Source: Anaerolineales bacterium
Lineage (GTDB): Bacteria > Chloroflexota > Anaerolineae > Anaerolineales > UBA11579
Length of the DNA: 64,000 bases
Reading direction: 5' to 3'
NCBI GenBank assembly: GCA_021463845.1
Contig: JAJTXV010000007.1
Coordinates: 1-64,000 of the forward strand
Shown: piece after piece, positions 1-64,000 of the stretch
How the letters are laid out: each line of letters begins with the position of its first letter
Position numbering within the stretch: position 1 is the stretch's first letter
The notes under the pieces: model-generated
Seen by the model: only the letters and a program-made list of their open reading frames with translations
What the model was told of the DNA's origin: nothing
Database searches by the model: none
Program-made: the position numbers and the translations under genes

Positions 1-1
1 C

Positions 2-1021
2 ACTGGCCGCTATACGCTGGACCAGATATGCGAAGAACTCACCCAGCGCGGCTACACAACCTACAGCGGCCGTCCCTGGGCCTGGAATGACCCTAAAACG
101 GGCCGCAGGGAATATGCGGCCAACCGCCTGCACAAAATCCTGCACAACCCGTTCTATGCAGGCTGGGTCACTTCAAAGCGTTTTGGGATCGTCGCTGGTG
201 AAGTTCGAGGCTCCTGGGAGGCAATTATCACGCCCAACCAATTCCAGAAGGGCGTAGATATTCTCAGGAAGAACGGCTCCGAGAAATCCTACGAGCGCAA
301 GAACTTCTACCTGCTGCGTGGCCTACTCTGGGCAGAAGTCGGTGGTGAACGCTACAAGTTGCACGGCTCCACACCGAGCGGGCGTTCACAGAGCTACTCC
401 TACTACATCACCCATGCCAAGCCAGGCGGCACCAGCCTGCACATCCCTTCCAAGCTGGTGGATGGGCAGATGGTGGATTTGCTGCAAGGCATTGAAATAG
501 ACGCGGACTTGATTCCAGAAATCCGCAAGATCTATGTTCAAGAAGTCCAGCAGTTCACCAACCAGGATAGGGACAAGCAGGTGGCCGACATGCGCCAGCG
601 GCTGTCTCAGCTCAAAGAGGAAGAGGCGCGGCTGGGTCGCTTGCTTATCACAGGCAAGATCACGGAAGAAGCCTATGACCAGCTGCGCCTGGAATGGCAG
701 GAAAAGCTGCGGAATGTAGAGCTTGGTTTGGCAGAGATGGAGCGGGATGCCAAGGTTCACCTTGACGATCTGGACTTGGCCATTGGGCTGCTAAGGGAGT
801 TGGTGGATTACTACTTCTGGCTGGAGGACAAGCAGAAGAGCACCTTGCTTCAAATTCTGTTCAAGCGGCTGATAGTTGACGAGAAGGGCCGCCTGGTAGA
901 CTATGAGTTGAACTCGCCTTTCGTGTATCTGCGCTCCCTGGCTGACCGTTTCGGGCCGCCCTCGGAGCCTTCAAGCGGTTCGGTACAAGTCCGCGAAGGG
1001 GCACAAATATGCAGCGCCTGA
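2..1021 (+). CDS. Large serine recombinase, C-terminal part (5' end outside window)
   Basis: The reading frame is open from the left edge, so the start and the catalytic resolvase domain lie upstream. The first ~90 visible residues match the 'recombinase' DNA-binding domain of large serine integrases (TLDQICEELTQRGY, then AANRLHKILHNPFYAGWV). A long charged coiled coil follows (about residues 180-280 of the visible part), as in phage and mobile-element integrases. Between them the usual zinc ribbon (LLxCxxCG ... YYxC) is present in outline, but its cysteines are absent (LLRGLLWAEVGGERYKLHG). The family catalyses site-specific integration or excision. It probably marks the edge of an integrated element extending to the left. 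The family call is firm; activity is unknown. Confidence 0.85.
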   Translation, partial: TGRYTLDQICEELTQRGYTTYSGRPWAWNDPKTGRREYAANRLHKILHNPFYAGWVTSKRFGIVAGEVRGSWEAIITPNQFQKGVDILRKNGSEKSYERKNFYLLRGLLWAEVGGERYKLHGSTPSGRSQSYSYYITHAKPGGTSLHIPSKLVDGQMVDLLQGIEIDADLIPEIRKIYVQEVQQFTNQDRDKQVADMRQRLSQLKEEEARLGRLLITGKITEEAYDQLRLEWQEKLRNVELGLAEMERDAKVHLDDLDLAIGLLRELVDYYFWLEDKQKSTLLQILFKRLIVDEKGRLVDYELNSPFVYLRSLADRFGPPSEPSSGSVQVREGAQICSA

Positions 1022-1127
1022 CGGCGCTGCGCCTAGGAGTCTCTACTCGGCTGCGCCTGTACAAACTCCACATGTGGCTGAGGCTGTGGCAGCAAATGTC
1101 ATAACATTAGAACCACCTTTGAAACCC

Positions 1128-1155
1128 TTGACACAAGTTTCACAAACGCTATAAT
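1128..1155 (+). promoter_or_regulatory. Consensus promoter for the molybdopterin oxidoreductase
   Basis: A perfect -35 (TTGACA, 1128-1133) and a perfect -10 (TATAAT, 1150-1155) are separated by 16 bp. The predicted transcription start is about 1162-1163, exactly at the foot of a long hairpin. The segment 1128-1145 also reads TTGACACAAGTTTCACAA, matching the Rex operator consensus TTGTGAAnnnnTTCACAA at 11 of 14 positions, with a perfect right half-site lying between -35 and -10. Confidence 0.8.
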
Positions 1156-1162
1156 CCCAATT

Positions 1163-1201
1163 GACGAGCGTCCGGGTGCCCCCCTCACCTGGGCGCTTGT
1201 C
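1163..1201 (+). promoter_or_regulatory. 5'-terminal stem-loop in the leader of the molybdoenzyme mRNA
   Basis: Arms 1163-1178 and 1186-1201 form an uninterrupted 16-bp stem in RNA with a 7-nt C-rich loop. Three of the 16 pairs are G-U wobbles, so the symmetry is better in RNA than in DNA. No T-run follows, so it is not an intrinsic terminator. Given the promoter position, the stem would occupy the very 5' end of the transcript, which is typical of an mRNA-stabilising hairpin or a protein-binding element. Confidence 0.65.
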
Positions 1202-1272
1202 ATTTAAAGTGCCACCTATTGCTCATAGGCGTATCAGGCCAAGGCTCCTATAATTTTTCAGCAGGAGTTGAA

Positions 1273-2910
1273 ATGCAAACATCACAAGACAGATCTGTAG
1301 TCTGGGCCGGCGCGGTACTTGGCGCCCTTGCTACCGCCGCGCTGGCAGGTGTGCTCGCCTTGGGCGAACCGCTGCTCGGCACGCCTTTCCTCCCCTTTGA
1401 CATCTTCGACGTTATGGCGCGGGTGCTGCCCGGCGCGCTGATCCGCTTCGTCATCGAGAACATGGTGGCGGTCATTCAATTCCTGCAGCGCTTTCTGCCG
1501 GTGGGGGATACCTCCACCGCGGCCAAGTTGGCCGAGCAGGCCATTGCCGCGCTGCAATTCATTGCTGCCGGCGCTGTGTTTGGCGCACTGCTGGCCTGGC
1601 TGCAGCGCAAGGGCAGCAGCATCCAAACCTATGGGCTGGTTGGCGGGCTTTTGTTGCTGGCCTTCACGCTGATGGTGCATGCCCAGCTGGGCATTGCGGC
1701 CGGCTTGGGCAGCCTGGCACTAGCCGTGTTGTACCTGGCCTGGGGTGCTGGCATCGCCAGGCTGGTGCAAGCATACGCCACGCGTCCGCAGGAAGCAGTT
1801 GCCCCGCAACTGTCGCGCCGTCAATTCCTCGCCGTCAGCGGCGCGGGCCTGGCCGTGACCGCTTTGGGTGCGTGGGGCGCCAGCCGCCTGTTCGGCGGGC
1901 AGGCCATGCCGCCGCGTACGGACAGCACTCCCGTGCCCGTAAGCGAGGATGACCCGTTTGGCGCCCGGCTCACGGGCGGGCCAGCCCAGTCCCCCTCGCC
2001 AGAGGAGCTGGCGGCGCGGCCTGCGCCGGTACGCGGCACGCGGCCTGAGCTTACCGCCAATGACGACTTCTACCGCATTGATATCAACACCCGCCCACCG
2101 CAGCTCGATGGGGATGCCTGGCGTCTTCAACTGGGCGGCCTGGTGGATACTCCACTGGAGTTCACCCTGGATGAGCTGCGCGCCTTGCCATCCCAGACAC
2201 AAATTCTCACCATGCAATGCATTTCAAACACAGTCGGCGGTGACCTGACCAGTTCTTCGCGCTGGACGGGTGTGCGTTTCAAAGACGTGCTCGCCATGGC
2301 CGGCGTGCAGGCGCAGGCCGCAGGCGCCTACATCACCTCGGCCGATGGCTTCTACGAATTTGTCACGATGCAAGACATCGAGGATGAGCGTACGCTGCTG
2401 GTGTACGCCATGAATGATGAACCGCTGCCTTATGAGCATGGCTTTCCGCTGCGCATTTACATCCCCAACCGCTATGGCATGAAGCAGCCCAAGTGGATCC
2501 AATGGATCGAGCTGGTGGCCGAGCGCGTGGATGGCTATTGGGTCGAGCGCGGTTGGGACCGCGAAGCCTTTGCCCACACTGTGTCGGTCATTGACACCGT
2601 AGTGGTGGACCCGGACGTGGGTGAGACCGGCCAGGCCACCTGCGGCGGCATCGCCTGGGCGGGCACGCGCGGCATCAGCCGCGTGGAAGTGAAGGTGGAC
2701 GAGGCGGATTGGCAGCCAGCCGAGCTGATCACACCTCCGCTCAGCCAACTGAGCTGGATCCTATGGAAATTTAGTTTTCCATACGTGATGGGCCGCCGCG
2801 TGCTGCAAGTGCGTGCTTATGACAGCGCCGGCCAGCCGCAGGAGACCCGCAATGCGCCGCCGGCGCCCAGCGGCGCCACGGGCATTCACCAGGTAGTGGT
2901 GACGATATAA
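1273..2910 (+). CDS. Membrane-anchored molybdopterin-dependent oxidoreductase (sulfite oxidase/MsrP-like fold)
   Basis: The 545-residue protein has four predicted N-terminal membrane segments (within residues ~10-170). A twin-arginine motif SRRQFL (Arg182-Arg183) then precedes a fifth hydrophobic stretch, and the C-terminal ~330 residues form a sulfite-oxidase-type molybdopterin domain. Cys316 (TMQCISN) is the expected molybdenum ligand. The last ~100 residues fit the Ig-like dimerisation domain. The start at 1273 is chosen for AGGAG at 1263-1267; an upstream TTG at 1219 has no support. The catalytic part should face outside. Substrate is unknown; the family acts on sulfite or oxidised sulfur compounds. 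An internal rather than N-terminal Tat motif is unusual. moaA, needed for the cofactor, lies 4 kb away. Confidence 0.85.
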   Translation: MQTSQDRSVVWAGAVLGALATAALAGVLALGEPLLGTPFLPFDIFDVMARVLPGALIRFVIENMVAVIQFLQRFLPVGDTSTAAKLAEQAIAALQFIAAGAVFGALLAWLQRKGSSIQTYGLVGGLLLLAFTLMVHAQLGIAAGLGSLALAVLYLAWGAGIARLVQAYATRPQEAVAPQLSRRQFLAVSGAGLAVTALGAWGASRLFGGQAMPPRTDSTPVPVSEDDPFGARLTGGPAQSPSPEELAARPAPVRGTRPELTANDDFYRIDINTRPPQLDGDAWRLQLGGLVDTPLEFTLDELRALPSQTQILTMQCISNTVGGDLTSSSRWTGVRFKDVLAMAGVQAQAAGAYITSADGFYEFVTMQDIEDERTLLVYAMNDEPLPYEHGFPLRIYIPNRYGMKQPKWIQWIELVAERVDGYWVERGWDREAFAHTVSVIDTVVVDPDVGETGQATCGGIAWAGTRGISRVEVKVDEADWQPAELITPPLSQLSWILWKFSFPYVMGRRVLQVRAYDSAGQPQETRNAPPAPSGATGIHQVVVTI

Positions 2911-2911
2911 C

Positions 2912-2943
2912 AAAAAAAGGCCTCCCATTAGGAGGCCTTTTTT
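2912..2943. terminator. Bidirectional intrinsic terminator
   Basis: GGCCTCC and GGAGGCC form a stem with loop CATTA, flanked by an A-run on the left and a T-run on the right. It serves both the oxidoreductase (plus) and the lipoprotein (minus), which converge here. Confidence 0.93.
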
Positions 2944-2959
2944 CTTCTCAGCAATTAGC

Positions 2960-3367
2960 TTACTGAACCTGGAAATTGAGAGTGGTCTCCAGCTCGCCGT
3001 TCAGGTAGAGATCTACCTTATAGGCGCCGTTGGGCCACAGCATGCCGGTGTTGGCCAGGTCAAAGGTCAGAATGGCGTCGCCGCTTTGGATGCTGACTTC
3101 ATCGATCAGCGTGTTGGCAGCTTCCCCGTCTACATTCACCGCCGTCCACACGGCGCGCACCTCAGTGCTGTCGGACGCGTTGGCCAGGTCCACAATGGCG
3201 TAGAACACATCCTCCGGGCCGTAAACGGTGGTGGCTTGCGTGCCAGCCGAGTCGAAGGCCATGTAGGCCTGCTCGAAGTTGGCCGTGCTGGCGCTGAAGC
3301 CGCAGGCCAGGGCGGTGACTGCCAGAACTGCTAGTACCAGCAAAACTTTGAAATTGACGTTCTTCAT
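2960..3367 (-). CDS. Small secreted lipoprotein, function unknown
   Basis: The 135-residue protein has a lysine-containing n-region, a hydrophobic core and a lipobox ending TALAC near residue 22, so it should be lipid-anchored outside the cytoplasmic membrane. The rest is rich in beta-prone, acidic segments, with a C-terminal stretch (GAYKVDLYLNGE) typical of small Ig-like sandwich domains. AGGAG precedes the ATG. It is the last gene of the moaA-fabI run, 53 nt after the bactofilin gene, and ends at the shared terminator. No specific function can be assigned. Confidence 0.8.
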   Translation of the reverse strand: MKNVNFKVLLVLAVLAVTALACGFSASTANFEQAYMAFDSAGTQATTVYGPEDVFYAIVDLANASDSTEVRAVWTAVNVDGEAANTLIDEVSIQSGDAILTFDLANTGMLWPNGAYKVDLYLNGELETTLNFQVQ

Positions 3368-3420
3368 CTTTCTCCTAAAGTACAGTGTTGCACAAGTTAA
3401 CTGATTTTAGTCCAATCTTG

Positions 3421-3864
3421 TTACTTGCTGGCAGCATTGTCTGCTTCGGCATCCACTTCTGGCGCGGGCGGTGGAGTGAGTTCCAGCTCAACCGAGCCTT
3501 CCATCTGAATTTGGCCGCGCAGAAAGGCGCCTTCTTCTGTGGACATGGAGACAGTGGTCACATCGCCCCAGACGCGCCCGGTCGAACGGATCTCGACCTT
3601 CTCGGCCAGGATGTCGCCGCGCATCGCGCCAGCCACAATGACATAGCGGGCGCGCAGCTGCTGGCAGGTGACCCGGCCGGTCTGGCCAATGACCAGCAGG
3701 CCATCCAGCTCGATCTCGCCTTCAAAAGCGCCTTCCACGCGCACGCCGCCGCTGCCGGTCAGTTTGCCGCGCAGGTTGATGCCGTCCGCCACCACCGAAG
3801 TGATGCGTTCGGTGGGCGGCGGGGCGGCCTGCTGTTTGGAGACGCTGGCTTTGCGGCGAAACAT
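3421..3864 (-). CDS. Bactofilin-family polymer-forming protein
   Basis: The 147-residue protein has a disordered N-terminus, then the bactofilin beta-helix core beginning ITSVVADGINLRGKL and continuing through repeated short hydrophobic strands (GGVRVEGAFEGEIE, GLLVIGQTGRV). The C-terminus is acidic and disordered. Bactofilins self-assemble without nucleotide into filaments that position envelope-synthesis proteins. The ATG overlaps the fabI stop by one base (TGATG), so translation is probably coupled. Pairing with a fatty-acid gene and a lipoprotein suggests an envelope-related transcription unit, which is inference. Confidence 0.88.
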   Translation of the reverse strand: MFRRKASVSKQQAAPPPTERITSVVADGINLRGKLTGSGGVRVEGAFEGEIELDGLLVIGQTGRVTCQQLRARYVIVAGAMRGDILAEKVEIRSTGRVWGDVTTVSMSTEEGAFLRGQIQMEGSVELELTPPPAPEVDAEADNAASK

Positions 3865-4667
3865 CAGGCGGCAGGCGCCCCTTCTTCGCTGCTGCTGTCG
3901 GCGATGCCTACCGTGTTGAAGCCCGAGTCGACATACATGATCTCGCCGGTGATGCGCTTGGAATGGTCAGACGCAAAGAACAGGGCGGCATTGCCGACAT
4001 CTTCAATCGTCACGTTCTCGCGCAGGGGGGCGGCTTCGGCAAATTTGTTGTACAGACCCTTGAAACCGGATACGCCGGAGGCGGCCAGGGTGCGGATGGG
4101 GCCGGCCGAGATGGCATTCACGCGGATCTTGCGCGGGCCAAAATCACGGGCCAAATAGCGCACCGAGGACTCCAGAGCAGCCTTGGCCACACCCATCACG
4201 TTGTAGCTGGGCACAGCCTTTTGGGAGCCGTAGTAGGTCATGGTCATAAGGGAGGCCCACTCCGGCAGATAAGGCTCAAACGCGCCAGCTAGGGCAGTGA
4301 AGGAATACACGCTGATGTCCATGGCGGTGTGGAAGCCAGCCCGGGTGGTGTTGTAGTACGGGCCGCTCAACTCCTCGCGGTTGGCGAAGGCCACCGCGTG
4401 CACCAAGATGTCGATCTTGCCGTAGACCTTGTGAGCCTTTTCGGCCACACTGGCAATATCCTCATCCTTGGTGACATCGCACGATTCGATGAATTTGCTG
4501 TTGATGGACTGGCCCAGGGGCTCGGCGCGCTTTTTGAGCACATCGCCGGCGTAGCTGATGCCCACGTCGGCCCCATGCTCGTGCAGCGCCTTGGCCACGC
4601 CCCAGGCGATCGAGCGCTCGTTGGCGACCCCAAAAATAAGGGCGGTCTTTCCTTGCAGTAAGCTCAT
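3864..4667 (-). CDS. fabI: Enoyl-[acyl-carrier-protein] reductase (NADH), FabI type
   Basis: The 267-residue short-chain dehydrogenase catalyses the last step of each fatty-acid elongation cycle, reducing trans-2-enoyl-ACP. The FabI form of the dinucleotide motif is present (GVANERSIAWGVAKAL), as are the catalytic Tyr155 and Lys162 in SYNVMGVAKAALE and the RVNAISAGPIRTLAA segment. Length is normal for the family. The start overlaps the preceding glycosylase stop (ATGA) and the stop overlaps the bactofilin start, so the three are likely co-translated. Confidence 0.95.
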   Translation of the reverse strand: MSLLQGKTALIFGVANERSIAWGVAKALHEHGADVGISYAGDVLKKRAEPLGQSINSKFIESCDVTKDEDIASVAEKAHKVYGKIDILVHAVAFANREELSGPYYNTTRAGFHTAMDISVYSFTALAGAFEPYLPEWASLMTMTYYGSQKAVPSYNVMGVAKAALESSVRYLARDFGPRKIRVNAISAGPIRTLAASGVSGFKGLYNKFAEAAPLRENVTIEDVGNAALFFASDHSKRITGEIMYVDSGFNTVGIADSSSEEGAPAA

Positions 4668-5308
4668 GTTCTCTCCTCTTTGTTTATCGGCATATCTGCC
4701 AATGACAAATTTGCCATTGGCAAATTTGTCATATATCGCCAGGGTTTGCTCAGCCAGGGTTCGGGCGTGGCGCCCAGGCCCACTCGGGGGCCGGTGCGCA
4801 CATCCCGGTCTGCCACGGCGGGGCCGCGCTCAATAAAGATTATAGCCTTCGGGTCTGTGAGGCTTAGGTAGTTGTGCTTGCCTGTGATGCCGAAGGCCTG
4901 AGCCAGCTTGCCGGGGCCGTTGGTCCACAGCGGGGCAGGGCGGCCTTTGCGCCGCCTGGCAATGAGTTCTAACCCCTCAAGGGGCTGTACGGCGCGTATA
5001 AGTACCGCGTGCGGCGTACCCTCGGCCTCAGTAACGATGTTCAGCATCCAGTGGTTTCCGTAGGTGAAGTAGACATAGGCCACGCCCGGCGGCCCGAACA
5101 TCACATCCGTGCGCTTGGTGCGCCCGGCGCGGGCATGGCAAGCCAGGTCTTCCTGCCCACAGTAGGCTTCGGTCTCGGTGATCAGGCCGGCAATACGGCG
5201 TTCGCGCCCGTTGATGCGCTGGATGTGCACCAGACGCTGGCCCAATAGGCCGCGGGCCACCGCCAGCGTAGATTGCTTGTAGAAGGCGCGCGAGAGGCGG
5301 GCAGCCAT
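4664..5308 (-). CDS. DNA-3-methyladenine glycosylase (AAG/MPG family)
   Basis: The 214-residue base-excision repair enzyme removes alkylated purines. Family hallmarks are the N-terminal ARGLLGQRL, ETEAYCGQEDLACHA (containing the catalytic Glu), GVAYVYFTYGNHWMLNIV and the TNGPGKLAQAFGI loop. AAG proteins usually end shortly after the PW(R/K) motif; here PWRYM is followed by ~20 extra residues encoded by a 14-bp inverted repeat (4702-4732). It starts 3 nt after the HAD gene stop and overlaps fabI by 4 nt. Confidence 0.93.
   Translation of the reverse strand: MAARLSRAFYKQSTLAVARGLLGQRLVHIQRINGRERRIAGLITETEAYCGQEDLACHARAGRTKRTDVMFGPPGVAYVYFTYGNHWMLNIVTEAEGTPHAVLIRAVQPLEGLELIARRRKGRPAPLWTNGPGKLAQAFGITGKHNYLSLTDPKAIIFIERGPAVADRDVRTGPRVGLGATPEPWLSKPWRYMTNLPMANLSLADMPINKEERT
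4702..4732. repeat. Perfect 14-bp inverted repeat in the 3' end of the glycosylase gene
   Basis: ATGACAAATTTGCC and its exact reverse complement are separated by ATT. It lies in frame in the C-terminal extension of the glycosylase, ~35 nt upstream of the fabI start. In the mRNA it would be a stable hairpin just before the fabI ribosome-binding region. It is much more AT-rich than its surroundings. Confidence 0.85.
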
Positions 5309-5311
5309 GGT

Positions 5312-6064
5312 TTAGGCGGCTGTGGCCAGCGGCCCGGGCAGCAGGTCAAGCAGATCTGCGATGGCAGTGATCTGCTCAGTGTCTGGGTTTTCGTACAGGC
5401 CATTCCAGTTGAGCAGCAGGCACTGCAAGCCGGCGCCGCGCGCGCCCAGCACATCGGCATAGTAGTTGTCGCCTACATACAGCACGCTGTCCTTGTTCAC
5501 GCCCAGAAACTCGATCATGCGCAGAAAGATCTGTTTGTCCGGCTTGTAGGCGCCTAGCTGGCTGGCCGCCAGAAAGAAATCCATGTGCAGGTCCAGGGCA
5601 ATGCTGTTCATCTCGGCATGCACCGGCTTGGGGCGGTTGGTGAGCAGGCCCACGCGGTAGCCGCGCTGGCGCAGGCTGGCGAGTGCAGCCCGGGTTTCAG
5701 GCAGCACATGGCTGACCGGCGAGTAGTTCTCGCGCATGTATTCATGCACCTGGGCCGCGTACTGCTGGGCTTGCTGCTCATCAAAGCCCAGCGAGAGCAG
5801 ACTGCGCACGCCGTAATTCACCCAGAACTCCCGGGTGCCTTCTTTATAGGCGGTGATGTCGGTTTTTAGATCTTCTGAGCTAGCCCAGTACTGGTGCTCC
5901 CACAGCTGGCCGGCGCGGCGCTCCTCGGGCGTCAGCGGGCGGCCGCGCAGGGTCTCTGCAAAGTCCGATATGAACGCGTGTGCGTGCGGCTCGTTGTAGC
6001 GCAGCGTGTCGTCAAGATCGAAGACGATGGTGCGGATGGGCTGGGGGTCGAGCGGCTTAACCAC
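5312..6064 (-). CDS. HAD-superfamily hydrolase
   Basis: The ~250-residue protein shows motif I DLDDTL near the N-terminus, motif II in LLTNRPKP, and motif III/IV in GAYKPDKQIF ... VLYVGDNYYADVLGARGAG. A helical cap lies between motifs I and II, as in HAD subfamily IA phosphatases. The substrate cannot be predicted. The frame runs open far into moaA, but homology begins at the Asp motif. I take GTG at 6064 (TTG at 6067 is equally possible), which overlaps the moaA stop and implies coupling. GGAG of the moaA 3' end lies 10-13 nt upstream. Confidence 0.88.
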   Translation of the reverse strand: MVKPLDPQPIRTIVFDLDDTLRYNEPHAHAFISDFAETLRGRPLTPEERRAGQLWEHQYWASSEDLKTDITAYKEGTREFWVNYGVRSLLSLGFDEQQAQQYAAQVHEYMRENYSPVSHVLPETRAALASLRQRGYRVGLLTNRPKPVHAEMNSIALDLHMDFFLAASQLGAYKPDKQIFLRMIEFLGVNKDSVLYVGDNYYADVLGARGAGLQCLLLNWNGLYENPDTEQITAIADLLDLLPGPLATAA

Positions 6065-7067
6065 CAATGTAAGACATCTCCACTTTGGGCAGGGCAGCTG
6101 TGTTGGCCGAACGTAGTTCTGAATAGCGGTCAGCGCGTTTTTGCCACACCGCCGCGATCGCCGCCTGCACGGCGGCGTCATCCGCCCCGCGGCGCACCAG
6201 GCCGCGCAGGTCTGCGCCGCCCAGCGCGAACAGGCAGGTGAACAGCCGCCCGTCGGCAGAAATGCGGGCGCGGCTGCAATCACCGCAGAACGGCTGCGAT
6301 ACCGAGGCAATGATGCCAAGCTCGCCGCTGCCGTCAGCATAGCGGTAGCGCTCGGCCACTTCGCCGCGGTAGTTGGCCTCCAGCGGCTCCAGTGGCAGCT
6401 CAGCGCTGATGATGTCAACCATCTGGCGGGCGGTCAGCACATCGTCCATGCGCCAGCCGTTGCTGTGGCCCACATCCATGTACTCGATCAGGCGCAGAAT
6501 GTGGCCGTGCTGGCGAAAATACCGCGCCATAGGCAGGATCGCATGCTCGTTGACGCCGCGCTTGACCACCATGTTGACTTTCACCGGGGCAAAACCGGCG
6601 CGGGCGCTCTCGGCGATCCACTCCAGTACCCGCTCAACTGGGAAGTCGACATCGTTCATACGCTTGAAGGTCTCGTCATCCAGCGCGTCCAGGCTCACCG
6701 TCATGCGCTTCAGGCCGGCTGCTTTCAGGCTGTGCACGCGCTCCAGCGGGAAGGAGCCATTCGTGGTCAGGGCAATGTCCTGTACGCCGGGCAGCGCCGC
6801 CAGCCGGGCGATCAGGCTCTCCAGGTCTTTGCGCATCAGCGGCTCGCCGCCCGTCAGGCGCACCTTGCGCACCCCCAGCGCCACAAAGGCGCGGGTCACC
6901 TGCTCGATCTCGTCGAAACTAAGCAGCTGCTCCTGCGGCAGGAACTGGTACTGCTTGCCAAAGACCTCTTTGGGCATGCAGTAGGTGCAGCGAAAGTTGC
7001 AGCGATCAGTGACAGAGATGCGCAGGTCGTGCAGAGGGCGGGCTAGAGTGTCTACCAGTGTGATCAT
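6057..7067 (-). CDS. moaA: GTP 3',8-cyclase MoaA (molybdenum cofactor biosynthesis)
   Basis: The 336-residue radical-SAM enzyme performs the first step of molybdenum cofactor synthesis. The N-terminal cluster motif is Cys23-x3-Cys27-x2-Cys30 (CNFRCTYC). The C-terminal 4Fe-4S motif is FCGDCSRARISADGRLFTC, and the protein ends with the conserved Gly-Gly (SYIGG) needed for activity. Radical-SAM landmarks LTGGEPLMR and TTNGS are intact. The start is fixed by family alignment (LVDTLARPLHDLRISVTDRC). No Shine-Dalgarno precedes it: the T-tail of a terminator-like hairpin runs into the ATG. The product feeds the molybdoenzyme at 1273-2910. Confidence 0.96.
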   Translation of the reverse strand: MITLVDTLARPLHDLRISVTDRCNFRCTYCMPKEVFGKQYQFLPQEQLLSFDEIEQVTRAFVALGVRKVRLTGGEPLMRKDLESLIARLAALPGVQDIALTTNGSFPLERVHSLKAAGLKRMTVSLDALDDETFKRMNDVDFPVERVLEWIAESARAGFAPVKVNMVVKRGVNEHAILPMARYFRQHGHILRLIEYMDVGHSNGWRMDDVLTARQMVDIISAELPLEPLEANYRGEVAERYRYADGSGELGIIASVSQPFCGDCSRARISADGRLFTCLFALGGADLRGLVRRGADDAAVQAAIAAVWQKRADRYSELRSANTAALPKVEMSYIGG

Positions 7068-7069
7068 AA

Positions 7070-7098
7070 TAAAAGAGGCGTAGCAAGCACTACGCCTC
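7070..7098 (-). terminator. Intrinsic terminator or attenuator directly before moaA
   Basis: GAGGCGTAG and CTACGCCTC (7075-7083 and 7090-7098) form a 9-bp stem with a 6-nt loop, followed on the minus strand by TTTTATT. It can terminate the upstream membrane-protein gene, but its tail abuts the moaA ATG (7067). A TATAAT on the minus strand at 7125-7120 would start a transcript upstream of the hairpin, so it may also lie in the moaA leader. Confidence 0.75.
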
Positions 7099-7133
7099 AG
7101 GTGTTGCTCACTTAACTTGATTATATCGCGGCG

Positions 7134-7676
7134 CTATTGCTCGATGATCTCTGGCTTGCGGCTGGCGCGCTTCTCCTGAAAGTTGCGCAGCAGAATGGAG
7201 ATACCCACCGCGATCAGGATCAGCGGCCACAGCTTGGAAAGCCAGTCAGTGCCGCCCATGATGCCGCTGAAGAACACGAACAGCGCCGCGCTGAACGCGA
7301 TGGCGGTCAAACCTTCCCGCAGGCCGGCCAACAGGCGGCCTTCCAGCAGGTCTTTGATCAGGGTGCCGACGCCGATGAAGCCCGGGATCAATGTCCACAT
7401 GTAGGACCAGCTGGCCCAGTCGCCCGATTGGTTCTGGTAATACAGAATGCCGCCCACGCCCGCCACGATCGCAGCCGGCACGGCCAGCCCCGGCGAGCGG
7501 AACAGGACACTCAGCAGCAAGATGGCCGCGCCAATGATCACCATCAGCACCGGCCATTCCACCTGCAGATCGATCACGTTAGCCAATCCCGGGAAGAATT
7601 GTTGAGCCAAAAACCAGCCGCCGGCCAGCAACAGCAGTACGCCGATGACCGCATTTCCATTTCGACTTGTGTCCAT
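7134..7676 (-). CDS. Predicted polytopic membrane protein
   Basis: The 180-residue protein has about six short hydrophobic segments separated by small loops and ends in a charged tail (RNFQEKRASRKPE). The first segment (VIGVLLLLAGGWFLAQQ) followed by WPVLMVIIGAAILL resembles LiaF-type or DUF5668 transmembrane modules. No catalytic motif is visible and function is unknown. AGGAGG lies 8 nt before the ATG, with TATATAGG just upstream. It ends at the hairpin before moaA. Confidence 0.8.
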   Translation of the reverse strand: MDTSRNGNAVIGVLLLLAGGWFLAQQFFPGLANVIDLQVEWPVLMVIIGAAILLLSVLFRSPGLAVPAAIVAGVGGILYYQNQSGDWASWSYMWTLIPGFIGVGTLIKDLLEGRLLAGLREGLTAIAFSAALFVFFSGIMGGTDWLSKLWPLILIAVGISILLRNFQEKRASRKPEIIEQ

Positions 7677-7725
7677 AACGTTACCTCCTGCCTATATACG
7701 CAATTTTGCTGTGGCCGTTGCGCGG

Positions 7726-8640
7726 CTAGCGTTTTTGCTTCGCCAGCCGCTCGCGGAACACGCCGGCCACGCCCAACAACACCAGCAGGCTGCCGCCGAT
7801 GGTGTAGACGGTGATCTCTTCGCCAAGAACAAAGTAGCCCAGTAGCAGCGCCAGCACCGGGTTGACATAAGCATACGTCATCACGATCCGCGTGGGCAAT
7901 AACTTGAGCGCGATCACATACGAAGTGAACGCCAGTGTGCCAAAGACCACCAGATAGGCCCAGGCCAGCCAGGCTTCGGTGTTGGGTGTGGGCGCGGGCT
8001 CCTTGAGCAGCACCGCTAGGATGCCGAAACCGATCGAGCCGAACAGCATCTGGTACGCCGAGCTGACCCGCGGCGCCAGCTCAAGCTGGTTGCGCGCCTG
8101 GTACACCGAGCCGGTGGACCAGGCCACTGCAGCCACCAGCAGCGCCACCGTGGCGATCGCATCGGCATGCACCCCGCTGGAGAGCGAGGGCAGCGTCAGC
8201 ACCACGATGCCGCCGAAGCCGGTCAGGAGTGATATCAGCAGTAGCGGAGACGGCAGCTTGCGGTCCCACACCGCTTCCACCACCGCCGCCCAGATCGGCG
8301 AGGCGGCCACCAACAGCGCGGCCAGACCTGATTCGGTGCGTTGCTCTGCAAAGGTCACCAAGCCGTTGCCCGCCACCCACAGCAGAAGACCCGAGACCAG
8401 CAGGGTCAGCGTTTCGCGCCGGGTGATGCGGATGCGCTCTTTCTTGAAGTAGCTCCAGGTGAACAGGATCAGGCAGCCCAGTGCGGCCCGCATCAAGCCC
8501 ATGGTGAAGGGCGGGAAGCCGGCCCCTTCGCGCACGGCAATCCGAATAGCCAGGTAGGTGCTGCTCCATACTAAATAAACGACCAGTAGGTTGGCCAGGC
8601 CGGTGCGGTTCAGGCCTTGCGTTTGTGTATTGGTGTTCAT
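7726..8640 (-). CDS. EamA/DMT-superfamily transporter
   Basis: The 304-residue protein has ten predicted membrane segments in two homologous halves, the normal EamA architecture. Diagnostic stretches are YLVWSSTYLAIRIAVREG in the first helix, FAEQRTESGLAALLVAASPIW, and the second-half signature YAYVNPVLALLLGYFVLGEE. It most resembles the YedA/RhaT-like metabolite exporters; the substrate cannot be inferred. GAGGAG precedes the start. It lies 11 nt after a second EamA gene, so the two are probably one transcription unit. Confidence 0.9.
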   Translation of the reverse strand: MNTNTQTQGLNRTGLANLLVVYLVWSSTYLAIRIAVREGAGFPPFTMGLMRAALGCLILFTWSYFKKERIRITRRETLTLLVSGLLLWVAGNGLVTFAEQRTESGLAALLVAASPIWAAVVEAVWDRKLPSPLLLISLLTGFGGIVVLTLPSLSSGVHADAIATVALLVAAVAWSTGSVYQARNQLELAPRVSSAYQMLFGSIGFGILAVLLKEPAPTPNTEAWLAWAYLVVFGTLAFTSYVIALKLLPTRIVMTYAYVNPVLALLLGYFVLGEEITVYTIGGSLLVLLGVAGVFRERLAKQKR

Positions 8641-8651
8641 TGCTCCTCAGT

Positions 8652-9545
8652 TTACTTCGCCGCAGTAACGGTGTGTACGCGGCTGCGATGCACGATAACC
8701 ACGCCGATCAGCACCGCCAGCGCGCCCAGCCACTCGCTGCGCGATAGCCATTCGCCCAGGATCGGCCCGGCGATGATGGCGGTCAGGATCGGCTGGATCA
8801 AGAGCGTCGGCGAAACCATGGACGCTGGCAGGTGCCCCTGCGCATAGTTAAGCAGCATCCAGCCGCCGCCCTGCACTACCAGGCCCAGCGCCAGCAGATA
8901 CCCGTATGTTTGCTGCGAGTAGCCGGTCAGCGGCACCTGCGTGATCAGGCAGAACAGCAGCAACAGTACGCTGCCCACCGCCGCGGTGACCCAGAAGAAT
9001 GAGAACGTGTCCAGATGCTGGCGGCCGGGCTGCGCCACCAGCATATAACCGGCATAAAAGAACGAACCGACCAGGCCCAGAATGCCGCCGCGGTTGATCT
9101 CGAACTCAGCGCCAAACTCGATCCCCAGCACCACCAACGCGCCCAGCATCGCCAGCGCCAGACCCAGCCAGAAAGTGGGCTTAAGCTTCTCGCGGAAAAT
9201 GAACAGCGCGCCCAGCCCCACCCACAACGGGGCCGCATTGCCCAACAGGGTCGGGATGGTGGCGCCGCCGTAGGCCACGCCGCTGGACCAGACCGCCAGA
9301 TCCGTGGCCAGGAAGAACCCGGCCAGTGCGCCGAACCACAAGCCTTGCCGCGAGAGCGGGCCGTGCTTGCGCCGGCTGGCTGCGAACGGGATCGCCAGCG
9401 CCGCCGCGGCAATGCCCATGCGGTACAGGCTCACCACGCTGCCGGGCGCGTCGGCCAGGCGGGTGAAGATGGCTGAGGTGGCAATGATCAGCGTGCCGGC
9501 CGCAAGGGCTAGATAGGCTTTCCAGGGCGAGGTGCGTTCAGGCAT
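8652..9545 (-). CDS. EamA/DMT-superfamily transporter (tandem paralogue)
   Basis: The 297-residue, ten-helix drug/metabolite transporter has the two-repeat EamA architecture: TSAIFTRLADAPGSVVSLYR in helix 1, ATIPTLLGNAAPLWVGLGA in the first repeat and MVSPTLLIQPILTAIIAGPILGE in the second. It is only distantly similar to the neighbour at 7726, so the pair is old or independently acquired. No Shine-Dalgarno is visible. A TAGAAT on the minus strand (9560-9555) lies 9 nt before the ATG, suggesting a very short leader. Substrate unknown. Confidence 0.9.
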   Translation of the reverse strand: MPERTSPWKAYLALAAGTLIIATSAIFTRLADAPGSVVSLYRMGIAAAALAIPFAASRRKHGPLSRQGLWFGALAGFFLATDLAVWSSGVAYGGATIPTLLGNAAPLWVGLGALFIFREKLKPTFWLGLALAMLGALVVLGIEFGAEFEINRGGILGLVGSFFYAGYMLVAQPGRQHLDTFSFFWVTAAVGSVLLLLFCLITQVPLTGYSQQTYGYLLALGLVVQGGGWMLLNYAQGHLPASMVSPTLLIQPILTAIIAGPILGEWLSRSEWLGALAVLIGVVIVHRSRVHTVTAAK

Positions 9546-9644
9546 AAGTCTCGGATTCTAATTGATGAGGCTCTATAAAAACACCGAGACAGCCAGGCGA
9601 GTTGCTTCGTTTGCTAATTTAGTTCTGATATAGCTTCACTAAAA

Positions 9645-9671
9645 TTCACAGTACGCTCGCAAAGGTATAAT
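9645..9671 (+). promoter_or_regulatory. Probable promoter for the DUF1232 gene pair
   Basis: A TATAAT hexamer at 9666-9671 is preceded by TTCACA (9645-9650) with a 15-bp spacer, slightly short for sigma-70. The start codon is a GTG at 9697 with TGGAGG upstream. Confidence 0.55.
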
Positions 9672-9696
9672 CCCTTTAGCGAGTGCTGGAGGCAAC

Positions 9697-9999
9697 GTGG
9701 AAGATAACAATAAGCCTGAAATTCTGGTAGAGCGTGACCAACGCGGCGCACCCAGCGGCCTGGGCACTCAGTTCAAGCTTTTGCTGCGGCTCATGCGTGA
9801 CCCGCGCGTCAGCCCTCTGCTCAAGGTGCTGCCCATTGGCGCCGTGGTGTATCTGTTCTCGCCTGACCTGTTGCCCATGATTCTGGATGATGCCGTGGTG
9901 CTGGGCGTGGGCTTCTACGCATTCCTGGAGCTATGCCCGCCCGAAGTGGTCGCGGAGCACCGCGCCGCCCTGGCCGCCGAAGCGGCGAGAGGCGGCTAA
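9697..9999 (+). CDS. DUF1232 (YkvA-like) small membrane-associated protein
   Basis: The 100-residue protein follows the DUF1232 pattern: an amphipathic helix, LLKVLPIGAVVYLFSPDLLPMILDDAVVLGVGF, then an acidic C-terminal helix. The two short hydrophobic segments around the SPDL turn are characteristic. Function of the family is unknown. The GTG start is supported by TGGAGG at the right distance. It is followed 3 nt after its stop by a homologous gene, giving a tandem duplicate pair. Confidence 0.8.
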   Translation: MEDNNKPEILVERDQRGAPSGLGTQFKLLLRLMRDPRVSPLLKVLPIGAVVYLFSPDLLPMILDDAVVLGVGFYAFLELCPPEVVAEHRAALAAEAARGG

Positions 10000-10002
10000 T
10001 CC

Positions 10003-10350
10003 ATGCAATACCTGCAAAGATTCCTCCCTCCCGGCGGCGGTGGCCGCATGGCTGATTTCCTCAACCAGTTCCGCCTGACCTGGCGCCTGATCCGCGATAA
10101 GCGCGTCAACGCCCTCTATAAGATCATTCCCTTCGCATCCATCCTCTATCTCATCTCGCCGCTGGACTTTGCCATTCCGCTGCTGGATGATGTGGCCGTC
10201 TTGTGGCTCGGTACCTCCATCTTCACCGAGTTGTGCCCTACGGATGTTGTCGAAGAGCACCGCGCCGCGCTTGCCAAAGGCGGCCGCCGCGCCCAGATCA
10301 AAATTGATGAAGGCGACGTAATGGACGCCGACTACACGGAGAAAGAATAA
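10003..10350 (+). CDS. DUF1232 (YkvA-like) protein, tandem paralogue
   Basis: The 115-residue protein is clearly related to the preceding one: LYKIIPFASILYLISPLDFAIPLLDDVAVLWLG is followed by TELCPxxVVxEHRAAL, which both share. An extended acidic tail (IDEGDVMDADYTEKE) is unique to this copy. The start at 10003 gives a short basic leader; a second ATG at 10048 is possible. The last codons carry the GGAG that appears to serve the next gene. Confidence 0.78.
   Translation: MQYLQRFLPPGGGGRMADFLNQFRLTWRLIRDKRVNALYKIIPFASILYLISPLDFAIPLLDDVAVLWLGTSIFTELCPTDVVEEHRAALAKGGRRAQIKIDEGDVMDADYTEKE
10338..10349 (+). promoter_or_regulatory. Ribosome-binding site placing a non-standard AUA start
   Basis: GGAG at 10338-10341 is followed after 5 nt by ATA (10347-10349), which opens the frame of the next gene. 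Translation from it gives IKTLLRLLPLTLLLAAC, a textbook lipoprotein signal peptide. The conventional TTG at 10368 lacks any Shine-Dalgarno and removes the charged n-region. Confidence 0.5.
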
Positions 10351-10367
10351 AGACTCTACTTCGCCTG

Positions 10368-11600
10368 TTGCCCCTGACCCTGCTGCTGGCGGCCTGCTAC
10401 AACCGCCCAGCCCCCAGCACGGCTCCATCTGAGCCGGTCATCTCCTCCCCTGTATCCTCCTCAAACGAAACCCAGCCGGTGGAGCAAGCCACCCTGGCCA
10501 TCGATAAAGATCAGACCGCCGCGGCCGGCTTTGCCAATCCAGCTGAATACAGCTGGAACCTGGTAAGCCAGGGCTATGCCCAGCCTCTGTTGGTCACCCA
10601 TGCCGGTGACGGCAGCGAGCGCTTGTTTGTGGTCGAGCAGCAGGGTGTGATCGCGGTGATTGAGAACGGCCAGCGTCTGGCTGAGCCTTTCCTGGATATT
10701 CGCTTTGAGGTTGGCAGCAACGGCAACGAGCAAGGCCTACTGGGGCTTGCCTTTCATCCTGATTTTGAGAACAACGGCTATTTCTATGTGAACTACACCG
10801 GCCTCGGTGGCAATACTGTCATCGCCCGCTTTGAAGTTTCAGATGACCGCAATGTCGCCAACGTCGATTCCGAAGCCCCGATGCTTTACATCGCCCAGCC
10901 TTACGCCAACCATAACGGCGGCCATATAGAATTCGGGCCGGACGGCTATCTTTACATCGGCAGCGGCGATGGCGGCTCCGGCGGCGATCCGCAGAACAAT
11001 GGTCAGTCGCTTGAAACCTTGCTTGGCAAGCTGTTGCGCATCGATGTGAATGTCGACGGGCCGTACGGCATCCCGGCTGACAATCCCTTCGCCTCCGGCG
11101 GCGGCTTGGGTGAGATCTGGGCCTACGGCCTGCGCAACCCTTGGCGTTTCAGCTTCGACACTGCCACGGGTGACCTGTACATTGCTGATGTTGGCCAGGG
11201 TGACTGGGAAGAAGTCCACATGCTGCCGGCTGGCACGGGCAACGGCGCCAACCTGGGCTGGAAGTTCTACGAAGGCACCCACCCCTACGAGGGCACTGCG
11301 CCCGAAGGCCTACAGCTCGACTTCCCGGTTGTGGAATATGACCATGGCTCGCGCTGCTCGATCACTGGCGGCTATGTCTACCGCGGCGCGCGTGTCCCCG
11401 CCTGGAACGGCATCTACTTCTACGGTGACTTCTGCTCCGGCGAAGTGATGGGCATGTACCAAACGCCTGATGGCGAGTGGAACTCACAGGTCCTCTGGGA
11501 TACCCAGGCGCTCATCACTTCCTTCGGCATTGACGAGGCTGGCGAACTCTACTTGGTGGACCGCAACGGCGGTATTTACCAACTCCAAGCCAACAACTAA
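10368..11600 (+). CDS. PQQ-dependent sugar (glucose/sorbosone) dehydrogenase-like lipoprotein
   Basis: The ~410-residue secreted beta-propeller belongs to the soluble aldose dehydrogenase family. Typical blades are NEQGLLGLAFHPDFENNGYFYVNYT, NHNGGHIEFGPDGYLYIGSGDGG and EIWAYGLRNPWRFSFDTATGDLYIADVGQ. The family oxidises sugars or acts as an extracellular lectin-like propeller; the substrate is unclear. A lipobox LLAAC is visible. The coordinates use the first standard start (TTG 10368), but the signal peptide is only complete if translation starts at the ATA at 10347, which has a well-placed GGAG. The preceding gene ends at 10350. Confidence 0.88.
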   Translation: MPLTLLLAACYNRPAPSTAPSEPVISSPVSSSNETQPVEQATLAIDKDQTAAAGFANPAEYSWNLVSQGYAQPLLVTHAGDGSERLFVVEQQGVIAVIENGQRLAEPFLDIRFEVGSNGNEQGLLGLAFHPDFENNGYFYVNYTGLGGNTVIARFEVSDDRNVANVDSEAPMLYIAQPYANHNGGHIEFGPDGYLYIGSGDGGSGGDPQNNGQSLETLLGKLLRIDVNVDGPYGIPADNPFASGGGLGEIWAYGLRNPWRFSFDTATGDLYIADVGQGDWEEVHMLPAGTGNGANLGWKFYEGTHPYEGTAPEGLQLDFPVVEYDHGSRCSITGGYVYRGARVPAWNGIYFYGDFCSGEVMGMYQTPDGEWNSQVLWDTQALITSFGIDEAGELYLVDRNGGIYQLQANN

Positions 11601-11610
11601 ACTCAGCAGT

Positions 11611-12516
11611 ATGGCAGCGCCCACTCCATCTGCTGACATTGTGGTCGTCTATAACCCGCAATCCAGTGCGGCCAATCACGCGCGCCTGCACAAGGTCATC
11701 GCAGATGCTTTCGCCGGGCGTAGCGTGGATTTTTGCGAATGCAGCCCGCAGGCTGATATGCAAGCGCGCCTGGCGCCCTGGCTCGCCGCCGGCGTGCGCC
11801 TGGTGATCGCCGCCGGCGGCGACGGCACCATCTCCGATGTGGCCGACGCGCTGGTTGGCACGGATGCGGTGCTGGGCATATTGCCCCAGGGCACCAGCAA
11901 TGTGCTGGCGCGTGAGCTCAAGCTGCCCCTGCGCATGGAGGCGGCCGCCCGCCTGTTGGCTGGTGAGTATGCGGTGCGCAAGATCGATGTGCTGCGCGCC
12001 GGCGACAGTGTATGCGTGCTGGGCGTCAGCGTGGGCCTCAGCGCCCAGGCCATGCGTGATACCGGCCGCGGCCAGAAGCGCCTGCTAGGCCCGTGGGCCT
12101 ACTGGCTCACTTTTGCGCGGCACTTCTTCAGCCTGCGCTCGCACCTCTTCACCGTGGAGCTGGATGGCTATGCCACCCAGCTGCGCTCCACTGATGTGCT
12201 CGCCATGAATGTGGGCACGATCGCCTTTCGTGCCATCCGTTGGGGCCCTGAGGTCAAGCCGGATGACGGCTTGCTTGATTTTTGCTTCCTGTGGGCGCGC
12301 AACGGTTTGGAATATGCCCTCACCATTCTCAGTTTTGCACTGCGCCTGTATACGCGCAATGAGCGTGTGAATGTCGTGCCGCTGGCGCGCAGCCTGCGCA
12401 TTGTGAAGCCCGAAGGGCTGCTGGTGCAGGGCGATGGGGATGTGATCGGCGTGACGCCGATCACCATCACGCTTGAAAAAGCCGCGCTGAACATTGCCGT
12501 GCCACAGCCGGCATAA
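11611..12516 (+). CDS. Diacylglycerol/lipid kinase family protein (YegS/BmrU-like)
   Basis: The 301-residue protein has the DAGK catalytic domain: VVVYNPQSS at the N-terminus, the nucleotide-binding GGDGT in IAAGGDGTISDVADAL, and LPQGTSNVLARELKLP. The C-terminal beta-sandwich includes DDGLLDFCF. Such kinases phosphorylate diacylglycerol or related membrane lipids at the cytoplasmic face. The ATG at 11611 is chosen because homology starts at once; the longer frame into the previous gene is not coding. It follows the sugar-dehydrogenase gene by 10 nt. Confidence 0.9.
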   Translation: MAAPTPSADIVVVYNPQSSAANHARLHKVIADAFAGRSVDFCECSPQADMQARLAPWLAAGVRLVIAAGGDGTISDVADALVGTDAVLGILPQGTSNVLARELKLPLRMEAAARLLAGEYAVRKIDVLRAGDSVCVLGVSVGLSAQAMRDTGRGQKRLLGPWAYWLTFARHFFSLRSHLFTVELDGYATQLRSTDVLAMNVGTIAFRAIRWGPEVKPDDGLLDFCFLWARNGLEYALTILSFALRLYTRNERVNVVPLARSLRIVKPEGLLVQGDGDVIGVTPITITLEKAALNIAVPQPA

Positions 12517-12546
12517 CTCTCCCAGTACAACGATCTAACTGTCCGG

Positions 12547-13326
12547 CTATTTGGGGCGGCGCTGGCGCACGGCTTCGAACAGCAGCAAGCTGCCCGCCGT
12601 GGCCGCATTAAGCGATTCGATCTGCCCTGGCATGCGGATCTGGATGGCTTCCGCCCCCAAACCGCGTGCATCCGGGCTGGGGCCATTCGCCTCGCCGCCC
12701 ACAATGAAAGCCAGCTTGCGGGTCAGATCCACTTCGTCAAATGGCCGCCCGATGTTGGCTTCGGCCAGCAAGGCGTGCAGCCCATGCTGCTCCAAGAAAG
12801 CGCGTATGGCCTGCCAGTCCAATTCCAGCACCGGCAAGCGCAGCTGGGCGCCCATGCCGCCTCGCAGCACTTTGGGCGCGAACGGGTCCACGCAGCCTGG
12901 CGCCAGCACCGCCGCGTGGGCGCCGGCCGCCGCCGCGCTGCGCAGCAGGGTGCCAACATTGCCGGGGTCATTCACCCGGTCCAGAATGACCACCAGGTCC
13001 GGCCCGGCCGCCAATGGCACCGCCTGGCGCTCGATTTCCAGCAGCAGCCCGGCCGGGGTCTTGGTGTCGCTCACGGCTTCCATCACGTTATCGGTGACTT
13101 CGTCCATTTCGGCGCCGGCGTCTTTGAACGCAGACACCAGTTCCATACCGCGCGGTTCCAGCTCGGCCGTGTAAAAGCCCTGTTTGACCTTCCAGCCGGC
13201 TGCCAGCACTTCTTCGGCCAGGCGCACCCCTTCGGCAACGAACGCGTTCGCCTGGCGGCGTTCCTTGGCGCGGCTTTGCAGAGCGCGGATGTGTTGCACG
13301 CGCGGATTTTGAGCTGAGCTGATCAT
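12547..13326 (-). CDS. TrmH/SpoU-family RNA 2'-O-methyltransferase
   Basis: The 259-residue SPOUT enzyme has an N-terminal L30e-like substrate-binding domain (ISSAQNPRVQHIRAL ... FVAEGVRLAEEVL) and the trefoil-knot catalytic domain. SpoU motif 1 is DRVNDPGNVGTLLRSAAAAG, motif 2 is FIVGGEANGPS and motif 3 is ESLNAATAGSLLLFEA. The likely target is ribosomal RNA, as in RlmB-like proteins; the exact nucleotide is unknown. A TACAAT on the minus strand (13340-13335) sits 8 nt before the ATG and no Shine-Dalgarno is visible, suggesting a nearly leaderless transcript. Confidence 0.92.
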   Translation of the reverse strand: MISSAQNPRVQHIRALQSRAKERRQANAFVAEGVRLAEEVLAAGWKVKQGFYTAELEPRGMELVSAFKDAGAEMDEVTDNVMEAVSDTKTPAGLLLEIERQAVPLAAGPDLVVILDRVNDPGNVGTLLRSAAAAGAHAAVLAPGCVDPFAPKVLRGGMGAQLRLPVLELDWQAIRAFLEQHGLHALLAEANIGRPFDEVDLTRKLAFIVGGEANGPSPDARGLGAEAIQIRMPGQIESLNAATAGSLLLFEAVRQRRPK

Positions 13327-13399
13327 GCGCGTTTATTGTAGTGCCGCCTTGCGAGGCAATGCAAGCCCCAGTGTAGAATTCCACCTCTGGAGGAATACC

Positions 13400-14503
13400 A
13401 TGGCTGATCCGCGTGTACAAAAGCTTGCCCAAACCCTTGTGGAATATTCCGTCAAGGTGAAGCCCGGGGACTGGGTGGTGATTTTTGGTCATCCACTCGC
13501 CGAGGAGTTGGCCGCCGAGGTGCTGCGCTATACCCTGCGCGCCGGTGGCAACCCCAGTGTATTGATGGGCGTTGGCGCCACGCAACGCGTTTTCCTTGAG
13601 GAAGCCAGCGAAGAGCAACTCAAGTGGCTTTCACCATTTGAGCGCATGCCCTTTGAGCAGGCGGATGTATTCATCAGCCTGGATGCCTCTGACAACACGC
13701 GCAACCTAAGCATGGTTGACAGCCAGAAGCAGCAGACCCGCTCGGCCGCCCGCCGCGAGATCATGCAGGCCTACATGCGCCGCAGCGCCAGCGGCGAGCT
13801 GCGCTGGACCCTGACCCGCGTGCCCTGCCAGGCCTATGCCCAGGAAGCCGACATGAGCCTGAGCGACTATGCCGATTTTGTATACCGTGCCTGCAAGGTG
13901 GACCAGGCAGACCCTGTCGCCCTGTGGAACGAGATCGAGGCTGACCAGAAGCGTTTGGTGGATTGGCTCAAGGGCAAAAAGCAGGTACACCTGCGCGGCG
14001 GCAATATCGATATTCAGATGTCGATCGAGGGCCGCACCTTCATCAACTCCACTGCCCATCACAACATGCCTGGCTCAGAGATCTTCACCGGCCCGGTGGA
14101 AGAGTCTGTGAACGGCTGGGTCGCTTACACCTACCCCGCCATCTACCTGGGGTGCGAGGTGGATGGCATCCGCCTTGAGTTCAAAGACGGTAAGGTGATC
14201 AACGCCACCGCTGAGAAGAATGAGGAATATTTGCTCAAGATGCTGGATATGGATGCCGGTGCGCGTTTCCTGGGCGAGTTAGGCATCGGCACCAACTTCA
14301 GTATTGACCGCTTCACCAAGAGCATCCTCTATGACGAGAAAATGGGTGGAACCATCCACATGGCCCTGGGCATGAGCTATCCGGAAACCGGCGGCAAGAA
14401 CCAATCCTCACTGCACTGGGACATGATCTGCGATATGCGCGATGACAGCGAGATCCTGGTGGATGGAGACCTGTTCTACAAGAACGGCCAGTTCCAGGTC
14501 TAG
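13400..14503 (+). CDS. Aminopeptidase, M29 (thermophilic aminopeptidase) family
   Basis: The 367-residue metallopeptidase runs end-to-end like M29 enzymes: KLAQTLVEYSVKVKPGDWVVI at the N-terminus, FINSTAHHNMPGSEIFTGPVEESVNG with metal-ligand Glu residues, and the C-terminal NQSSLHWDMICDM carrying the His-x-Asp pair. It releases N-terminal amino acids from peptides in the cytoplasm. The ATG at 13400 follows TGGAGG at 13388-13393 with ideal spacing; upstream in-frame codons are non-coding. It ends at a strong bidirectional terminator. Confidence 0.93.
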   Translation: MADPRVQKLAQTLVEYSVKVKPGDWVVIFGHPLAEELAAEVLRYTLRAGGNPSVLMGVGATQRVFLEEASEEQLKWLSPFERMPFEQADVFISLDASDNTRNLSMVDSQKQQTRSAARREIMQAYMRRSASGELRWTLTRVPCQAYAQEADMSLSDYADFVYRACKVDQADPVALWNEIEADQKRLVDWLKGKKQVHLRGGNIDIQMSIEGRTFINSTAHHNMPGSEIFTGPVEESVNGWVAYTYPAIYLGCEVDGIRLEFKDGKVINATAEKNEEYLLKMLDMDAGARFLGELGIGTNFSIDRFTKSILYDEKMGGTIHMALGMSYPETGGKNQSSLHWDMICDMRDDSEILVDGDLFYKNGQFQV

Positions 14504-14521
14504 AGCAATTTGTGTGAACAT

Positions 14522-14553
14522 AAAAAAGACCGCCCTTGGGCGGTCTTTTTTTT
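14522..14553. terminator. Bidirectional intrinsic terminator
   Basis: GACCGCCC and GGGCGGTC form a stem with a 2-nt loop, flanked by six A on one side and eight T on the other. It ends both the aminopeptidase (plus) and the infC-rpmI-rplT operon (minus). Confidence 0.95.
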
Positions 14554-14569
14554 GTACGCAGTCTCGTGC

Positions 14570-14920
14570 TTAGTTGAGCTTGGCCTGGGCGACCACGGCC
14601 TTGAAGGCGGCCGCATCGCGCACCGCGATGTCAGACAGCATCTTGCGATTGATATCGATGTTGGCCTTCTTGAGGCCGTTCATCAACTGGCTGTAGCTCA
14701 CGCCGTTCAGGCGGGCAGCCGCGTTGATGCGCATGATCCACAAGCCGCGCAGGTCACGCTTCTTGTTGCGGCGGTCGCGGTAGGCATACGCCAGGCTCTT
14801 CAAGCGGGCTTCGTTGGCGCGCTTGTACAGCTTGGAGCGCGTGCCGAACTGGCCCTTGGTCTCCTTCAGAACCTTTTGGTGCCGCTTGCGGCGGGTAATA
14901 CCGGTCTTTACTCGTGCCAT
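14570..14920 (-). CDS. rplT: 50S ribosomal protein L20
   Basis: The 116-residue protein is full-length L20, beginning [18 protein letters not shown] and containing [22 protein letters not shown]20 is an early assembly protein of the large subunit and in several bacteria represses its own operon by binding the mRNA leader. It follows rpmI by 7 nt, in the conserved infC-rpmI-rplT order. A GGAAGC sequence precedes the ATG. Confidence 0.98.
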
Positions 14921-14927
14921 GCTTCCT

Positions 14928-15179
14928 CTACTTCGCCGTGCGCGTGGCCGGGTTGGCGCGGTACTTGCTCATGTACGGCGCCAGCTGGCGGATGCGCTTC
15001 TGCAGGGCTTTGCCCTGCACGGGGATCATCTCCGTGAATTTTGCCTTGGTGCGCGCCGAGGTGCGGCGGCGCAAGTGGCTCTTGCCGCCCTTGGTGCGTA
15101 CCAGCTTGCCAGACCCGGTCAAGCGAAAGCGCTTGGCGGTGGCTTTGTGGGTCTTCATGCGAAATTTCTTAACTGCCAC
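14928..15179 (-). CDS. rpmI: 50S ribosomal protein L35
   Basis: The 83-residue basic protein has the L35 core [22 protein letters not shown] and HLRRRTSA. It is about 18 residues longer than the usual ~65, with a basic C-terminal tail after the RQLAPYM motif. The order infC-rpmI-rplT confirms the identity. A GGAG sequence precedes the ATG. Confidence 0.96.
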
Positions 15180-15197
15180 AACTACTCCTCTTGCGCT

Positions 15198-15231
15198 TTA
15201 GCTGAGCGCTATTTTATTAGCGCTCAGCTAA
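15198..15231. repeat. 14-bp perfect inverted repeat between infC and rpmI
   Basis: TTAGCTGAGCGCTA and its exact complement are separated by a 6-nt T-rich loop. On the operon (minus) strand it lacks a T-tail and so is not an intrinsic terminator. In the mRNA it is a stable stem-loop between the IF3 stop and the L35 ribosome-binding site, where it could act in processing, stability or L20-type feedback. Confidence 0.8.
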
Positions 15232-15236
15232 GAGCA

Positions 15237-15818
15237 CTATTCCTCTGCGCTATCCGCTGCAGGTTCTTTCTTTTCCTTGGCCTCGCCCTTGGCATCCTTG
15301 CCGGCGCCTTCATTGGGGGCCAACACCATCAGCAGCGTGCGCCCCTCAAACTCCGGGGCCTGCTCGATGATGGAAATGTCCTGCAACTCGGCGGCAATCT
15401 CCTTGAGATCCTGCAGAGCGATCTCAGGGTAGTCACGTTCGCGGCCGCGGAAGCGGATGCGGACTTTGACCTTCTTGCCTTCGTTCAGCCAGCCGCGCGC
15501 CGCCTTGGTTTTGAAGCCGCGGTGGTGCTCGGTGGTCTTGGGTCGCAGACGAATTTCCTTGATCTCGACCTTTTTCTGTGCCTTGCGCGCCTCACGTTCC
15601 TTCTTGGTGCGCTCGTAGGTGAACTTACCGTAGCTAACCACACGGCAGACTGGCGGCTTGGAGTTGGGGGCAACCTCAATAAGGTCAAGACCTGCCTCGG
15701 CAGCTATCCTGAGCGCTTCTTCGATTGGCACAATTCCGCGATTTTCGCCGTCCGCATCGATCAGGCGGACCTCTTTAACCCGAATGGCTCTGTTTACACG
15801 GTACTCAGATGTACTGAT
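15237..15818 (-). CDS. infC: Translation initiation factor IF-3
   Basis: The protein shows the IF3 N-domain (YRVNRAIRVKEVRLIDADGENRGIVPIEEAL), linker and C-domain (VKVRIRFRGRE, ending with an acidic tail). IF3 binds the 30S subunit and discriminates against non-canonical start codons. I place the start at ATC (15818-15816): an AGGAG (15832-15828) lies 9 nt upstream, and no in-frame ATG or GTG exists nearby. The only conventional alternative is TTG at 15839, which would put the AGGAG inside the gene. Rare AUU/AUC starts are the known basis of IF3 autoregulation. Confidence 0.93.
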   Translation of the reverse strand: MSTSEYRVNRAIRVKEVRLIDADGENRGIVPIEEALRIAAEAGLDLIEVAPNSKPPVCRVVSYGKFTYERTKKEREARKAQKKVEIKEIRLRPKTTEHHRGFKTKAARGWLNEGKKVKVRIRFRGRERDYPEIALQDLKEIAAELQDISIIEQAPEFEGRTLLMVLAPNEGAGKDAKGEAKEKKEPAADSAEE

Positions 15819-15842
15819 CTGCTTATTCTCCTGGCACAAATT

Positions 15843-15898
15843 CGCCCCAGCAAACTACCGCCTAAGCGATAGACGCTCTTGGGGCGTAAGGCGGGGCG
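15843..15898 (-). promoter_or_regulatory. Structured leader of the infC operon with alternative pairings
   Basis: On the minus strand GGGGCG at 15848-15843 can pair with CGCCCC at 15898-15893 or with a second CGCCCC at 15886-15881, but not both. Between them, short stems GCCT/AGGC and AGCG/CGCT are possible. The element ends ~10 nt before the AGGAG used by IF3, so alternative folding could expose or hide that site. Confidence 0.5.
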
Positions 15899-16343
15899 CA
15901 TAATACCATACGCGCCAATAAAGAGTCAACGGGGGCGTCCAGCTCGGTCGGTTTGAACCTCCAAAAAGCGATGCGCTTCAAGGCCGGCGCCCGGTATTCG
16001 GTTGCATGCCTTGACATTGGCTGTCAAAACCCGCTTGTTTCCTCTGGTTATGGCAATATCCTCGCTGCCATCGGTGGGGCCAGTACCTTGGCCAGCAGAT
16101 ATCTTTTGAGTTGCACCCCCTACCCCCACCTACTTGGCGAACAACAACTTGATAGCCAGGTGGCAGGATTGCCGTCAGGCTGCATAACTCTGGGGGCCGC
16201 CGCTCGTTCCCAACCTGAGACCGGCAACCTTTTGGCCCGTATAGTGTTATTAGAGTACTGGAGGCTGTGTTCGCAGCAGGCTTCGCCGAGCCCTTGCCAG
16301 TACGCTGGCTGTGTGCACCGCTTGCACAGCTGAGGAGGAGCAC
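15899..16343. other. Divergent intergenic region without a recognised gene
   Basis: About 440 nt separate the infC leader (minus) from the receiver gene (plus). I see no tRNA, tmRNA, RNase P or SRP RNA signature, and no convincing reading frame. Small symmetries are present: TTGACA-TTGGC-TGTCAA at 16011-16027, and a hairpin around 16312-16330 just before the receiver gene's ribosome-binding site (GAGGAGGAG). TATAGT at 16240-16245 is a weak -10 candidate. Confidence 0.5.
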
Positions 16344-16712
16344 ATGAGCGCACCGTATGCGTTGGTCGTGGACGATGACCAGGCAGTGGCCGAGCTGTTT
16401 CAGCGCGCTCTGCAAGACTGCGGCTATGTGGCGGATGTAATGGACAGCGGCCACAAGGCCCAGGCCCAGCTCGTGTTCACCACGCCCGATCTGGTGCTGC
16501 TGGATCTGCATATCCCCAACCTGTCAGGCGACATTATTCTGCGCCAACTGCGTGGGCAGCTGCGCTTCGCCAATACGCGCGTGGTCATCACCACCGGCGA
16601 CGCCAGCGCAGTGAGCCGCTTCGCCGGCCTGGCCGACCAGGTGCTGCTCAAACCCATCGGCTATGAGCAAATGCGCCAGCTGGCCCAGCAATATTTCTCT
16701 GTTTCTGTCTAA
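16344..16712 (+). CDS. Single-domain response regulator (CheY-like receiver)
   Basis: The 122-residue protein is a stand-alone receiver domain. The acidic cluster Asp10-Asp12, phospho-acceptor Asp54 (LVLLDLHIP), Thr83/84 (VVITTGD) and Lys103 (LLKPIG) are all present. There is no output domain, so signalling is by protein-protein contact. GAGGAGGAG just before the ATG is an excellent ribosome-binding site. A histidine kinase lies 4.5 kb away on the other strand (19861-21090) and may be its partner, but that is only proximity. Confidence 0.92.
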   Translation: MSAPYALVVDDDQAVAELFQRALQDCGYVADVMDSGHKAQAQLVFTTPDLVLLDLHIPNLSGDIILRQLRGQLRFANTRVVITTGDASAVSRFAGLADQVLLKPIGYEQMRQLAQQYFSVSV

Positions 16713-16713
16713 T

Positions 16714-16744
16714 AAAAAATACCGCTCAACCGAGCGGTATTTTA
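16714..16744. terminator. Bidirectional intrinsic terminator
   Basis: ATACCGCTC and GAGCGGTAT form a stem with loop AACC, with A-run and T-run flanks. It sits between the receiver gene (plus) and the membrane glycosyltransferase (minus), whose last codons overlap the T-run. Confidence 0.92.
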
Positions 16745-18703
16745 TTGCGTGCAATATGCCTGGGTAATTGCGGCATAGACGTCGCCGGGCGCTTGTGCCT
16801 GCCAGTCCGCCCACATGGCGCACAGCATAGCGCCGGCCGCCGGCCCGTCAGCCAGGGCCCGTTGGCTGGCTTCGGCGGCCAAGTCCCACTCAGCCAGCAT
16901 CAGGTGAGCTTGCACTAGCGGCAGCCACTCGATGCTGAGCGCGGGTTGCAGGCCGCGGCTTTCGGCTGTGGTCAGCATCGATATCGCCGCGGCCGGATCG
17001 CCGAATTGAATGGCAAGCTGGGCCTGCTGATAGCAATAGCACCAGCCGCGCTCCGGCTCGGCGCCGAAGATGTTCGCCACTGGAGGCGTGCCTTGCGCAA
17101 GAATTCGGGCGTGGTTGGAATACAGTGCCACTTGGCGCTCCTCTTCGGTGATGTATGGGTTGAAGGCGTCATATGCGCTCAGGGTCCACAGGCAGCCGCC
17201 CTCAGGCGCCATGCGCACAATCAATACGCTGTCAGGGCGCTCGCTGCGGAAGATGTGCCCGCGATAGTTGATGTCAAAACTCTCGCCACGCAGGATCGGG
17301 TCCAGCGTGTGTGAGTAGCGCAGTTCCAGGTTCCACAGATCCGCCACGGGCGCCTCGCTGCGAATCGGATAGAGCATGTTGAGAGCCGCACCCAGCAAGG
17401 GTTCGCCAGTCAAGGGTGTCAGGCGGTCTGGCGTGATGATGGCAGTGCCCGGCGCAATGTTGGGGGCGCGCCAATGCAATTGCCAATAGATATCCCGCTG
17501 GGTTTGCCAGTCTTGCCGGTAGTGCTCGGCGTTGCGTACATGGCTGCCGATGGCAAGGCCGAGCACTACCGCCAGCGCCACCGCCCGCCAACCTGGCGAG
17601 CGAATGAACTTGGTGAGCAGCCACGCCGCGAGCAGGGAGGCGCCCATCAGTCCGGCCATCAGATAACGGCTGCCATAATCTGCCTCGTTAGCGCGGTTGC
17701 CGGTGATCCAGATGGGCAATAGCCCCAGAAAGAATGCCAGGATGCCTAGCCAGGCAGCCTCGCGTAGGGGCACAGCCTGCTCTTCGTCCGGGGCTCTCTT
17801 CAATAACCAGGTAAGGCCGATAGCGCTGGTAGCTGTCAAGGCCCAGGCGGGCCAGAAGCTGGGCTCAAGGGTAAGACGCCATACGCCAACCAGCGCGTGC
17901 CAAAAGTCTTGCAGTGCGCCCGGGCCAAGCTGCGCCAGCAGGCGCAGCGGGTTGCGGCTTAGCTCCAGCGGATACGGCTCTTGTGGAAGCTCCAGCAGCC
18001 AGAAGCGCCAGAACAGCCAGGCTGCCATCACCAATAGATAAGGCGCCCATTGGAGCGCTACCCGTTTGGCGGAAGCGGAGTAGTCTTCCTTGTTGTGCTG
18101 GCGGCGCACGATCAACCAAAGCAAGGCAGCGCGCACCAGATCCAGCCCAACGAAGTATTCCATGGTGAACATGTGCACCAGCCCGGCCAGCATCCCTAGC
18201 GCGGTGTAGCGCCAATAGCGTTGAGGCTGGGTCACAGCATGGGCCATGGCGCCCAACGATACAAAAAGGGCGATTTGTGCACCCAGCTGCGTAGCAAAAG
18301 TGACCGAAACCGGCTGGGTGAGATACCCGGGGTAGATTGCAAACAGCAACGCTACATAGAAAATGAAACGCGGCTGGCGTGGCCATAGTGGCTTCAGCGT
18401 CCATGCCAGCCCCAACACGCCCAGCCAGCGCATCAGCAAGGCGCTGATGTGCCACACCAAAGGGTGTGTACCCAACTGGCCAACTATAAAGAAGGGCCAG
18501 GGCGAAAAGGGGCGGTCGTAACTAAAGTGTGTGAGCAGCTGCCCCCATTGTTTGTTGTGGATGAAGAGAATGATCGGCCAATCATCCCAATAGAAGCCCA
18601 GCCAGGGGATGAGCGGTGCATAGGCCAGAAGACAAGCAAGCAGATACAGCCAGGGCGCGTAGCGCAATGGGTCTTGTGCCAGGTTTTTTAGAAACCGTTT
18701 CAT
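16742..18703 (-). CDS. Polytopic membrane protein, GT-C glycosyltransferase-like, with C-terminal helical repeat region
   Basis: The 653-residue protein has about ten to twelve hydrophobic helices in the first ~420 residues, beginning just after a basic N-terminus. The first extracytoplasmic loop carries FYWDDWP, an acidic motif in the position expected for the catalytic Asp of lipid-phosphate-sugar dependent GT-C enzymes. The last ~110 residues look like TPR-type helices (LPLVQAHLMLAEWDLAAEASQRAL). Start: ATG at 18703 overlaps the preceding stop (ATGA); the longer frame is not coding. It is translationally coupled to 18700-19653. Substrate unknown. Confidence 0.75.
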   Translation of the reverse strand: MKRFLKNLAQDPLRYAPWLYLLACLLAYAPLIPWLGFYWDDWPIILFIHNKQWGQLLTHFSYDRPFSPWPFFIVGQLGTHPLVWHISALLMRWLGVLGLAWTLKPLWPRQPRFIFYVALLFAIYPGYLTQPVSVTFATQLGAQIALFVSLGAMAHAVTQPQRYWRYTALGMLAGLVHMFTMEYFVGLDLVRAALLWLIVRRQHNKEDYSASAKRVALQWAPYLLVMAAWLFWRFWLLELPQEPYPLELSRNPLRLLAQLGPGALQDFWHALVGVWRLTLEPSFWPAWALTATSAIGLTWLLKRAPDEEQAVPLREAAWLGILAFFLGLLPIWITGNRANEADYGSRYLMAGLMGASLLAAWLLTKFIRSPGWRAVALAVVLGLAIGSHVRNAEHYRQDWQTQRDIYWQLHWRAPNIAPGTAIITPDRLTPLTGEPLLGAALNMLYPIRSEAPVADLWNLELRYSHTLDPILRGESFDINYRGHIFRSERPDSVLIVRMAPEGGCLWTLSAYDAFNPYITEEERQVALYSNHARILAQGTPPVANIFGAEPERGWCYCYQQAQLAIQFGDPAAAISMLTTAESRGLQPALSIEWLPLVQAHLMLAEWDLAAEASQRALADGPAAGAMLCAMWADWQAQAPGDVYAAITQAYCTQ

Positions 18704-19653
18704 CCACGTCCTTGAAGCAACGTTAGCCAGCTTAGCTTTACTCCGTTTTGGCGGAAGCGCCAAAACCACAGCCAAGCTGGCAGCACAAAGTACAGCCAGT
18801 AGTGGTCGTTGAGGGCCACAGGGATGAGCATCAGCCAGGCAGCGAGCCAGGCTATGAGCAGACGCAGGCCGCGTAGAGCGCCAAAAGCGGGCAACAACAC
18901 CAGCGAATGATACGGCAGCAGGAAGGGATACAGCAGTGAACCGGCTGCTGTGATCTGCAGCCAGTCTGTGCGGCGGCTATGCGCCAGCATTAGTGCGCCC
19001 AGTGCGGCGGGTAGCCAGCCGGTTACAGCCCAGCCCGCCGCACTGGGGTGCGTGTTGCGGAAGCCGAGAGTGCCCGCCAGCGTAGCTGGCCAACCGGGCC
19101 ACAGTAGCAGGCTGAGCCCGCCGAACAGCAGCGCGGCGATGAACCAGCTTTTGCGGGCGAAGATACCGAAGCCCACAAAAGTAGCTTTCATCAACACCAC
19201 CGGCGCCAGCCAGGGCAAGCCCAGGATGGCGAGCAGTGCCAGACCGTCAATGTGGCCCAGCCACAGCACAATCGCCACTTGGAGAGACAGCAGGGCCAGC
19301 AGGGTGGCGGGTATGCGCCAAGGATTCTTGTGGAGTACGCCCTGGTGATAGGTGCTGACCGCTACCGCAGCGATGGTGATGCCATTGATGAGAGCCAATC
19401 CCAGTCGCCAGGGCAACTCGGCCAGCGGCCACAGCACGATCGAAGTCCAGGGTGGGTAGTAGACATCGGTGGCAGTGTTGGCGTGGAACATAGTAAGCCA
19501 GTCGTACCCCAGCAGCGGCGCATCGCGTAGCAGCCAGCCCAGCGCCAGGCCACCGGCCAGGGCCAACGCAACCAAGTCCAGGCGGGTGCGGTTAGCCGGC
19601 TCTGGTGGCCAGATGCGGTCCAGGAATGTGTTGAGGCGTGTGAAGACTCGCAT
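18700..19653 (-). CDS. Polytopic membrane protein, possible GT-C/GT87-like
   Basis: The 317-residue, Trp-rich protein has about nine hydrophobic helices. The first loop (GYDWLTMFHANTATDVYYPPWT) resembles the substrate loop of DUF2029/GT87 mannosyltransferase-like proteins, and HIDGLALLAILGLPW recalls their membrane core. At ~320 residues it is shorter than a typical enzyme. It is coupled by a 4-nt overlap to the GT-C-like protein downstream. TATTCT on the minus strand lies ~8 nt before the ATG and no Shine-Dalgarno is visible. Function unproven. Confidence 0.7.
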   Translation of the reverse strand: MRVFTRLNTFLDRIWPPEPANRTRLDLVALALAGGLALGWLLRDAPLLGYDWLTMFHANTATDVYYPPWTSIVLWPLAELPWRLGLALINGITIAAVAVSTYHQGVLHKNPWRIPATLLALLSLQVAIVLWLGHIDGLALLAILGLPWLAPVVLMKATFVGFGIFARKSWFIAALLFGGLSLLLWPGWPATLAGTLGFRNTHPSAAGWAVTGWLPAALGALMLAHSRRTDWLQITAAGSLLYPFLLPYHSLVLLPAFGALRGLRLLIAWLAAWLMLIPVALNDHYWLYFVLPAWLWFWRFRQNGVKLSWLTLLQGRG

Positions 19654-19670
19654 GCGGGCTAAGAATAATC

Positions 19671-19700
19671 AAAAAGCCTGGTCTGTGAAGACCAGGCTTT
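19671..19700 (-). terminator. Intrinsic terminator of the tRNA-Pro transcript
   Basis: On the minus strand GCCTGGTC and GACCAGGC (19697-19690 and 19683-19676) form an 8-bp stem followed by TTTTT. It begins 8 nt beyond the tRNA 3' end. Confidence 0.9.
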
Positions 19701-19707
19701 CTGTCAG

Positions 19708-19782
19708 TCGGGGCGAAAGGATTTGAACCTTCGACCTCACCGTCCCGAACGGTGCGCGCTAGCCGGGCTGCGCCACGCCCCG
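19708..19782 (-). tRNA. tRNA-Pro (anticodon CGG)
   Basis: A complete 75-nt cloverleaf can be drawn. The acceptor stem is CGGGGCG/CGCCCCG, the D stem GCGC/GCGC, the anticodon stem CACCG/CGGTG with loop TTCGGGA (anticodon CGG, decoding CCG proline), and the T arm GAAGG-TTCAAAT-CCTTT. The discriminator base is A. The 3' CCA is not encoded. A terminator follows directly. Confidence 0.96.
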
Positions 19783-19860
19783 AGAACTCTCGAGCACGCG
19801 GCAAATGGCTTTTAAGCCTTTTGCCGCAACGCCCCGAATGAGCCGTGATTATATCCGTGT

Positions 19861-21090
19861 TTAGCTAGCTTCTGCCCAGGCCTGGCGCGGCAGATGGATG
19901 GTGAAGCGGCTGCCCTGGCCTTCGATGCTTTCGGCGCTCACCGAGCCGCCCTGCAGCTCCACCAGGGTGCGCGTGATCGTCAGGCCCAGGCCCATGCCGC
20001 CGTGGCGGCGGGTCATGTGGTCCTCCACCTGGAAGAAGCGGTCGAACACGCGCGGCAGATCGTGGGCGGGGATGCCGACGCCACTGTCAGCCACCTGGAT
20101 CTCCACCGCATCGGCATGTTCCAGCAGGCTGAGCTGCACCACGCCGCCGGCGTTGGTAAAGCTGAGGGCATTCTTAAGCAAATGGTCCACCGCCACGAAC
20201 AGCTTATTGGCATCCGCGGTGATGTAAACAGCATCGGCCGGAATCTGGCTGCTGAGCTGAATGCCGGCCTCTCCGGCGCGGGCTTGGTGCGCCTCCACCA
20301 GGCTGCGGAGCTGCGCGGCCACGTCGTAGTACTGCGTGCGCAGCACCGCCGTGCCGCTTTGCGCCAGTTCGATCTTGGAGAGGTCTTCGACGATCTGCTT
20401 GAGCCGCAAGGCGGCCTTCTCTATTGTTTCGCTCTGCTCCTTGGCTTCGCCGTCCAGTATTTCCTTTAGAAAGCTGGCATGGCCGAGCACCAAGCCAAGC
20501 GGAATGCGCAGTTCGTGTGAAGTGATCGCAATGAAATCGTTGCGCATCTTGTCCAGCTCGGCCATTGTGGTGTAACTTTGACGGGCTTGCTCCAGCATCT
20601 CGGCGTTCTCCAGAGCGATCGCCGCCTGAGCCGCCAGGCTTTCCATTACCAGCACGTCTTCTTTGTCGTAGCCGTCGTCGCGTTTGTTGACCGCGCACAG
20701 CACGCCCATGGCGATGCCGCCTACCACCATCGGCACGGCCAGTATGCTGCGCGCTTGCAACTCCGGCTGGGCTTCGCCCAGCACGGGCCACAGGCTGCGA
20801 TACGCCTGCCCGATGGGGTTGGTGTCCAGCGGCAGGCTGATCGCCTCGCGGCGCTCATTGGGCAGCCAGGGCGCGAAGACCAGGCCCAGCGCTTCGGTCT
20901 GGGCATCGTAGCGCGCCAGAGTGCCGTGCTCGCTGTTGGTCAGCTCGGCGGCGCTGCGCACGATCGCCCGCACCAGCTCATCCGGCTGCAGCGTGGCGCT
21001 CAGCTGGCGGTTGGCCTCCAGCACGCGCTGCAGGCGCTCCAGCCGGTTGCGCAGCGCATGCGCGTCCATCAATTCTGTAGTCTTGGCCAC
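19861..21090 (-). CDS. GAF-domain sensor histidine kinase (soluble)
   Basis: The 409-residue protein has a short N-terminal coiled coil, then a GAF domain (~30-165). HisKA follows with His192 in SHELRIPL, and then a HATPase module: N-box DHLLKNAL, G1 DSGVGIP, F-box FDRFF and G2 GGMGLGLT. No transmembrane segment is present, so it should sense a cytoplasmic ligand through GAF. It starts at GTG (21090), which lies exactly 6 nt after a TATACT hexamer (21102-21097) with no Shine-Dalgarno; a leaderless transcript is predicted. No cognate regulator is adjacent. Confidence 0.93.
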   Translation of the reverse strand: MAKTTELMDAHALRNRLERLQRVLEANRQLSATLQPDELVRAIVRSAAELTNSEHGTLARYDAQTEALGLVFAPWLPNERREAISLPLDTNPIGQAYRSLWPVLGEAQPELQARSILAVPMVVGGIAMGVLCAVNKRDDGYDKEDVLVMESLAAQAAIALENAEMLEQARQSYTTMAELDKMRNDFIAITSHELRIPLGLVLGHASFLKEILDGEAKEQSETIEKAALRLKQIVEDLSKIELAQSGTAVLRTQYYDVAAQLRSLVEAHQARAGEAGIQLSSQIPADAVYITADANKLFVAVDHLLKNALSFTNAGGVVQLSLLEHADAVEIQVADSGVGIPAHDLPRVFDRFFQVEDHMTRRHGGMGLGLTITRTLVELQGGSVSAESIEGQGSRFTIHLPRQAWAEAS

Positions 21091-21163
21091 ACGGCGAGTA
21101 TACAGGTGAGTGCGCCTGCGGCACGCGGTGATTCTGCGTATAATTTTCTTTACTGAGGTACGT

Positions 21164-21910
21164 ATGTCTGGTCATAGCAAATGGTCCACCATCAAACGCA
21201 AGAAAGCCGTAACCGATGCCAAGCGCGGCGCAGTCTTCACTCGCCTGGCGCGTGAAATCACCATCGCTGCCCGCGAGGGCGGCGGCAGCCCCGAAACCAA
21301 CTTCACCCTGCGCCTGGCGATCGATAAGGCCAAGGGCGAGAACATGCCCAGCGACAACATTGACCGCGCCATCAAGCGCGGCACGGGCGAGGACAAAGAC
21401 GGCGCCACGTTGGAGCAGGTGACCTATGAGGGCTTTGGTCCCAACGGCGTCGCCGTGATCGTTGAGGCCGTTACCGACAACCGCAACCGCACCGTGTCTG
21501 AGCTGCGCCATGCCTTCAGCCGCAACGGCGGCACTCTGGGCGAGACCGGCTCGGTGAACTGGCAGTTTGACCGCGTGGCCTTCTTCGCATTTGCCGCTCA
21601 AGGCAAAAGCGAAGAAGAGTTGTTCGAGCTGGTGGTGGAAGCCGGCGCCGACGACATTTGGTACGAAGACGGCCAGGTGGAAGTGACCGGCCCCGTGGAT
21701 GCGTTCAAGCGCATTGGCGATGCGCTGCGCCAGGCGGGCATCGGTATCGATGACGCCGGCCTGCGCATGCAGGCCAAGCAGGAGCTGGAGCTCAGCGCCA
21801 GCGAGAGTCTGCAAGTCCTGCGCTTCATTGAAAACCTGGAAGAGCTCGACGACGTTCAGGCTACCGCCAGCAACCTCAAGATCAGCGACGAAGCCCTGGC
21901 GCAACTCTAA
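21164..21910 (+). CDS. yebC: YebC/PmpR-family protein
   Basis: The 248-residue protein begins with the signature SGHSKWSTIKRKKAVTDAKRG and contains GGGSPETNFTLRLAIDKAKGENMPSDNIDRAIKRG-type core sequence throughout. The family was annotated as transcription regulators; members are now known to help ribosomes through proline-rich stretches. TATAAT at 21139-21144 and GAGG before the ATG define a short leadered transcript. It is the first gene of yebC-ruvC-(MgtC-like)-ruvA, a context conserved for Holliday-junction genes in many bacteria. Confidence 0.95.
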   Translation: MSGHSKWSTIKRKKAVTDAKRGAVFTRLAREITIAAREGGGSPETNFTLRLAIDKAKGENMPSDNIDRAIKRGTGEDKDGATLEQVTYEGFGPNGVAVIVEAVTDNRNRTVSELRHAFSRNGGTLGETGSVNWQFDRVAFFAFAAQGKSEEELFELVVEAGADDIWYEDGQVEVTGPVDAFKRIGDALRQAGIGIDDAGLRMQAKQELELSASESLQVLRFIENLEELDDVQATASNLKISDEALAQL

Positions 21911-21915
21911 CGCCT

Positions 21916-22416
21916 ATGCTGGCCATCGGAATTGACCCCGGCACGGCCATCACCGGCTACGGGCTCGTACGTCAGACCCCGTCTGGCAATTTGGAGTGCG
22001 TGGACTGGGGCGTCATCCTAACCCCCGCCAAGATGGATCTGGGTGAGCGCCTGGCGCACATCCATACTGGCTTGGTGGCCGTGCTGGAGGCCCATCGCCC
22101 GGCCAGCGCGGCGGTCGAGTCCCTCTTCTTTCAGCGCAATGTGCGCACCGCCATGAGCGTAGGCCAGGCGCGCGGCGTGGTGCTGTTGGCTCTGCAGCAG
22201 GCCGGCCTGGCGGTCGCCGACTATACGCCCAACCAGGTCAAGCAGGCCGTCAGCGGTTACGGCGCGGCCGATAAACAGCAAATGCAAAGCATGGTCAAGA
22301 CCTTGCTCAATCTTTCTGAGATGCCCAAGCCCGACGACGCCGCCGACGCGCTGGCGATCGCCATCTGCCATCTCAATACCCGCCGCACGGTGGCGGCCAT
22401 GGAGCGTGCCCAATGA
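21916..22416 (+). CDS. ruvC: Holliday junction resolvase RuvC
   Basis: The 166-residue RNase-H-fold nuclease cleaves four-way DNA junctions with RuvAB. The acidic catalytic residues are in GIDPGTAITGYG (first Asp), AVESLFFQRNVRTA (Glu) and KPDDAADALAIAICH (two Asp). Length is normal. It starts 5 nt after yebC; its last 4 nt overlap the start of the following MgtC-like gene (ATGA), so translation of the two is coupled. Confidence 0.96.
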   Translation: MLAIGIDPGTAITGYGLVRQTPSGNLECVDWGVILTPAKMDLGERLAHIHTGLVAVLEAHRPASAAVESLFFQRNVRTAMSVGQARGVVLLALQQAGLAVADYTPNQVKQAVSGYGAADKQQMQSMVKTLLNLSEMPKPDDAADALAIAICHLNTRRTVAAMERAQ

Positions 22417-23672
22417 TCAGCGAATGGGATCTGTTTTTGCGCTTTGGCGCCGCGTTGGTCATCGGCTTTTCGATCGGCCTGCAGCGTGAGTTCTCGCACG
22501 GCGGGCGCGGCAAGAACATCCCCGCCGGCGAGCGCACCTTCGCTTTATTCGCGTTGGCGGGCAGCCTGGCCGCCATGGCGTCTGACCGTTACCACCAGCC
22601 GCTGATCTTCTTTGGTTTGCTGCTGGCGGTCGGCTTGATGCAGGTCGTAGGCTATTACTTCAAAGCCAGCGACCAGCATGTAGGCATGACCACCGAAGCC
22701 GCCGTGCTCATCACGGTGCTCCTGGGCGGCCTGTGCTATTGGGATTATGTAGGTTTGGCGGTGGCGCTGGGGGTGGCCACCACCTTGATCCTTTCCATCA
22801 AGCTGGAAACCGACCGCCTGGTGACCGCGCTGACGCGCGAAGACATTCAGGCCGCGCTGCAATTCCTCGTCATCACCGCGGTGGTGCTGCCGGTGCTGCC
22901 CAATGAGGCGATGCTGCCCGCGCCCTTTGATGTACTCAATCCGTTCAAGATCTGGCTGATGGTGGTGCTGATCTCTGGCATCAGCTTCCTGGCTTATGTA
23001 CTTATCAAGGTGCTGGGCAGCGAACAGGGGCTCGGCTTGTCTGGCTTGCTGGGCGGTTTAGTATCCAGCACAGCGGTCACGCTGAGCTTCTCGGCCCGCA
23101 GCAAGAAGCAGGCGCGGCTGGTGCGCATGCTTGGCTTCGGCGTTCTGCTGGCCTGGTCCGTCATGTTTGTGCGCGTGATCGTGCAGATCGCCATAGTGAA
23201 TATGGATCTGGTCGAAGTGGTGTGGAAGCCGCTGGCCTTGGCAGCCCTGGCGGGCTTGGGCTACGCCTTCTATTTATATGTCGCCAAGCGCAGCCCGGCC
23301 AACAGCCAGGTGGAGTTCAGCAACCCGTTTGACCTGATGGCTGCCTTGCGCTTTGGCTTGCTGTATGCGTTCGTTTTACTTATCAACCGCGCCGCCCAGC
23401 TGTACCTGGGCGAGCAGGGTGTCTTGCTCTCCAGCTTTGTGGCCGGCTTCTCAGACTCCAACGCCATCACGCTCAGTCTGGCTGAGCTGAGCCACAGCGG
23501 TGGCCTGAGCCTCAACACCGCCGCGCTCGGTATCGTCATCGCCACCATGACCAATACGCTCTTCAAGGGCGGCATCGTGCTCACCTCCGCATCCCCCGGT
23601 CTGCGCCGCGCCATCTGGCCCGGCATGCTGCTGGTGGTCGTGGTTGGCATCGGCTCGGCTTTCCTGCTCTAG
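22413..23672 (+). CDS. MgtC/SapB-family membrane protein with DUF4010
   Basis: The 419-residue polytopic protein has an N-terminal MgtC/SapB module (LFLRFGAALVIGFSIGLQRE ... GERTFALFALAGSLAA). A C-terminal DUF4010 module follows (GLLGGLVSSTAVTLSFSARSK ... GFSDSNAITLSLAELS ... MTNTLFKGGI). Proteins of this architecture are presumed ion- or metabolite-related transporters; the substrate is unknown. It is wedged between ruvC (4-nt overlap) and ruvA (2-nt gap), and so shares their transcript although no functional link to recombination is obvious. Confidence 0.9.
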   Translation: MISEWDLFLRFGAALVIGFSIGLQREFSHGGRGKNIPAGERTFALFALAGSLAAMASDRYHQPLIFFGLLLAVGLMQVVGYYFKASDQHVGMTTEAAVLITVLLGGLCYWDYVGLAVALGVATTLILSIKLETDRLVTALTREDIQAALQFLVITAVVLPVLPNEAMLPAPFDVLNPFKIWLMVVLISGISFLAYVLIKVLGSEQGLGLSGLLGGLVSSTAVTLSFSARSKKQARLVRMLGFGVLLAWSVMFVRVIVQIAIVNMDLVEVVWKPLALAALAGLGYAFYLYVAKRSPANSQVEFSNPFDLMAALRFGLLYAFVLLINRAAQLYLGEQGVLLSSFVAGFSDSNAITLSLAELSHSGGLSLNTAALGIVIATMTNTLFKGGIVLTSASPGLRRAIWPGMLLVVVVGIGSAFLL

Positions 23673-23674
23673 CC

Positions 23675-24259
23675 ATGATCTCGTCGCTCAGCGGGCGCGT
23701 CGCCCACATTGGTGAAAATACCCTCACACTCGAACTTTCCGGCGTGGGCTTCAAAGTCAGCGTGCCGCGCGGCGTGCTGAACGAAGCCCAGATCGGCCAA
23801 AGTCTCAGCCTGCACACCTACCTGGTGGTGCGCGAGAACGAGCTGAGCCTGTACGGGTTCCCCTCGCCTGAAGCGCGCGACACCTTCACCATGTTGATCG
23901 GGGTGGAGCGGGTCGGCCCCAAGCTGGCCCTGGCGATCCTCTCGGCGCTCAGCGTCGGCAGCTTGCGCGCCGCCGTGCTGGGCGGCCAGAGCGCCGTGCT
24001 GGGTAAAGTGCCCGGCGTGGGCAGCAAGACCGCGCAGAAGATCGTGCTGCACCTGGCCGACCGCATTCTGCCCATGGAGGGCGACGTGCCCATTCCAATG
24101 GCGCAGCCTGCTGATGGCGATCTATTGGATGCCTTGTTGGCGTTGGGCTACAGCGCGGTGGAAGCCCAGGCCGCTTTGCAATCGGTGCCGGCCGACGCGC
24201 CGGCGGATATCGAAGAGCGCTTGAAATTGGCGCTGCGCTATTTCAAGAAGCCGGCCTAG
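23675..24259 (+). CDS. ruvA: Holliday junction DNA helicase subunit RuvA
   Basis: The 194-residue protein has the three RuvA domains. The OB-fold is N-terminal (MISSLSGRVAHIGENTLTLELSG-type start). The helix-hairpin-helix region contains FTMLIGVERVGPKLALAILSAL and VPGVGSKTAQKIVLHLADR. A C-terminal RuvB-binding domain ends KLALRYFKKPA. It recognises the junction and loads the RuvB motor. ruvB is not in this window. Its last 4 nt overlap the convergent J-domain gene. Confidence 0.95.
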   Translation: MISSLSGRVAHIGENTLTLELSGVGFKVSVPRGVLNEAQIGQSLSLHTYLVVRENELSLYGFPSPEARDTFTMLIGVERVGPKLALAILSALSVGSLRAAVLGGQSAVLGKVPGVGSKTAQKIVLHLADRILPMEGDVPIPMAQPADGDLLDALLALGYSAVEAQAALQSVPADAPADIEERLKLALRYFKKPA

Positions 24260-25086
24260 GTTTCGTCCGTCTTCGCTTCGTTCTCGGTTAGTTCCCCGCC
24301 CAGTACCAGAACCTGCTCTTCCAGCGCCGCGATGCGTGAGCGCATCTCGCGCTCCAGCGCGGCCAGCGTGTCGCGCCCGTCCTCCTGATCGGTGCGCAGT
24401 TCGGTGCGCATTTGCATGGCCGGCGAAAGATCCAGATCGCGGATGGTCTGCTCCATATCGAAGATCAGCGTTTCCAGCTGGCGCAGTTCCACCGTCAAGC
24501 GCGCCAGCTCCACCGCCGGGGTGGGGCTGATGTCCATTTCCAGCTCCATGCGCCGGTCCAGCGCTTCCAGGGCTTGCAGGTTCTTGGCGCTGTAGGCCTG
24601 GTTGACCTCGGCCATGATCTCTTCGTGCCACTTGCGCTGCTCATCATCCTGCGCCACGTCGGGGTGGTAGCGCTTGGCCAGGCGGCGGAACAGATCACGC
24701 ACGCGGCGCTCATGGTTCACATCCTGGGACGTGGGCGCGGCGCGCCTTTTGAACGGATGCTCGGCTTCCGGCTCTTGGGTTTCGCCTTCATCCACGTGGG
24801 CGGCGCCAAAGCGGCCCGGCCCGCGGCGGGCGCCGCGCCAATCATTGGATGGCGGGGCCTGATCAGCGCTGAGCTCCTCCAGTTGGCGCTGCAGGCGCTG
24901 CTGGTGGGCCTCCAGCGGGCCGATCCGGTGGTTGTACAGGTCGGTGAATTCCTGCAGCGCGCCGCGCGTATTGGTCAGCTCCAGTTCAAGCAGACCCATA
25001 TACTCGCGGCGTCTCGCCAGCTTGGCGCGCAGGCTTTCGAGCTCGGCCTGCAGGGGGGAGATGAGACTACTAGTCGTTTTCGGCAT
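24256..25086 (-). CDS. J-domain protein flanked by coiled coils
   Basis: The ~276-residue protein has an N-terminal coiled coil (LQAELESLRAKLARRREYM) and a charged linker. A short J-domain follows with the HPD motif in LFRRLAKRYHPDVAQDDEQRKW, then a C-terminal coiled coil. J-domains stimulate Hsp70 ATPase; the coiled coils may pick the client or dimerise. The ATG at 25086 is preferred to TTG at 25095. TATAAT on the minus strand (25112-25107) is the likely -10, giving a short leader without Shine-Dalgarno. It is divergent from atpA and converges with ruvA. Confidence 0.82.
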   Translation of the reverse strand: MPKTTSSLISPLQAELESLRAKLARRREYMGLLELELTNTRGALQEFTDLYNHRIGPLEAHQQRLQRQLEELSADQAPPSNDWRGARRGPGRFGAAHVDEGETQEPEAEHPFKRRAAPTSQDVNHERRVRDLFRRLAKRYHPDVAQDDEQRKWHEEIMAEVNQAYSAKNLQALEALDRRMELEMDISPTPAVELARLTVELRQLETLIFDMEQTIRDLDLSPAMQMRTELRTDQEDGRDTLAALEREMRSRIAALEEQVLVLGGELTENEAKTDET

Positions 25087-25151
25087 TTTTGGCAAAAGTG
25101 GGACAAATTATAACGAGCCTGGCTGCGGCTCTCCAAACCCATGTTCCCGTT

Positions 25152-25179
25152 AATTAGTTTGTGAAATACTGGACTAATT
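25152..25179. promoter_or_regulatory. Inverted repeat and Rex-like site upstream of atpA
   Basis: AATTAGT (25152-25158) and ACTAATT (25173-25179) form a 7-bp inverted repeat with 14-nt spacing. Nested in it, 25159-25175 begins TTGTGAAATAC, a perfect Rex left half-site; the right half is poor (4 of 7). It is located ~80 nt before the atpA start and ~60 nt from the J-domain gene. Confidence 0.4.
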
Positions 25180-25254
25180 GGAGCCTATCTGTTATCATCT
25201 ACCCAAATGCCTAAATTGGCTAAATCCCTTTCGCGAAATGCGGAGATTTGACCC

Positions 25255-26898
25255 ATGACTGACATGATCAAAGATATTTCTTCCAGCCTGCAAAAGCAGA
25301 TCGATTCGTTTAAGCCTGAATTCGAGCTGCGCGATGTAGGCACGGTGACCGCCGCCGGTGACGGTATTGCCCGCGCCACCGGCCTGGCCCAGGTGAAAGC
25401 CCAGGAGCTGGTGCAGTTCGAGAACGGCGTGCTGGGTGTTGCCTTCAACCTGGAGCGTGACAACGTCGGTATCATCGTCATGGGAGATTTCTCCGGCATT
25501 GACGAAGGCATGACCGTGCGCTCCACCGGGCGCATTGCGTCCGTGCCGGTTGGCGATGCCATGGTTGGCCGTGTGGTCAATGCCCTCGGCGAGCCTGTCG
25601 ATGGCAAAGGCCCCATCGCCTTCACCCAGTACCGTCCCATCGAGCGCATTGCACCCGGCGTGATCCGCCGCAAAGACGTAGACACTCCGGTGCAGACCGG
25701 CATCAAGGGTATTGACGCCCTGACCCCCGTTGGCCGCGGCCAGCGCGAGCTGATCATTGGTGACCGCCAGACCGGCAAGACCGCCCTGGCCATCGATGCC
25801 ATCATCAACCAAAAGGGCAAGGGCCTGCTGTGCATCTACGTGGCCATCGGCCAGAAGAAGGCCGCCATTGCCCGCACCGTCGCCATCCTCGAAGAGCATG
25901 GCGCCATGGAGCACACCGTCATCGTGGTTGCCTCGGCTGACGAGCCGGCCGCGCTGCAATATATTGCGCCCTACGCGGGATGCGCCATCGGTGAAGAGTT
26001 CATGGAAACCGGCCGCGATGCGCTCATCGTTTACGACGACCTTTCCAAGCACGCTTGGGCTTACCGCCAGGTATCCCTGCTGCTGCGCCGCCCGCCGGGC
26101 CGTGAAGCCTACCCGGGTGACCTCTTCTATCTCCACTCCCGCTTGCTGGAACGTGCCGCCCGCCTGGCGGATGGTTACGTGGTCGTACCCAACAGCTTCA
26201 GCGGCGATGTGGCCGAGGAAAAAGACGGCCAGGCCTTCAGTGGCCCGCTGGCCAAGCACAATGCTGAGCAGGCCCTTAAGAGCGCCAAGGACAGCAAGAT
26301 CGTGCGCCTCAAGAATTCCGGCGGCTCGCTGACCGCGCTGCCCATCATTGAAACTCTGCTGGGTGACGTGTCTGCTTACGTGCCCACCAACGTGATCTCC
26401 ATCACTGACGGCCAGATCTATCTGGAAGCCAACCTCTTCTATGCTGGTATCCGCCCGGCCATCAACGCCGGTCTCTCGGTTTCCCGCGTGGGTGGTGACG
26501 CCCAGACCAAGGCCATGAAGCAAGTCGCCGGTGGTCTGCGTCTCGACATGGCCTCCTTCCGTGAGCTGGCCGCCTTCGCCCAGTTCGGCTCCAGCCTGGA
26601 CAAAGCTACCCAGGCCCAGCTCAACCGCGGCCAGCGCCTGCAGGAGATCCTCAAGCAGCCGCAGTACGCTCCGGTCGCGTTGGAGCACGAAGTGGCCGTG
26701 ATCTACGCCGGCACCAGCGGCCTGGCCGACAACATTGAAATTGAGCGCATGAACGAGTGGGAAGCTTCCCTGATCCGCTTCCTCGACTCGTCCCACGGTG
26801 ACATTCTCAAAGAGATCCGCGAGAAGAAGGCCCTGAGCGACGAGCTCAAGGCCCGCCTCAAGAGCGCCATCGAGACCTTCAACAGCACCTGGTCCTAA
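25255..26898 (+). CDS. atpA: F1F0 ATP synthase subunit alpha
   Basis: The 547-residue protein is full-length alpha: beta-barrel N-terminus, Walker A GDRQTGKT, the [31 protein letters not shown]-type catalytic-interface region and [15 protein letters not shown]. It is ~40 residues longer than usual because of an insertion of ~45-50 residues between RLAD (~306) and GGSLTALP (~356); E. coli has only a short insert there and Bacillus almost none. CGGAG precedes the ATG. It heads an F1 cluster that lacks delta and all F0 genes. Confidence 0.96.
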
Positions 26899-26925
26899 CC
26901 GCAAGGCAGGACCAGCGAGCGAGTT

Positions 26926-29234
<2,309 letters not shown>

Positions 29235-29246
29235 TAACAAAACAAA

Positions 29247-29288
29247 TCTCCGATCTCTATTCCCATAAGCGGGAATAGAGATCGGAGA
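29247..29288. repeat. 18-bp perfect palindrome between atpD and atpC (family copy A)
   Basis: Arms 29247-29264 and 29271-29288 are exact complements with loop ATAAGC. The left arm reads TCTCCGATCTCTATTCCC. The right arm ends 2 nt before the AGGAGA presumed to serve atpC. No T-run follows, so it is not a classical terminator. Its left arm resembles the palindromes at 40942, 49241 and 37577. Confidence 0.9.
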
Positions 29289-29306
29289 GTAGGAGATTTT
29301 GACCTT

Positions 29307-29759
29307 ATGACCATCCGTTGCGAAATTGTTTCCCAGGACCGCAGCGTCTTTGAAGGCGATGCCGACATCGTGACCATCCCCGGCCACGATGGCGAGATGG
29401 GTGTGCTGCCTAACCACGCACCCTTGCTCTCCACCCTTCGCCCCGGTGTGGTCAAGGTCAAGCAGGGCGCGCAGGAGAGCCTGTTCACGGTAACCGGCGG
29501 CCTGGCTGAGATCCAGCCTGATATCGTCACCATCCTGGCGGATGCGGCCGAGAACATCGAGGAGATCGATGTGGCCCGCGCCGAGCGCGCCAAGCGTGAG
29601 GCCGAGCAGCGCCTGGCCGAGGGCCTGCCGCGCGGCACCGAGGCCTTCCTGGCCGCAGAGGCCGCCCTGGCGCGCTCCAACCTGCGCCTGGATATTGCCC
29701 GCCGCTTTGGCCGCGCCAACCGCCATTCCCGCTTCCCAACTCAAAGCTCCGGCGAGTAG
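29307..29759 (+). CDS. atpC: F1F0 ATP synthase subunit epsilon
   Basis: The 150-residue protein has the N-terminal beta-sandwich (CEIVSQDRSVFEGDADIVTIPGHDGEMGVLPNHAPLLSTL-type sequence) and a C-terminal helical pair rich in Arg/Ala/Glu (VARAERAKREAEQRLAEG). It inhibits ATP hydrolysis and couples the rotor. AGGAGA at 29291-29296 is the probable ribosome-binding site, close behind the atpD-atpC palindrome. The C-terminal tail is ~10 residues longer than typical. Confidence 0.94.
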   Translation: MTIRCEIVSQDRSVFEGDADIVTIPGHDGEMGVLPNHAPLLSTLRPGVVKVKQGAQESLFTVTGGLAEIQPDIVTILADAAENIEEIDVARAERAKREAEQRLAEGLPRGTEAFLAAEAALARSNLRLDIARRFGRANRHSRFPTQSSGE

Positions 29760-29890
29760 AATAATCTCACGCTCAGCGCCCGTACAAGTTCTGCCCATCG
29801 GGCAGGCGTGGCAATTTATCTGCATGCGTTATGGCTCCTGTCCTCAGACGGGCGCGGGCCATGCCTCACTGGCACACTGATGAGAACCCT

Positions 29891-30889
29891 ATGGCTGTAT
29901 TAGCACGCGAACTCGGTATTGATCTCGGGACAATGTTCATTCGCATTGTCCAGGGCGGTGAGATCACCTTGCAGGAGCCCACGGTGGTTGCCGTGGACCT
30001 GCAGGAGCAGAAAATGGTTGCCGTGGGCGAAGAGGCCCAGGGCATGATCGGCCGCGTCTCGGATGAGACGCTGGAGGTCGTGCGCCCGCTGCAAAAGGGC
30101 GTAGTGGCCTATTACGAACTGACTGAGCTGCTGCTCGAAACCTTGGTGCGCCGGGTGGGCGGCTCCGTGCGCTTGTTCAAGCCACGCATGATGATCACCC
30201 ACCCGTATGGCATCACCAGCGTGGAGCGCCGCGCTGTGCATGAGGCCGCCCTCGCCAGCGGCGAGGCCGCCCTCATTTCGCAGCCGCTGGCCGCCGCCCT
30301 GGGCATTGACCTGCCGGTGGGCACGCCCACCGGCAATATGGTGGTCTGCCTCGGCGGCGGCTGTACCCAGGCGGCCGTGCTGGCCATGAATGATGTCGTC
30401 TCGGGCGAGAACCTGCGCCAGGGCGGCCTCGATCTGGACGATGCCATCGCCAGCTATGTGCGCCGCAAGTACGGCCTGCACATCGGCCAGCGCACCGCCG
30501 AGATGGTCAAGCTGCGCATCGGCGCCGCTGTGCCCCAGGACGAAGAGCAGAGCATCGAGCTGCAGGGCCAGGATCAGGTGACCGGTCTGCCGCGCCCGCT
30601 CACCATCACCACTTCCGAAGTCGTCGAAGCCGTCCAGCCTGCCCTCGACGAAGTCTTTGAAATGATCCGCCGTGTGCTGGAGAAGACCCCGCCTGAGCTT
30701 GCCTCTGACATCATTGACCGCGGCGTAGCCTTGTGCGGCGGCGGTGCTCTGCTGCGCGGCATGGACCGCCTGATGACCCAGAAACTGGGTGTGCCCGCCT
30801 ACTTGGTGGATGACCCGGTCAACTGCGTAGCCCTGGGCGCCCAACGCGCCCTGGATGAATACAAGACCCTCGCCCGCTATCTGGGCTAG
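29891..30889 (+). CDS. MreB-like bacterial actin with altered nucleotide site
   Basis: The 332-residue protein aligns along MreB: phosphate-1 loop GIDLGT (Asp11), HPYGITSVERRAVHEAA, RRKYGLHIGQRTAEMVK with the mid-protein Glu, and adenosine motif ALCGGGALLRGMDRL. In the phosphate-2 loop the usual DIGGGTT reads CLGGGCT, so the conserved Asp is Cys153 and a Thr is Cys158. It may be an ATPase-impaired filament protein. No mreC/mreD follow; it sits 131 nt behind atpC. The ATG at 29891 is chosen by homology; no good Shine-Dalgarno is seen. Confidence 0.85.
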   Translation: MAVLARELGIDLGTMFIRIVQGGEITLQEPTVVAVDLQEQKMVAVGEEAQGMIGRVSDETLEVVRPLQKGVVAYYELTELLLETLVRRVGGSVRLFKPRMMITHPYGITSVERRAVHEAALASGEAALISQPLAAALGIDLPVGTPTGNMVVCLGGGCTQAAVLAMNDVVSGENLRQGGLDLDDAIASYVRRKYGLHIGQRTAEMVKLRIGAAVPQDEEQSIELQGQDQVTGLPRPLTITTSEVVEAVQPALDEVFEMIRRVLEKTPPELASDIIDRGVALCGGGALLRGMDRLMTQKLGVPAYLVDDPVNCVALGAQRALDEYKTLARYLG

Positions 30890-30899
30890 TTAGCAGAAA

Positions 30900-30932
30900 C
30901 AAAAAAAGCGGCCCGCAGGCGGCTTTTTTTTA
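30900..30932. terminator. Bidirectional intrinsic terminator
   Basis: AGCGGCC and GGCGGCT form a stem with one internal mismatch and loop CGCA, flanked by A7 and T8 runs. It separates the MreB-like gene (plus) from a membrane glycosyltransferase gene (minus). Confidence 0.85.
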
Positions 30933-32483
30933 TTTATCGTAGATCATGATGCTGCCATCCGCCCTGTCGTAGAGTGGGTGGAGCCCGCGCAGCAGGTTTT
31001 CGAAGTGCGGGAAGGCGGATTCACCCAAGGCGGCTTTTACCTGCAAGGGATAGAAAAGCAGGATCGCATTTTCATCGCGCATCATTTCATCAAAACGTGT
31101 ATCGCCCTCGCCGAGCGGTGGGTTGTTGCCCGCCAGGATCAGCGGATACATGACCTTCAGGTCATGCGGCTGCTTGTTGAGATACAGCAGGAACAGCGCC
31201 GGCTCATTCGAGATCCACGGCACGTCTTGCGGCAAAGCCCGCGCTGCCTGCAGTAACGGCGAGCCGCGGTAGTAGGTGGCGGTGTAGCCGTGGCCTGATT
31301 CGTAGCGTTCGGCCACCAGCCTGCTGGTCACCGGCGCCCAGGCCAGCAGCGCCAGCGCGCCTAAAGCGGCCAGCGCAGCGCTGGCGGCTTTGGGCTTGCT
31401 GGCCAGCAAGCCCAGCACGCTGCTGCCGGCCAGCAGCACGAGCATGGGAAACAGCGGCAGCAGGGTGCGGTCGTTGATGTCAGGGGTCACGCTGGAGAAT
31501 ACATACGCAGCCAGGCACACCATTACAAATCCGGCCGCGTGGAGGCTGGCGGCTAGCGCCAGCCGCGCCCAGGCCGCCGGCGGGCGTTGACGCCAGGCCT
31601 GCCAGGCGGCCGCGGCGATGCCGCCCAGCAGCAACAGCACCGCCAAAACAGCCCCTGCTTTGGATGCCAGGCTCGGCAGGCCCCATACCGCCCGCAGGGG
31701 CAGCCAGCTGCCGAGCACGTTCACCAACGAAGTCCAGAAGCTCGCCAGGCTGTTGCTCAGGTCGGCGGGCATGCTGTAGCTGCGCCCGGCCACCGAAGGC
31801 ATGCCCAGCAGCCAGACCAGCGGCAGCACTCCAATTGCTGAGAAGATGCCTGCCTTGGATGCGCGCTGTTTGGGCGTGCTTGGCGGCAGCGCCAACAGCG
31901 CCAGGGCGCCGGCCGCCACATTGGCCACGCCCACCAGGCGCGTCAGCACAGTCAGCCCGGCACACACCGCGGCGGCGTATAGCGCCCAGCGCGGCTGCCG
32001 CGCAACATACACCTGCAAGCACATGAAGCCCATCAGCGTCAGCGCCAGGTACAGCGGTTCGCTCATCGCCCCGCCCAGGTTGTCCATCATGGGTGGGAAG
32101 CTGGCCGCGGCCAGCGCCAGCAGCAAGGCCAGGGCCTTGCTGCGCGTCAGCGCATAGGCGCCCGCGCTGAGGGCGAACACAACGGTGAACGCGCTGACAA
32201 GATTGAGTGCCACTGTAGATGTGAATGGGTGAACGCCGGCGGCCAGGAAGCCGGCCATCAGCAGCGGGTACAGCGGTTGGTGCAGGGTCAGTGGCGCATA
32301 CGAGCCGCTCGGCTCCAGCACGCTGAGCCCGTGGCCCGCCACCAGGTTGCGCGCCGCCGAGATATAAGCGGCCGAATCGCTGAAGGCCCACGGCCCCCAA
32401 TGCATCTGGCGCAGCGCAAGCCAGGCCGTCGCCAGGCCGATGGCGGCCAGCAACCAGTAAGCGCGATCTTTCAAAAAAGCCAT
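30930..32483 (-). CDS. Polytopic membrane protein, GT-C (GT39-like) glycosyltransferase family
   Basis: The 517-residue protein has about eleven hydrophobic helices. The first loop contains FSDSAAYISAARNLVAGHGL, the acidic sequence typical of PMT/ArnT-like GT-C enzymes, with LHQPLYPLLMAGF after it. The C-terminal ~120 residues form a soluble domain with YTATYYRGSPLLQAARAL. A polyprenyl-phosphate sugar donor is likely by family, but the acceptor is unknown. The ATG at 32483 lies one base after the upstream stop, so it is coupled to 32485-34209. Confidence 0.78.
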   Translation of the reverse strand: MAFLKDRAYWLLAAIGLATAWLALRQMHWGPWAFSDSAAYISAARNLVAGHGLSVLEPSGSYAPLTLHQPLYPLLMAGFLAAGVHPFTSTVALNLVSAFTVVFALSAGAYALTRSKALALLLALAAASFPPMMDNLGGAMSEPLYLALTLMGFMCLQVYVARQPRWALYAAAVCAGLTVLTRLVGVANVAAGALALLALPPSTPKQRASKAGIFSAIGVLPLVWLLGMPSVAGRSYSMPADLSNSLASFWTSLVNVLGSWLPLRAVWGLPSLASKAGAVLAVLLLLGGIAAAAWQAWRQRPPAAWARLALAASLHAAGFVMVCLAAYVFSSVTPDINDRTLLPLFPMLVLLAGSSVLGLLASKPKAASAALAALGALALLAWAPVTSRLVAERYESGHGYTATYYRGSPLLQAARALPQDVPWISNEPALFLLYLNKQPHDLKVMYPLILAGNNPPLGEGDTRFDEMMRDENAILLFYPLQVKAALGESAFPHFENLLRGLHPLYDRADGSIMIYDK

Positions 32484-32484
32484 C

Positions 32485-34209
32485 TTAGTCACTGAACGTG
32501 TATACCCACAGCCCGTCCTGTTCGGTGAGCGGGATCAAGCCCAGGCGCGCCAGTTCGTTTTGCACAGCTGCAAAGTCTGTATAGTCCAACGGGTCGATCA
32601 CTACGTATTCCACCTCGAACTCGCGCAGAGTGTTCACGCTGTGCTCGTCCGGGAAGCACTCGAGGATCGGCGCTAAATATTGGAACTGCGAGGTCTGATT
32701 GGCGTTGAAGAAGCCGCCGGTGAAGGGCTTCTGGTACGTCAATGTGTAGAAGACCTGCTCCTGGTCCACCGAGCGATGAAAGGGTAGCTGCACCACTGCC
32801 CCCTGGCCGGGCTGCTGGGCCAGCCAATGATCCACCGGGCGGGCTTCCACAGCTTTGATCTGGCCGTGATAGGTGCCGGGGTAGAAATCGAGCAGGGTCA
32901 GGGCGATCAGGCCGGCCGCGGCCCAGGTGCGCCACTGCGGCCGGATGCGACGCAGCAGCAGGTCTGCGCCCAGGCCGGCCGCAAACGCCGCGAACAACAG
33001 CGTGAACAAGCCCATGCGCATGATGGCGCGCATCTTGGCGAAGAACGGCAGGTAATTGTAGAGAAGCAGGCTGGGCAGCGGCACACGCTCGCCGTTGATC
33101 AGCACCAGCTCGCGGTCTATGTGCAAGTGCGGCCCCATGGCGATCACCATGGCGGCCAGCATCACCAGCGCAGCCGTGTACAGCAGCGGCTTGTTGGCTA
33201 ACTCCTTTTTCCATACAAAAGCCAGCGCCACCAATGCCAGCGTCACCGCGCCCACATACAGCGAGCCTTCGATCCACTGTGAGCGGTCAAAGATCTCGCT
33301 GATCCAGCCTCCCCACAGAAAGTGGTTCGAAGCCGGCGCCAGGAAGTCAGTCAGCTCGGCCGCATATTCGTTCATGTAATCCACGCTGCGGTCAGCCAGG
33401 CCCCCCTGGCCCGCCAGCGCCAGGAACGGGCGCAGCGCCATGTACAGCAGCGGCGCGCTCAGCGCCGCGGTAACCCCCACCCGCAGCCAGCTGGCCGGCT
33501 GCGTCAGCAGCCTGCGCACCTGGCTGCGCGGCTCGAAGACCGCGTACCCGATCACGAAGACCAGCGTGATCAGTAGCGTGAACAGCAGGTAGTACATGGA
33601 TGTGAACGCGATCAGGCCCAGTGAGCCAGCACACAGCAGCATCCATCCCCAGTGTGAGCGTTGGCGCAGCCAGTTGGGGGCTTGGGGGGTGCGCAATACT
33701 TCATACAGGCTCATGAAATACAGCGGAAACCAGGCCGTTGCGGATAAGTTCAAATGGCCAGCGTCGTAATGCGCGATCCGGTTGGGGAAGAAAGCGTAGA
33801 TGGTGCCCGCCAGCAGGCTGGCCGCCTGTGACTGCGTGTGGCGGTAGACCCAGGCGTACATCGCCAGGCCGGAGAACACAAAGCTCAGCCACATGCCCAC
33901 GTTGAAGCCCGCCACCGGACCCCACAGGATGCTGAATGGGATGCTGGGCGCCAGCGCGGCCAGGCTGGTGTCAGTCGTGGATAGGTTCCAGCCTTGTGGG
34001 TAGTTCATCATCGGATTGAAAAAGATGTGCGGGTTCTCGCCCAAAAAGAAACCCTGGTACCAGCGCACCAGCCAAACAAAATAGATGCCGTCGCCTTGCG
34101 TGCCGCCAACAATCGAATCGGTGAAATCAAGAACCAGTGGATAAGTGAATAGCAGGGCCAGCAGTAAGAAAAATGCCCCGGCCAGGGCAAAGTGCTTAAT
34201 TTTGGGCAT
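32485..34209 (-). CDS. Polytopic membrane protein, GT-C glycosyltransferase-like (YfhO/DUF6541-like architecture)
   Basis: The 574-residue protein has about twelve hydrophobic helices and a C-terminal ~120-residue soluble domain. The first loop (GGTQGDGIYFVWLVRWYQGF) has an Asp in the GT-C catalytic position, and FFPNRIAHYDAGHLNLSATAW follows in the next loop. The C-terminal part VVQLPFHRSVDQEQVFY resembles many bacterial membrane glycosyltransferases. A TATAAT on the minus strand (34225-34220) lies 10 nt before the ATG, flanked by two copies of TTGACCCA. Substrate unknown. Confidence 0.75.
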   Translation of the reverse strand: MPKIKHFALAGAFFLLLALLFTYPLVLDFTDSIVGGTQGDGIYFVWLVRWYQGFFLGENPHIFFNPMMNYPQGWNLSTTDTSLAALAPSIPFSILWGPVAGFNVGMWLSFVFSGLAMYAWVYRHTQSQAASLLAGTIYAFFPNRIAHYDAGHLNLSATAWFPLYFMSLYEVLRTPQAPNWLRQRSHWGWMLLCAGSLGLIAFTSMYYLLFTLLITLVFVIGYAVFEPRSQVRRLLTQPASWLRVGVTAALSAPLLYMALRPFLALAGQGGLADRSVDYMNEYAAELTDFLAPASNHFLWGGWISEIFDRSQWIEGSLYVGAVTLALVALAFVWKKELANKPLLYTAALVMLAAMVIAMGPHLHIDRELVLINGERVPLPSLLLYNYLPFFAKMRAIMRMGLFTLLFAAFAAGLGADLLLRRIRPQWRTWAAAGLIALTLLDFYPGTYHGQIKAVEARPVDHWLAQQPGQGAVVQLPFHRSVDQEQVFYTLTYQKPFTGGFFNANQTSQFQYLAPILECFPDEHSVNTLREFEVEYVVIDPLDYTDFAAVQNELARLGLIPLTEQDGLWVYTFSD

Positions 34210-34211
34210 GA

Positions 34212-34235
34212 TGGGTCAAATTATAGTTGGGTCAA
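34212..34235 (-). promoter_or_regulatory. -10 hexamer flanked by direct repeats
   Basis: On the minus strand TTGACCCA occurs at 34235-34228 and again at 34219-34212, flanking TATAAT (34225-34220). The copies are 16 bp apart and both are exact. They could be an operator for the GT-C gene pair. Confidence 0.45.
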
Positions 34236-34236
34236 C

Positions 34237-35517
34237 CTAAGAAGATTCTTGTATCAAGTAGTTTCTAAATATGTTAATAACTTCTATGCTTAGTTCTCTT
34301 TCAAGAGGCGGCAAATTTGCAGGAGGTAAATATTTTAGTACCTCTAAGTTTGAATTCGATGTCTTGGAGGCCTTCTCTTGATAAAGAAAATGAAGATAGG
34401 CTGTTACAAAGACTTGCTTGTGTCTTTCTGTCCAGCCAATAGGAAGTTTCGCCCAACGAGAAAAAATAATTCTTGAATCTTCATCAAGAGTATTGCTAAA
34501 TACAAAGCCGGTGGCCATGGTAGATGAAAATACGTCAGAATTCTTTGAATAAACAATGGTCGATTTGTTATCTTCGCCAACTTCGACATAGCCTGCAATA
34601 TCGCCCGACTTATTGTAGGTAAACAGCTTAGTTGGTGTCGAGAGATGGCCCTTTGGTGTTAGCTCTAATAACCCATCAGAAAGAAAGTAATACCCTGAAA
34701 ATCTGGTCGGGGTCGACATTTCCAAGTCGTTAATGCCATCTGCATTAACCAATCGTACGCTCACAAAATAGGGCACAGCATTCTGCGCATGAGCAAGGTC
34801 TCTGAAATTGCTGTGTTCTCGAGGTGTGAGCTGACCCTTGTTAGGGTGAAGTTTTGTTCTTACCCAAATGTAGGATTTTTTGTTGTGAACTTCGGCAATA
34901 AGCTGTGGCTTTGCGAGTATGCCTCTATTAACTTGTGTAATTCTGACACCCTCTTTTTCTAGCTGTTCAGAGACAAAATTTACTCCAAAGATGTGAACTT
35001 CGAGAGGATTGAGAAGATTGCTTGAAGAGATTTCCATTTTAGGTACGGGAAGTCCTTGAAGCTTATAAAAATCAACTTCACCTAGTTTGAAAGCTTTTGT
35101 GCTCAGGTCTTGATTTAACTTACGAATGTCAAACTTGTACTTCTTTGCTTGTGAGGGTGAGATGTCACCACGAGCAAATAATGTTTTTATTAATTCGCCT
35201 GCTAGGTCAGTAATTGGTTTTGATGCTGCTTGCAGATACGTGGGCGCATCTTCTAGTGGTAGCCTCCCTGCCGAGTGTTCAAACCCTAGGTAATATGACA
35301 TTAGTAATGATGGAGCCAATATCCTTCCTAAATCTTCTCCGAATTTTAGGGATTGGTGTAGGTTGAGAGGTTTGAGAATGGAATAGATTTCATGTAACTG
35401 TTCAACTATTTCCTTGGATGCCTCAAAAACATACCTCGAAGAATCGGGGTTGGTGCCATATTTCTCCCAGGACTTTGATATCCTTATTAATTCTGCTTGT
35501 AAATCCCCGGGCTCCAT
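34237..35517 (-). CDS. Orphan protein with degenerate PD-(D/E)XK nuclease-like region; AT-rich gene
   Basis: The 426-residue protein matches no family I recognise. Residues ~178-260 fit the PD-(D/E)XK pattern: helix FVSEQLEKEGVRI, then KPQLIAE where P-D is expected (Gln205 for Asp), SYIWVRT where E-x-K is expected (Trp218, Arg220), then a helix and a strand PYFVSVRLVNAD. Catalytic residues are therefore lost if the match is real. The N-terminal ~150 residues are helical; the C-terminal ~160 are mixed. Base composition is clearly AT-rich compared with neighbours on both sides, indicating transfer. It starts 9 nt after the rex stop with no Shine-Dalgarno. Confidence 0.8.
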   Translation of the reverse strand: MEPGDLQAELIRISKSWEKYGTNPDSSRYVFEASKEIVEQLHEIYSILKPLNLHQSLKFGEDLGRILAPSLLMSYYLGFEHSAGRLPLEDAPTYLQAASKPITDLAGELIKTLFARGDISPSQAKKYKFDIRKLNQDLSTKAFKLGEVDFYKLQGLPVPKMEISSSNLLNPLEVHIFGVNFVSEQLEKEGVRITQVNRGILAKPQLIAEVHNKKSYIWVRTKLHPNKGQLTPREHSNFRDLAHAQNAVPYFVSVRLVNADGINDLEMSTPTRFSGYYFLSDGLLELTPKGHLSTPTKLFTYNKSGDIAGYVEVGEDNKSTIVYSKNSDVFSSTMATGFVFSNTLDEDSRIIFSRWAKLPIGWTERHKQVFVTAYLHFLYQEKASKTSNSNLEVLKYLPPANLPPLERELSIEVINIFRNYLIQESS

Positions 35518-35526
35518 AAAACGTCA

Positions 35527-36144
35527 TTAGTCCAGATAGTACGTCATGCGCTGCAGATGGATTGAGGGGTCGATGTTCTGCACGCGCACCCCGGCCGGCA
35601 CGCTCAGGTTCACCGGGGCATAGCTCAAAATGGCGCGGATGCCCGCGTCCACCAGCAGATCGGCCACGTCCTGGGCTGCGCTGGCCGGCACGGCGATCAT
35701 GGCCATCTTGATCCCCGCGGCTTGCACTTCGCTCTTCAGCTGGGCCGTGTCTTTGATGGTGAATTCGCCATGTTGCTGGCCAATGCGCTCGGGCGCGTTG
35801 TCAAAAATGTCGCGGATCTTGAAGCCGCGCTCGCTAAAGCCGCTGTAGCCAGCCAGCGCCCGGCCAATGTCGCCCGAGCCCACGATCACAACTTCCCAGG
35901 TCTTGTTGACCTTCAGGATCTCGCGCACCTGGTTTGCCAGGTATTCGATGTTGTAGCCGGTGCCTTGCTTGCCGAACTCGCCGAATTGCGAGAGGTCCTT
36001 GCGGATCTGGGCGGCCGAGATGCCCAGGCGCTCGCCCAGCTCCTGCGAGCTGGTCACCTGGCGCCCCTCAGCCAGCATTTGTTGCAGCGCCCGCAGATAC
36101 ACCGGCAGGCGGCCGATCACAATGTCAGGGATCTGTTTTGCCAT
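35527..36144 (-). CDS. rex: Redox-sensing transcriptional repressor Rex
   Basis: The 205-residue protein has the Rex winged helix (TSSQELGERLGISAAQIRKDLSQFGEFGKQGTGY) and the NAD(H)-binding Rossmann domain (VVIVGSGDIGRALAGY). It ends with the domain-swapped helix typical of the dimer. Rex binds operators when NADH/NAD+ is low and releases when NADH rises, controlling respiration and fermentation genes. A good Rex-type operator lies 44-63 nt upstream of its start (36188-36207), so autoregulation is likely. The AT-rich orphan follows 9 nt after its stop. Confidence 0.96.
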   Translation of the reverse strand: MAKQIPDIVIGRLPVYLRALQQMLAEGRQVTSSQELGERLGISAAQIRKDLSQFGEFGKQGTGYNIEYLANQVREILKVNKTWEVVIVGSGDIGRALAGYSGFSERGFKIRDIFDNAPERIGQQHGEFTIKDTAQLKSEVQAAGIKMAMIAVPASAAQDVADLLVDAGIRAILSYAPVNLSVPAGVRVQNIDPSIHLQRMTYYLD

Positions 36145-36187
36145 AGCTTCTCTGTCTCCCGCTCAAAACTGTAGCATTAAAGCAGTT

Positions 36188-36207
36188 ATTGTGCAATTGC
36201 CCACAAT
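36188..36207. promoter_or_regulatory. Probable Rex operator in the rex-obg divergent region
   Basis: The 18-bp core TTGTGCAATTGCCCACAA (36189-36206) matches the Rex consensus TTGTGAAnnnnTTCACAA at 11 of 14 fixed positions, and with one more base on each side gives 6-bp symmetrical arms. A second palindrome TTGTACAA follows at 36210-36217. Rex is encoded immediately to the left; obg starts at 36308 to the right. Confidence 0.7.
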
Positions 36208-36307
36208 GATTGTACAAGCAGGGTGCAAAGTGTCTCCATATGCGATTGCGGATTGGTTGTAAGTCTGTAGCAGATTTTTGATGCAGGCCGAGTATCATTC
36301 GCACCGT

Positions 36308-37576
36308 ATGGATGGAAATTTCATTGATCATGTAGAGATCGGCGTGTGCTCCGGCAAGGGGGGCGATGGCATGATGCACTTCCGCCGCGAGCGTTACGTG
36401 CCGCGCGGCGGCCCGGATGGCGGCGACGGCGGCCGCGGCGGCTCGATCGTGCTTCAGGTCGAGGGTTCCATGCGCACCCTGTATAACTTCCGCCGCCAAA
36501 AGAAGTTCGAGGCCGATGAAGGCCGCCCCGGCGGCACCAACAACCGCAGCGGCCGCGGCGCCCAGGATCTGGTGCTCAAAGTGCCGGCTGGAACTCTGGT
36601 CTATGACGCCAAAACCGGCAACCTGTTGGCCGACCTGGTGAAGGACGGCGACACCTACGAGGCGGCACGCGGCGGCCGCGGCGGCCGCGGCAACCAGCAC
36701 TTCGCCAACTCTCGCAACCAGGCGCCCCGTATCGCAGAAAAAGGCGCTCCCGGCGAGGAAAAGACTCTGCGCCTCGAGCTCAAGCTCATCGCAGACATAG
36801 GCATTGTGGGCGTGCCCAACGCAGGTAAATCCACCCTGTTGGCCGCACTCACCAACGCCAAGCCGCGCATTGCCAATTACCCCTTCACCACCCTGGAGCC
36901 GAACCTGGGCGTGGCCGCCCTGGATGAAGACACCAGCCTGGTCCTGGCCGATATTCCCGGCCTCATTGAAGGCGCCCACACCGGCAAAGGTCTGGGTCAC
37001 GACTTCCTGCGCCATATCCAGCGCACCCGCGTGCTCATTCACTTGCTCGACGGCATGGCCGAGGATCCGCTGGCCGACTTCACCCAGATCAACAGCGAGC
37101 TGGCCCTCTTCGATACCAAGTTGGCTGCCAAGCCCCAGATCGTGGCGCTCAACAAGATCGACCTGCCGGATGTGCAGGCCCGCTGGCCTGAGTTGCAAGC
37201 TGGCCTGGCTAAACTTGGCGTCACGGAGCCGCTGGCCGTCTCGGCCGTGAGCGGGCAGGATGTGCGCCGCCTGTTGGGCCGCGCCGCCGAAGCGCTGCGC
37301 GCCCTGCCGGAGCCAGTGGCTGAAGAATTACCTATTTACCGCCCGGAGACAGACCCGACCGAGTTCGACATTCGCCGCGAAGGCGATGGCTGGCGGCTCA
37401 GCGGCCCCTCGCTCGAGCGCGCCGCCGCCATGACCTATTGGGAGCATGACCAATCTGTCAGCCGTTTCCAGCGCATCCTGCGCCAGCTGCAGGTGGACGT
37501 AGCCATGCGCGAGAAGGGTGTGCGCGATGGTGACACGGTCTACATTGGCGAGTACGAATTGGAGTGGAAGGAATAA
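36308..37576 (+). CDS. obg: GTPase ObgE/CgtA
   Basis: The ~422-residue protein has the Gly-rich Obg fold (FRRERYVPRGGPDGGDGGRGG ... GRPGGTNNRSGRGAQDL). A G-domain follows with GVPNAGKST, DIPGLIEGAHTGKGLGHDFL and NKIDLP, then a C-terminal OCT domain. Obg proteins are essential GTPases in 50S assembly and stress response. The exact start is uncertain: ATG at 36308 (TATCAT 9 nt upstream, no Shine-Dalgarno) is chosen because homology begins there; ATG at 36281 is in frame. Confidence 0.95.
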   Translation: MDGNFIDHVEIGVCSGKGGDGMMHFRRERYVPRGGPDGGDGGRGGSIVLQVEGSMRTLYNFRRQKKFEADEGRPGGTNNRSGRGAQDLVLKVPAGTLVYDAKTGNLLADLVKDGDTYEAARGGRGGRGNQHFANSRNQAPRIAEKGAPGEEKTLRLELKLIADIGIVGVPNAGKSTLLAALTNAKPRIANYPFTTLEPNLGVAALDEDTSLVLADIPGLIEGAHTGKGLGHDFLRHIQRTRVLIHLLDGMAEDPLADFTQINSELALFDTKLAAKPQIVALNKIDLPDVQARWPELQAGLAKLGVTEPLAVSAVSGQDVRRLLGRAAEALRALPEPVAEELPIYRPETDPTEFDIRREGDGWRLSGPSLERAAAMTYWEHDQSVSRFQRILRQLQVDVAMREKGVRDGDTVYIGEYELEWKE

Positions 37577-37631
37577 AGAGAGTGGTCAGATCGCGATAAC
37601 AGATCTCTAGTCTCCAATCCCCACTCCACAT
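37577..37631. repeat. Degenerate palindromic element between obg and the M1 peptidase (family copy D)
   Basis: This short convergent spacer holds an imperfect inverted repeat (GAGTGG ... CCACTC; AGATC ... GATCT). Its right half, TCTCTAGTCTCCAATCCCCA, closely matches the right arm of the perfect palindrome at 40942-40997. Confidence 0.6.
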
Positions 37632-39083
37632 CTACTCAAAATACTCTGCAATAATCGCACTCACATCCTGCCCTGTAGATTGCTCCAGTAGCGAGATAAA
37701 GCTGGCTCCGTTGGCGATCTGCTGGTCATACGCGGCGTAATAGTCCTTGAGAAAAGTGTAGAAAGCCTGGTCGCCTACCTGCTGGCGCACCGCATGCAGG
37801 AACTGCGCACCGCGCAGATACACCGCATCCACATACGGGCGGAATCCAGGCAACTCATAGGCGGTGCTGTCCACCGCCCCGCCGGGCTGCCACTGGTTGA
37901 TGCGGAACTCCCACCACCAGTCCAGATCAAACGGGTGCGCCTGCTCGTAGTACAGCAGCTCGGCGTAGGTGGCCATGGCTTCGTCGAGCCACGGCTCATT
38001 GCCGGCATCGTTGCCCACCGCGCCGAACCACCAGCTGTGCGCCACTTCATGTGCGGTCAGCATCGTGAGCAGGTTGCGCGCCGTGCCATCGTAGCGGCGG
38101 AAGTACCACATGTCGAGAAAGAAGATGCCGTCCGACTCCATCCCGTCGGGGAAAATGCACTCCACGATGGCCAGGCTCTCATACGGGTATCGCCCGAACA
38201 AGCTCTCGTACAGCTCCAGCGAGGCAACCGCGGTGCGCAGAGCGGCCTGGGCCGCGGCGCGCTCCTCTTCGAAGTAGTAGATGGTTACCGGGATGCGCTG
38301 CTCGCCGGCCGGCAGGGTTTCGGACTGGTAATGCCCGCTGGCTGCCCACACAAAGCGGCGGGCGCTGGGCAGCAGATAGTGATAGGCGCCATCCGCCTGC
38401 CGGGCAGGCCAGGGCGCCGCGATCTGCAGCAGGCTCGGGGCATTCACCGTGTAAATCGAGACGTCAAAATCGGCGCTCTCATAGACCAGGTATTCGCCTT
38501 GCTGCGTGGGTTCATTGATCAGCCAGCCGCTTTCGCCGTCGTAGGGTGGGATGAACGGATACCAGTCGATCAAGGTCATCTGCCGGGCGGACCAGCCCAG
38601 CAAGGTGGGCCGCTCTGGCACCGCGATAGCGAACTCCAGCTCGACCTGCAGCTGTTCGCCCGGCAGCAGCGGGCGGGCCAGCGGCAGCTCTATGCTGCCG
38701 CCCGAATCCTCCATGTGGCTGTTCCACTCCAGGCCGCGGTCATAGCGGATCGAGCTGATCGTCACCAGCTCGTCTGCGATGGGTACTACCAGCGGGATCA
38801 GTTCCAGCGCGTGGGCGGAGTTGTTTGTATATGTGATGCGCTGGCTGACCGCCAGGTAATGGGCCGCAAAATCCAGCGTGGCCACGAGGCGGTATTGAGT
38901 GGGCGTAAATACGTCTGGAGCAGTGAAAGCGAGTGTGGGGGTGGCCGCCGGGCTGGTTGCGGTGCCAGGTTGGCTCGTGACGAGAGTCGCCTCTTGAAGC
39001 AAGGGTGTGCTGGTGTAGGGTAGGTTGCAAGCGGCGAGCAGTAGCACTAGCAGGCTGGCAGCAGCTACACGTCCGCTGTTCAT
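37632..39083 (-). CDS. M1-family zinc metallopeptidase, lipoprotein
   Basis: The 483-residue protein starts with a signal peptide and lipobox LLAAC (Cys19), so it should be anchored outside the membrane. A Thr/Pro-rich linker leads to the M1 N-terminal sandwich. The gluzincin site is His345-Glu346-xx-His349 (HEVAHSWW), with Glu368 19 residues beyond His349 (NEPWLDEAMATY). The usual GAMEN exopeptidase motif appears as DGMES, so true aminopeptidase activity is uncertain. The ATG at 39083 overlaps the rnhB stop (ATGA). Confidence 0.9.
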   Translation of the reverse strand: MNSGRVAAASLLVLLLAACNLPYTSTPLLQEATLVTSQPGTATSPAATPTLAFTAPDVFTPTQYRLVATLDFAAHYLAVSQRITYTNNSAHALELIPLVVPIADELVTISSIRYDRGLEWNSHMEDSGGSIELPLARPLLPGEQLQVELEFAIAVPERPTLLGWSARQMTLIDWYPFIPPYDGESGWLINEPTQQGEYLVYESADFDVSIYTVNAPSLLQIAAPWPARQADGAYHYLLPSARRFVWAASGHYQSETLPAGEQRIPVTIYYFEEERAAAQAALRTAVASLELYESLFGRYPYESLAIVECIFPDGMESDGIFFLDMWYFRRYDGTARNLLTMLTAHEVAHSWWFGAVGNDAGNEPWLDEAMATYAELLYYEQAHPFDLDWWWEFRINQWQPGGAVDSTAYELPGFRPYVDAVYLRGAQFLHAVRQQVGDQAFYTFLKDYYAAYDQQIANGASFISLLEQSTGQDVSAIIAEYFE

Positions 39084-39733
39084 ACGGCGCGCATAGGTGC
39101 AAAGCTGCGCCGGTGGTGCGCGCAGGGGCCGTGCGTGGCGATGGCTTGGCGATGGGCGGGGGTGGCGTAACCCTTGTGCTCGGCGAAGCCATACTGGGGG
39201 AATAGCGCGTCCAGGCGGCACAGCTCGGCGTCGCGCTCAGTCTTGGCCAGCACCGAGGCCGCCGAGATGCTGAGGCAGCGTGCATCGCCGCCCACCAGCG
39301 GGGTCTGCGGCAGGTCGACCGCAGTCAGGCGCACCGCATCCAGCAGCAGGTGCTGCGGCGGGATGCGGAGCGCCTGCAGGGCGCGGCGGGTGGCCAAATG
39401 GCTGGCCTGCAGGATGTTGATGTCCTCGATCTCTTCCACGCTGGCGCTGGCCACCGCCCAGGCCAGGGCGTGCTCGCGGATGCGCGGCGCCAGCTCCTCG
39501 CGCTCGGCGGCGGTCATCTGCTTGGAATCGCGCACGCCTTTGAGCTGGCGGGCAATCGTATTGGGAAGGATCACCGCCGCCGCATACACCGGGCCGGCCA
39601 GCGCGCCGCGGCCGGCTTCATCCGCCCCAGCGATGTGCAGCAGGCCTTGCTGCCATAGCCGCCGCTCATAGCGCAGGGTCGGCCAGCGCTGGGCGACTTT
39701 GCGAGCTTTGGGAGCGATTGCCACTCTAGGCAT
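39080..39733 (-). CDS. rnhB: Ribonuclease HII
   Basis: The 217-residue enzyme nicks RNA in RNA-DNA hybrids and removes misincorporated ribonucleotides. The family start is IAGADEAGRGALAGPVYAAAVIL with catalytic Asp-Glu; further landmarks are DSKQMTAAEREEL, LLLDA (third Asp), and ISAASVLAKTERDAEL. The N-terminus has ~33 basic residues before the core. The ATG at 39733 overlaps the GT2 gene stop by 8 nt, so the three minus-strand genes GT2-rnhB-M1 peptidase form a coupled unit. Confidence 0.94.
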   Translation of the reverse strand: MPRVAIAPKARKVAQRWPTLRYERRLWQQGLLHIAGADEAGRGALAGPVYAAAVILPNTIARQLKGVRDSKQMTAAEREELAPRIREHALAWAVASASVEEIEDINILQASHLATRRALQALRIPPQHLLLDAVRLTAVDLPQTPLVGGDARCLSISAASVLAKTERDAELCRLDALFPQYGFAEHKGYATPAHRQAIATHGPCAHHRRSFAPMRAV

Positions 39734-40460
39734 AGCGCCCCTGCAGATCGTTGTTGCGGATGCGCAGGATATCGGCCAGCATGGACACTGTATCAGCCAC
39801 CGGGCGCACATGGCTCTGTTCGCTGTAGTACCAGGGGATCGGCAGCTCGGTGATCGTATAACCGCGCTTGCGCGCCAGATACAGGATCTCCACGTCAAAG
39901 GACCAGCCGTTAATCGTCTGGCGGCTGAACAGATATTGAGCCGCCGCCGCGCTGAAGCATTTGAAGCCGCACTGTGTATCGTGCAGCCCGGGCAGGGCCA
40001 GCAGGCGGATCATGGCGTTGATCACCCGCCCGCCGATGTGGCGCACATCCGGCTCGTTGTAGCGCACCGCACCCGGCGCCTCGCGTGAGGCGATGATGAC
40101 TTCGCCATCTTGGATGGCGGGCGGCAAAAAGCGCGGGATCTCATCAACCGGCATGGAAAGGTCAGCATCCAGCATCATGCGCCATTCCCCCTGGGCGAAC
40201 AGCATGCCCTGGCGCACAGCCAGGCCCTTGCCGCGCCCTGCGGCTTGCAGAACGTAGAAGCCGGGGTGGGCATCGGCAAAATCCTGGGCGATGCGCAGGG
40301 TCTTGTCGGTGCTGCCGTTCTCGGCGATCACCACTTCCCAGCTATAGCTTTGCCGGCTGACAAAGTCATGCACGCGTTGCAGGCTTGCTGGCAGGCGTTG
40401 CTCTTCGTTATAGGCTGGGATGACCAGAGAAAGATGGGGGGCGGGTTGTACGAGTGGCAC
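39726..40460 (-). CDS. Family 2 glycosyltransferase (dolichyl-phosphate glucosyltransferase-like)
   Basis: The 244-residue GT-A enzyme shows [19 protein letters not shown] and ENGSTDKT in the nucleotide site, [11 protein letters not shown], the DxD motif LDADLSMP and TQCGFKCFS, which is typical of enzymes charging polyprenyl phosphate with sugar. It could supply donors for the GT-C proteins in this window. GTG at 40460 is chosen as start: it lies exactly 6 nt after TATAAT (40472-40467), so the mRNA is predicted leaderless. Confidence 0.92.
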
Positions 40461-40466
40461 CCCGCG

Positions 40467-40499
40467 ATTATACGCACTGCAGGCAGCTGTGGTTATACT
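40467..40499. promoter_or_regulatory. Divergent leaderless promoters (GT2 and dtd)
   Basis: TATAAT on the minus strand (40472-40467) ends 6 nt before the GTG at 40460. TATACT on the plus strand (40494-40499) ends 6 nt before the ATG at 40506. Neither gene has a Shine-Dalgarno. The two -10 elements are 21 bp apart, so their -35 regions overlap each other. Confidence 0.65.
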
Positions 40500-40505
40500 G
40501 CCCGC

Positions 40506-40943
40506 ATGCGAGCTTTGCTGCAGCGTGTGCGCGCTGGCGCGGTGAGTGTAGGCGATGAAGAGATCGCCCGGATCGAGCGCGGCCTGGTGATCCTGCTGGG
40601 CGTTGGCCCGCAGGATACCGAGGCCCAGGCGCACTACCTGGCCGAGAAGATCGCCAACCTGCGCATCTTTGAGGATGGCGAGGGCAAGATGAACCTCTCG
40701 CTGCTCGACGTAGGCGGGGCGGCCATCGTGGTCTCGCAATTCACGCTGTACGCCGACACCGAGCGCGGCCGCCGGCCCTCATTCGTGAATGCGGCCGCGC
40801 CGCAGCAGGCCGAGCCGCTGGTCGAGCGCTTTGCTGCTCTGTTGGCCTCACAAGGCGTATCGGTGCAAACCGGCCGCTTTGGAGCCGAAATGCAAGTGGA
40901 GATCCACAATGATGGCCCGGTGACGATCTGGCTTGAAAGATAA
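40506..40943 (+). CDS. dtd: D-aminoacyl-tRNA deacylase
   Basis: The 145-residue homodimeric enzyme removes D-amino acids wrongly attached to tRNA. The family start [20 protein letters not shown], the catalytic-region [19 protein letters not shown] and the C-terminal cross-subunit motif [10 protein letters not shown] are present; the usual Gly-cisPro appears as DGPVT. Length is normal. It is predicted leaderless from TATACT. It ends inside the first bases of a perfect 56-bp palindrome. Confidence 0.95.
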
Positions 40944-40997
40944 AACAGAGATTGGAGAGTAGAGATTGGCCAATCTCTACTCTCCAATCTCTGTTTT
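40942..40997. repeat. Perfect 56-bp palindrome, also a bidirectional terminator (family copy B)
   Basis: Every base from 40942 to 40969 pairs with 40970 to 40997 with no spacer; the centre is TTGGCCAA. The outer ends are A4 and T4-5, so in RNA it is a 26-28-bp hairpin followed by T residues in both directions. It separates convergent dtd and the DHODH-like gene. The right arm contains TCTCTACTCTCCAATCTCTG. Confidence 0.93.
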
Positions 40998-41010
40998 TAG
41001 TCTCCCTGCT

Positions 41011-41751
41011 TTACTTCCATAAGCTCACATCAAACTGAACCGCCATCGCCCCCGCCGCCAGGGCGGCGTTGGCCTCGGCTTCGCCACCGATCCCGCCGGC
41101 GGCGATGACCGGCACGCTCGCACGCACCAGCGCCTGGGTGGCGGCCAGTGCCTGCGGAAAGATCGCCGCGCCATATAACCGCCCGTTGAGCAGGCCGCCT
41201 GTGGCCGTGGGCAGGCTGCCGCGCGGCGGCCCCAGGCTGACCGCGCTCGCGCCCGCCGCCAGGCAGCCGTGGGCCAGCTCCTCGGCGCGCGGCAGGCTGA
41301 GCTGGGCGATGAGCGGCAGCTTGCCGGCCGCGGCGCTGCACAGCTCGCCGGCCAGCTGTGGCGACGCATCCGCCGGGATGTTGAGCTCCAGCGCGGCGAT
41401 ATTCTCCAGCGCCTCGATGTTGGGCATCACCTTGCGCAGCGCGATCGGGTCATCCACCAAAAGATTCAGAATAATAAGCAGCTCGGCATGCGCCCAGGCC
41501 AGGCTGTACTCGCGCACACTGCTGCGCAGGCCGGGGCTCGGCAGCCCAGTATGCAGCAGCACGCCGCCGGGGAAGGGCAGCATGCGCTCGCCCTGGCTTG
41601 GCCGGCGGCTCTGCAGGCTGATGGGATTGGTAATGAAGGCGCCCGGCGCCAGGCCGGCGGGCAGGCTGCCGTCTTTGGGCACAAAACCCAGACTGCCCGC
41701 CGCGTTGAGGTACGGCGTGCGCAGGTCCAGCGGGGGCGAGTCCAGTACCAT
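41011..41751 (-). CDS. Compact dihydroorotate dehydrogenase-like flavoprotein
   Basis: The 246-residue protein has the DHODH barrel pattern: PYLNAAGSLGF at the N-terminus, AFITNPISLQSRRPSQGERML as the FMN loop, and SVPVIAAGGIGGEAEANAALAAGAMAVQFDVSLW as the C-terminal FMN-phosphate site. It is ~60 residues shorter than PyrD, and the usual catalytic loop (N-x-S-C-P-N) is not recognisable. It may act on another substrate or be a non-catalytic flavoprotein. The ATG lies 6 nt after TATAAT (41763-41758), predicting a leaderless mRNA. No pyr gene is nearby. Confidence 0.75.
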   Translation of the reverse strand: MVLDSPPLDLRTPYLNAAGSLGFVPKDGSLPAGLAPGAFITNPISLQSRRPSQGERMLPFPGGVLLHTGLPSPGLRSSVREYSLAWAHAELLIILNLLVDDPIALRKVMPNIEALENIAALELNIPADASPQLAGELCSAAAGKLPLIAQLSLPRAEELAHGCLAAGASAVSLGPPRGSLPTATGGLLNGRLYGAAIFPQALAATQALVRASVPVIAAGGIGGEAEANAALAAGAMAVQFDVSLWK

Positions 41752-41757
41752 CGCGGG

Positions 41758-41786
41758 ATTATACGGGGCGGGCGGATGGATATAAT
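41758..41786. promoter_or_regulatory. Divergent leaderless promoters (DHODH-like and DsbA-like genes)
   Basis: TATAAT on the minus strand (41763-41758) lies 6 nt before ATG 41751. TATAAT on the plus strand (41781-41786) lies 7 nt before ATG 41794. Only 17 bp separate the two hexamers, so only one polymerase could bind at a time. No Shine-Dalgarno exists for either gene. Confidence 0.7.
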
Positions 41787-41793
41787 GCCCCGC

Positions 41794-42600
41794 ATGGCAA
41801 CTACAAAACGCCCCCGCAAGCAGCCAGCCAAAAAGGCTGAGCAGTCTCCCATCCAACGCGCCGGCTCCGGCGAAGACCTATTGCGCTTTGAGATCAAGCG
41901 CAGCCACTTCTGGGCGCTGGTTGCCCCGGTGGCCTTCGTGCTGGGCCTGGCGCTCGGTTTTGTGCTGTGGGGTCGCGGCCCGGCCGCAGTTGCCAACAGC
42001 GGCCAGGCGCTGACCCCGCAGACCCAGGTGCAGTCCCCTTCCGGCACCAACCTGGCTGACATCCAGCGTTATGAGATCCCCATTGACGAGGATGACCCGG
42101 TCTTCGGCCCCGCCGATGCGCCCATCACCATTGTGGAATTTGCCGATTTCCAATGCCCCTACTGCGTGCGCCATTTTGAGCAGACCTATCCGCTGATCCT
42201 GGAGCAATACGGCGAGCAGGTGCGCTTTGTGTTCAAGAATTACCCGCTGCGCTCCATCCACCCGGATGCGGACGCCGCTGCCCAGGCCGCCGAGTGCGCC
42301 CAGGAGCAAGGCATGTTCTGGGAATATCACGACCTGCTGTTCGGCGGCGCCTTGGGCCTGGGGCGCGAAGCCTATGCCGGCTATGCAGACCAGCTCGGCC
42401 TGGACACCGACGCGCTGCTGGCCTGCCTGGATGAGGGCCGCTATGCTGAGTCTGTCGAGCGTGACTACGCGCTGGGGCAGCAGCTCGGCGTTTCTTCCAC
42501 GCCAACCTTTTTCATTAACGGCATCGCCATGGTTGGCGCCTACCCGATCAATGCCTTCCAAACAGTCATTGATTTTGAACTGGGCAACAGCGGCCAGTAG
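41794..42600 (+). CDS. Membrane-anchored DsbA-family thiol:disulfide oxidoreductase
   Basis: The 268-residue protein has a basic cytoplasmic N-terminus, a membrane anchor (residues ~38-59) and a linker. A DsbA/BdbD-like thioredoxin domain follows with Cys121-Pro-Tyr-Cys124 (FADFQCPYCVRHFE) and the cis-Pro loop SSTPTFFING. The catalytic domain should face outside and form or isomerise disulfides in exported proteins. The start at 41794 is set by homology to the basic N-terminus and the leaderless promoter. It is followed by a good terminator. Confidence 0.93.
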   Translation: MATTKRPRKQPAKKAEQSPIQRAGSGEDLLRFEIKRSHFWALVAPVAFVLGLALGFVLWGRGPAAVANSGQALTPQTQVQSPSGTNLADIQRYEIPIDEDDPVFGPADAPITIVEFADFQCPYCVRHFEQTYPLILEQYGEQVRFVFKNYPLRSIHPDADAAAQAAECAQEQGMFWEYHDLLFGGALGLGREAYAGYADQLGLDTDALLACLDEGRYAESVERDYALGQQLGVSSTPTFFINGIAMVGAYPINAFQTVIDFELGNSGQ

Positions 42601-42622
42601 TAACGGACGATATTGTAGATAT

Positions 42623-42653
42623 AAAGAGGCGCAGCATCGCTGCGCCTCTTTTT
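42623..42653 (+). terminator. Intrinsic terminator after the DsbA-like gene
   Basis: GAGGCGCAGC and GCTGCGCCTC form a 10-bp stem with loop ATC, preceded by AAA and followed by TTTTT. Confidence 0.92.
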
Positions 42654-42660
42654 GCTCTAT

Positions 42661-42795
42661 GTCATTCTGACCGGGTTTGAGCATCTACACCCGAATCGCC
42701 GAAGCCCGCTCAGGGAAGAATCCTTGCGGACATATCTTCCACCTAGCGATAATTTCGTTCATGCGCGGCGAGCACCCCTCGCTGCGCTCGGGATG
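42661..42795. repeat. Dispersed repeat, type II copy 1
   Basis: A ~135-nt non-coding element begins GTCATTCTGACCGGGT and ends CGCTGCGCTCGGGATG. It shares its ends and an internal GAA(G)(A/G)ATCCTT...TATCTTC block with the element at 52827-52961. Both fill convergent gene ends right behind a terminator. Short GTCATTCTGAG...GAATCC elements of this kind are common in many bacterial genomes. Confidence 0.75.
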
Positions 42796-42803
42796 CACAA
42801 GTA

Positions 42804-43709
42804 TTAGCTCAGAGCCTGTTTGAAATTCCAGATCCCTTTGGTCTGGCCCCAGCGGCGGCCGCAGCTGCATTGCAGCACGGCCGAGGCTGGCTCGCCCAAA
42901 GGAGCGCCGCACTCAGGGCACTTGAAGAACGCGCCGCTGGCGGCCACTGGCGTACCCTGCGCGGCGCGGGCGCGCAGAAAAATGCTGGGAGTGAACTTCC
43001 AAAACGCGCCCAGCGGCTGGAACAAGCCGTCCAGCCACACCAGCAACTTTGTCGGCACGTTGCGCTTAAGCCAGCCGAGGCGGAAGTGCGAGACGGCCAA
43101 CTGGCGCTCAATGCTGAAGCCAAGTTCCCGTAGCCAGCGGTTGATCGCCGCCGGGTGGAAGTCGTAATTCAGCTCAATATATTCCACCGGCTCGTGGTTG
43201 AACGGGCTCCATTTTTGGCGGCCCAGCAGCCAGCGCAGGATCGATTTCAGGTTGCGCTTGTTGGCGTATTCCAGAATGAAGCTTGCTTTCGGCCGCAGCG
43301 TGTTGCGGATCTGCGCCAGCGCAGCCGGCGCATCCGCCATATGGTGCAGCACCCGTATCATCGTGGCGCCGTCGAACAGGCCGTCTACAAAGGGCAGCTT
43401 GTACACATCCGCGGCCACATACACATAGCGGTCACTCGCGCCCAGGTACTCCTGGGCCTGCTCCAGCTGGGTGGTGGAATAGTCCATCACTACAATGCGC
43501 TCATAGCCGGCGTAGCGCGGCGTATTGCGCCCGGCGCCCGCGCCTACCTCCAGCATCAGCTTGCCCTGCTTGGGCAGCAGGCGGCGCAGGGCGATCGCTT
43601 CGGAGCCGTCTTCATACCCGCGGCCGCCCTGCTCCCAGAAGCGGGTTTGGTAGTCAGACCCCTCGTAATCGCAGATCGGCGGGTGCTGAGGGTCAGTTGC
43701 CATTGACAT
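42804..43709 (-). CDS. SAM-dependent methyltransferase with C-terminal zinc ribbon
   Basis: The 301-residue protein has a class I methyltransferase core: [16 protein letters not shown] (SAM loop), [39 protein letters not shown]-type motif. The last ~45 residues form a treble zinc site, CPECGAPL ... LQCSCGRRW. The fusion suggests a small-molecule or lipid-linked glycan substrate, as the gene overlaps the 3' end of ugd by 17 nt. Target unknown. Either ATG at 43709 or at 43703 may be used. Confidence 0.88.
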
Positions 43710-45036
43710 GGGCTTTGATCTTGGTCTTTGCGCCTTCAGCGCTGCTGCGGCCTACACCGTAGTAGGTGAAGCCCAGGCTGCGCATGATATTGGGCTGGTA
43801 GATGTTGCGGCCGTCCAGCAGCACGGGCTGCTTCATGCTGTCACGCACCCGGGCCAGGTCCAGGTTTTTGAATTCGTTCCATTCGGTCGCCACCAGCACC
43901 GCATCCACGCCCTCGGCCAGCGCATACGCGTCAGTCACCATCTCGACCCCGGGCATCACGCCGCGGGCCACATCCATGGCCACCGGGTCGTAACCGCGCA
44001 CCGTGGCGCCGGCCGCCTGCAGCGCCGCGGCAATATCGATCGAGGGCGCATCGCGCATATCGTCGGTGTTGGCTTTGAAGGCCAGGCCTAACAGGCCGAT
44101 CGTTTTGCCGTTCAGCCCGCCCAGCATCTCATCCAGCTTCTCGACGATGGCGTTGCGGCGGGCGGAGTTGACTTCCATCACCGAATTAAGGATGCGCGTC
44201 TCCACGCCCATCTCATCGCCCATGAAGGCCAGGGCCTTGACGTCTTTGGGAAAGCACGAGCCGCCGTAGCCCAGGCCGGCTTCGAGGAATTGCTTGCCGA
44301 TGCGGGTGTCGAAGCCCATGCCGGCCGCCACTTCCTTGACGTCCGCGCCCAGGCGCTCACAAATATCGGCGATCTCATTGATGAACGAGATCTTGGTGGC
44401 CAGGAAGGCGTTGGAGGCATACTTGATCATCTCGGCCGTGCGCAGGTCGGTGATGACGATCGGGGCGCGCAGGGTCAGGTGCAGCTGGGCCACCTTGTCA
44501 GCCGCCTCGCGGCTGGTGGAGCCCAGCACCGTGCGGTGCGGGTTCATGAAGTCGGCGATGGCCACGCCCTCGCGCAAAAATTCGGGGCAGGAGACCACCC
44601 AGAAGTCGATCGGGGCCGGCTGGGCCTCGCGCACGATCTCGGCCACCCAGTCACCCGTGCCGACCGGCACGGTCGACTTGTTGATGACCACGACGGGCGC
44701 CACCATGTTCTCGGCGATGCTGCGGGCCGCGGCGGCCACGTATTTGAGGTCCGCCTCGCCGTCCGAACCGGACGGCGTGCCCACGCAAATGAACACGAAT
44801 TCGCTGTCCTTGAGGGCGTCTTTGTATGAGGTGGTGAAGCTGAGGCGGCCGGCGGCCACATTGCGCTTGACCAGTTCTTCCAGGCCAGGTTCGTAAATGG
44901 GCATTTCGCCGCGCTTGAGCCCCGCCACGCGGTTCTCGTCCACATCCAGGGCGATCACCTGGTTACCCAGGTCGCTAAAGCAGGCCGCGGTGACCAGGCC
45001 CACATAGCCCACGCCAATGACAGTGATCTTTCGCAT
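43693..45036 (-). CDS. ugd: UDP-glucose 6-dehydrogenase
   Basis: The 447-residue enzyme oxidises UDP-glucose twice to UDP-glucuronate for surface polysaccharides. Visible are the N-terminal NAD motif [13 protein letters not shown], the STVPVGT loop, catalytic Cys261 in [13 protein letters not shown], and the C-terminal domain with [17 protein letters not shown]. Length is normal. GGAGG lies before the ATG, so this gene is conventionally leadered. The following methyltransferase overlaps it. Confidence 0.95.
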
Positions 45037-45121
45037 TCAGGTGCCTCCAAAAAAATAGCAGGTGAAATGATAACACCCGCCCATTAAGCCTGTTTTATTG
45101 CCGGTCCACGGCCAAACAAGG

Positions 45122-45133
45122 TACGATTCTGCT
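45122..45133 (+). promoter_or_regulatory. Candidate leaderless promoter for the M23 lipoprotein gene
   Basis: TACGAT (45122-45127, 4 of 6 to TATAAT) ends 6 nt before the GTG start at 45134; no Shine-Dalgarno is present. Confidence 0.45.
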
Positions 45134-45907
45134 GTGAGATGGCAATACTATCTGATTGGCGTAGTAGCGGTGCTATTGGCTGCGTGTGCGCAGGGCGCTC
45201 CGGATCCCACCCCCACCGCTGAACCTGTGCCGCCCACGGCCACCGCCGTTGCCTCCACGCCGACCCTTGAGCCGCTGCCCACGCTCACACAAACACCCAT
45301 CCCGCTCAGCGCCATCTGCTCGCCGCTGGCCGGTCACGAGATCGCTACATTGCTCAGCCTGTACCTCACCCAGCCATTCATCCCGCCCGCTGGCGCCAAC
45401 AAGGAAACCGGGCACCACGGGCTCGATTTTGCCTATTACAGCGGCGGCCCTACTGGCGGGCATGTCAATGGCACACCGATCCAATCGGTCTTGGATGCGG
45501 TGGTGGCCGGCCTGGGCTACAACGCCGTCTACGGTAACTACATCATCACCGAGACCCCGTTTGCGCGGCTGCCGGCTGAACTGGCCCAGCAGTACGGCGC
45601 CAGTCCAGACGAATCCCTGTACCTGCTCTACGCGCATCTGCAGCAGCCGGCCCCGTTCGCCGTGGGCGACGCGCTGGCTTGCGCCCAAGTGCTCGGCGCA
45701 GTCGGCGATTCGGGCGACCGCTTCTTCGTTAGTGACCCGCACCTGCACCTGGAGACCCGCGTCGGTGCGGCTGGGCTGCGCCTGGCGCGGATGGCTTACT
45801 ACACCACCACCGCCAGCGAGGAAGACAAGGCCGAATACATGCGCTGGCGCACGAGCGACGAGTTTCGGCTGGCCGACCCGAGCCTCCTGCTTACATACGA
45901 GCCTTAA
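45134..45907 (+). CDS. M23/LytM-type peptidase domain lipoprotein
   Basis: The 257-residue protein has a signal peptide with lipobox VLLAAC, a Thr/Pro-rich linker (~residues 20-60) and a LytM-like domain. The domain has HHGLDF (first zinc His and Asp), YLLYAHLQQP and DPHLHLE (His-x-His). The family cleaves peptidoglycan cross-bridges or regulates amidases; the four zinc/catalytic positions are present. The GTG at 45134 gives the signal peptide VRWQYYLIGVVAVLLAAC; the upstream TTG start has no support. Confidence 0.85.
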   Translation: MRWQYYLIGVVAVLLAACAQGAPDPTPTAEPVPPTATAVASTPTLEPLPTLTQTPIPLSAICSPLAGHEIATLLSLYLTQPFIPPAGANKETGHHGLDFAYYSGGPTGGHVNGTPIQSVLDAVVAGLGYNAVYGNYIITETPFARLPAELAQQYGASPDESLYLLYAHLQQPAPFAVGDALACAQVLGAVGDSGDRFFVSDPHLHLETRVGAAGLRLARMAYYTTTASEEDKAEYMRWRTSDEFRLADPSLLLTYEP

Positions 45908-45923
45908 CTTGGCAATTCATTCT

Positions 45924-45973
45924 GTCATTGCGAGGACGTGAAACGGCGTAGCCGTTGAGCGACGAAGCGATCT
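45924..45973. repeat. Dispersed repeat, type I copy 1
   Basis: The ends GTCATTGCGAGG and ACGAAGCGATCT enclose a variable hairpin, AACGGC-GTA-GCCGTT. The same ends with a different internal hairpin occur at 52747-52787. This is a widespread REP-like element type. Confidence 0.8.
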
Positions 45974-46394
45974 GAGCTTTGCTTCTACCTGTGTCCAGTA
46001 GTGATTGCCAGGTTTGGTTCGCTCCCCGCCTTCCTTGACATCTCCACCCAATTCACCTACCAACTCACATTCGCTGCTATAACCCTCGACGCGCAACCCG
46101 GTCGGGTCGGAATCAATAAAGCGAGGTTTAATCCGTTAAAACAATTAATACATTAAGTACATTTCCTGTACGCGCAGGCTAAACGGGAGTGAAAAACAGC
46201 GGCAAATGTTTTAACGGAACGCATCAGGGTCGGGGGCCACGAAAAATAAAGATGATGATGATTAATAGTTATCTGTCAGCAAGACCCGCGGCTGCTTTGC
46301 CGGAATGCGGCAGAGTTTGCGAAGCAAACTCTAAACGCTCGGCGGTTTTTGCCGAGCGTAGTACACTGACCATAATCCATCCCAAGGAAGTTTC
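45974..46394. other. Intergenic region before hutU, AT-rich patch and twin hairpins
   Basis: No convincing gene is seen in ~420 nt. The stretch 46120-46300 is clearly AT-rich relative to its surroundings. It includes GTACA-TTTCC-TGTAC near 46157. Two perfect hairpins follow closely: 46312-46332 (AGAGTTTGC stem, GAA loop) and 46336-46358 (CGCTCGGC stem, 7-nt loop). CATAAT near 46371 could be a -10 element; AAGGAAG precedes the hutU ATG. Confidence 0.55.
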
Positions 46395-48050
46395 ATGAGC
46401 TCAGCCCGAGTCATTCGCTCCCCACGCGGCACCCAGCTGACCTGCAAGAACTGGCAGATCGAAGCGGTCTACCGCATGCTGCACAACAACCTGGACCCCG
46501 AAGTGGCCGAATACCCCGAGAACCTGGTGGTCTACGGCGGCCGCGGCCAGGCCGCCCGCAATTGGGAATCCTTCGACGCCATCCTGGACACGCTGCGCAC
46601 CCTGGAGCCGGACGAGACCCTGCTGGTGCAGTCCGGCAAGCCCGTGGTCGTGTTCCGCTCGCACACCGATGCGCCGCGCGTGCTGATCGCCAACTCCAAC
46701 CTGGTGCCGTACTGGGCCACCCAGCACCACTTTGATGAGCTGGCTGCCAAAGGCTTGATCATGTACGGCCAGATGACGGCTGGCTCGTGGATCTACATTG
46801 GTACGCAGGGCATTTTGCAAGGCACATACGAAACCCTGGGCGCGCTGGCTCGCCAGCGCGGCTGGGGCTCACTAAAGGGCAAGTTTGTGCTCACCGCCGG
46901 TCTGGGCGGCATGGGTGGCGCCCAGCCGCTGGCCGTCACCATGAACGAGGGCGTGGCCCTCGTGGTGGAGATCGACCCGGCCCGCGCCAAGCGCCGCCAG
47001 GAGATCGGCTATGTGGACGACGTGGTCGATACGCTCGAAGAGGCCATGACCCTCGTCGAAGACAATGTCGCCAAGGGCCAGCCGCGTTCGATAGGGCTCA
47101 TCGGCAACGCCGCCGAGCTCTTCCCCGAGATGCTGCAGCGCGGCGTGGTGCCGGACGTGGTCACCGACCAGACCCCGGCCCACGACCTGCTGGCCTACAT
47201 CCCGGCCGGCATGAGCCTGGCCGAGGCGGAGGCGCTGCGCAGCAGCGACCCCGCCGAATTCGAGCGCCGCTCACAGGCCAGCATGGCCGCCCATGTGGAG
47301 GCCATGCTCGGCTTTCAAGCCAAGGGCAGCGAGGTCTTCGACTATGGCAACAACCTGCGCCAGCGCGCGCTGGAATTTGGCGTCAAGAACGCTTTCGACT
47401 TCCCCGGCTTCGTCCCCGCCTATATTCGCCCCTTGTTCAGCGAGGGCAAAGGTCCGTTCCGCTGGGTCGCTTTAAGCGGCAATCCTGAAGATATATACAA
47501 GACCGATGAAGCCATCAAGCAGCTCTTCCCCCAGGATGAGCATTTGCAGCGCTGGCTGGTGATGGCGCGTGAGCGCATTCCCTTCCAGGGTCTGCCCGCC
47601 CGCATCTGCTGGCTGGGCTACGGTGAGCGCGCCAAAGCTGGCCTGCGCTTCAATGAGATGGTCGCCAGCGGCGAGCTGAGCGCGCCGATCGCCATCGGGC
47701 GCGATCATTTGGACTCGGGCTCGGTGGCCTCGCCCAACCGCGAGACCGAAGCGATGAAAGACGGCACCGATGCGGTCAGCGACTGGCCGATCCTCAATGC
47801 GCTCATCAACGCCGTCAACGGCGCCACCTGGGTATCCTTCCATCACGGCGGCGGCGTTGGCATTGGCTACAGCCAGCATGCCGGGCAAGTCATCGTGGCG
47901 GACGGCACGCCGCAGGCGGCCGCCCGCCTGGAGCGCGTCCTCACCAGCGACCCCGGCATGGGCGTGGTGCGCCACGCCGATGCCGGCTACGACGAGGCCC
48001 TGGCCGCCGCCAGGCGTCACGGCCTCAAGATGCCCATGCTGGGCCGCTAA
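46395..48050 (+). CDS. hutU: Urocanate hydratase
   Basis: The 551-residue enzyme converts urocanate to imidazolonepropionate in histidine degradation using tightly bound NAD. The N-terminus [25 protein letters not shown], the NAD motif GLGGMGG, the active-site Cys in [12 protein letters not shown] and [17 protein letters not shown] are all canonical. Other hut genes are absent from the window, so the rest of the pathway must be elsewhere. It is preceded by two hairpins and an AT-rich patch and followed after 11 nt by an MFS gene. Confidence 0.97.
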
Positions 48051-48061
48051 GAAATTAAATA

Positions 48062-49228
48062 ATGAACGCACCCAAGACATCCATACGAGTGCAGCTCGTA
48101 TTCTTCACATTCGTGCGCATGCTCATCAGCATCGCCTTCCGCATGGTGTATCCCTTCCTGCCGGTGTTCCGGGATGCACTCAATGTTCCGCTGGATACGC
48201 TCACCCGCGCCGTGGGTCTGCGCTCGTTGGTGTCGGCCATCGTGGCCCCCTTCCTGGCCACCGTGGGCGACAGCCGCGGCCGCCGGGCTGGCATGTTGCT
48301 GGGCATGGGCGTCTTCATCAGCGGGGCGGTGGTGGTGAGCTTGTGGCCCACCTTTGGCGGCTTCGTGTTGGCCATGGTGATCATGCTGATCGGCAAAGCC
48401 ACCTTTGACCCGTCGCTGCAGGCTTACATCGGCGACCGCGTACCCTACGCCCAGCGCAGCGCCGCCATCACGGTCACCGAATTCAGTTGGTCGGGTGCTT
48501 ACATTCTCGGCGTGCCCGCCATGGGCTGGGTGCTGGGGCGGGCTGGTTGGCTGGCGCCCTTCCAGTTGCTGGGCGTGATGGTGCTGGCCTCGGTGGCAGT
48601 GATGGTGTGGATCCTGCCCAGGCAGCCAGTTGCCGACAAGAAGGGCCGTGGCGCGTTCGGCAACTTCCGTGTCGTTTTGCAGTCGCCTGGGGCGCGCATG
48701 GTGCTGTTGTTCACGCTGTTCACGTGTGTGGCCAATGAGCTGGTGGCGCTGACCTTTGGCGTGTGGCTGGAGCAGAGCTTTGGCCTGCAGCTGGCCGCCT
48801 TGGGCGCGGCTGCCGCTGTGCTGGGCATTGCTGAGCTGAGCGGCGAGGGCCTGGTGGCGCTGGTCACAGACCGCCTCGGCAAGCGCCGCGCCATTGCGCT
48901 TGGCCTGGTGGTGAATTGCCTGGCTGGCTTGGCCATGCCGCTGTTTGGCGGCAGCTATGCCGGCGCGTTGATCACGCTGTTCTTCTTCTATGTCAGCTTT
49001 GAATTCATCATTGTCAGCAGCATCCCGCTGATGACCGAGGTCATGCCCGCCGCCCGTGCTACGATGATGTCAGGCTTCGTCACTTTCGCCTCCATCGGCC
49101 GGGCGCTGGCCAGCTGGTTCACGCCTATGCTGTTCGCGCTGGGTTTTGAGTTCAACGCCGGGGCCGCGATCCTGTTCAACCTGGTGGCCCTGGTCTGCCT
49201 CCGCAGGCTGCGTGTCGAGGAGGAATAG
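48062..49228 (+). CDS. Major facilitator superfamily transporter
   Basis: The 388-residue protein has about twelve membrane helices. The MFS A-motif region is GDSRGRRAGMLLGMGVFI between helices 2 and 3, and a corresponding second-half motif is TDRLGKRRAIALGLVVN. Its position 11 nt after hutU would fit a urocanate or histidine-related transporter, but no substrate motif supports that. No Shine-Dalgarno is seen before the ATG; translation may depend on hutU. Confidence 0.88.
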   Translation: MNAPKTSIRVQLVFFTFVRMLISIAFRMVYPFLPVFRDALNVPLDTLTRAVGLRSLVSAIVAPFLATVGDSRGRRAGMLLGMGVFISGAVVVSLWPTFGGFVLAMVIMLIGKATFDPSLQAYIGDRVPYAQRSAAITVTEFSWSGAYILGVPAMGWVLGRAGWLAPFQLLGVMVLASVAVMVWILPRQPVADKKGRGAFGNFRVVLQSPGARMVLLFTLFTCVANELVALTFGVWLEQSFGLQLAALGAAAAVLGIAELSGEGLVALVTDRLGKRRAIALGLVVNCLAGLAMPLFGGSYAGALITLFFFYVSFEFIIVSSIPLMTEVMPAARATMMSGFVTFASIGRALASWFTPMLFALGFEFNAGAAILFNLVALVCLRRLRVEEE

Positions 49229-49240
49229 AGAGCAGAAAAA

Positions 49241-49291
49241 GAGACTGGAGATTGGAGATTCGAGTGCCCCCAATCTCCAGTCTCCAGTCTC
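49241..49291. repeat. 20-bp near-perfect palindrome (family copy C)
   Basis: Arms 49241-49260 and 49272-49291 pair over 20 positions with a single G-U wobble; the loop is 11 nt. The arms are built of repeated GGAGATT/GGAGACT units, the same vocabulary as the palindromes at 29247, 37577 and 40942. It lies between the MFS gene and the L,D-transpeptidase gene; no T-run follows. Confidence 0.85.
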
Positions 49292-49359
49292 AAAAATTTC
49301 TACTCTTAACTCCTTACTCATCCGCCCTTCCCGATCCGCGCCGATATAATCTTGCCCAT

Positions 49360-50559
49360 ATGCGCACTCTGAACGCTGCCCTGTTGCTTGCTTTCGTATT
49401 GACCCTCGTGCCCGCCCCGGCCCTGGCCGCCCCGGCGCCCACTCCGGCCGCCGGTGACCCGCTGTGCCTGCCGCCCGCCTTCGGCACCGCGGCAGACTGC
49501 CAGCCGCTCGGCTCGTATGGCTACTTCCAGCGCTTGTCTGACATGGGTATGTCGCTGCCGCTGCGCCCGCTGGATGCCCAGCTCATCGACCCGGCCATGG
49601 CAGAGCTGCCCATAAGCTATGCCATCGTCAACACCTCTGACAGCACCGGCATCGTCCAGCGCCCGGTGTTCGCCACGCTGCAAGACGCCGTGGCCTACAC
49701 CACTCCGCGCTCATACGTCAAATATGGCGCCAGCCCGCATTACGTGACCTACTCCGGCTTCCAGCAGGTGGATGGCACTAGCTATTACCTGACCAATCTG
49801 GGTTGGATGCGCCGTAGCGACCTCTCCCCGGTGGAAGTGCGCCGCTTTGGCATGGGCATGCTCTTCGATACCGCGCCCACCCGCCCGTTTGGCTGGGTGC
49901 TCGAACATTCTGCCGGCGAAGCCGCGCCCTTCCCAACCTACAGCAGCCCCAGCCTGCAGGCGCCGCGCTCCCCCGGTACGCTGGCAGCCTACAGTGTGAT
50001 CGAGGTCTTTGAGATCCAGCAGGTGGCTGATCTGCAGTGGTACCTGGTGGGGCCGGACCAGTGGCTGAATTCACTGCAGATGCGTTTGGTGCACCCGATG
50101 ACAGAAGCGCCGGCCGGTGTGGAAGGCGGGCGCTGGATCGAGATCAATCTGGAGCAGCAATCACTGGCGGTCTACGAGAACAACCAACTCATCTTCGCCA
50201 CGCTGATCGCTACGGGTCTGGACAATTTGTGGACCCGGCCCGGCTTGTTCCAGGTGTATGAGAAGCACGACACCACCGCCATGAGCGGAGACTTCTCCGG
50301 TGGTACGGGTGGCTACTACTATTTGGCGGATGTGCCGTGGACCATGTATTACGACCAGGCACGCGCCATCCACGGCGCATACTGGCGTCAGAAGCAATTC
50401 TTCGGCTACCAGGGTTCGCACGGCTGTGTGAACCTGGCCATCGGCGATGCGCGCTGGGTCTACGAATGGGCCAACATTGGTGACTGGGTTTATGTGCACG
50501 ACCCCTCGGGCCGCACCCCCACCGACGATGAGTTCCAGTACAGCGAGGGTGGGGCGTAA
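49360..50559 (+). CDS. L,D-transpeptidase (YkuD domain), secreted
   Basis: The 399-residue protein begins with a cleavable signal peptide (to about APALAA). A long N-terminal region with SH3-like repeats follows, then a C-terminal YkuD domain: RWIEINLEQQSLAVYENNQLI, catalytic IHGAYW ... GYQGSHGCVNLAIGDA (His and Cys). The family makes 3-3 cross-links or attaches proteins to peptidoglycan. TATAAT at 49345-49350 lies 9 nt before the ATG, suggesting a leader of only 2-3 nt. The start is fixed by the signal peptide. Confidence 0.92.
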   Translation: MRTLNAALLLAFVLTLVPAPALAAPAPTPAAGDPLCLPPAFGTAADCQPLGSYGYFQRLSDMGMSLPLRPLDAQLIDPAMAELPISYAIVNTSDSTGIVQRPVFATLQDAVAYTTPRSYVKYGASPHYVTYSGFQQVDGTSYYLTNLGWMRRSDLSPVEVRRFGMGMLFDTAPTRPFGWVLEHSAGEAAPFPTYSSPSLQAPRSPGTLAAYSVIEVFEIQQVADLQWYLVGPDQWLNSLQMRLVHPMTEAPAGVEGGRWIEINLEQQSLAVYENNQLIFATLIATGLDNLWTRPGLFQVYEKHDTTAMSGDFSGGTGGYYYLADVPWTMYYDQARAIHGAYWRQKQFFGYQGSHGCVNLAIGDARWVYEWANIGDWVYVHDPSGRTPTDDEFQYSEGGA

Positions 50560-50574
50560 GCAGCTTTTAGCAAA

Positions 50575-50604
50575 ATCAGCGGTCAGCCTAAGCTGACCGC
50601 TGAT
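50575..50604. repeat. 13-bp perfect inverted repeat after the L,D-transpeptidase gene
   Basis: ATCAGCGGTCAGC and its complement are separated by CTAA. It lacks a T-run and is followed by further GCTGA/CTGAC fragments up to ~50655. It may act as a 3' stabiliser or weak terminator. Confidence 0.75.
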
Positions 50605-50680
50605 CGCATAGGGGGCTGAGCTTTATCGTTCTGACTGCTGAGGTGCTGACAGTTGAACGCTATGCTAGAATTTTTATCTC

Positions 50681-52687
50681 ATGCTAACTCTTCCTGAAAA
50701 GATCATTTTCGTTATCGCCGCTGCTGCCAGCGGTTTCGCCGCCCTGCAAGTAGCCCTGCGCGTGGTGCGCATCATTGGCCGCGGGCATGGCCGGCCTGAC
50801 TGGTCGCTGATCCCCAAGCGGCTGCTGCCCACCGGCGTCAAGGCTGTGGCGCTTACGCCCACCTGGCGCAAGCGCCTGCTGGTCAGCGTGCTGCACGCCC
50901 TGGTGGTGTGGGCCTTCATGTTCTACCTGCTGGTCAATATTGGCGATGTACTGGAAGCGCTGATTCCCAACTTCGTGTTCCTTGGTCATGGCATCATCGG
51001 CAATGGGTACCGCCTGCTGGCTGACCTGCTGACCGTGGCAGGCATCAGCGGCATGATCGCCCTGCTGCTGCGCCGCTTTGTCTTCCGCGCCAAGGAATTG
51101 ACCACGCGTGAGAGCACCCTGCTGCACCCCAAGGCGCGGGCCGGCATTCGCCGTGACTCGCTCATCGTGGGCCTGTTCATTGTCTTGCATCTCGGCGGCC
51201 GCTTCCTGGGCAACAGCTTCAAGCTGGCCTTGCACGGCGCTGACCCCTGGCAGCCGCTGTCCTCAGCGGCTGCGCAGTTGTGGGCCGGGCTTTCGCCCGC
51301 CGCCCAGACGGTGGGTGAGCATGTCGGCTTCTGGCTGGCCATCGGCCTGATCATGCTGTTCTTCCCGTACTTCCTGTACTCCAAGCACATCCACATTTTC
51401 ATGGCGCCGTTGAATTTTCTACTGCGCCCGGAGCGCCCGGCCCCCGGCGCGCTGGACAAGCTCAATTTTGACGACAACAGCGTCGAGCAGTTCGGAGCCA
51501 CCCGCGTTGAGGATTTTGCCTGGCACCAGATCCTGGATGGCTATGCCTGCATCATGTGCAACCGCTGCCAGGATGCCTGCCCGGCTTACACCACCGGCAA
51601 GGTGCTCTCCCCGGCCGCGCTGGAAATTAATAAGCGCTATTTCCTGAACCAGGAGGGCGGTCGCCTGGCCGCCGGCCAGGCCAGCAGCCAGACCCTGCTT
51701 GAGTTCGCCATCACCGAAGAAGCCGTGCTGGCCTGCACCGCCTGCGGCGCCTGTACCGACATCTGCCCGGTCGGCAACGACCCGATGCGCGACATCATGG
51801 ACATCCGCCGCTCGATGGTGCTGATGGAAGACAAGGCTCCCGCCCAGTGGCAGACCGCCTTCCGCGGCATGGAGCGCAGCGTCAACCCGTGGAACGTGCC
51901 GCCCACCGAGCGCCTGAAATGGGCCGAGGGGCTGAACGTGCAGACGGTCGAGCAGAACCCGGAGGCTGAAGTCCTTTGGTGGGTGGGCTGCGCCCCAGCC
52001 ACTGACCCGCGTGCCCAAAAGACGGCTCAGGCCCTGGCGCAGGTGCTGCACGCCGCCGGCGTCAGCTTTGCTGTACTGGGCCAGCGTGAGCAGTGCACGG
52101 GTGACTCGGCCCGCCGCGCCGGCAACGAGTTCCTGTTCAATGAGCTGGCTACCGCCAATGTGGAAATGCTCAACGAAGTGGCGCCCAAGCGTATCCTCAC
52201 CACCTGCCCGCACTGCATGCACACCTTGAAGAATGAATATGGCCAGTTCGGCGGCCACTATGAAGTGGTGCACCACACCAGCTTTATTGATGAGCTGATC
52301 AACGGCGGCCGCCTGAAAGTGAAGGCCGGCGAGGATACCCAAACCGCCATGCACGACCCGTGCTACCTGGGCCGCCAGAACGATGTGATCATCGAGCCGC
52401 GCAATGTGCTTAATGCGGTCAACGCCGATCTGGTGGAGATGGCCAAGACCAAGAAGCAGTCCTTCTGCTGCGGCGCCGGCGGCGCCCAAATGTGGAAGGA
52501 AGAGGAGCACGGCACGACCCGCGTCAACAGCGAGCGTATTCGCCAGGCGCAGGATGTCGGCGCCGATACGCTGGCGGTGGGCTGCCCCTTCTGCATGATC
52601 ATGCTCTCCGACGCAGCCAACGCCCAGGCGCCGCAGATGCGCGTGCGTGATGTGGTCGAGATCGTGTTCGAGAATTTGGACAACTAG
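50681..52687 (+). CDS. Membrane-bound (Fe-S) oxidoreductase with cytochrome-b-like, dicluster and CCG domains (HdrDE/FadF-like)
   Basis: The 668-residue protein has about five N-terminal membrane helices resembling nitrate-reductase gamma/HdrE. Two 4Fe-4S motifs follow at ~290-370 (CNRCQDACPAY, CTACGACTDICPVG). Two CCG domains are C-terminal (TCPHCMHTLKNEYGQ, HDPCYLGRQND; FCCGAGGAQMW, VGCPFCMIML). Such fusions pass electrons between a soluble donor (ETF, lactate or disulfide couples) and membrane quinone. The partner is not adjacent. TGCTAGAAT, an extended -10, ends 9 nt before the ATG. Confidence 0.9.
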   Translation: MLTLPEKIIFVIAAAASGFAALQVALRVVRIIGRGHGRPDWSLIPKRLLPTGVKAVALTPTWRKRLLVSVLHALVVWAFMFYLLVNIGDVLEALIPNFVFLGHGIIGNGYRLLADLLTVAGISGMIALLLRRFVFRAKELTTRESTLLHPKARAGIRRDSLIVGLFIVLHLGGRFLGNSFKLALHGADPWQPLSSAAAQLWAGLSPAAQTVGEHVGFWLAIGLIMLFFPYFLYSKHIHIFMAPLNFLLRPERPAPGALDKLNFDDNSVEQFGATRVEDFAWHQILDGYACIMCNRCQDACPAYTTGKVLSPAALEINKRYFLNQEGGRLAAGQASSQTLLEFAITEEAVLACTACGACTDICPVGNDPMRDIMDIRRSMVLMEDKAPAQWQTAFRGMERSVNPWNVPPTERLKWAEGLNVQTVEQNPEAEVLWWVGCAPATDPRAQKTAQALAQVLHAAGVSFAVLGQREQCTGDSARRAGNEFLFNELATANVEMLNEVAPKRILTTCPHCMHTLKNEYGQFGGHYEVVHHTSFIDELINGGRLKVKAGEDTQTAMHDPCYLGRQNDVIIEPRNVLNAVNADLVEMAKTKKQSFCCGAGGAQMWKEEEHGTTRVNSERIRQAQDVGADTLAVGCPFCMIMLSDAANAQAPQMRVRDVVEIVFENLDN

Positions 52688-52702
52688 CAGTTAGCACACT
52701 GA

Positions 52703-52740
52703 ATAAAAAACAGCGCACTAGGCTGCGCTGTTTTTGTTTT
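52703..52740 (+). terminator. Intrinsic terminator after the Fe-S oxidoreductase gene
   Basis: ACAGCGCA and TGCGCTGT (52710-52717 and 52724-52731) form the stem with a 6-nt loop, preceded by A6 and followed by TTTTTGTTTTT. Confidence 0.9.
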
Positions 52741-52746
52741 TGCTTT

Positions 52747-52787
52747 GTCATTGCGAGGCGCAGGCTTGCCTGCGCACGAAGCAATCT
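52747..52787. repeat. Dispersed repeat, type I copy 2
   Basis: The ends GTCATTGCGAGG and ACGAAGCAATCT enclose a perfect hairpin GCGCAGGC-TT-GCCTGCGC. It has the same end sequences as 45924-45973. Confidence 0.8.
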
Positions 52788-52826
52788 GGTTTATCGACTA
52801 GGACAGCAAGACCACATTGCTGCTGT

Positions 52827-52961
52827 GTCATCCTGAGCGGGTGATAATACTACGCCCTGCACGCCGAAACCCCGCCAGCGAAGGATCCTTATGGGCGTAT
52901 CTTCTATGCAGCCCGTATTTGTGAGACATGCCAACAAGGATCCCACGCTGCGCTCGGGATG
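52827..52961. repeat. Dispersed repeat, type II copy 2
   Basis: A ~135-nt element begins GTCATCCTGAGCGGGT, contains GCGAAGGATCCTT and TATCTTC, and ends CGCTGCGCTCGGGATG. It is co-linear with the element at 42661-42795 and is likewise located in a convergent spacer behind a terminator. Confidence 0.75.
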
Positions 52962-52972
52962 CGCGTGTGCTT

Positions 52973-54004
52973 TTACCCCGCCAAGCCGCTCACATCCGCT
53001 AAGAATTCCTGCACCGCCTGCTCAGGCGTAGCCCATGAAGTCACCAGTCGGATCGCTGACATGCCTTCGTCTGCCGGAGCCCACACGTAAAACCCGTACT
53101 CCTGCTGCAACTGCTCGATCAACGCATCCGGCAGTATCGGAAAGATCTGGTTGGATTGCGGCGGGGTGAGGAAGGCGAAGCCCATCTGCTCCAGGCCGTC
53201 TGCCAATTGCTCGGCCATGCGGTTGGCGTGCAGGGCCAGCTCAAAATACAGCTCGCCGGCGAACAGCTCCAGGAACTGGGCGCCGATCACGCGGCCCTTG
53301 GCCAGTAGCGCGCCGCGCTGCTTGATGTGCCAGCGAAACTCGGGCTGCAGGGCAGGATTATTGATAACGATCGCTTCGCCCAGCAGGGCGCCGTTCTTCG
53401 TGCCGCCGATGTAGAACATATCCGTGAGTGCGGCAATATCGGCCAGGCTCAGATCGCTATCGCGAGCGGTCAGGGCTGAGCCGATGCGCGCCCCGTCAAG
53501 GTAAAGATACAAGCCATGTTGCTCACAGAAGGAACGCAAGTCTTCAAGCTCGGCTTTGGAGTACAGCGTGCCCAACTCGCTGGCATGCGAGATGAAGACC
53601 ACTTTGGGCTTGGTCATGTGCTCGTCGCGCGGCTGCGCCAGGAACTCCGCCAGGAGTTCCTGGCGCAGCTTGCCGTCCTCGCTGGCGATGATCTCGATCT
53701 TGTGGCCGGTGGCTTCCACCGCGCCCGCCTCGTGGACGTGAATGTGCCCGCTGGCCGGCGCAATGACCGACTCGTGCGGGCGCAGCATGGAGGCCAGGCA
53801 CAGCATGTTGGCTTGCGTGCCGCCGGAGACAAAGTGCACGGCGGCTTTGGGGTTGCCGCTTGCCTCCTGGATCAGGGTCTGCGCCTGCAAGGACATCGCG
53901 TCCTCTCCGTATCCGGTCAACTGCTGGAGGTTGCTGTCCGCCAGGCGCTCCAGAATATTGGGGTGCACGCCTTCAGAGTAGTCGTTGAAGAACTGGTGCT
54001 TCAT
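52973..54004 (-). CDS. Low-specificity L-threonine aldolase family protein (PLP-dependent)
   Basis: The 343-residue fold-type I enzyme has NDYSEGVHPNILERLADSN at the N-terminus, FVSGGTQANMLCLASML at the cofactor pocket, LYLDGARIGSAL and the PLP-binding Lys in YIGGTKNGALLGEA. It likely cleaves L-threonine or related beta-hydroxy amino acids to glycine and an aldehyde. The ATG at 54004 lies 7 nt after TATAAT (54017-54012) without Shine-Dalgarno, so a leaderless mRNA is predicted. The longer upstream frame overlaps the divergent E2 gene and is not coding. Confidence 0.92.
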   Translation of the reverse strand: MKHQFFNDYSEGVHPNILERLADSNLQQLTGYGEDAMSLQAQTLIQEASGNPKAAVHFVSGGTQANMLCLASMLRPHESVIAPASGHIHVHEAGAVEATGHKIEIIASEDGKLRQELLAEFLAQPRDEHMTKPKVVFISHASELGTLYSKAELEDLRSFCEQHGLYLYLDGARIGSALTARDSDLSLADIAALTDMFYIGGTKNGALLGEAIVINNPALQPEFRWHIKQRGALLAKGRVIGAQFLELFAGELYFELALHANRMAEQLADGLEQMGFAFLTPPQSNQIFPILPDALIEQLQQEYGFYVWAPADEGMSAIRLVTSWATPEQAVQEFLADVSGLAG

Positions 54005-54011
54005 CCCGCTG

Positions 54012-54073
54012 ATTATAGTGTTCGTGCCCGTCAAGCGTTTGTGAGGCAAGCGACGATGTTCCTCAGTTAGAAT
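54012..54073. promoter_or_regulatory. Divergent leaderless promoters (threonine aldolase and E2 genes)
   Basis: TATAAT on the minus strand (54017-54012) ends 7 nt before ATG 54004. TAGAAT on the plus strand (54068-54073) ends 6 nt before ATG 54080. Neither gene has a Shine-Dalgarno. Confidence 0.65.
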
Positions 54074-54079
54074 TAACCC

Positions 54080-55603
54080 ATGGCTGTGAAAGTCACCCTC
54101 CCACAGATGGGCGAGGGCGTCACTGACGCCACCGTCACCAAATGGATCAAAAAAGAAGGCGAGCAGGTCAAGGAATACGACCCGCTGGTCGAGGTCAACA
54201 CCGACAAGGTGGATACCGAGATTCCCAGCCCGGCCAGCGGCACCATCCTGAAGATCCTGCAGGCTGAGGGCGCGGTAGTGCCGGTCAACGCCACCTTGGT
54301 GTGGATCGGCGAGCCGGGTGAAGCCGTGCCGGATGAGGATGGCGGCGCCCCGGCGGCTGCCGCAGCGCCACCCGCGTCTGCTCCCAAAGCCGCCCCCGTG
54401 CAACCCGCGCCGGCTGCCCCGCAGCCCGTGCCTGCCAGTCAAGTTGTATCGAAGACCCTCCCTGCTTCACCACAACAACCTGCCCACGCGGCCAATGGCA
54501 ACCCTTCGGGCGGCCCGGTCTCGGCCCTGGCGGCCAAAGTAGCCGCTGAACACGGTGTGAATTTGGCCGCCGTGCACGGTAGCGGGCCTGGTGGACGCAT
54601 CACCAAGGAAGATGTGCTGGCCGCCGCCCAGGCGGGCACGGCCCGCATGGCCTCCGGCGTCACGACGCCAGCCGCCAGCGGCCCGGTCAGCCTGCCCAGC
54701 TTTGACGGGCACAATATGGCTACCTTCCTCTCGCCGGTGGTGCGCAAGCTGGCCGCCGAGCATAATATTGACGTCAGCCGCATCCGCGGCACCGGCGAAG
54801 GCGGCCGCGTCACCAAGGCAGATATCGAAGCCGCGCTGGCGAACGGCACCATTGCGACTACGCAGTTTGCGCAGCAAACTGCCGCGCCGAAGGCGCAGTT
54901 CCCCCCGGCATTCCCCGAAGCCATTCCGGGTACGGTGATGAAGCTCAACCCGGTGCGCCGCGCCATCGCTGAGCACATGGTGCGCAGCAAGCACACCTCG
55001 CCGCATGTCACCACGGTCATGGAGATCGACATGAGCCGGGTGGGTGCCCACCGCGCCGCCAACAAAGCCGCCTTTGCTCAGCAAGGCGTCAACCTCACCT
55101 TCACTGCCTATTTCGTCAATGCCATCGTGGCCGCCTGCAATGCCTATCCCATCGTCAATTCCTCATGGAGCGATGAGGGCGTGGCGGTGCATGGCGCCAT
55201 CAACATCGGCATCGCCACTGCGCTGGAGCCGGACGGCCTGATCGTGCCCGTGGTCAAGAACGCCGGCAGCATGACCCTGTTGGATATGGCGCGCGCCGTC
55301 AACGATCTCTCGGGCCGGGCGCGTGGCAAGCAGCTTAAGACCGGCGAGGTGCAGGGTGGCACGATCACGCTCACCAATCACGGCACCAGCGGCTCGCTGT
55401 TCGCTACGCCGATCATTAACCAGCCACAGTGCGCTATCATCGGCACTGGCGCCATTCAAAAGCGCGCCGTGGTCATCAACGACGCCATCGCCATCCGGCC
55501 GATGGTCTATACCACCCTTACCTTCGACCATCGCATCCTTGACGGCGCGGTGGCTGATTATTTCCTTGGCACCATCAAATTCACACTGGAGAATTGGGCC
55601 TAG
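54080..55603 (+). CDS. 2-oxoacid dehydrogenase E2 component (dihydrolipoamide acyltransferase) with two E3-binding domains
   Basis: The 507-residue protein has a lipoyl domain with Lys43 in NTDKVDTEIPSPASG, an Ala/Pro linker and a first peripheral-subunit-binding domain (~148-183, GSGPGGRITKEDVL). A second such domain (~217-252, GTGEGGRVTKADIE) and the catalytic acyltransferase domain follow, with His484 and Asp488 in TFDHRILDGAVADYFL. It transfers acyl groups from E1 to CoA. Which 2-oxoacid is used cannot be told; E1 genes are not here. It is predicted leaderless. lpd follows after 20 nt. Confidence 0.93.
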   Translation: MAVKVTLPQMGEGVTDATVTKWIKKEGEQVKEYDPLVEVNTDKVDTEIPSPASGTILKILQAEGAVVPVNATLVWIGEPGEAVPDEDGGAPAAAAAPPASAPKAAPVQPAPAAPQPVPASQVVSKTLPASPQQPAHAANGNPSGGPVSALAAKVAAEHGVNLAAVHGSGPGGRITKEDVLAAAQAGTARMASGVTTPAASGPVSLPSFDGHNMATFLSPVVRKLAAEHNIDVSRIRGTGEGGRVTKADIEAALANGTIATTQFAQQTAAPKAQFPPAFPEAIPGTVMKLNPVRRAIAEHMVRSKHTSPHVTTVMEIDMSRVGAHRAANKAAFAQQGVNLTFTAYFVNAIVAACNAYPIVNSSWSDEGVAVHGAINIGIATALEPDGLIVPVVKNAGSMTLLDMARAVNDLSGRARGKQLKTGEVQGGTITLTNHGTSGSLFATPIINQPQCAIIGTGAIQKRAVVINDAIAIRPMVYTTLTFDHRILDGAVADYFLGTIKFTLENWA

Positions 55604-55623
55604 GCCCGCATTGGAGTAGAAGC

Positions 55624-57021
55624 ATGGCAAATTATGACGTTTTAGTGATCGGCGCTGGCCCGGGCGGCTATGTATCCGCCATCCGTGCCGCGCAGTTGGG
55701 CAAGAAGGTGGGCATTGTCGACCGTGAGTTCCTGGGCGGCGTATGCCTCAATGTGGGTTGCATCCCGTCCAAGGCGCTGCTCAAGAACGCCGAAGTGGCC
55801 CACACCCTGCGCCACCGCGGCGAGGAGTTCGGCTTCAGCTTCGATAACCTCAAGCTGGACTATGGCGCCGCGGTGAAGCGCAGCCGCCAGGTATCCGAAC
55901 GCCTGGTCAAGGGCGTCGAATTCCTGATGAAGAAGAACAAGATCGATGTCATTTGGGGCACCGGCAAGCTGACGGCCAAAGACACGGTTTCGGTCACCAG
56001 CAAGGACGGCAAGACCGAGCAGCACAAAGCCAAGGACATCATCATCGCCACCGGCGCCAGCGCCATCAATGTGCCCGGTATCGAGCCGGACGGCAAGCAG
56101 GTGCTGACCTATTGGGAAGCCATCCTGCAAGAGACGCTGCCCAAGTCGGCTGTGGTGGTTGGCGGCGGCGCGATCGGTTTGGAATTCGCCACGGTGTGGA
56201 GCGCCTATGGCGTGGAAGTGACCCTGGTGGAAATGCTCGACCGCATCGCTCCGCTGGAGGATGAAGAGGTCAGCAAAGATCTTGCCAAGCAGATGGGCAA
56301 GAGCGGTGTTGCGGTCAAGACCGGCACCAAGGTCGAGAAGGTTGAGAAGGGTAAGGGCGGCGTCAAGGTTACTGTTTCCAACAAGGACGGGCAGGAGACC
56401 ATCGAAGCCGAGCAGGTGCTGATGGCGATCGGCTTCCGCCCCAACACCAAGGATATGGGCCTCGAAGCGGCTGGCGTGAAACTGGGCCAGCGCGGCGAGA
56501 TCGAGATCGACGACCGCATGGCCACCAACGTGCCCGGCATATGGGCTGTGGGGGATGTGACCGCCAAGCTGATGCTGGCCCATGTGGGCTCAGCCCAGGG
56601 CATTGTGTGCGCCGAGAACATTGCCGGTGTGGAAACCGTGAAGCTGGACTACCGCATGATGCCGCGCGCCACCTACTGCCACCCGCAGGTCGCCTCGTTC
56701 GGCCTGACGGAAGCGCAGGCCAAGGAAGCCGGCTATCAGGTGAAGGTAGGCCGCTTTAACTTCCAGGCCAACGGCAAAGCCCTGGGCCTGGGCGACTACT
56801 CCGGATGGGTCAAGCTGGTGACCGATGAGCGCTACGGCGAGATTCTCGGCGCCCACATGATCGGCCCCGAGGTCACCGAGCTGCTGCCTGAGCTGACCAT
56901 CGCCCAGATGGCCGAGCTGACCGCGGCCGAGGTGGCCCGCAATGTGCATGCCCACCCCAGCCTGAGCGAAGTGCTGATGGAAGTGGCCCACGCCGCCGAA
57001 GGCCAGGCCATTCATATGTAA
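55624..57021 (+). CDS. lpdA: Dihydrolipoamide dehydrogenase (E3)
   Basis: The 465-residue flavoprotein re-oxidises the lipoyl group of E2. The FAD motif is GAGPGGYVSAIRAAQLG, the redox disulfide Cys41/Cys46 lies in GGVCLNVGCIPSKALL, the NAD motif is VVGGGAIGLEFATVWSAYG, and the C-terminal His444/Glu449 pair lies in HAHPSLSEVLMEVAHAAEG. GGAG lies 9 nt before the ATG. It is co-transcribed with the E2 gene and ends at a bidirectional terminator. Confidence 0.96.
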   Translation: MANYDVLVIGAGPGGYVSAIRAAQLGKKVGIVDREFLGGVCLNVGCIPSKALLKNAEVAHTLRHRGEEFGFSFDNLKLDYGAAVKRSRQVSERLVKGVEFLMKKNKIDVIWGTGKLTAKDTVSVTSKDGKTEQHKAKDIIIATGASAINVPGIEPDGKQVLTYWEAILQETLPKSAVVVGGGAIGLEFATVWSAYGVEVTLVEMLDRIAPLEDEEVSKDLAKQMGKSGVAVKTGTKVEKVEKGKGGVKVTVSNKDGQETIEAEQVLMAIGFRPNTKDMGLEAAGVKLGQRGEIEIDDRMATNVPGIWAVGDVTAKLMLAHVGSAQGIVCAENIAGVETVKLDYRMMPRATYCHPQVASFGLTEAQAKEAGYQVKVGRFNFQANGKALGLGDYSGWVKLVTDERYGEILGAHMIGPEVTELLPELTIAQMAELTAAEVARNVHAHPSLSEVLMEVAHAAEGQAIHM

Positions 57022-57026
57022 GAAAC

Positions 57027-57051
57027 AAAAGAGGCCGCAAGGCCTCTTTTT
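57027..57051. terminator. Bidirectional intrinsic terminator
   Basis: AAAAGAGGCC and GGCCTCTTTT pair perfectly around loop GCAA, with one further T on the right. It serves lpdA (plus) and the glycan cluster (minus). Confidence 0.94.
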
Positions 57052-57583
57052 AGTTAAGCGGGATGCGGATGCTTAACCCGGAATTGGGTGCGCCCAGCCC
57101 ATACTGGCTGGGCTGCTCGAAGTTGGTCTGGCGCAAGTCGGCCAATACCGCATCCGGCGGCAGGCGCCGCCCGATGCGCTCGTCTGTGGTTTGACGCGGT
57201 GTAGCCACCGCCTTGGCGCGATAGATCTCGACCGCCGGGACGGCCTGCTGGATCGCGGCGCGGCACACGGCGCGCATGTAGTAGCGATTGAACTCGCCGG
57301 CGGCCAAGGTCAGCGCATAGTTGGCGGGCAGTTTGGCGGTGACCTCGCGGCCCTGGCGAGTATAGGTCTGTTGCGATTGCAACAGCGAAGCTGTAGCAAG
57401 CGCCTGGGCGAAGCTCTCCGGCGTGCCAGCTTCCAGCGCTCCGAGTAGCAACGGCAGGTAGGCAGCCGCGCCGTCCGATTTCAGGAGCGGGTTGATATAG
57501 AGTGCGTTGTGCTCGGCGTCATGTTGCAACTCGTCGAGCATCAGCGTGCGCAGGTCTGCGGGAACTGGCTCGTAGTCAAACAT
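57050..57583 (-). CDS. Uncharacterised protein at the end of the glycan cluster
   Basis: The 177-residue soluble protein is not assigned to a family. The N-terminal half is helical (DLRTLMLDELQHDAEHNALY ... AYLPLLLGALEAG). The middle (QTYTRQGREVTAKLPANYALTLAAGEFNRYYMRAVCRAAI) is mixed, and the tail is Arg/Gln-rich. There is no signal peptide or membrane segment. Its start overlaps the stop of the GT4 gene at 57583 (ATGA), so it is co-translated with it. A structural or phage-like fold is possible but unproven. Confidence 0.75.
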   Translation of the reverse strand: MFDYEPVPADLRTLMLDELQHDAEHNALYINPLLKSDGAAAYLPLLLGALEAGTPESFAQALATASLLQSQQTYTRQGREVTAKLPANYALTLAAGEFNRYYMRAVCRAAIQQAVPAVEIYRAKAVATPRQTTDERIGRRLPPDAVLADLRQTNFEQPSQYGLGAPNSGLSIRIPLN

Positions 57584-58740
57584 CAGCGCGAGAGTACAGC
57601 CTGATAGAAAGCTTCGGCGCGGCGCATGCCGCTGTGATAGTCGGCGCGCTCGGCGATCAAGGTGGCATTGTGCGATGCGGTTTTGCTGCGCAAGGCCTCA
57701 TCGTTTAGCCCGCGCAGGATGGCGGCGGCCAGGGCTTTCGCATCGTTGGGGTTCACCAGCAGGCCATTCTCGCCGGGCGTGATCCATTCACGAATGGAGT
57801 CCAGGTCGCCGGCAACCGGTAGCAGGCCGCAAGCCATCGCTTCCAGCAAGGTGTTGGGCGTGCCATCGTGCGTACTGGGCGAGACCATCAGTTGAGCGCG
57901 GCGGTAAGACTCCGCCAGGTCGGCAGGCGCCAGCTTGGGCAGCAAGTTCACATGGGCGTGCAAGCCGTGCTGGCGCACCCAGGCTTCGGCCTGGGGTTCG
58001 CCCTGCATGGCAGGGCAGTCCACCTGCAGGTCCGGCACTTGCTTGACGACCTGAGCCATGGCGTGGAAGAAGACATCATTGCGCACATAGGCGCGCAGCC
58101 CACGCGGATTGACGATGCGCGGCGCGGTGACGGCTTGTTTGGACGGATGAAACAGGTCGCGCCGCACGCCGCCATTGCCGGGCACGGCCAGGGTGGGCGT
58201 GCTGGCGGGCAAGGCCCAGCGCTGAGCCAGCAGCAGGTCCCGCTGGGTGTCGGCCAGCAAGCCGCTGGCGCGGCGCAGGGCGCTGCGGGTGGCGGCGGCC
58301 ATCAGCGGTGTGCTGCGGGCGTGCAGGGTGAAATCGTTGCCCCACACGGAGACCAGCAGCGGCAGCTGGCTCTCCGCCAGGGCCGCCGCGGCCAGCATGC
58401 CCTCGTAGGGGATGCGCAGCGCGTGCACCAGTTGCGGCTGCACTTGGCGGATGACCGCTTGCAGCCCGGCCGCCGCGCCCGGCAGCGTGAGCGGGCCAGC
58501 CAGGTTGCGCAAGGCGGTGCGTAGGCCGGTGGGCAGCAGCCGGTTAGCCGTGGTTTTAGCACCACCGCTGGCTGCACCGCTAAAGGCGACGGGCGTGTGG
58601 TGAAGCGAGGCCAGCCCGGGCTGCGGCTGGCAAGCGAAGGTGCTGGCGAGATGGACCTGGTGGCCTTGCTCGATAAAGTATTGCAGCCATTGCTGCGTAA
58701 TGGGGGAACGGCCATCGGCCACGAAGAGGATACGTATCAT
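57583..58740 (-). CDS. Family 4 glycosyltransferase
   Basis: The 385-residue GT-B enzyme has an N-terminal Rossmann domain (ILFVADGRSPITQQWLQYF) and the donor-site pattern LMVSPSTHDGTPNTLLEAMACGLLPVAGDLDSIREWI in the second domain, including the E-x7-E pair typical of retaining GT4 enzymes. It acts at the cytoplasmic face on a nucleotide sugar. It overlaps both neighbours by a few nucleotides. Linkage and donor unknown. Confidence 0.9.
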   Translation of the reverse strand: MIRILFVADGRSPITQQWLQYFIEQGHQVHLASTFACQPQPGLASLHHTPVAFSGAASGGAKTTANRLLPTGLRTALRNLAGPLTLPGAAAGLQAVIRQVQPQLVHALRIPYEGMLAAAALAESQLPLLVSVWGNDFTLHARSTPLMAAATRSALRRASGLLADTQRDLLLAQRWALPASTPTLAVPGNGGVRRDLFHPSKQAVTAPRIVNPRGLRAYVRNDVFFHAMAQVVKQVPDLQVDCPAMQGEPQAEAWVRQHGLHAHVNLLPKLAPADLAESYRRAQLMVSPSTHDGTPNTLLEAMACGLLPVAGDLDSIREWITPGENGLLVNPNDAKALAAAILRGLNDEALRSKTASHNATLIAERADYHSGMRRAEAFYQAVLSR

Positions 58741-59831
58741 CCTTTCACCGTGTTGATGGCGTGAATGAAAGCCGCGGCCATGCTCTCGAGGTTGAAAGTG
58801 TCCTGCACGCGCTGGTAAGAGACCGCGCCTTTGGCTTGCAGTGTGGCCGGGTCGGCCAGCGCTTCTGCCAGAGCGGCGCGCAGCGCAGCCTCATCACCGG
58901 GTGGCAGCAGCCAGCCGTTGTGGTCATCCACCAGATCGGCTTGGCTGCCATCACCCTCAGCGACGATGACAGGCAGGCCATGAGCCATGGCCTGCTGCAC
59001 GGCCAGCCCGCCGGTGCCGGGCAGCACGAAGAGATGGGCCTGGTTGAAACGCTGCGCCAGAGCCTCGCCCTGCAAGTGGCCGGTGAATTCGGTGGAAGGA
59101 TAGGTATGCTGGGCCAGTTGCTGCAGCTCGGCCCGGGCCGGGCCGTCGCCTACCAGCACCAGCCGCGGCTGGTGCTGGGCGGGCAGGGCCGCGCAGGCGC
59201 GCAATATCGCGTCCAGGCGCTTGCGCGCCTGCAGGCGGCCCACATACAGCAGCGTCAGCTGGCCATCCCAGCTGCGTGTGGGCAGAGGCGCGTTGGGGCG
59301 CGGGGCGACTGCGTTGGGCGCAACGAAGACCCGTTCGACCGGAATGCCCAGGGCGCGGTACTGCGCCGCGCCGTGCTGGCTGTACGCGATCAGGCCATCG
59401 AACTGCTGCAGGAACTTGAGGCGGCGCGCCGTGCGGGCGGCGGCCAGCGGGCCGCGCACAGGCGGCGCACCCAGCCCCCAGCCCAGCACGGGGTGTTGAT
59501 GTGCCTTCATCCAACGGATGGCTTGCGGAGTACTGAGGTAACGCGGGTTGGCTTCGACCACCAGCGCATCCGGGTTCAAACCCTGCAGCCAGTCGAGCAG
59601 GCCGCGTTGGTAGCAGAGATACAGCGGGCCGGAAAGCAAGTGCAGGTTGAAGGCGGGCTGCCAGTGCGCAACTGAGAGATGCATGGCCGAGCGAATGGCT
59701 TCGCCCGGACGCGGCTGCCCGGCGAACACGCTGAGTCCATCCGTGTGCTGGGCTAGCAAGTCGAAGAGGGGGGCGCGGTAGCTGGGCAGCACGCGCTGCA
59801 CAATCCCCAGGCGGCCGGCGAAGTGATTCAT
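58737..59831 (-). CDS. Family 4 glycosyltransferase
   Basis: The 364-residue GT-B protein has an N-terminal domain with RLGIVQRVLPSYRAPLFDLL, and a donor domain with LLYVGRLQARKRLDAILRA and LFVLPGTGGLAVQQAMAHGLPVIVAEGDGSQADLV. It lacks the full E-x7-E spacing of its neighbour: Gly-Gly-Leu replaces the first Glu. It overlaps the upstream FkbM gene and the downstream GT4 gene by 4 nt each. Substrate unknown. Confidence 0.88.
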   Translation of the reverse strand: MNHFAGRLGIVQRVLPSYRAPLFDLLAQHTDGLSVFAGQPRPGEAIRSAMHLSVAHWQPAFNLHLLSGPLYLCYQRGLLDWLQGLNPDALVVEANPRYLSTPQAIRWMKAHQHPVLGWGLGAPPVRGPLAAARTARRLKFLQQFDGLIAYSQHGAAQYRALGIPVERVFVAPNAVAPRPNAPLPTRSWDGQLTLLYVGRLQARKRLDAILRACAALPAQHQPRLVLVGDGPARAELQQLAQHTYPSTEFTGHLQGEALAQRFNQAHLFVLPGTGGLAVQQAMAHGLPVIVAEGDGSQADLVDDHNGWLLPPGDEAALRAALAEALADPATLQAKGAVSYQRVQDTFNLESMAAAFIHAINTVKG

Positions 59832-60664
59832 GCCGGCCTCGCCAGGATGTAGTTCTTCTTTTTAAGTTCGCTTACAGATTTTATTCGCGCCGCGTCTGCG
59901 TCCATCCAGTACATTTTGTAGCCAGCTTGTTCCAGCAGTTGCCAGCAGGCGCGGCCGGCTTCGTAGCCGTGCAGCTCAATGAAAAGGATCGGTTTGGCTG
60001 AGTGCAGGAGGGCGTGCATGCCCTGCAGCGCTAATGCTTCGGCGCCTTCGACATCTATTTTGATCAAGCTGGGCACGGGATGGGTTTTGGCGAAATCATC
60101 CAGCGCGATTGTCTCAACTTCAATGGTTTCGATGGCTGAGCTACCATCCGTCTGCAGCCGCCCCATATCGTCTGAGCCGTGCAGGGCGAAGGCGGCGTGG
60201 CCGCTCTTCTCAGCCGCCGCGGCCGCGATGATCTCCACGGACAGGCCAGGATTGAGTTCAAGGTTGCGGCGCAGACGTTCCTGATTCATAGGCAGCGGCT
60301 CAAACGCGAAGACCTGGCCATGTGCGCCTACCGCGCGCGCAAACAGCAAGCTGACGTAGCCAACATTGGCGCCCAGGTCGTACACTACCTGGCCGGACTG
60401 CACCCAGCGCTGGATGGCGTGCTGCAGTTGCATCTCATAGGTGCCCAGCCAGTAGTCCTTCTCGGATTGCAGGTCGAGCAGCAGTTTAGCGCCTTGCAGA
60501 CCGCCGCCGGCGATGCGCACTTCGCTGAGCCCGCGCGGCGCGGCGCGGTTGAGGGCGGCGCGCAGGCCGCGGCTGAGCGGGCCGAGCTTGTACAGCCCGC
60601 GCTTGAGCGGCGCGGGCAGCAGGCGGGCCGCGGCCGCCGCCAGCTCCAGCAAGGGGTTAGCCAC
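59828..60664 (-). CDS. FkbM-family methyltransferase
   Basis: The 278-residue class I methyltransferase has VVYDLGANVGYVSLLFARAVG (SAM loop), VFAFEPLPMNQERLRRNLELN, SLIKIDVEGAEALALQGM and ILFIELHG, the FkbM signatures. FkbM enzymes O-methylate sugars or polyketides, so methylation of the glycan made by the neighbouring transferases is likely. GTG at 60664 is chosen over ATG at 60685 because GGAGG sits 7 nt before it. It overlaps the upstream GT4 gene by 8 nt. Confidence 0.9.
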   Translation of the reverse strand: MANPLLELAAAAARLLPAPLKRGLYKLGPLSRGLRAALNRAAPRGLSEVRIAGGGLQGAKLLLDLQSEKDYWLGTYEMQLQHAIQRWVQSGQVVYDLGANVGYVSLLFARAVGAHGQVFAFEPLPMNQERLRRNLELNPGLSVEIIAAAAAEKSGHAAFALHGSDDMGRLQTDGSSAIETIEVETIALDDFAKTHPVPSLIKIDVEGAEALALQGMHALLHSAKPILFIELHGYEAGRACWQLLEQAGYKMYWMDADAARIKSVSELKKKNYILARPA

Positions 60665-61679
60665 GCAGCGCCTCCAGATACGCATCCAGCATCTTGTCGA
60701 GCCCTAAATGCGCTTCGGCGTGCTGGCGGGCCGCCTGGCGCATGGCGGTTTGCTGGGCGACAGGTGCGGTGAGCAGTTCGGCGGCGGCGGCGGCCAGGGC
60801 GGGCGCATCGGGCGGCTCCAAACGCCACGGGTCGCCGCCGAAGGGCACCAGGCGCCCGGCGTTGGCGGGCACGAGTTCATTCAGTGCGCCAGTGTCGTAT
60901 GCCAGCACGGGCAGGCCGCAGGCCAGCGCCTCGATGACTGAGTTGGGGCAGGCGGCATTGATGTCAGTCGAATACAGCAGATGGGCGCGACGGTTGAGCG
61001 CCGGCACCTTGTCATTAGCTACTACGCCTAACCAGTTGATCGGGCGTTGGGTGCGGCCCGCAAAACGCATGCGCTGCACTTCGCTGACCATGCCGGCTAC
61101 GCTCAACTCCACATCCAGCTTGTGGTCGCGTTCCAGGGTCTGGGCCAGTTGGATCGCACTTTCCAGCCCGAGTTCGTAGCCTCCGCGTAGGCTGCCTTCC
61201 ACAACTAGGACGCGAAAGTGGCTGGACGGTGGCGTTTCTTCGCCTTCGGGCGTGAAGACGTCAAGGTCAACGCCATTGTGGATGACGCTCCACTCTGGCC
61301 CGGGGCCAAATTGACGCTGCCACCACTCTTGCACAAAGCGGCTTTGGTAGACGATGCGGGTGGCCAATTGGCTGCGGATGTGGGCCAGCACGCGGTTGCC
61401 GCGCTCAGCCCGCAGCCAATGCTTGAGGCCGGTGCGCATGTGGCGGTGCAGCCAGTTGATGCCATCCAGCCGCTGCACGACGGGGATGTTGTGGCGGCGC
61501 GCCCGGCGCAGTGCGCCCACATGGCGCGTGCCGCCGATCACCAGCAGGCTGTCCAGCGGTTCGCTCAACTCAAAGCTGTGCTGGATGCCGCGGGCGGCCA
61601 GACCCTGAATGAGCTTGGCTTGGAAGGAAACCATGCCGCCCACGCCGGAGACTTTGGGGATGATGCCGATCCGCTTCAC
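60657..61679 (-). CDS. Family 4-like glycosyltransferase
   Basis: The 340-residue GT-B protein has an N-terminus with IGIIPKVSGVGGMVSFQAKL, a central IHNGVDLDVFTPEGEE, VLVVEGSLRGGYELGL and the donor-site ACPNSVIEALACGLPVLAYDTGALNELV with its E-x7 pattern. The phrase 'NACPNSVIEALA' is typical of enzymes of surface polysaccharide pathways. It starts 6 nt after the first gene of the cluster. Confidence 0.88.
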   Translation of the reverse strand: MKRIGIIPKVSGVGGMVSFQAKLIQGLAARGIQHSFELSEPLDSLLVIGGTRHVGALRRARRHNIPVVQRLDGINWLHRHMRTGLKHWLRAERGNRVLAHIRSQLATRIVYQSRFVQEWWQRQFGPGPEWSVIHNGVDLDVFTPEGEETPPSSHFRVLVVEGSLRGGYELGLESAIQLAQTLERDHKLDVELSVAGMVSEVQRMRFAGRTQRPINWLGVVANDKVPALNRRAHLLYSTDINAACPNSVIEALACGLPVLAYDTGALNELVPANAGRLVPFGGDPWRLEPPDAPALAAAAAELLTAPVAQQTAMRQAARQHAEAHLGLDKMLDAYLEALRG

Positions 61680-61685
61680 AATGGC

Positions 61686-62441
61686 CTACTGTACTTGCAA
61701 ATCACTGATCTCGACCCAGCTATCGGCTTGCGGTTCTTCGACGCCATAGCGCAGTTTCCCGCTGGGCAGCCAGGCTGCATATTGGTTATCAAGCCAGATC
61801 ACAAGACTGAGCGGGGGTTTGGGTGAGGTTTGACTGAGCAATACGCTTTGCCCATCAATCCGAAAGTCTACTTTGTCGGCTTGCCACAGCAGCTCGTAAT
61901 TGTGCCACTCGCGCGGGTCGTGCTGCAACGGCAGTGCCTCCTGCTGCACCAGCCCCGCAGCCAGGCGGCGCAGGCCGCGGGCCGCGGCTGGCAGCGCCAA
62001 CAACGGCAAGGCCAGCAGGCCAGGCGCCAGCAGCAGGCTGGGGATGCGCGGCGAGCGGTAAACCGCGGCCATGCCGCCGCTGCCGGGCAGCCTGTTGTGC
62101 AAACTTAAATGATTGCGCGGCGAGGCGAAGAAGAACCATGCAGCGTTGGGCAGGGCTGGCAGCTGGCTGCGGCCGCCAAAGCCAAGCGAGAAACCGAAGG
62201 GATCGTTCCACAGGCCGAAGCCCCAGGTGCCGGGTAGGCTGGCGTGCGAGGCGCGGGCGCGCAGGCTGAGGCGCAGCGGTGGACGTTGGGTGAAGCGACG
62301 GCGTGGCACGCCAGTGTAATCATCAAGCTGGGCCAGCTGGTATGCGCCGCGCTGGGCTGGGTCCAGGCTGAAGCGCCAGGAGTCTGGGCCGCGTTCCACG
62401 CGCCCGCCGCCGGCAGTGCGCGCCGCAAGTTGTTGCAGCAT
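61686..62441 (-). CDS. Predicted beta-sandwich (concanavalin-A/GH16-like) protein
   Basis: The 251-residue protein has many beta-strands with aromatic residues: GTWGFGLWNDPFGF, AWFFFASPRNHLS, EWHNYELLWQADKVDFRIDGQSVL and LVIWLDNQYAAW. This pattern is seen in LamG/GH16-type jelly rolls. The GH16 catalytic E-x-D-x-x-E is not seen, so a lectin-like or structural role is more likely. A single hydrophobic patch (LLLAPGLLALPLLALPAAARG) lies mid-protein. It is the first gene of the cluster. The ATG lies 6 nt after TATAAT (62453-62448) without Shine-Dalgarno. Confidence 0.68.
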   Translation of the reverse strand: MLQQLAARTAGGGRVERGPDSWRFSLDPAQRGAYQLAQLDDYTGVPRRRFTQRPPLRLSLRARASHASLPGTWGFGLWNDPFGFSLGFGGRSQLPALPNAAWFFFASPRNHLSLHNRLPGSGGMAAVYRSPRIPSLLLAPGLLALPLLALPAAARGLRRLAAGLVQQEALPLQHDPREWHNYELLWQADKVDFRIDGQSVLLSQTSPKPPLSLVIWLDNQYAAWLPSGKLRYGVEEPQADSWVEISDLQVQ

Positions 62442-62447
62442 GCAACC

Positions 62448-62453
62448 ATTATA
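62448..62453 (-). promoter_or_regulatory. -10 hexamer of a predicted leaderless promoter for the glycan cluster
   Basis: TATAAT on the minus strand ends 6 nt before the ATG at 62441. It would drive the six overlapping genes 62441-57050 from one start. Confidence 0.6.
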
Positions 62454-62465
62454 CGGACTCGTACT

Positions 62466-62501
62466 GATGCCTCTGCTCGCAAAGCGAACACCAGAGGCAT
62501 C
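62466..62501. repeat. 10-bp inverted repeat in a divergent promoter region
   Basis: GATGCCTCTG and CAGAGGCATC flank an inner TCGC-AAA-GCGA hairpin. It lies between the glycan-cluster promoter and TATAAT (62516-62521) of the beta-lactamase-fold gene. It could be an operator for either. Confidence 0.6.
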
Positions 62502-62566
62502 AGACAGCAAAATGTTATAATCACTTTGTACGTTGTTAGCGCATACTTCCCCTGAAAGAGCATTGC

Positions 62567-63193
62567 ATGGACATCACCTGGTACGGAAATTCCTGTTTTC
62601 GCATTACGGAGCGCAGCATGCCCACCGTAGTGACCGATCCCTATGACCACAGCAGCGCCGGTTTCAAGGCGCTCAAGCTGAAAGCGGATATCGTCTCGAT
62701 CAGCCACGACGCCCCTGGCCATAATTTTGTCAAAGGCGCTAAGGGCGCTAGCTGGGAGATCCGCGGCGCGGGCGAGTATGAGATCGGCGGCGTGTTTGTG
62801 ACTGGCGTCGCCATCAATGAAGGCAAGGACTCCAACATCGTCTTCACTTTCGATTACGACGGCGTCACCGTGTGCCACCTGGGTGATATGCGCAGCGTGC
62901 CCAGCCGCACCCAGGTGGAAGCGCTGGGTACGGTGGATGTGCTGCTGGTGCCGGTGGGCGGCGGCAATGCGCTGACGGCTGCCAAGGCCGCCGAAGTCAT
63001 CGCTATGTTCGAGCCCGGCATTGTGATCCCCATGCATTACAAAGTCGACGGCACGATGCTGAAGCTCAACCCGCTCAAGCAGTTCCTGCAGGAGATGGGG
63101 CTCAACAAGGAAAAGGCTGAGACTTCACTCAAGGTCACATCCTCAAGTGTGCCCAGCGAGACCAAGGTCGTTGTGCTGGAAGCAGCGTCTTAG
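62567..63193 (+). CDS. Metallo-beta-lactamase-fold hydrolase (UlaG/YtkL-like) with reduced metal motif
   Basis: The 208-residue protein shows the family frame: MDITWYGNSCFRIT, TVVTDPYD, VCHLGDM, VDVLLVPVGGG and GIVIPMHYK. The metal loop, normally H-x-H-x-D-H or SHDHPGHN in relatives, reads SHDAPGHN, so one metal-binding His is Ala. Activity is therefore uncertain; the remaining His and Asp positions could still hold one metal ion. TATAAT at 62516-62521 gives a leader of ~40 nt. The next gene begins 1 nt after its stop. Confidence 0.85.
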   Translation: MDITWYGNSCFRITERSMPTVVTDPYDHSSAGFKALKLKADIVSISHDAPGHNFVKGAKGASWEIRGAGEYEIGGVFVTGVAINEGKDSNIVFTFDYDGVTVCHLGDMRSVPSRTQVEALGTVDVLLVPVGGGNALTAAKAAEVIAMFEPGIVIPMHYKVDGTMLKLNPLKQFLQEMGLNKEKAETSLKVTSSSVPSETKVVVLEAAS

Positions 63194-63194
63194 C

Positions 63195-63500
63195 ATGTCA
63201 GGGATCAAATTGCTGATGACCTGGGATATTCAGCCTGGGCGCGAAGAGGATTACTTCGAGTTTCATATCCGCAAGTTCGTGCCCGCGCTAGAAGGGCTGG
63301 GCGTGGCGCTGAGCGAGGCCTGGCTCACCGTGTACGGTGAGCAGCCGCGCTTGCTGGCCGAGGCCGTCATCCCCACCATGGACACTGCCCGGCGTGTGCT
63401 GGGCAGCAGCGCCTGGCAGGACTTGGGAATGCAAATGCAGGAACTGGTGGACAATTTTGACTACAAGCTGGTGCCCGCCCGCGGCGGCTTCCAGCTCTAA
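63195..63500 (+). CDS. Small uncharacterised protein
   Basis: The 101-residue protein begins GIKLLMTWDIQPGREEDYFEFH and continues with a compact alpha/beta pattern ending NFDYKLVPARGGFQL. This is consistent with a ferredoxin-like or dimeric alpha-beta barrel small domain, but no family is recognised with confidence. It starts 1 nt after the beta-lactamase-fold gene and 4 nt before mutY, so it is probably co-transcribed with both. Confidence 0.75.
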   Translation: MSGIKLLMTWDIQPGREEDYFEFHIRKFVPALEGLGVALSEAWLTVYGEQPRLLAEAVIPTMDTARRVLGSSAWQDLGMQMQELVDNFDYKLVPARGGFQL

Positions 63501-63504
63501 ACCG

Positions 63505-64000
63505 GTGGCCGGCGCGGCCACACTCCCTGAACAAGTGAAATCACAGATCGCCACGCCATTGCTCCGCTGGTATCACGCACGCAAGCGCAGCTTGCCGTGG
63601 CGTGAGCAGCCGGAGCCGTATGCGGTGTGGGTGGCCGAGATCATGGCCCAGCAAACCCGGCTGGAAACCATGCTGCCCTACTACCGGCGCTGGATGCAAC
63701 AGTTCCCCAGTGTGGCGGCGCTGGCTGCCGCCCGCGAACAGCAGGTGCTCAATGCCTGGGAAGGACTTGGCTACTACAGCCGCGCCCGCAACCTGCACCG
63801 GGCGGCGCGGCAGCTGGTGGCCGAGGGCGGCGGCCGCATGCCGCGCACCGCGGCCGAACTGCGCAACCTGCCGGGGATCGGCGCTTACACCGCCGGCGCG
63901 ATCGCCTCACTGGCGTTCGGGGAGGATGTGCCCGCGGTGGACGGCAACGCCGTGCGCGTGCTCTCACGCCTGTTCGATGTGGATACGCCGGTGCATACCG
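63505..64000 (+). CDS. mutY: A/G-specific adenine glycosylase MutY (3' end outside window)
   Basis: The frame stays open to the right edge (~165 residues). It removes adenine mispaired with 8-oxoguanine. Visible are LLRWYHARKRSLPWREQPEPYAVWVAEIMAQQTRLET with the catalytic Glu, WEGLGYYSRARNLHRAA, the helix-hairpin-helix LRNLPGIGAYTAGAIASLAFG and catalytic Asp in VPAVDGNAVRVLSR. The iron-sulfur and MutT-like regions are beyond the window. The start is GTG at 63505 or 63535; neither has a clear Shine-Dalgarno. Confidence 0.93.
   Translation, partial: MAGAATLPEQVKSQIATPLLRWYHARKRSLPWREQPEPYAVWVAEIMAQQTRLETMLPYYRRWMQQFPSVAALAAAREQQVLNAWEGLGYYSRARNLHRAARQLVAEGGGRMPRTAAELRNLPGIGAYTAGAIASLAFGEDVPAVDGNAVRVLSRLFDVDTPVHT

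Follow-up and report, generated by a model that had tools for sequence, protein, structure and literature searches.

A single-gene insert behind a putative rex gene in an Anaerolineales genome encodes a predicted PD-(D/E)XK-type domain that lacks the catalytic acids

Background

The UPF0102 proteins (YraN; PF02021) are a listed PD-(D/E)XK family (PMC1913061). Inactive nuclease folds are difficult to recognise from sequence, and new binding functions often arise in them. PDC-S02, a NucS-like entry in PADLOC, is a reported phage-defence candidate encoded by a single gene. The protein described here is linked to UPF0102 by the profile of its middle domain and to PDC-S02 by the site at which its gene lies. 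It has no match to the PF02021 model, and the kinship with UPF0102 is at the profile level only.

The AT-rich insert

The window is a stretch of 64,000 nucleotides from a draft Anaerolineales genome (2.33 Mb, 20 contigs, 96% complete). The gene at 34237-35517 (minus strand) has an ATG start, encodes 426 amino acids and is present in one copy in the genome. Its GC content is 0.40 and its GC3 is 0.36; the GC content of the window is 62%, and its other long open reading frames range from 0.56 to 0.71 in GC and from 0.48 to 0.87 in GC3. A scan of the whole window places all 500-bp stretches below 50% GC within 34001-35500. No other gene of the window has such low GC, which agrees with the claim of the first-pass annotation that foreign composition is unique to this gene. 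The protein has no match in Pfam, NCBIfam or PADLOC and none among PDB sequences (best E 1.1); the best E-value against PHROGs is 0.022.

Directly upstream, in the same direction, is a 205-aa open reading frame (35527-36144, minus strand) with orthologues in all eleven genomes of the genus. It is probably rex, judging from the first-pass name and a reading of its sequence; its surroundings in the window are housekeeping genes. The 426-aa gene starts 9 nt past the rex stop codon on the same strand, so it would be translated from the rex message and co-expressed with rex. A Rex-operator-like palindrome, TTGTGCAATTGCCCACAA, lies upstream of rex at 36189-36206; through it the 426-aa gene might possibly respond to NADH. 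The palindrome is kept in five congeners (L009-L013), the L009 and L013 copies carrying one or two changes, and this conservation suggests autoregulation of rex. A promoter scan found sites no more frequently than in shuffled sequences.

The gene is absent from all ten congeners and from 23 other genomes of the host family; among 229 genomes sampled from the host's class it is found in this genome only. Four congeners (L009, L010, L012 and L013) have rex, then a gap of 77-170 nt, then a membrane-protein gene. The gaps bear hairpins, some followed by a T run, which by eye look like terminators. The 426-aa gene stands where these congeners have the hairpin gap, and the membrane-protein gene downstream of it starts at 34209. 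Similarity to the congeners in blastn and alignments stops at about 34228 (left junction, 34229-34236) and restarts at about 35527 (right junction, 35518-35526). The gene was acquired horizontally, as a single-gene insert. Five further loci (L014-L018) have other genes behind rex.

No direct repeats of at least 12 nt were found around the insert, and a transposon origin was rejected on that ground. Carriage by a phage or plasmid was also rejected, as searches of phage and plasmid records and viral contigs found no relatives. Beside the left end of the insert is AATTATAGTT (34215-34230; TATAAT on the minus strand), conserved between the window and the aligned congeners. It stands immediately upstream of the membrane-protein gene and is perhaps the -10 element of that gene.

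A second insert at the same site

In another congener (L011; a single 2.24-Mb contig), rex and the same membrane-protein gene are 1.2 kb apart. This space contains a 371-aa gene (L011:357-1472, minus strand) in the direction of rex; its DNA is 41-46% GC, against about 60% around it. The insertion point falls inside a hairpin that is intact in L012. The encoded protein is similar to the NucS/EndoMS nuclease domain (2vld, E 1.6e-6) and, in PADLOC, matches the single-gene defence candidate PDC-S02 (E 1.7e-47); its plasmid relatives are annotated 'endonuclease NucS domain-containing protein'. It has no similarity to the 426-aa protein, and common ancestry of the two inserts was rejected for this reason.

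The order of rex and the membrane-protein gene is found in six genomes, two of which carry different AT-rich single genes between them. Since L011 has a different AT-rich gene there, the site behind rex appears to take up foreign single genes; the two inserts suggest a hotspot and do not prove one. The L011 insert takes weight from a link to rex and redox state and adds weight to a reading as cargo or defence. With its small natural set of single-gene inserts within one genus, the site is a simple place to seek new one-gene defence systems.

Relatives of the middle domain

No relative came up in plain searches of genomes from the family (24), the class (396) and the phylum (400), or of phages, plasmids, viral contigs and genome contigs. 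Weak matches (L002-L007, L020-L048) were judged from their alignments to be chance, and further weak matches were short, weak pieces. Residues 165-287 of the window protein were then combined with hand-made variants in a probe alignment to obtain degenerate patterns; no conclusion rests on the variants. Probes A2 and A3 gave no relatives in viral contigs. Among genome contigs, A3 found L057 (Thermophagus xiamenensis) and L058 (a Marinilabiliaceae MAG), which are 35-36% identical to the window fragment over about 112 aa by tblastn (E 5e-18 and 4e-16, relative to the candidate stretches). The family relationship has an E-value of 2e-20 by blastp.

A profile built from real sequences found members in 19 of 296 Bacteroidota genomes, together with YraN proteins in three genomes and one chance match. 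Further members occur in the order of genome G764, and eight copies are found in six of 95 genomes of another class. One genome, G930 (L098, L107), has three family members, two of them within 3 kb. A leave-one-out profile of the 25 Bacteroidota relatives, with the window protein excluded and E-values given for 20,000 sequences, matches the window protein at E 1.6e-17; none of 1,000 shuffles does better than E 6. Family members are homologous over about 115 residues; P204 and V219 are invariant among them, and position 205 is Q or S.

The subgroups are named here by locus. Their profiles match the window protein at E 4.3e-19 (L057 type), 4.5e-6 (L061-L074 type) and 0.034 (a type of about 260 aa). 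The window domain also groups with the L057 type in the tree (support 91/83), on a long branch (2.23).

Predicted fold and flanking parts

AlphaFold2 run on the single sequence gives a pLDDT of 41. With an input alignment of 26 rows, from which YraN was excluded, pLDDT is about 95 over most of residues 171-280. The predicted structure has the a-b-b-b-a-b order of a restriction-endonuclease-like core: helix 171-188, strands 192-196, 206-210 and 213-223, helix 232-244 and strand 248-258, at pLDDT about 95. The first-pass annotation had proposed a PD-(D/E)XK domain at residues 178-260 and suggested structure prediction as a check; the model has the core, with slightly wider bounds of about 171-286 (residues 171-287 lie at 34657-35007, minus strand).

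VIA-align ranks the Holliday-junction resolvase Hjc first (Z 11.4) and a splicing-endonuclease subunit second (Z 10.1); further Hjc chains and SPARDA complexes come after them. Foldseek returns the same kinds of fold, with weak E-values for the long query. An early family profile also picked up UPF0102/YraN proteins, and hhalign matches the family to UPF0102/YraN with probability 90 and E 1.6e-6 over 61 columns that cover the catalytic region.

The flanking parts are without a match in Pfam, NCBIfam, PADLOC, PDB or PHROGs, as the first reading had it. The N-terminal part (residues 1-170; 35008-35517, minus strand) is predicted to form long helices within residues 3-153, with block pLDDT of 42-83. 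Fold matches of these helices reach Z 7.7, no more than chance gives for helical bundles, and were discarded. The C-terminal part (residues 288-426 and the stop codon; 34237-34656, minus strand) is poorly modelled, with block pLDDT of about 45-66.

Loss of the catalytic acids

Alignment to YraN places Q205 at the D of E-I-D and W218-V219-R220 at E-V-K. P204-Q205, in the P-D position, is encoded at 34903-34908 and W218-V219-R220, in the E-x-K position, at 34858-34866 (both minus strand). Across the 26 members, position 204 is always P; position 205 is Q in 21, S in five and acidic in none. Position 218 is hydrophobic and 219 is V in all 26; position 220 is R in 17, K in six and Q in three. The catalytic combination of an acidic PD residue and (D/E)-x-K is found in no member, and neither column is acidic in any of them.

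Because neither position is acidic in any of the 26, this is most likely an old non-catalytic family and not a decaying gene. The first-pass annotation had read P-D as changed to P-Q and E-x-K as changed to W-V-R; the residues are indeed missing, but the change is no decay within the window gene, as it is the same in 26/26. The first-pass annotation had named homologues that are never acidic here as a ground for refutation. The close family is indeed never acidic at these columns, but the more distant UPF0102/YraN proteins have E-I-D and E-V-K there. Acids at the same columns in UPF0102/YraN, and the predicted core, uphold the pseudo-nuclease reading. The domain is most likely, on modelled structure and alignment, an Hjc/YraN-type PD-(D/E)XK fold that lost its metal-binding acids before the family spread. 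The window domain should therefore not cut nucleic acid.

Gene neighbourhoods and alternative roles

Most stand-alone relatives lie among housekeeping or respiratory genes, and the relatives scanned against PADLOC have no match. In the L061-L074 subgroup, apbE is within 1.5 kb at 12 of the 14 loci and nqrF is immediately upstream at eight; the 14 loci are related and are not 14 independent events. Larger regions have nqr genes, the small pseudo-nuclease gene and apbE in line. A literature search found no description of the gene linked to apbE and nqrF. A pseudo-nuclease gene of about 120 aa adjoins apbE, and often nqrF, at L061-L074 and L091-L095 in Bacteroidota; neither Pfam nor NCBIfam has a model for it. 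The family, for which Pfam and NCBIfam have no model, recurs in Bacteroidota, and one of its subgroups is linked to a respiratory operon that is well studied; direct genetic tests are therefore within reach.

ApbE flavinylates NQR (PMC12174285). By analogy with these relatives, the family might assist or regulate NADH-linked respiration (Na+-NQR, flavin attachment by ApbE), and the window copy, behind rex with its Rex-operator-like site, might be a redox-linked derivative in the rex operon. This is unlikely. The linkage to apbE and nqrF is confined to the L061-L074 subgroup and the window gene is outside it; the L057 type, nearest by profile, and the type of about 260 aa are both outside nqr operons. 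The link of the window gene to rex may be only positional, since the L011 insert is an unrelated cargo gene behind rex.

The L057 type has a neighbourhood in common, including a thioredoxin-like gene. A small gene with a CCGAHEVC motif adjoins relatives of this type (L057:7035-7433, L058:7399-7827 and L086:839-1255, all minus strand); the one at L086 has no match in Pfam. The type of about 260 aa has a different N-terminal part, occurs in three copies in one genome and is once beside an McrB-like/DUF2357 pair (PADLOC PDC-M26). At L096:4383-10425, a relative of this type is near an McrB-like gene, a DUF2357/PD-(D/E)XK gene (a PDC-M26-like pair) and a GIY-YIG gene.

It is doubtful that the gene is a passenger, a recent insert without a role in the host. 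Its presence in one of eleven genus members and its unameliorated composition are what a passenger would show; the reading frame is nonetheless intact through all 426 codons, and the core of the domain continues to fit the family.

An active nuclease that cuts nucleic acid through other residues is very unlikely. A conserved polar set (H175, Q205 and R/K220) surrounds the old site, and in some PD-(D/E)XK families the active-site residues have migrated; against this, both acidic columns are lost in every member and the core has no other invariant acidic column. A misjoin of an AT-rich stretch into the contig is extremely improbable, draft assembly in 20 contigs notwithstanding, as it would require two joins exactly at gene borders and as the analogous insert of L011 is in a single 2.24-Mb contig.

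Proposed role of the insert

The favoured explanation, held tentatively and at somewhat less than an even chance, is that the gene is cargo at a rex-linked insertion site and encodes a sensor-like protein with an inactive Hjc/YraN-type binding module, plausibly for phage defence or genome conflict. A foreign single gene would have landed behind rex, at a site that receives other foreign single genes. Its middle domain (171-286), which had lost the metal-binding acids by the time the family spread, would no longer cut. Binding would fall to the former nucleic-acid face or to the former active-site pocket with its conserved P-Q and V-R, and the bound partner would be nucleic acid, another protein or an anionic ligand. 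The helical N-terminal part and the C-terminal part would act or make contacts. The product would be a sensor-like cargo protein, with a plausible part in phage defence or genome conflict.

Against this explanation stand the lack of a PADLOC match for the window gene and its relatives, the housekeeping or respiratory surroundings of most stand-alone relatives, the long branch and the poorly modelled flanks. The idea of a defence module, raised in the first reading, accordingly fares unevenly: PADLOC gives no match and the rex neighbourhood is housekeeping, while a congener has a defence-candidate nuclease gene at the same site.

A broader proposal is possible but rather improbable: an ancient, inactive Hjc/YraN-like family would have been put to new use as a sensor or adaptor, and the window protein, with such a pseudo-nuclease as its sensor, would by itself make up an undescribed defence system of one gene. 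The domain stands alone beside nqrF and apbE in Bacteroidota and is fused to another domain in the type of about 260 aa; in the window form it would have gained two new flanking parts as single-gene cargo, at a site whose other cargo includes defence-candidate nucleases.

Comparison with known systems

The stand-alone proteins of about 120-130 aa (L057, L058, L061-L074, L086-L089) are homologous to residues 171-286 and share the P-Q and V-R/K/Q signature. They consist of the domain alone, whereas the domain of the window protein is preceded by about 170 aa and followed by about 140 aa.

UPF0102/YraN proteins share the profile-profile match over the catalytic region. They hold G-E, E-I-D and E-V-K; the window family is without both acids.

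Archaeal Hjc (PDB 1gef) is the best fold match, with 105 residues superposed at 3.2 A. Identity is 17%, and in contrast to Hjc the window protein lacks the catalytic acids and has extra N- and C-terminal parts. Subunits of the tRNA-splicing endonuclease (PDB 2zyz) match over 85 residues at 2.1 A; their chemistry is different, and the comparison is by fold and not by sequence.

PDC-S02 has a member at the same intergenic site in L011, which like the window gene is AT-rich, single and in the direction of rex. The two proteins differ in that they are unrelated in sequence and in that the I-D...I-E-L-K motif of the L011 protein looks intact.
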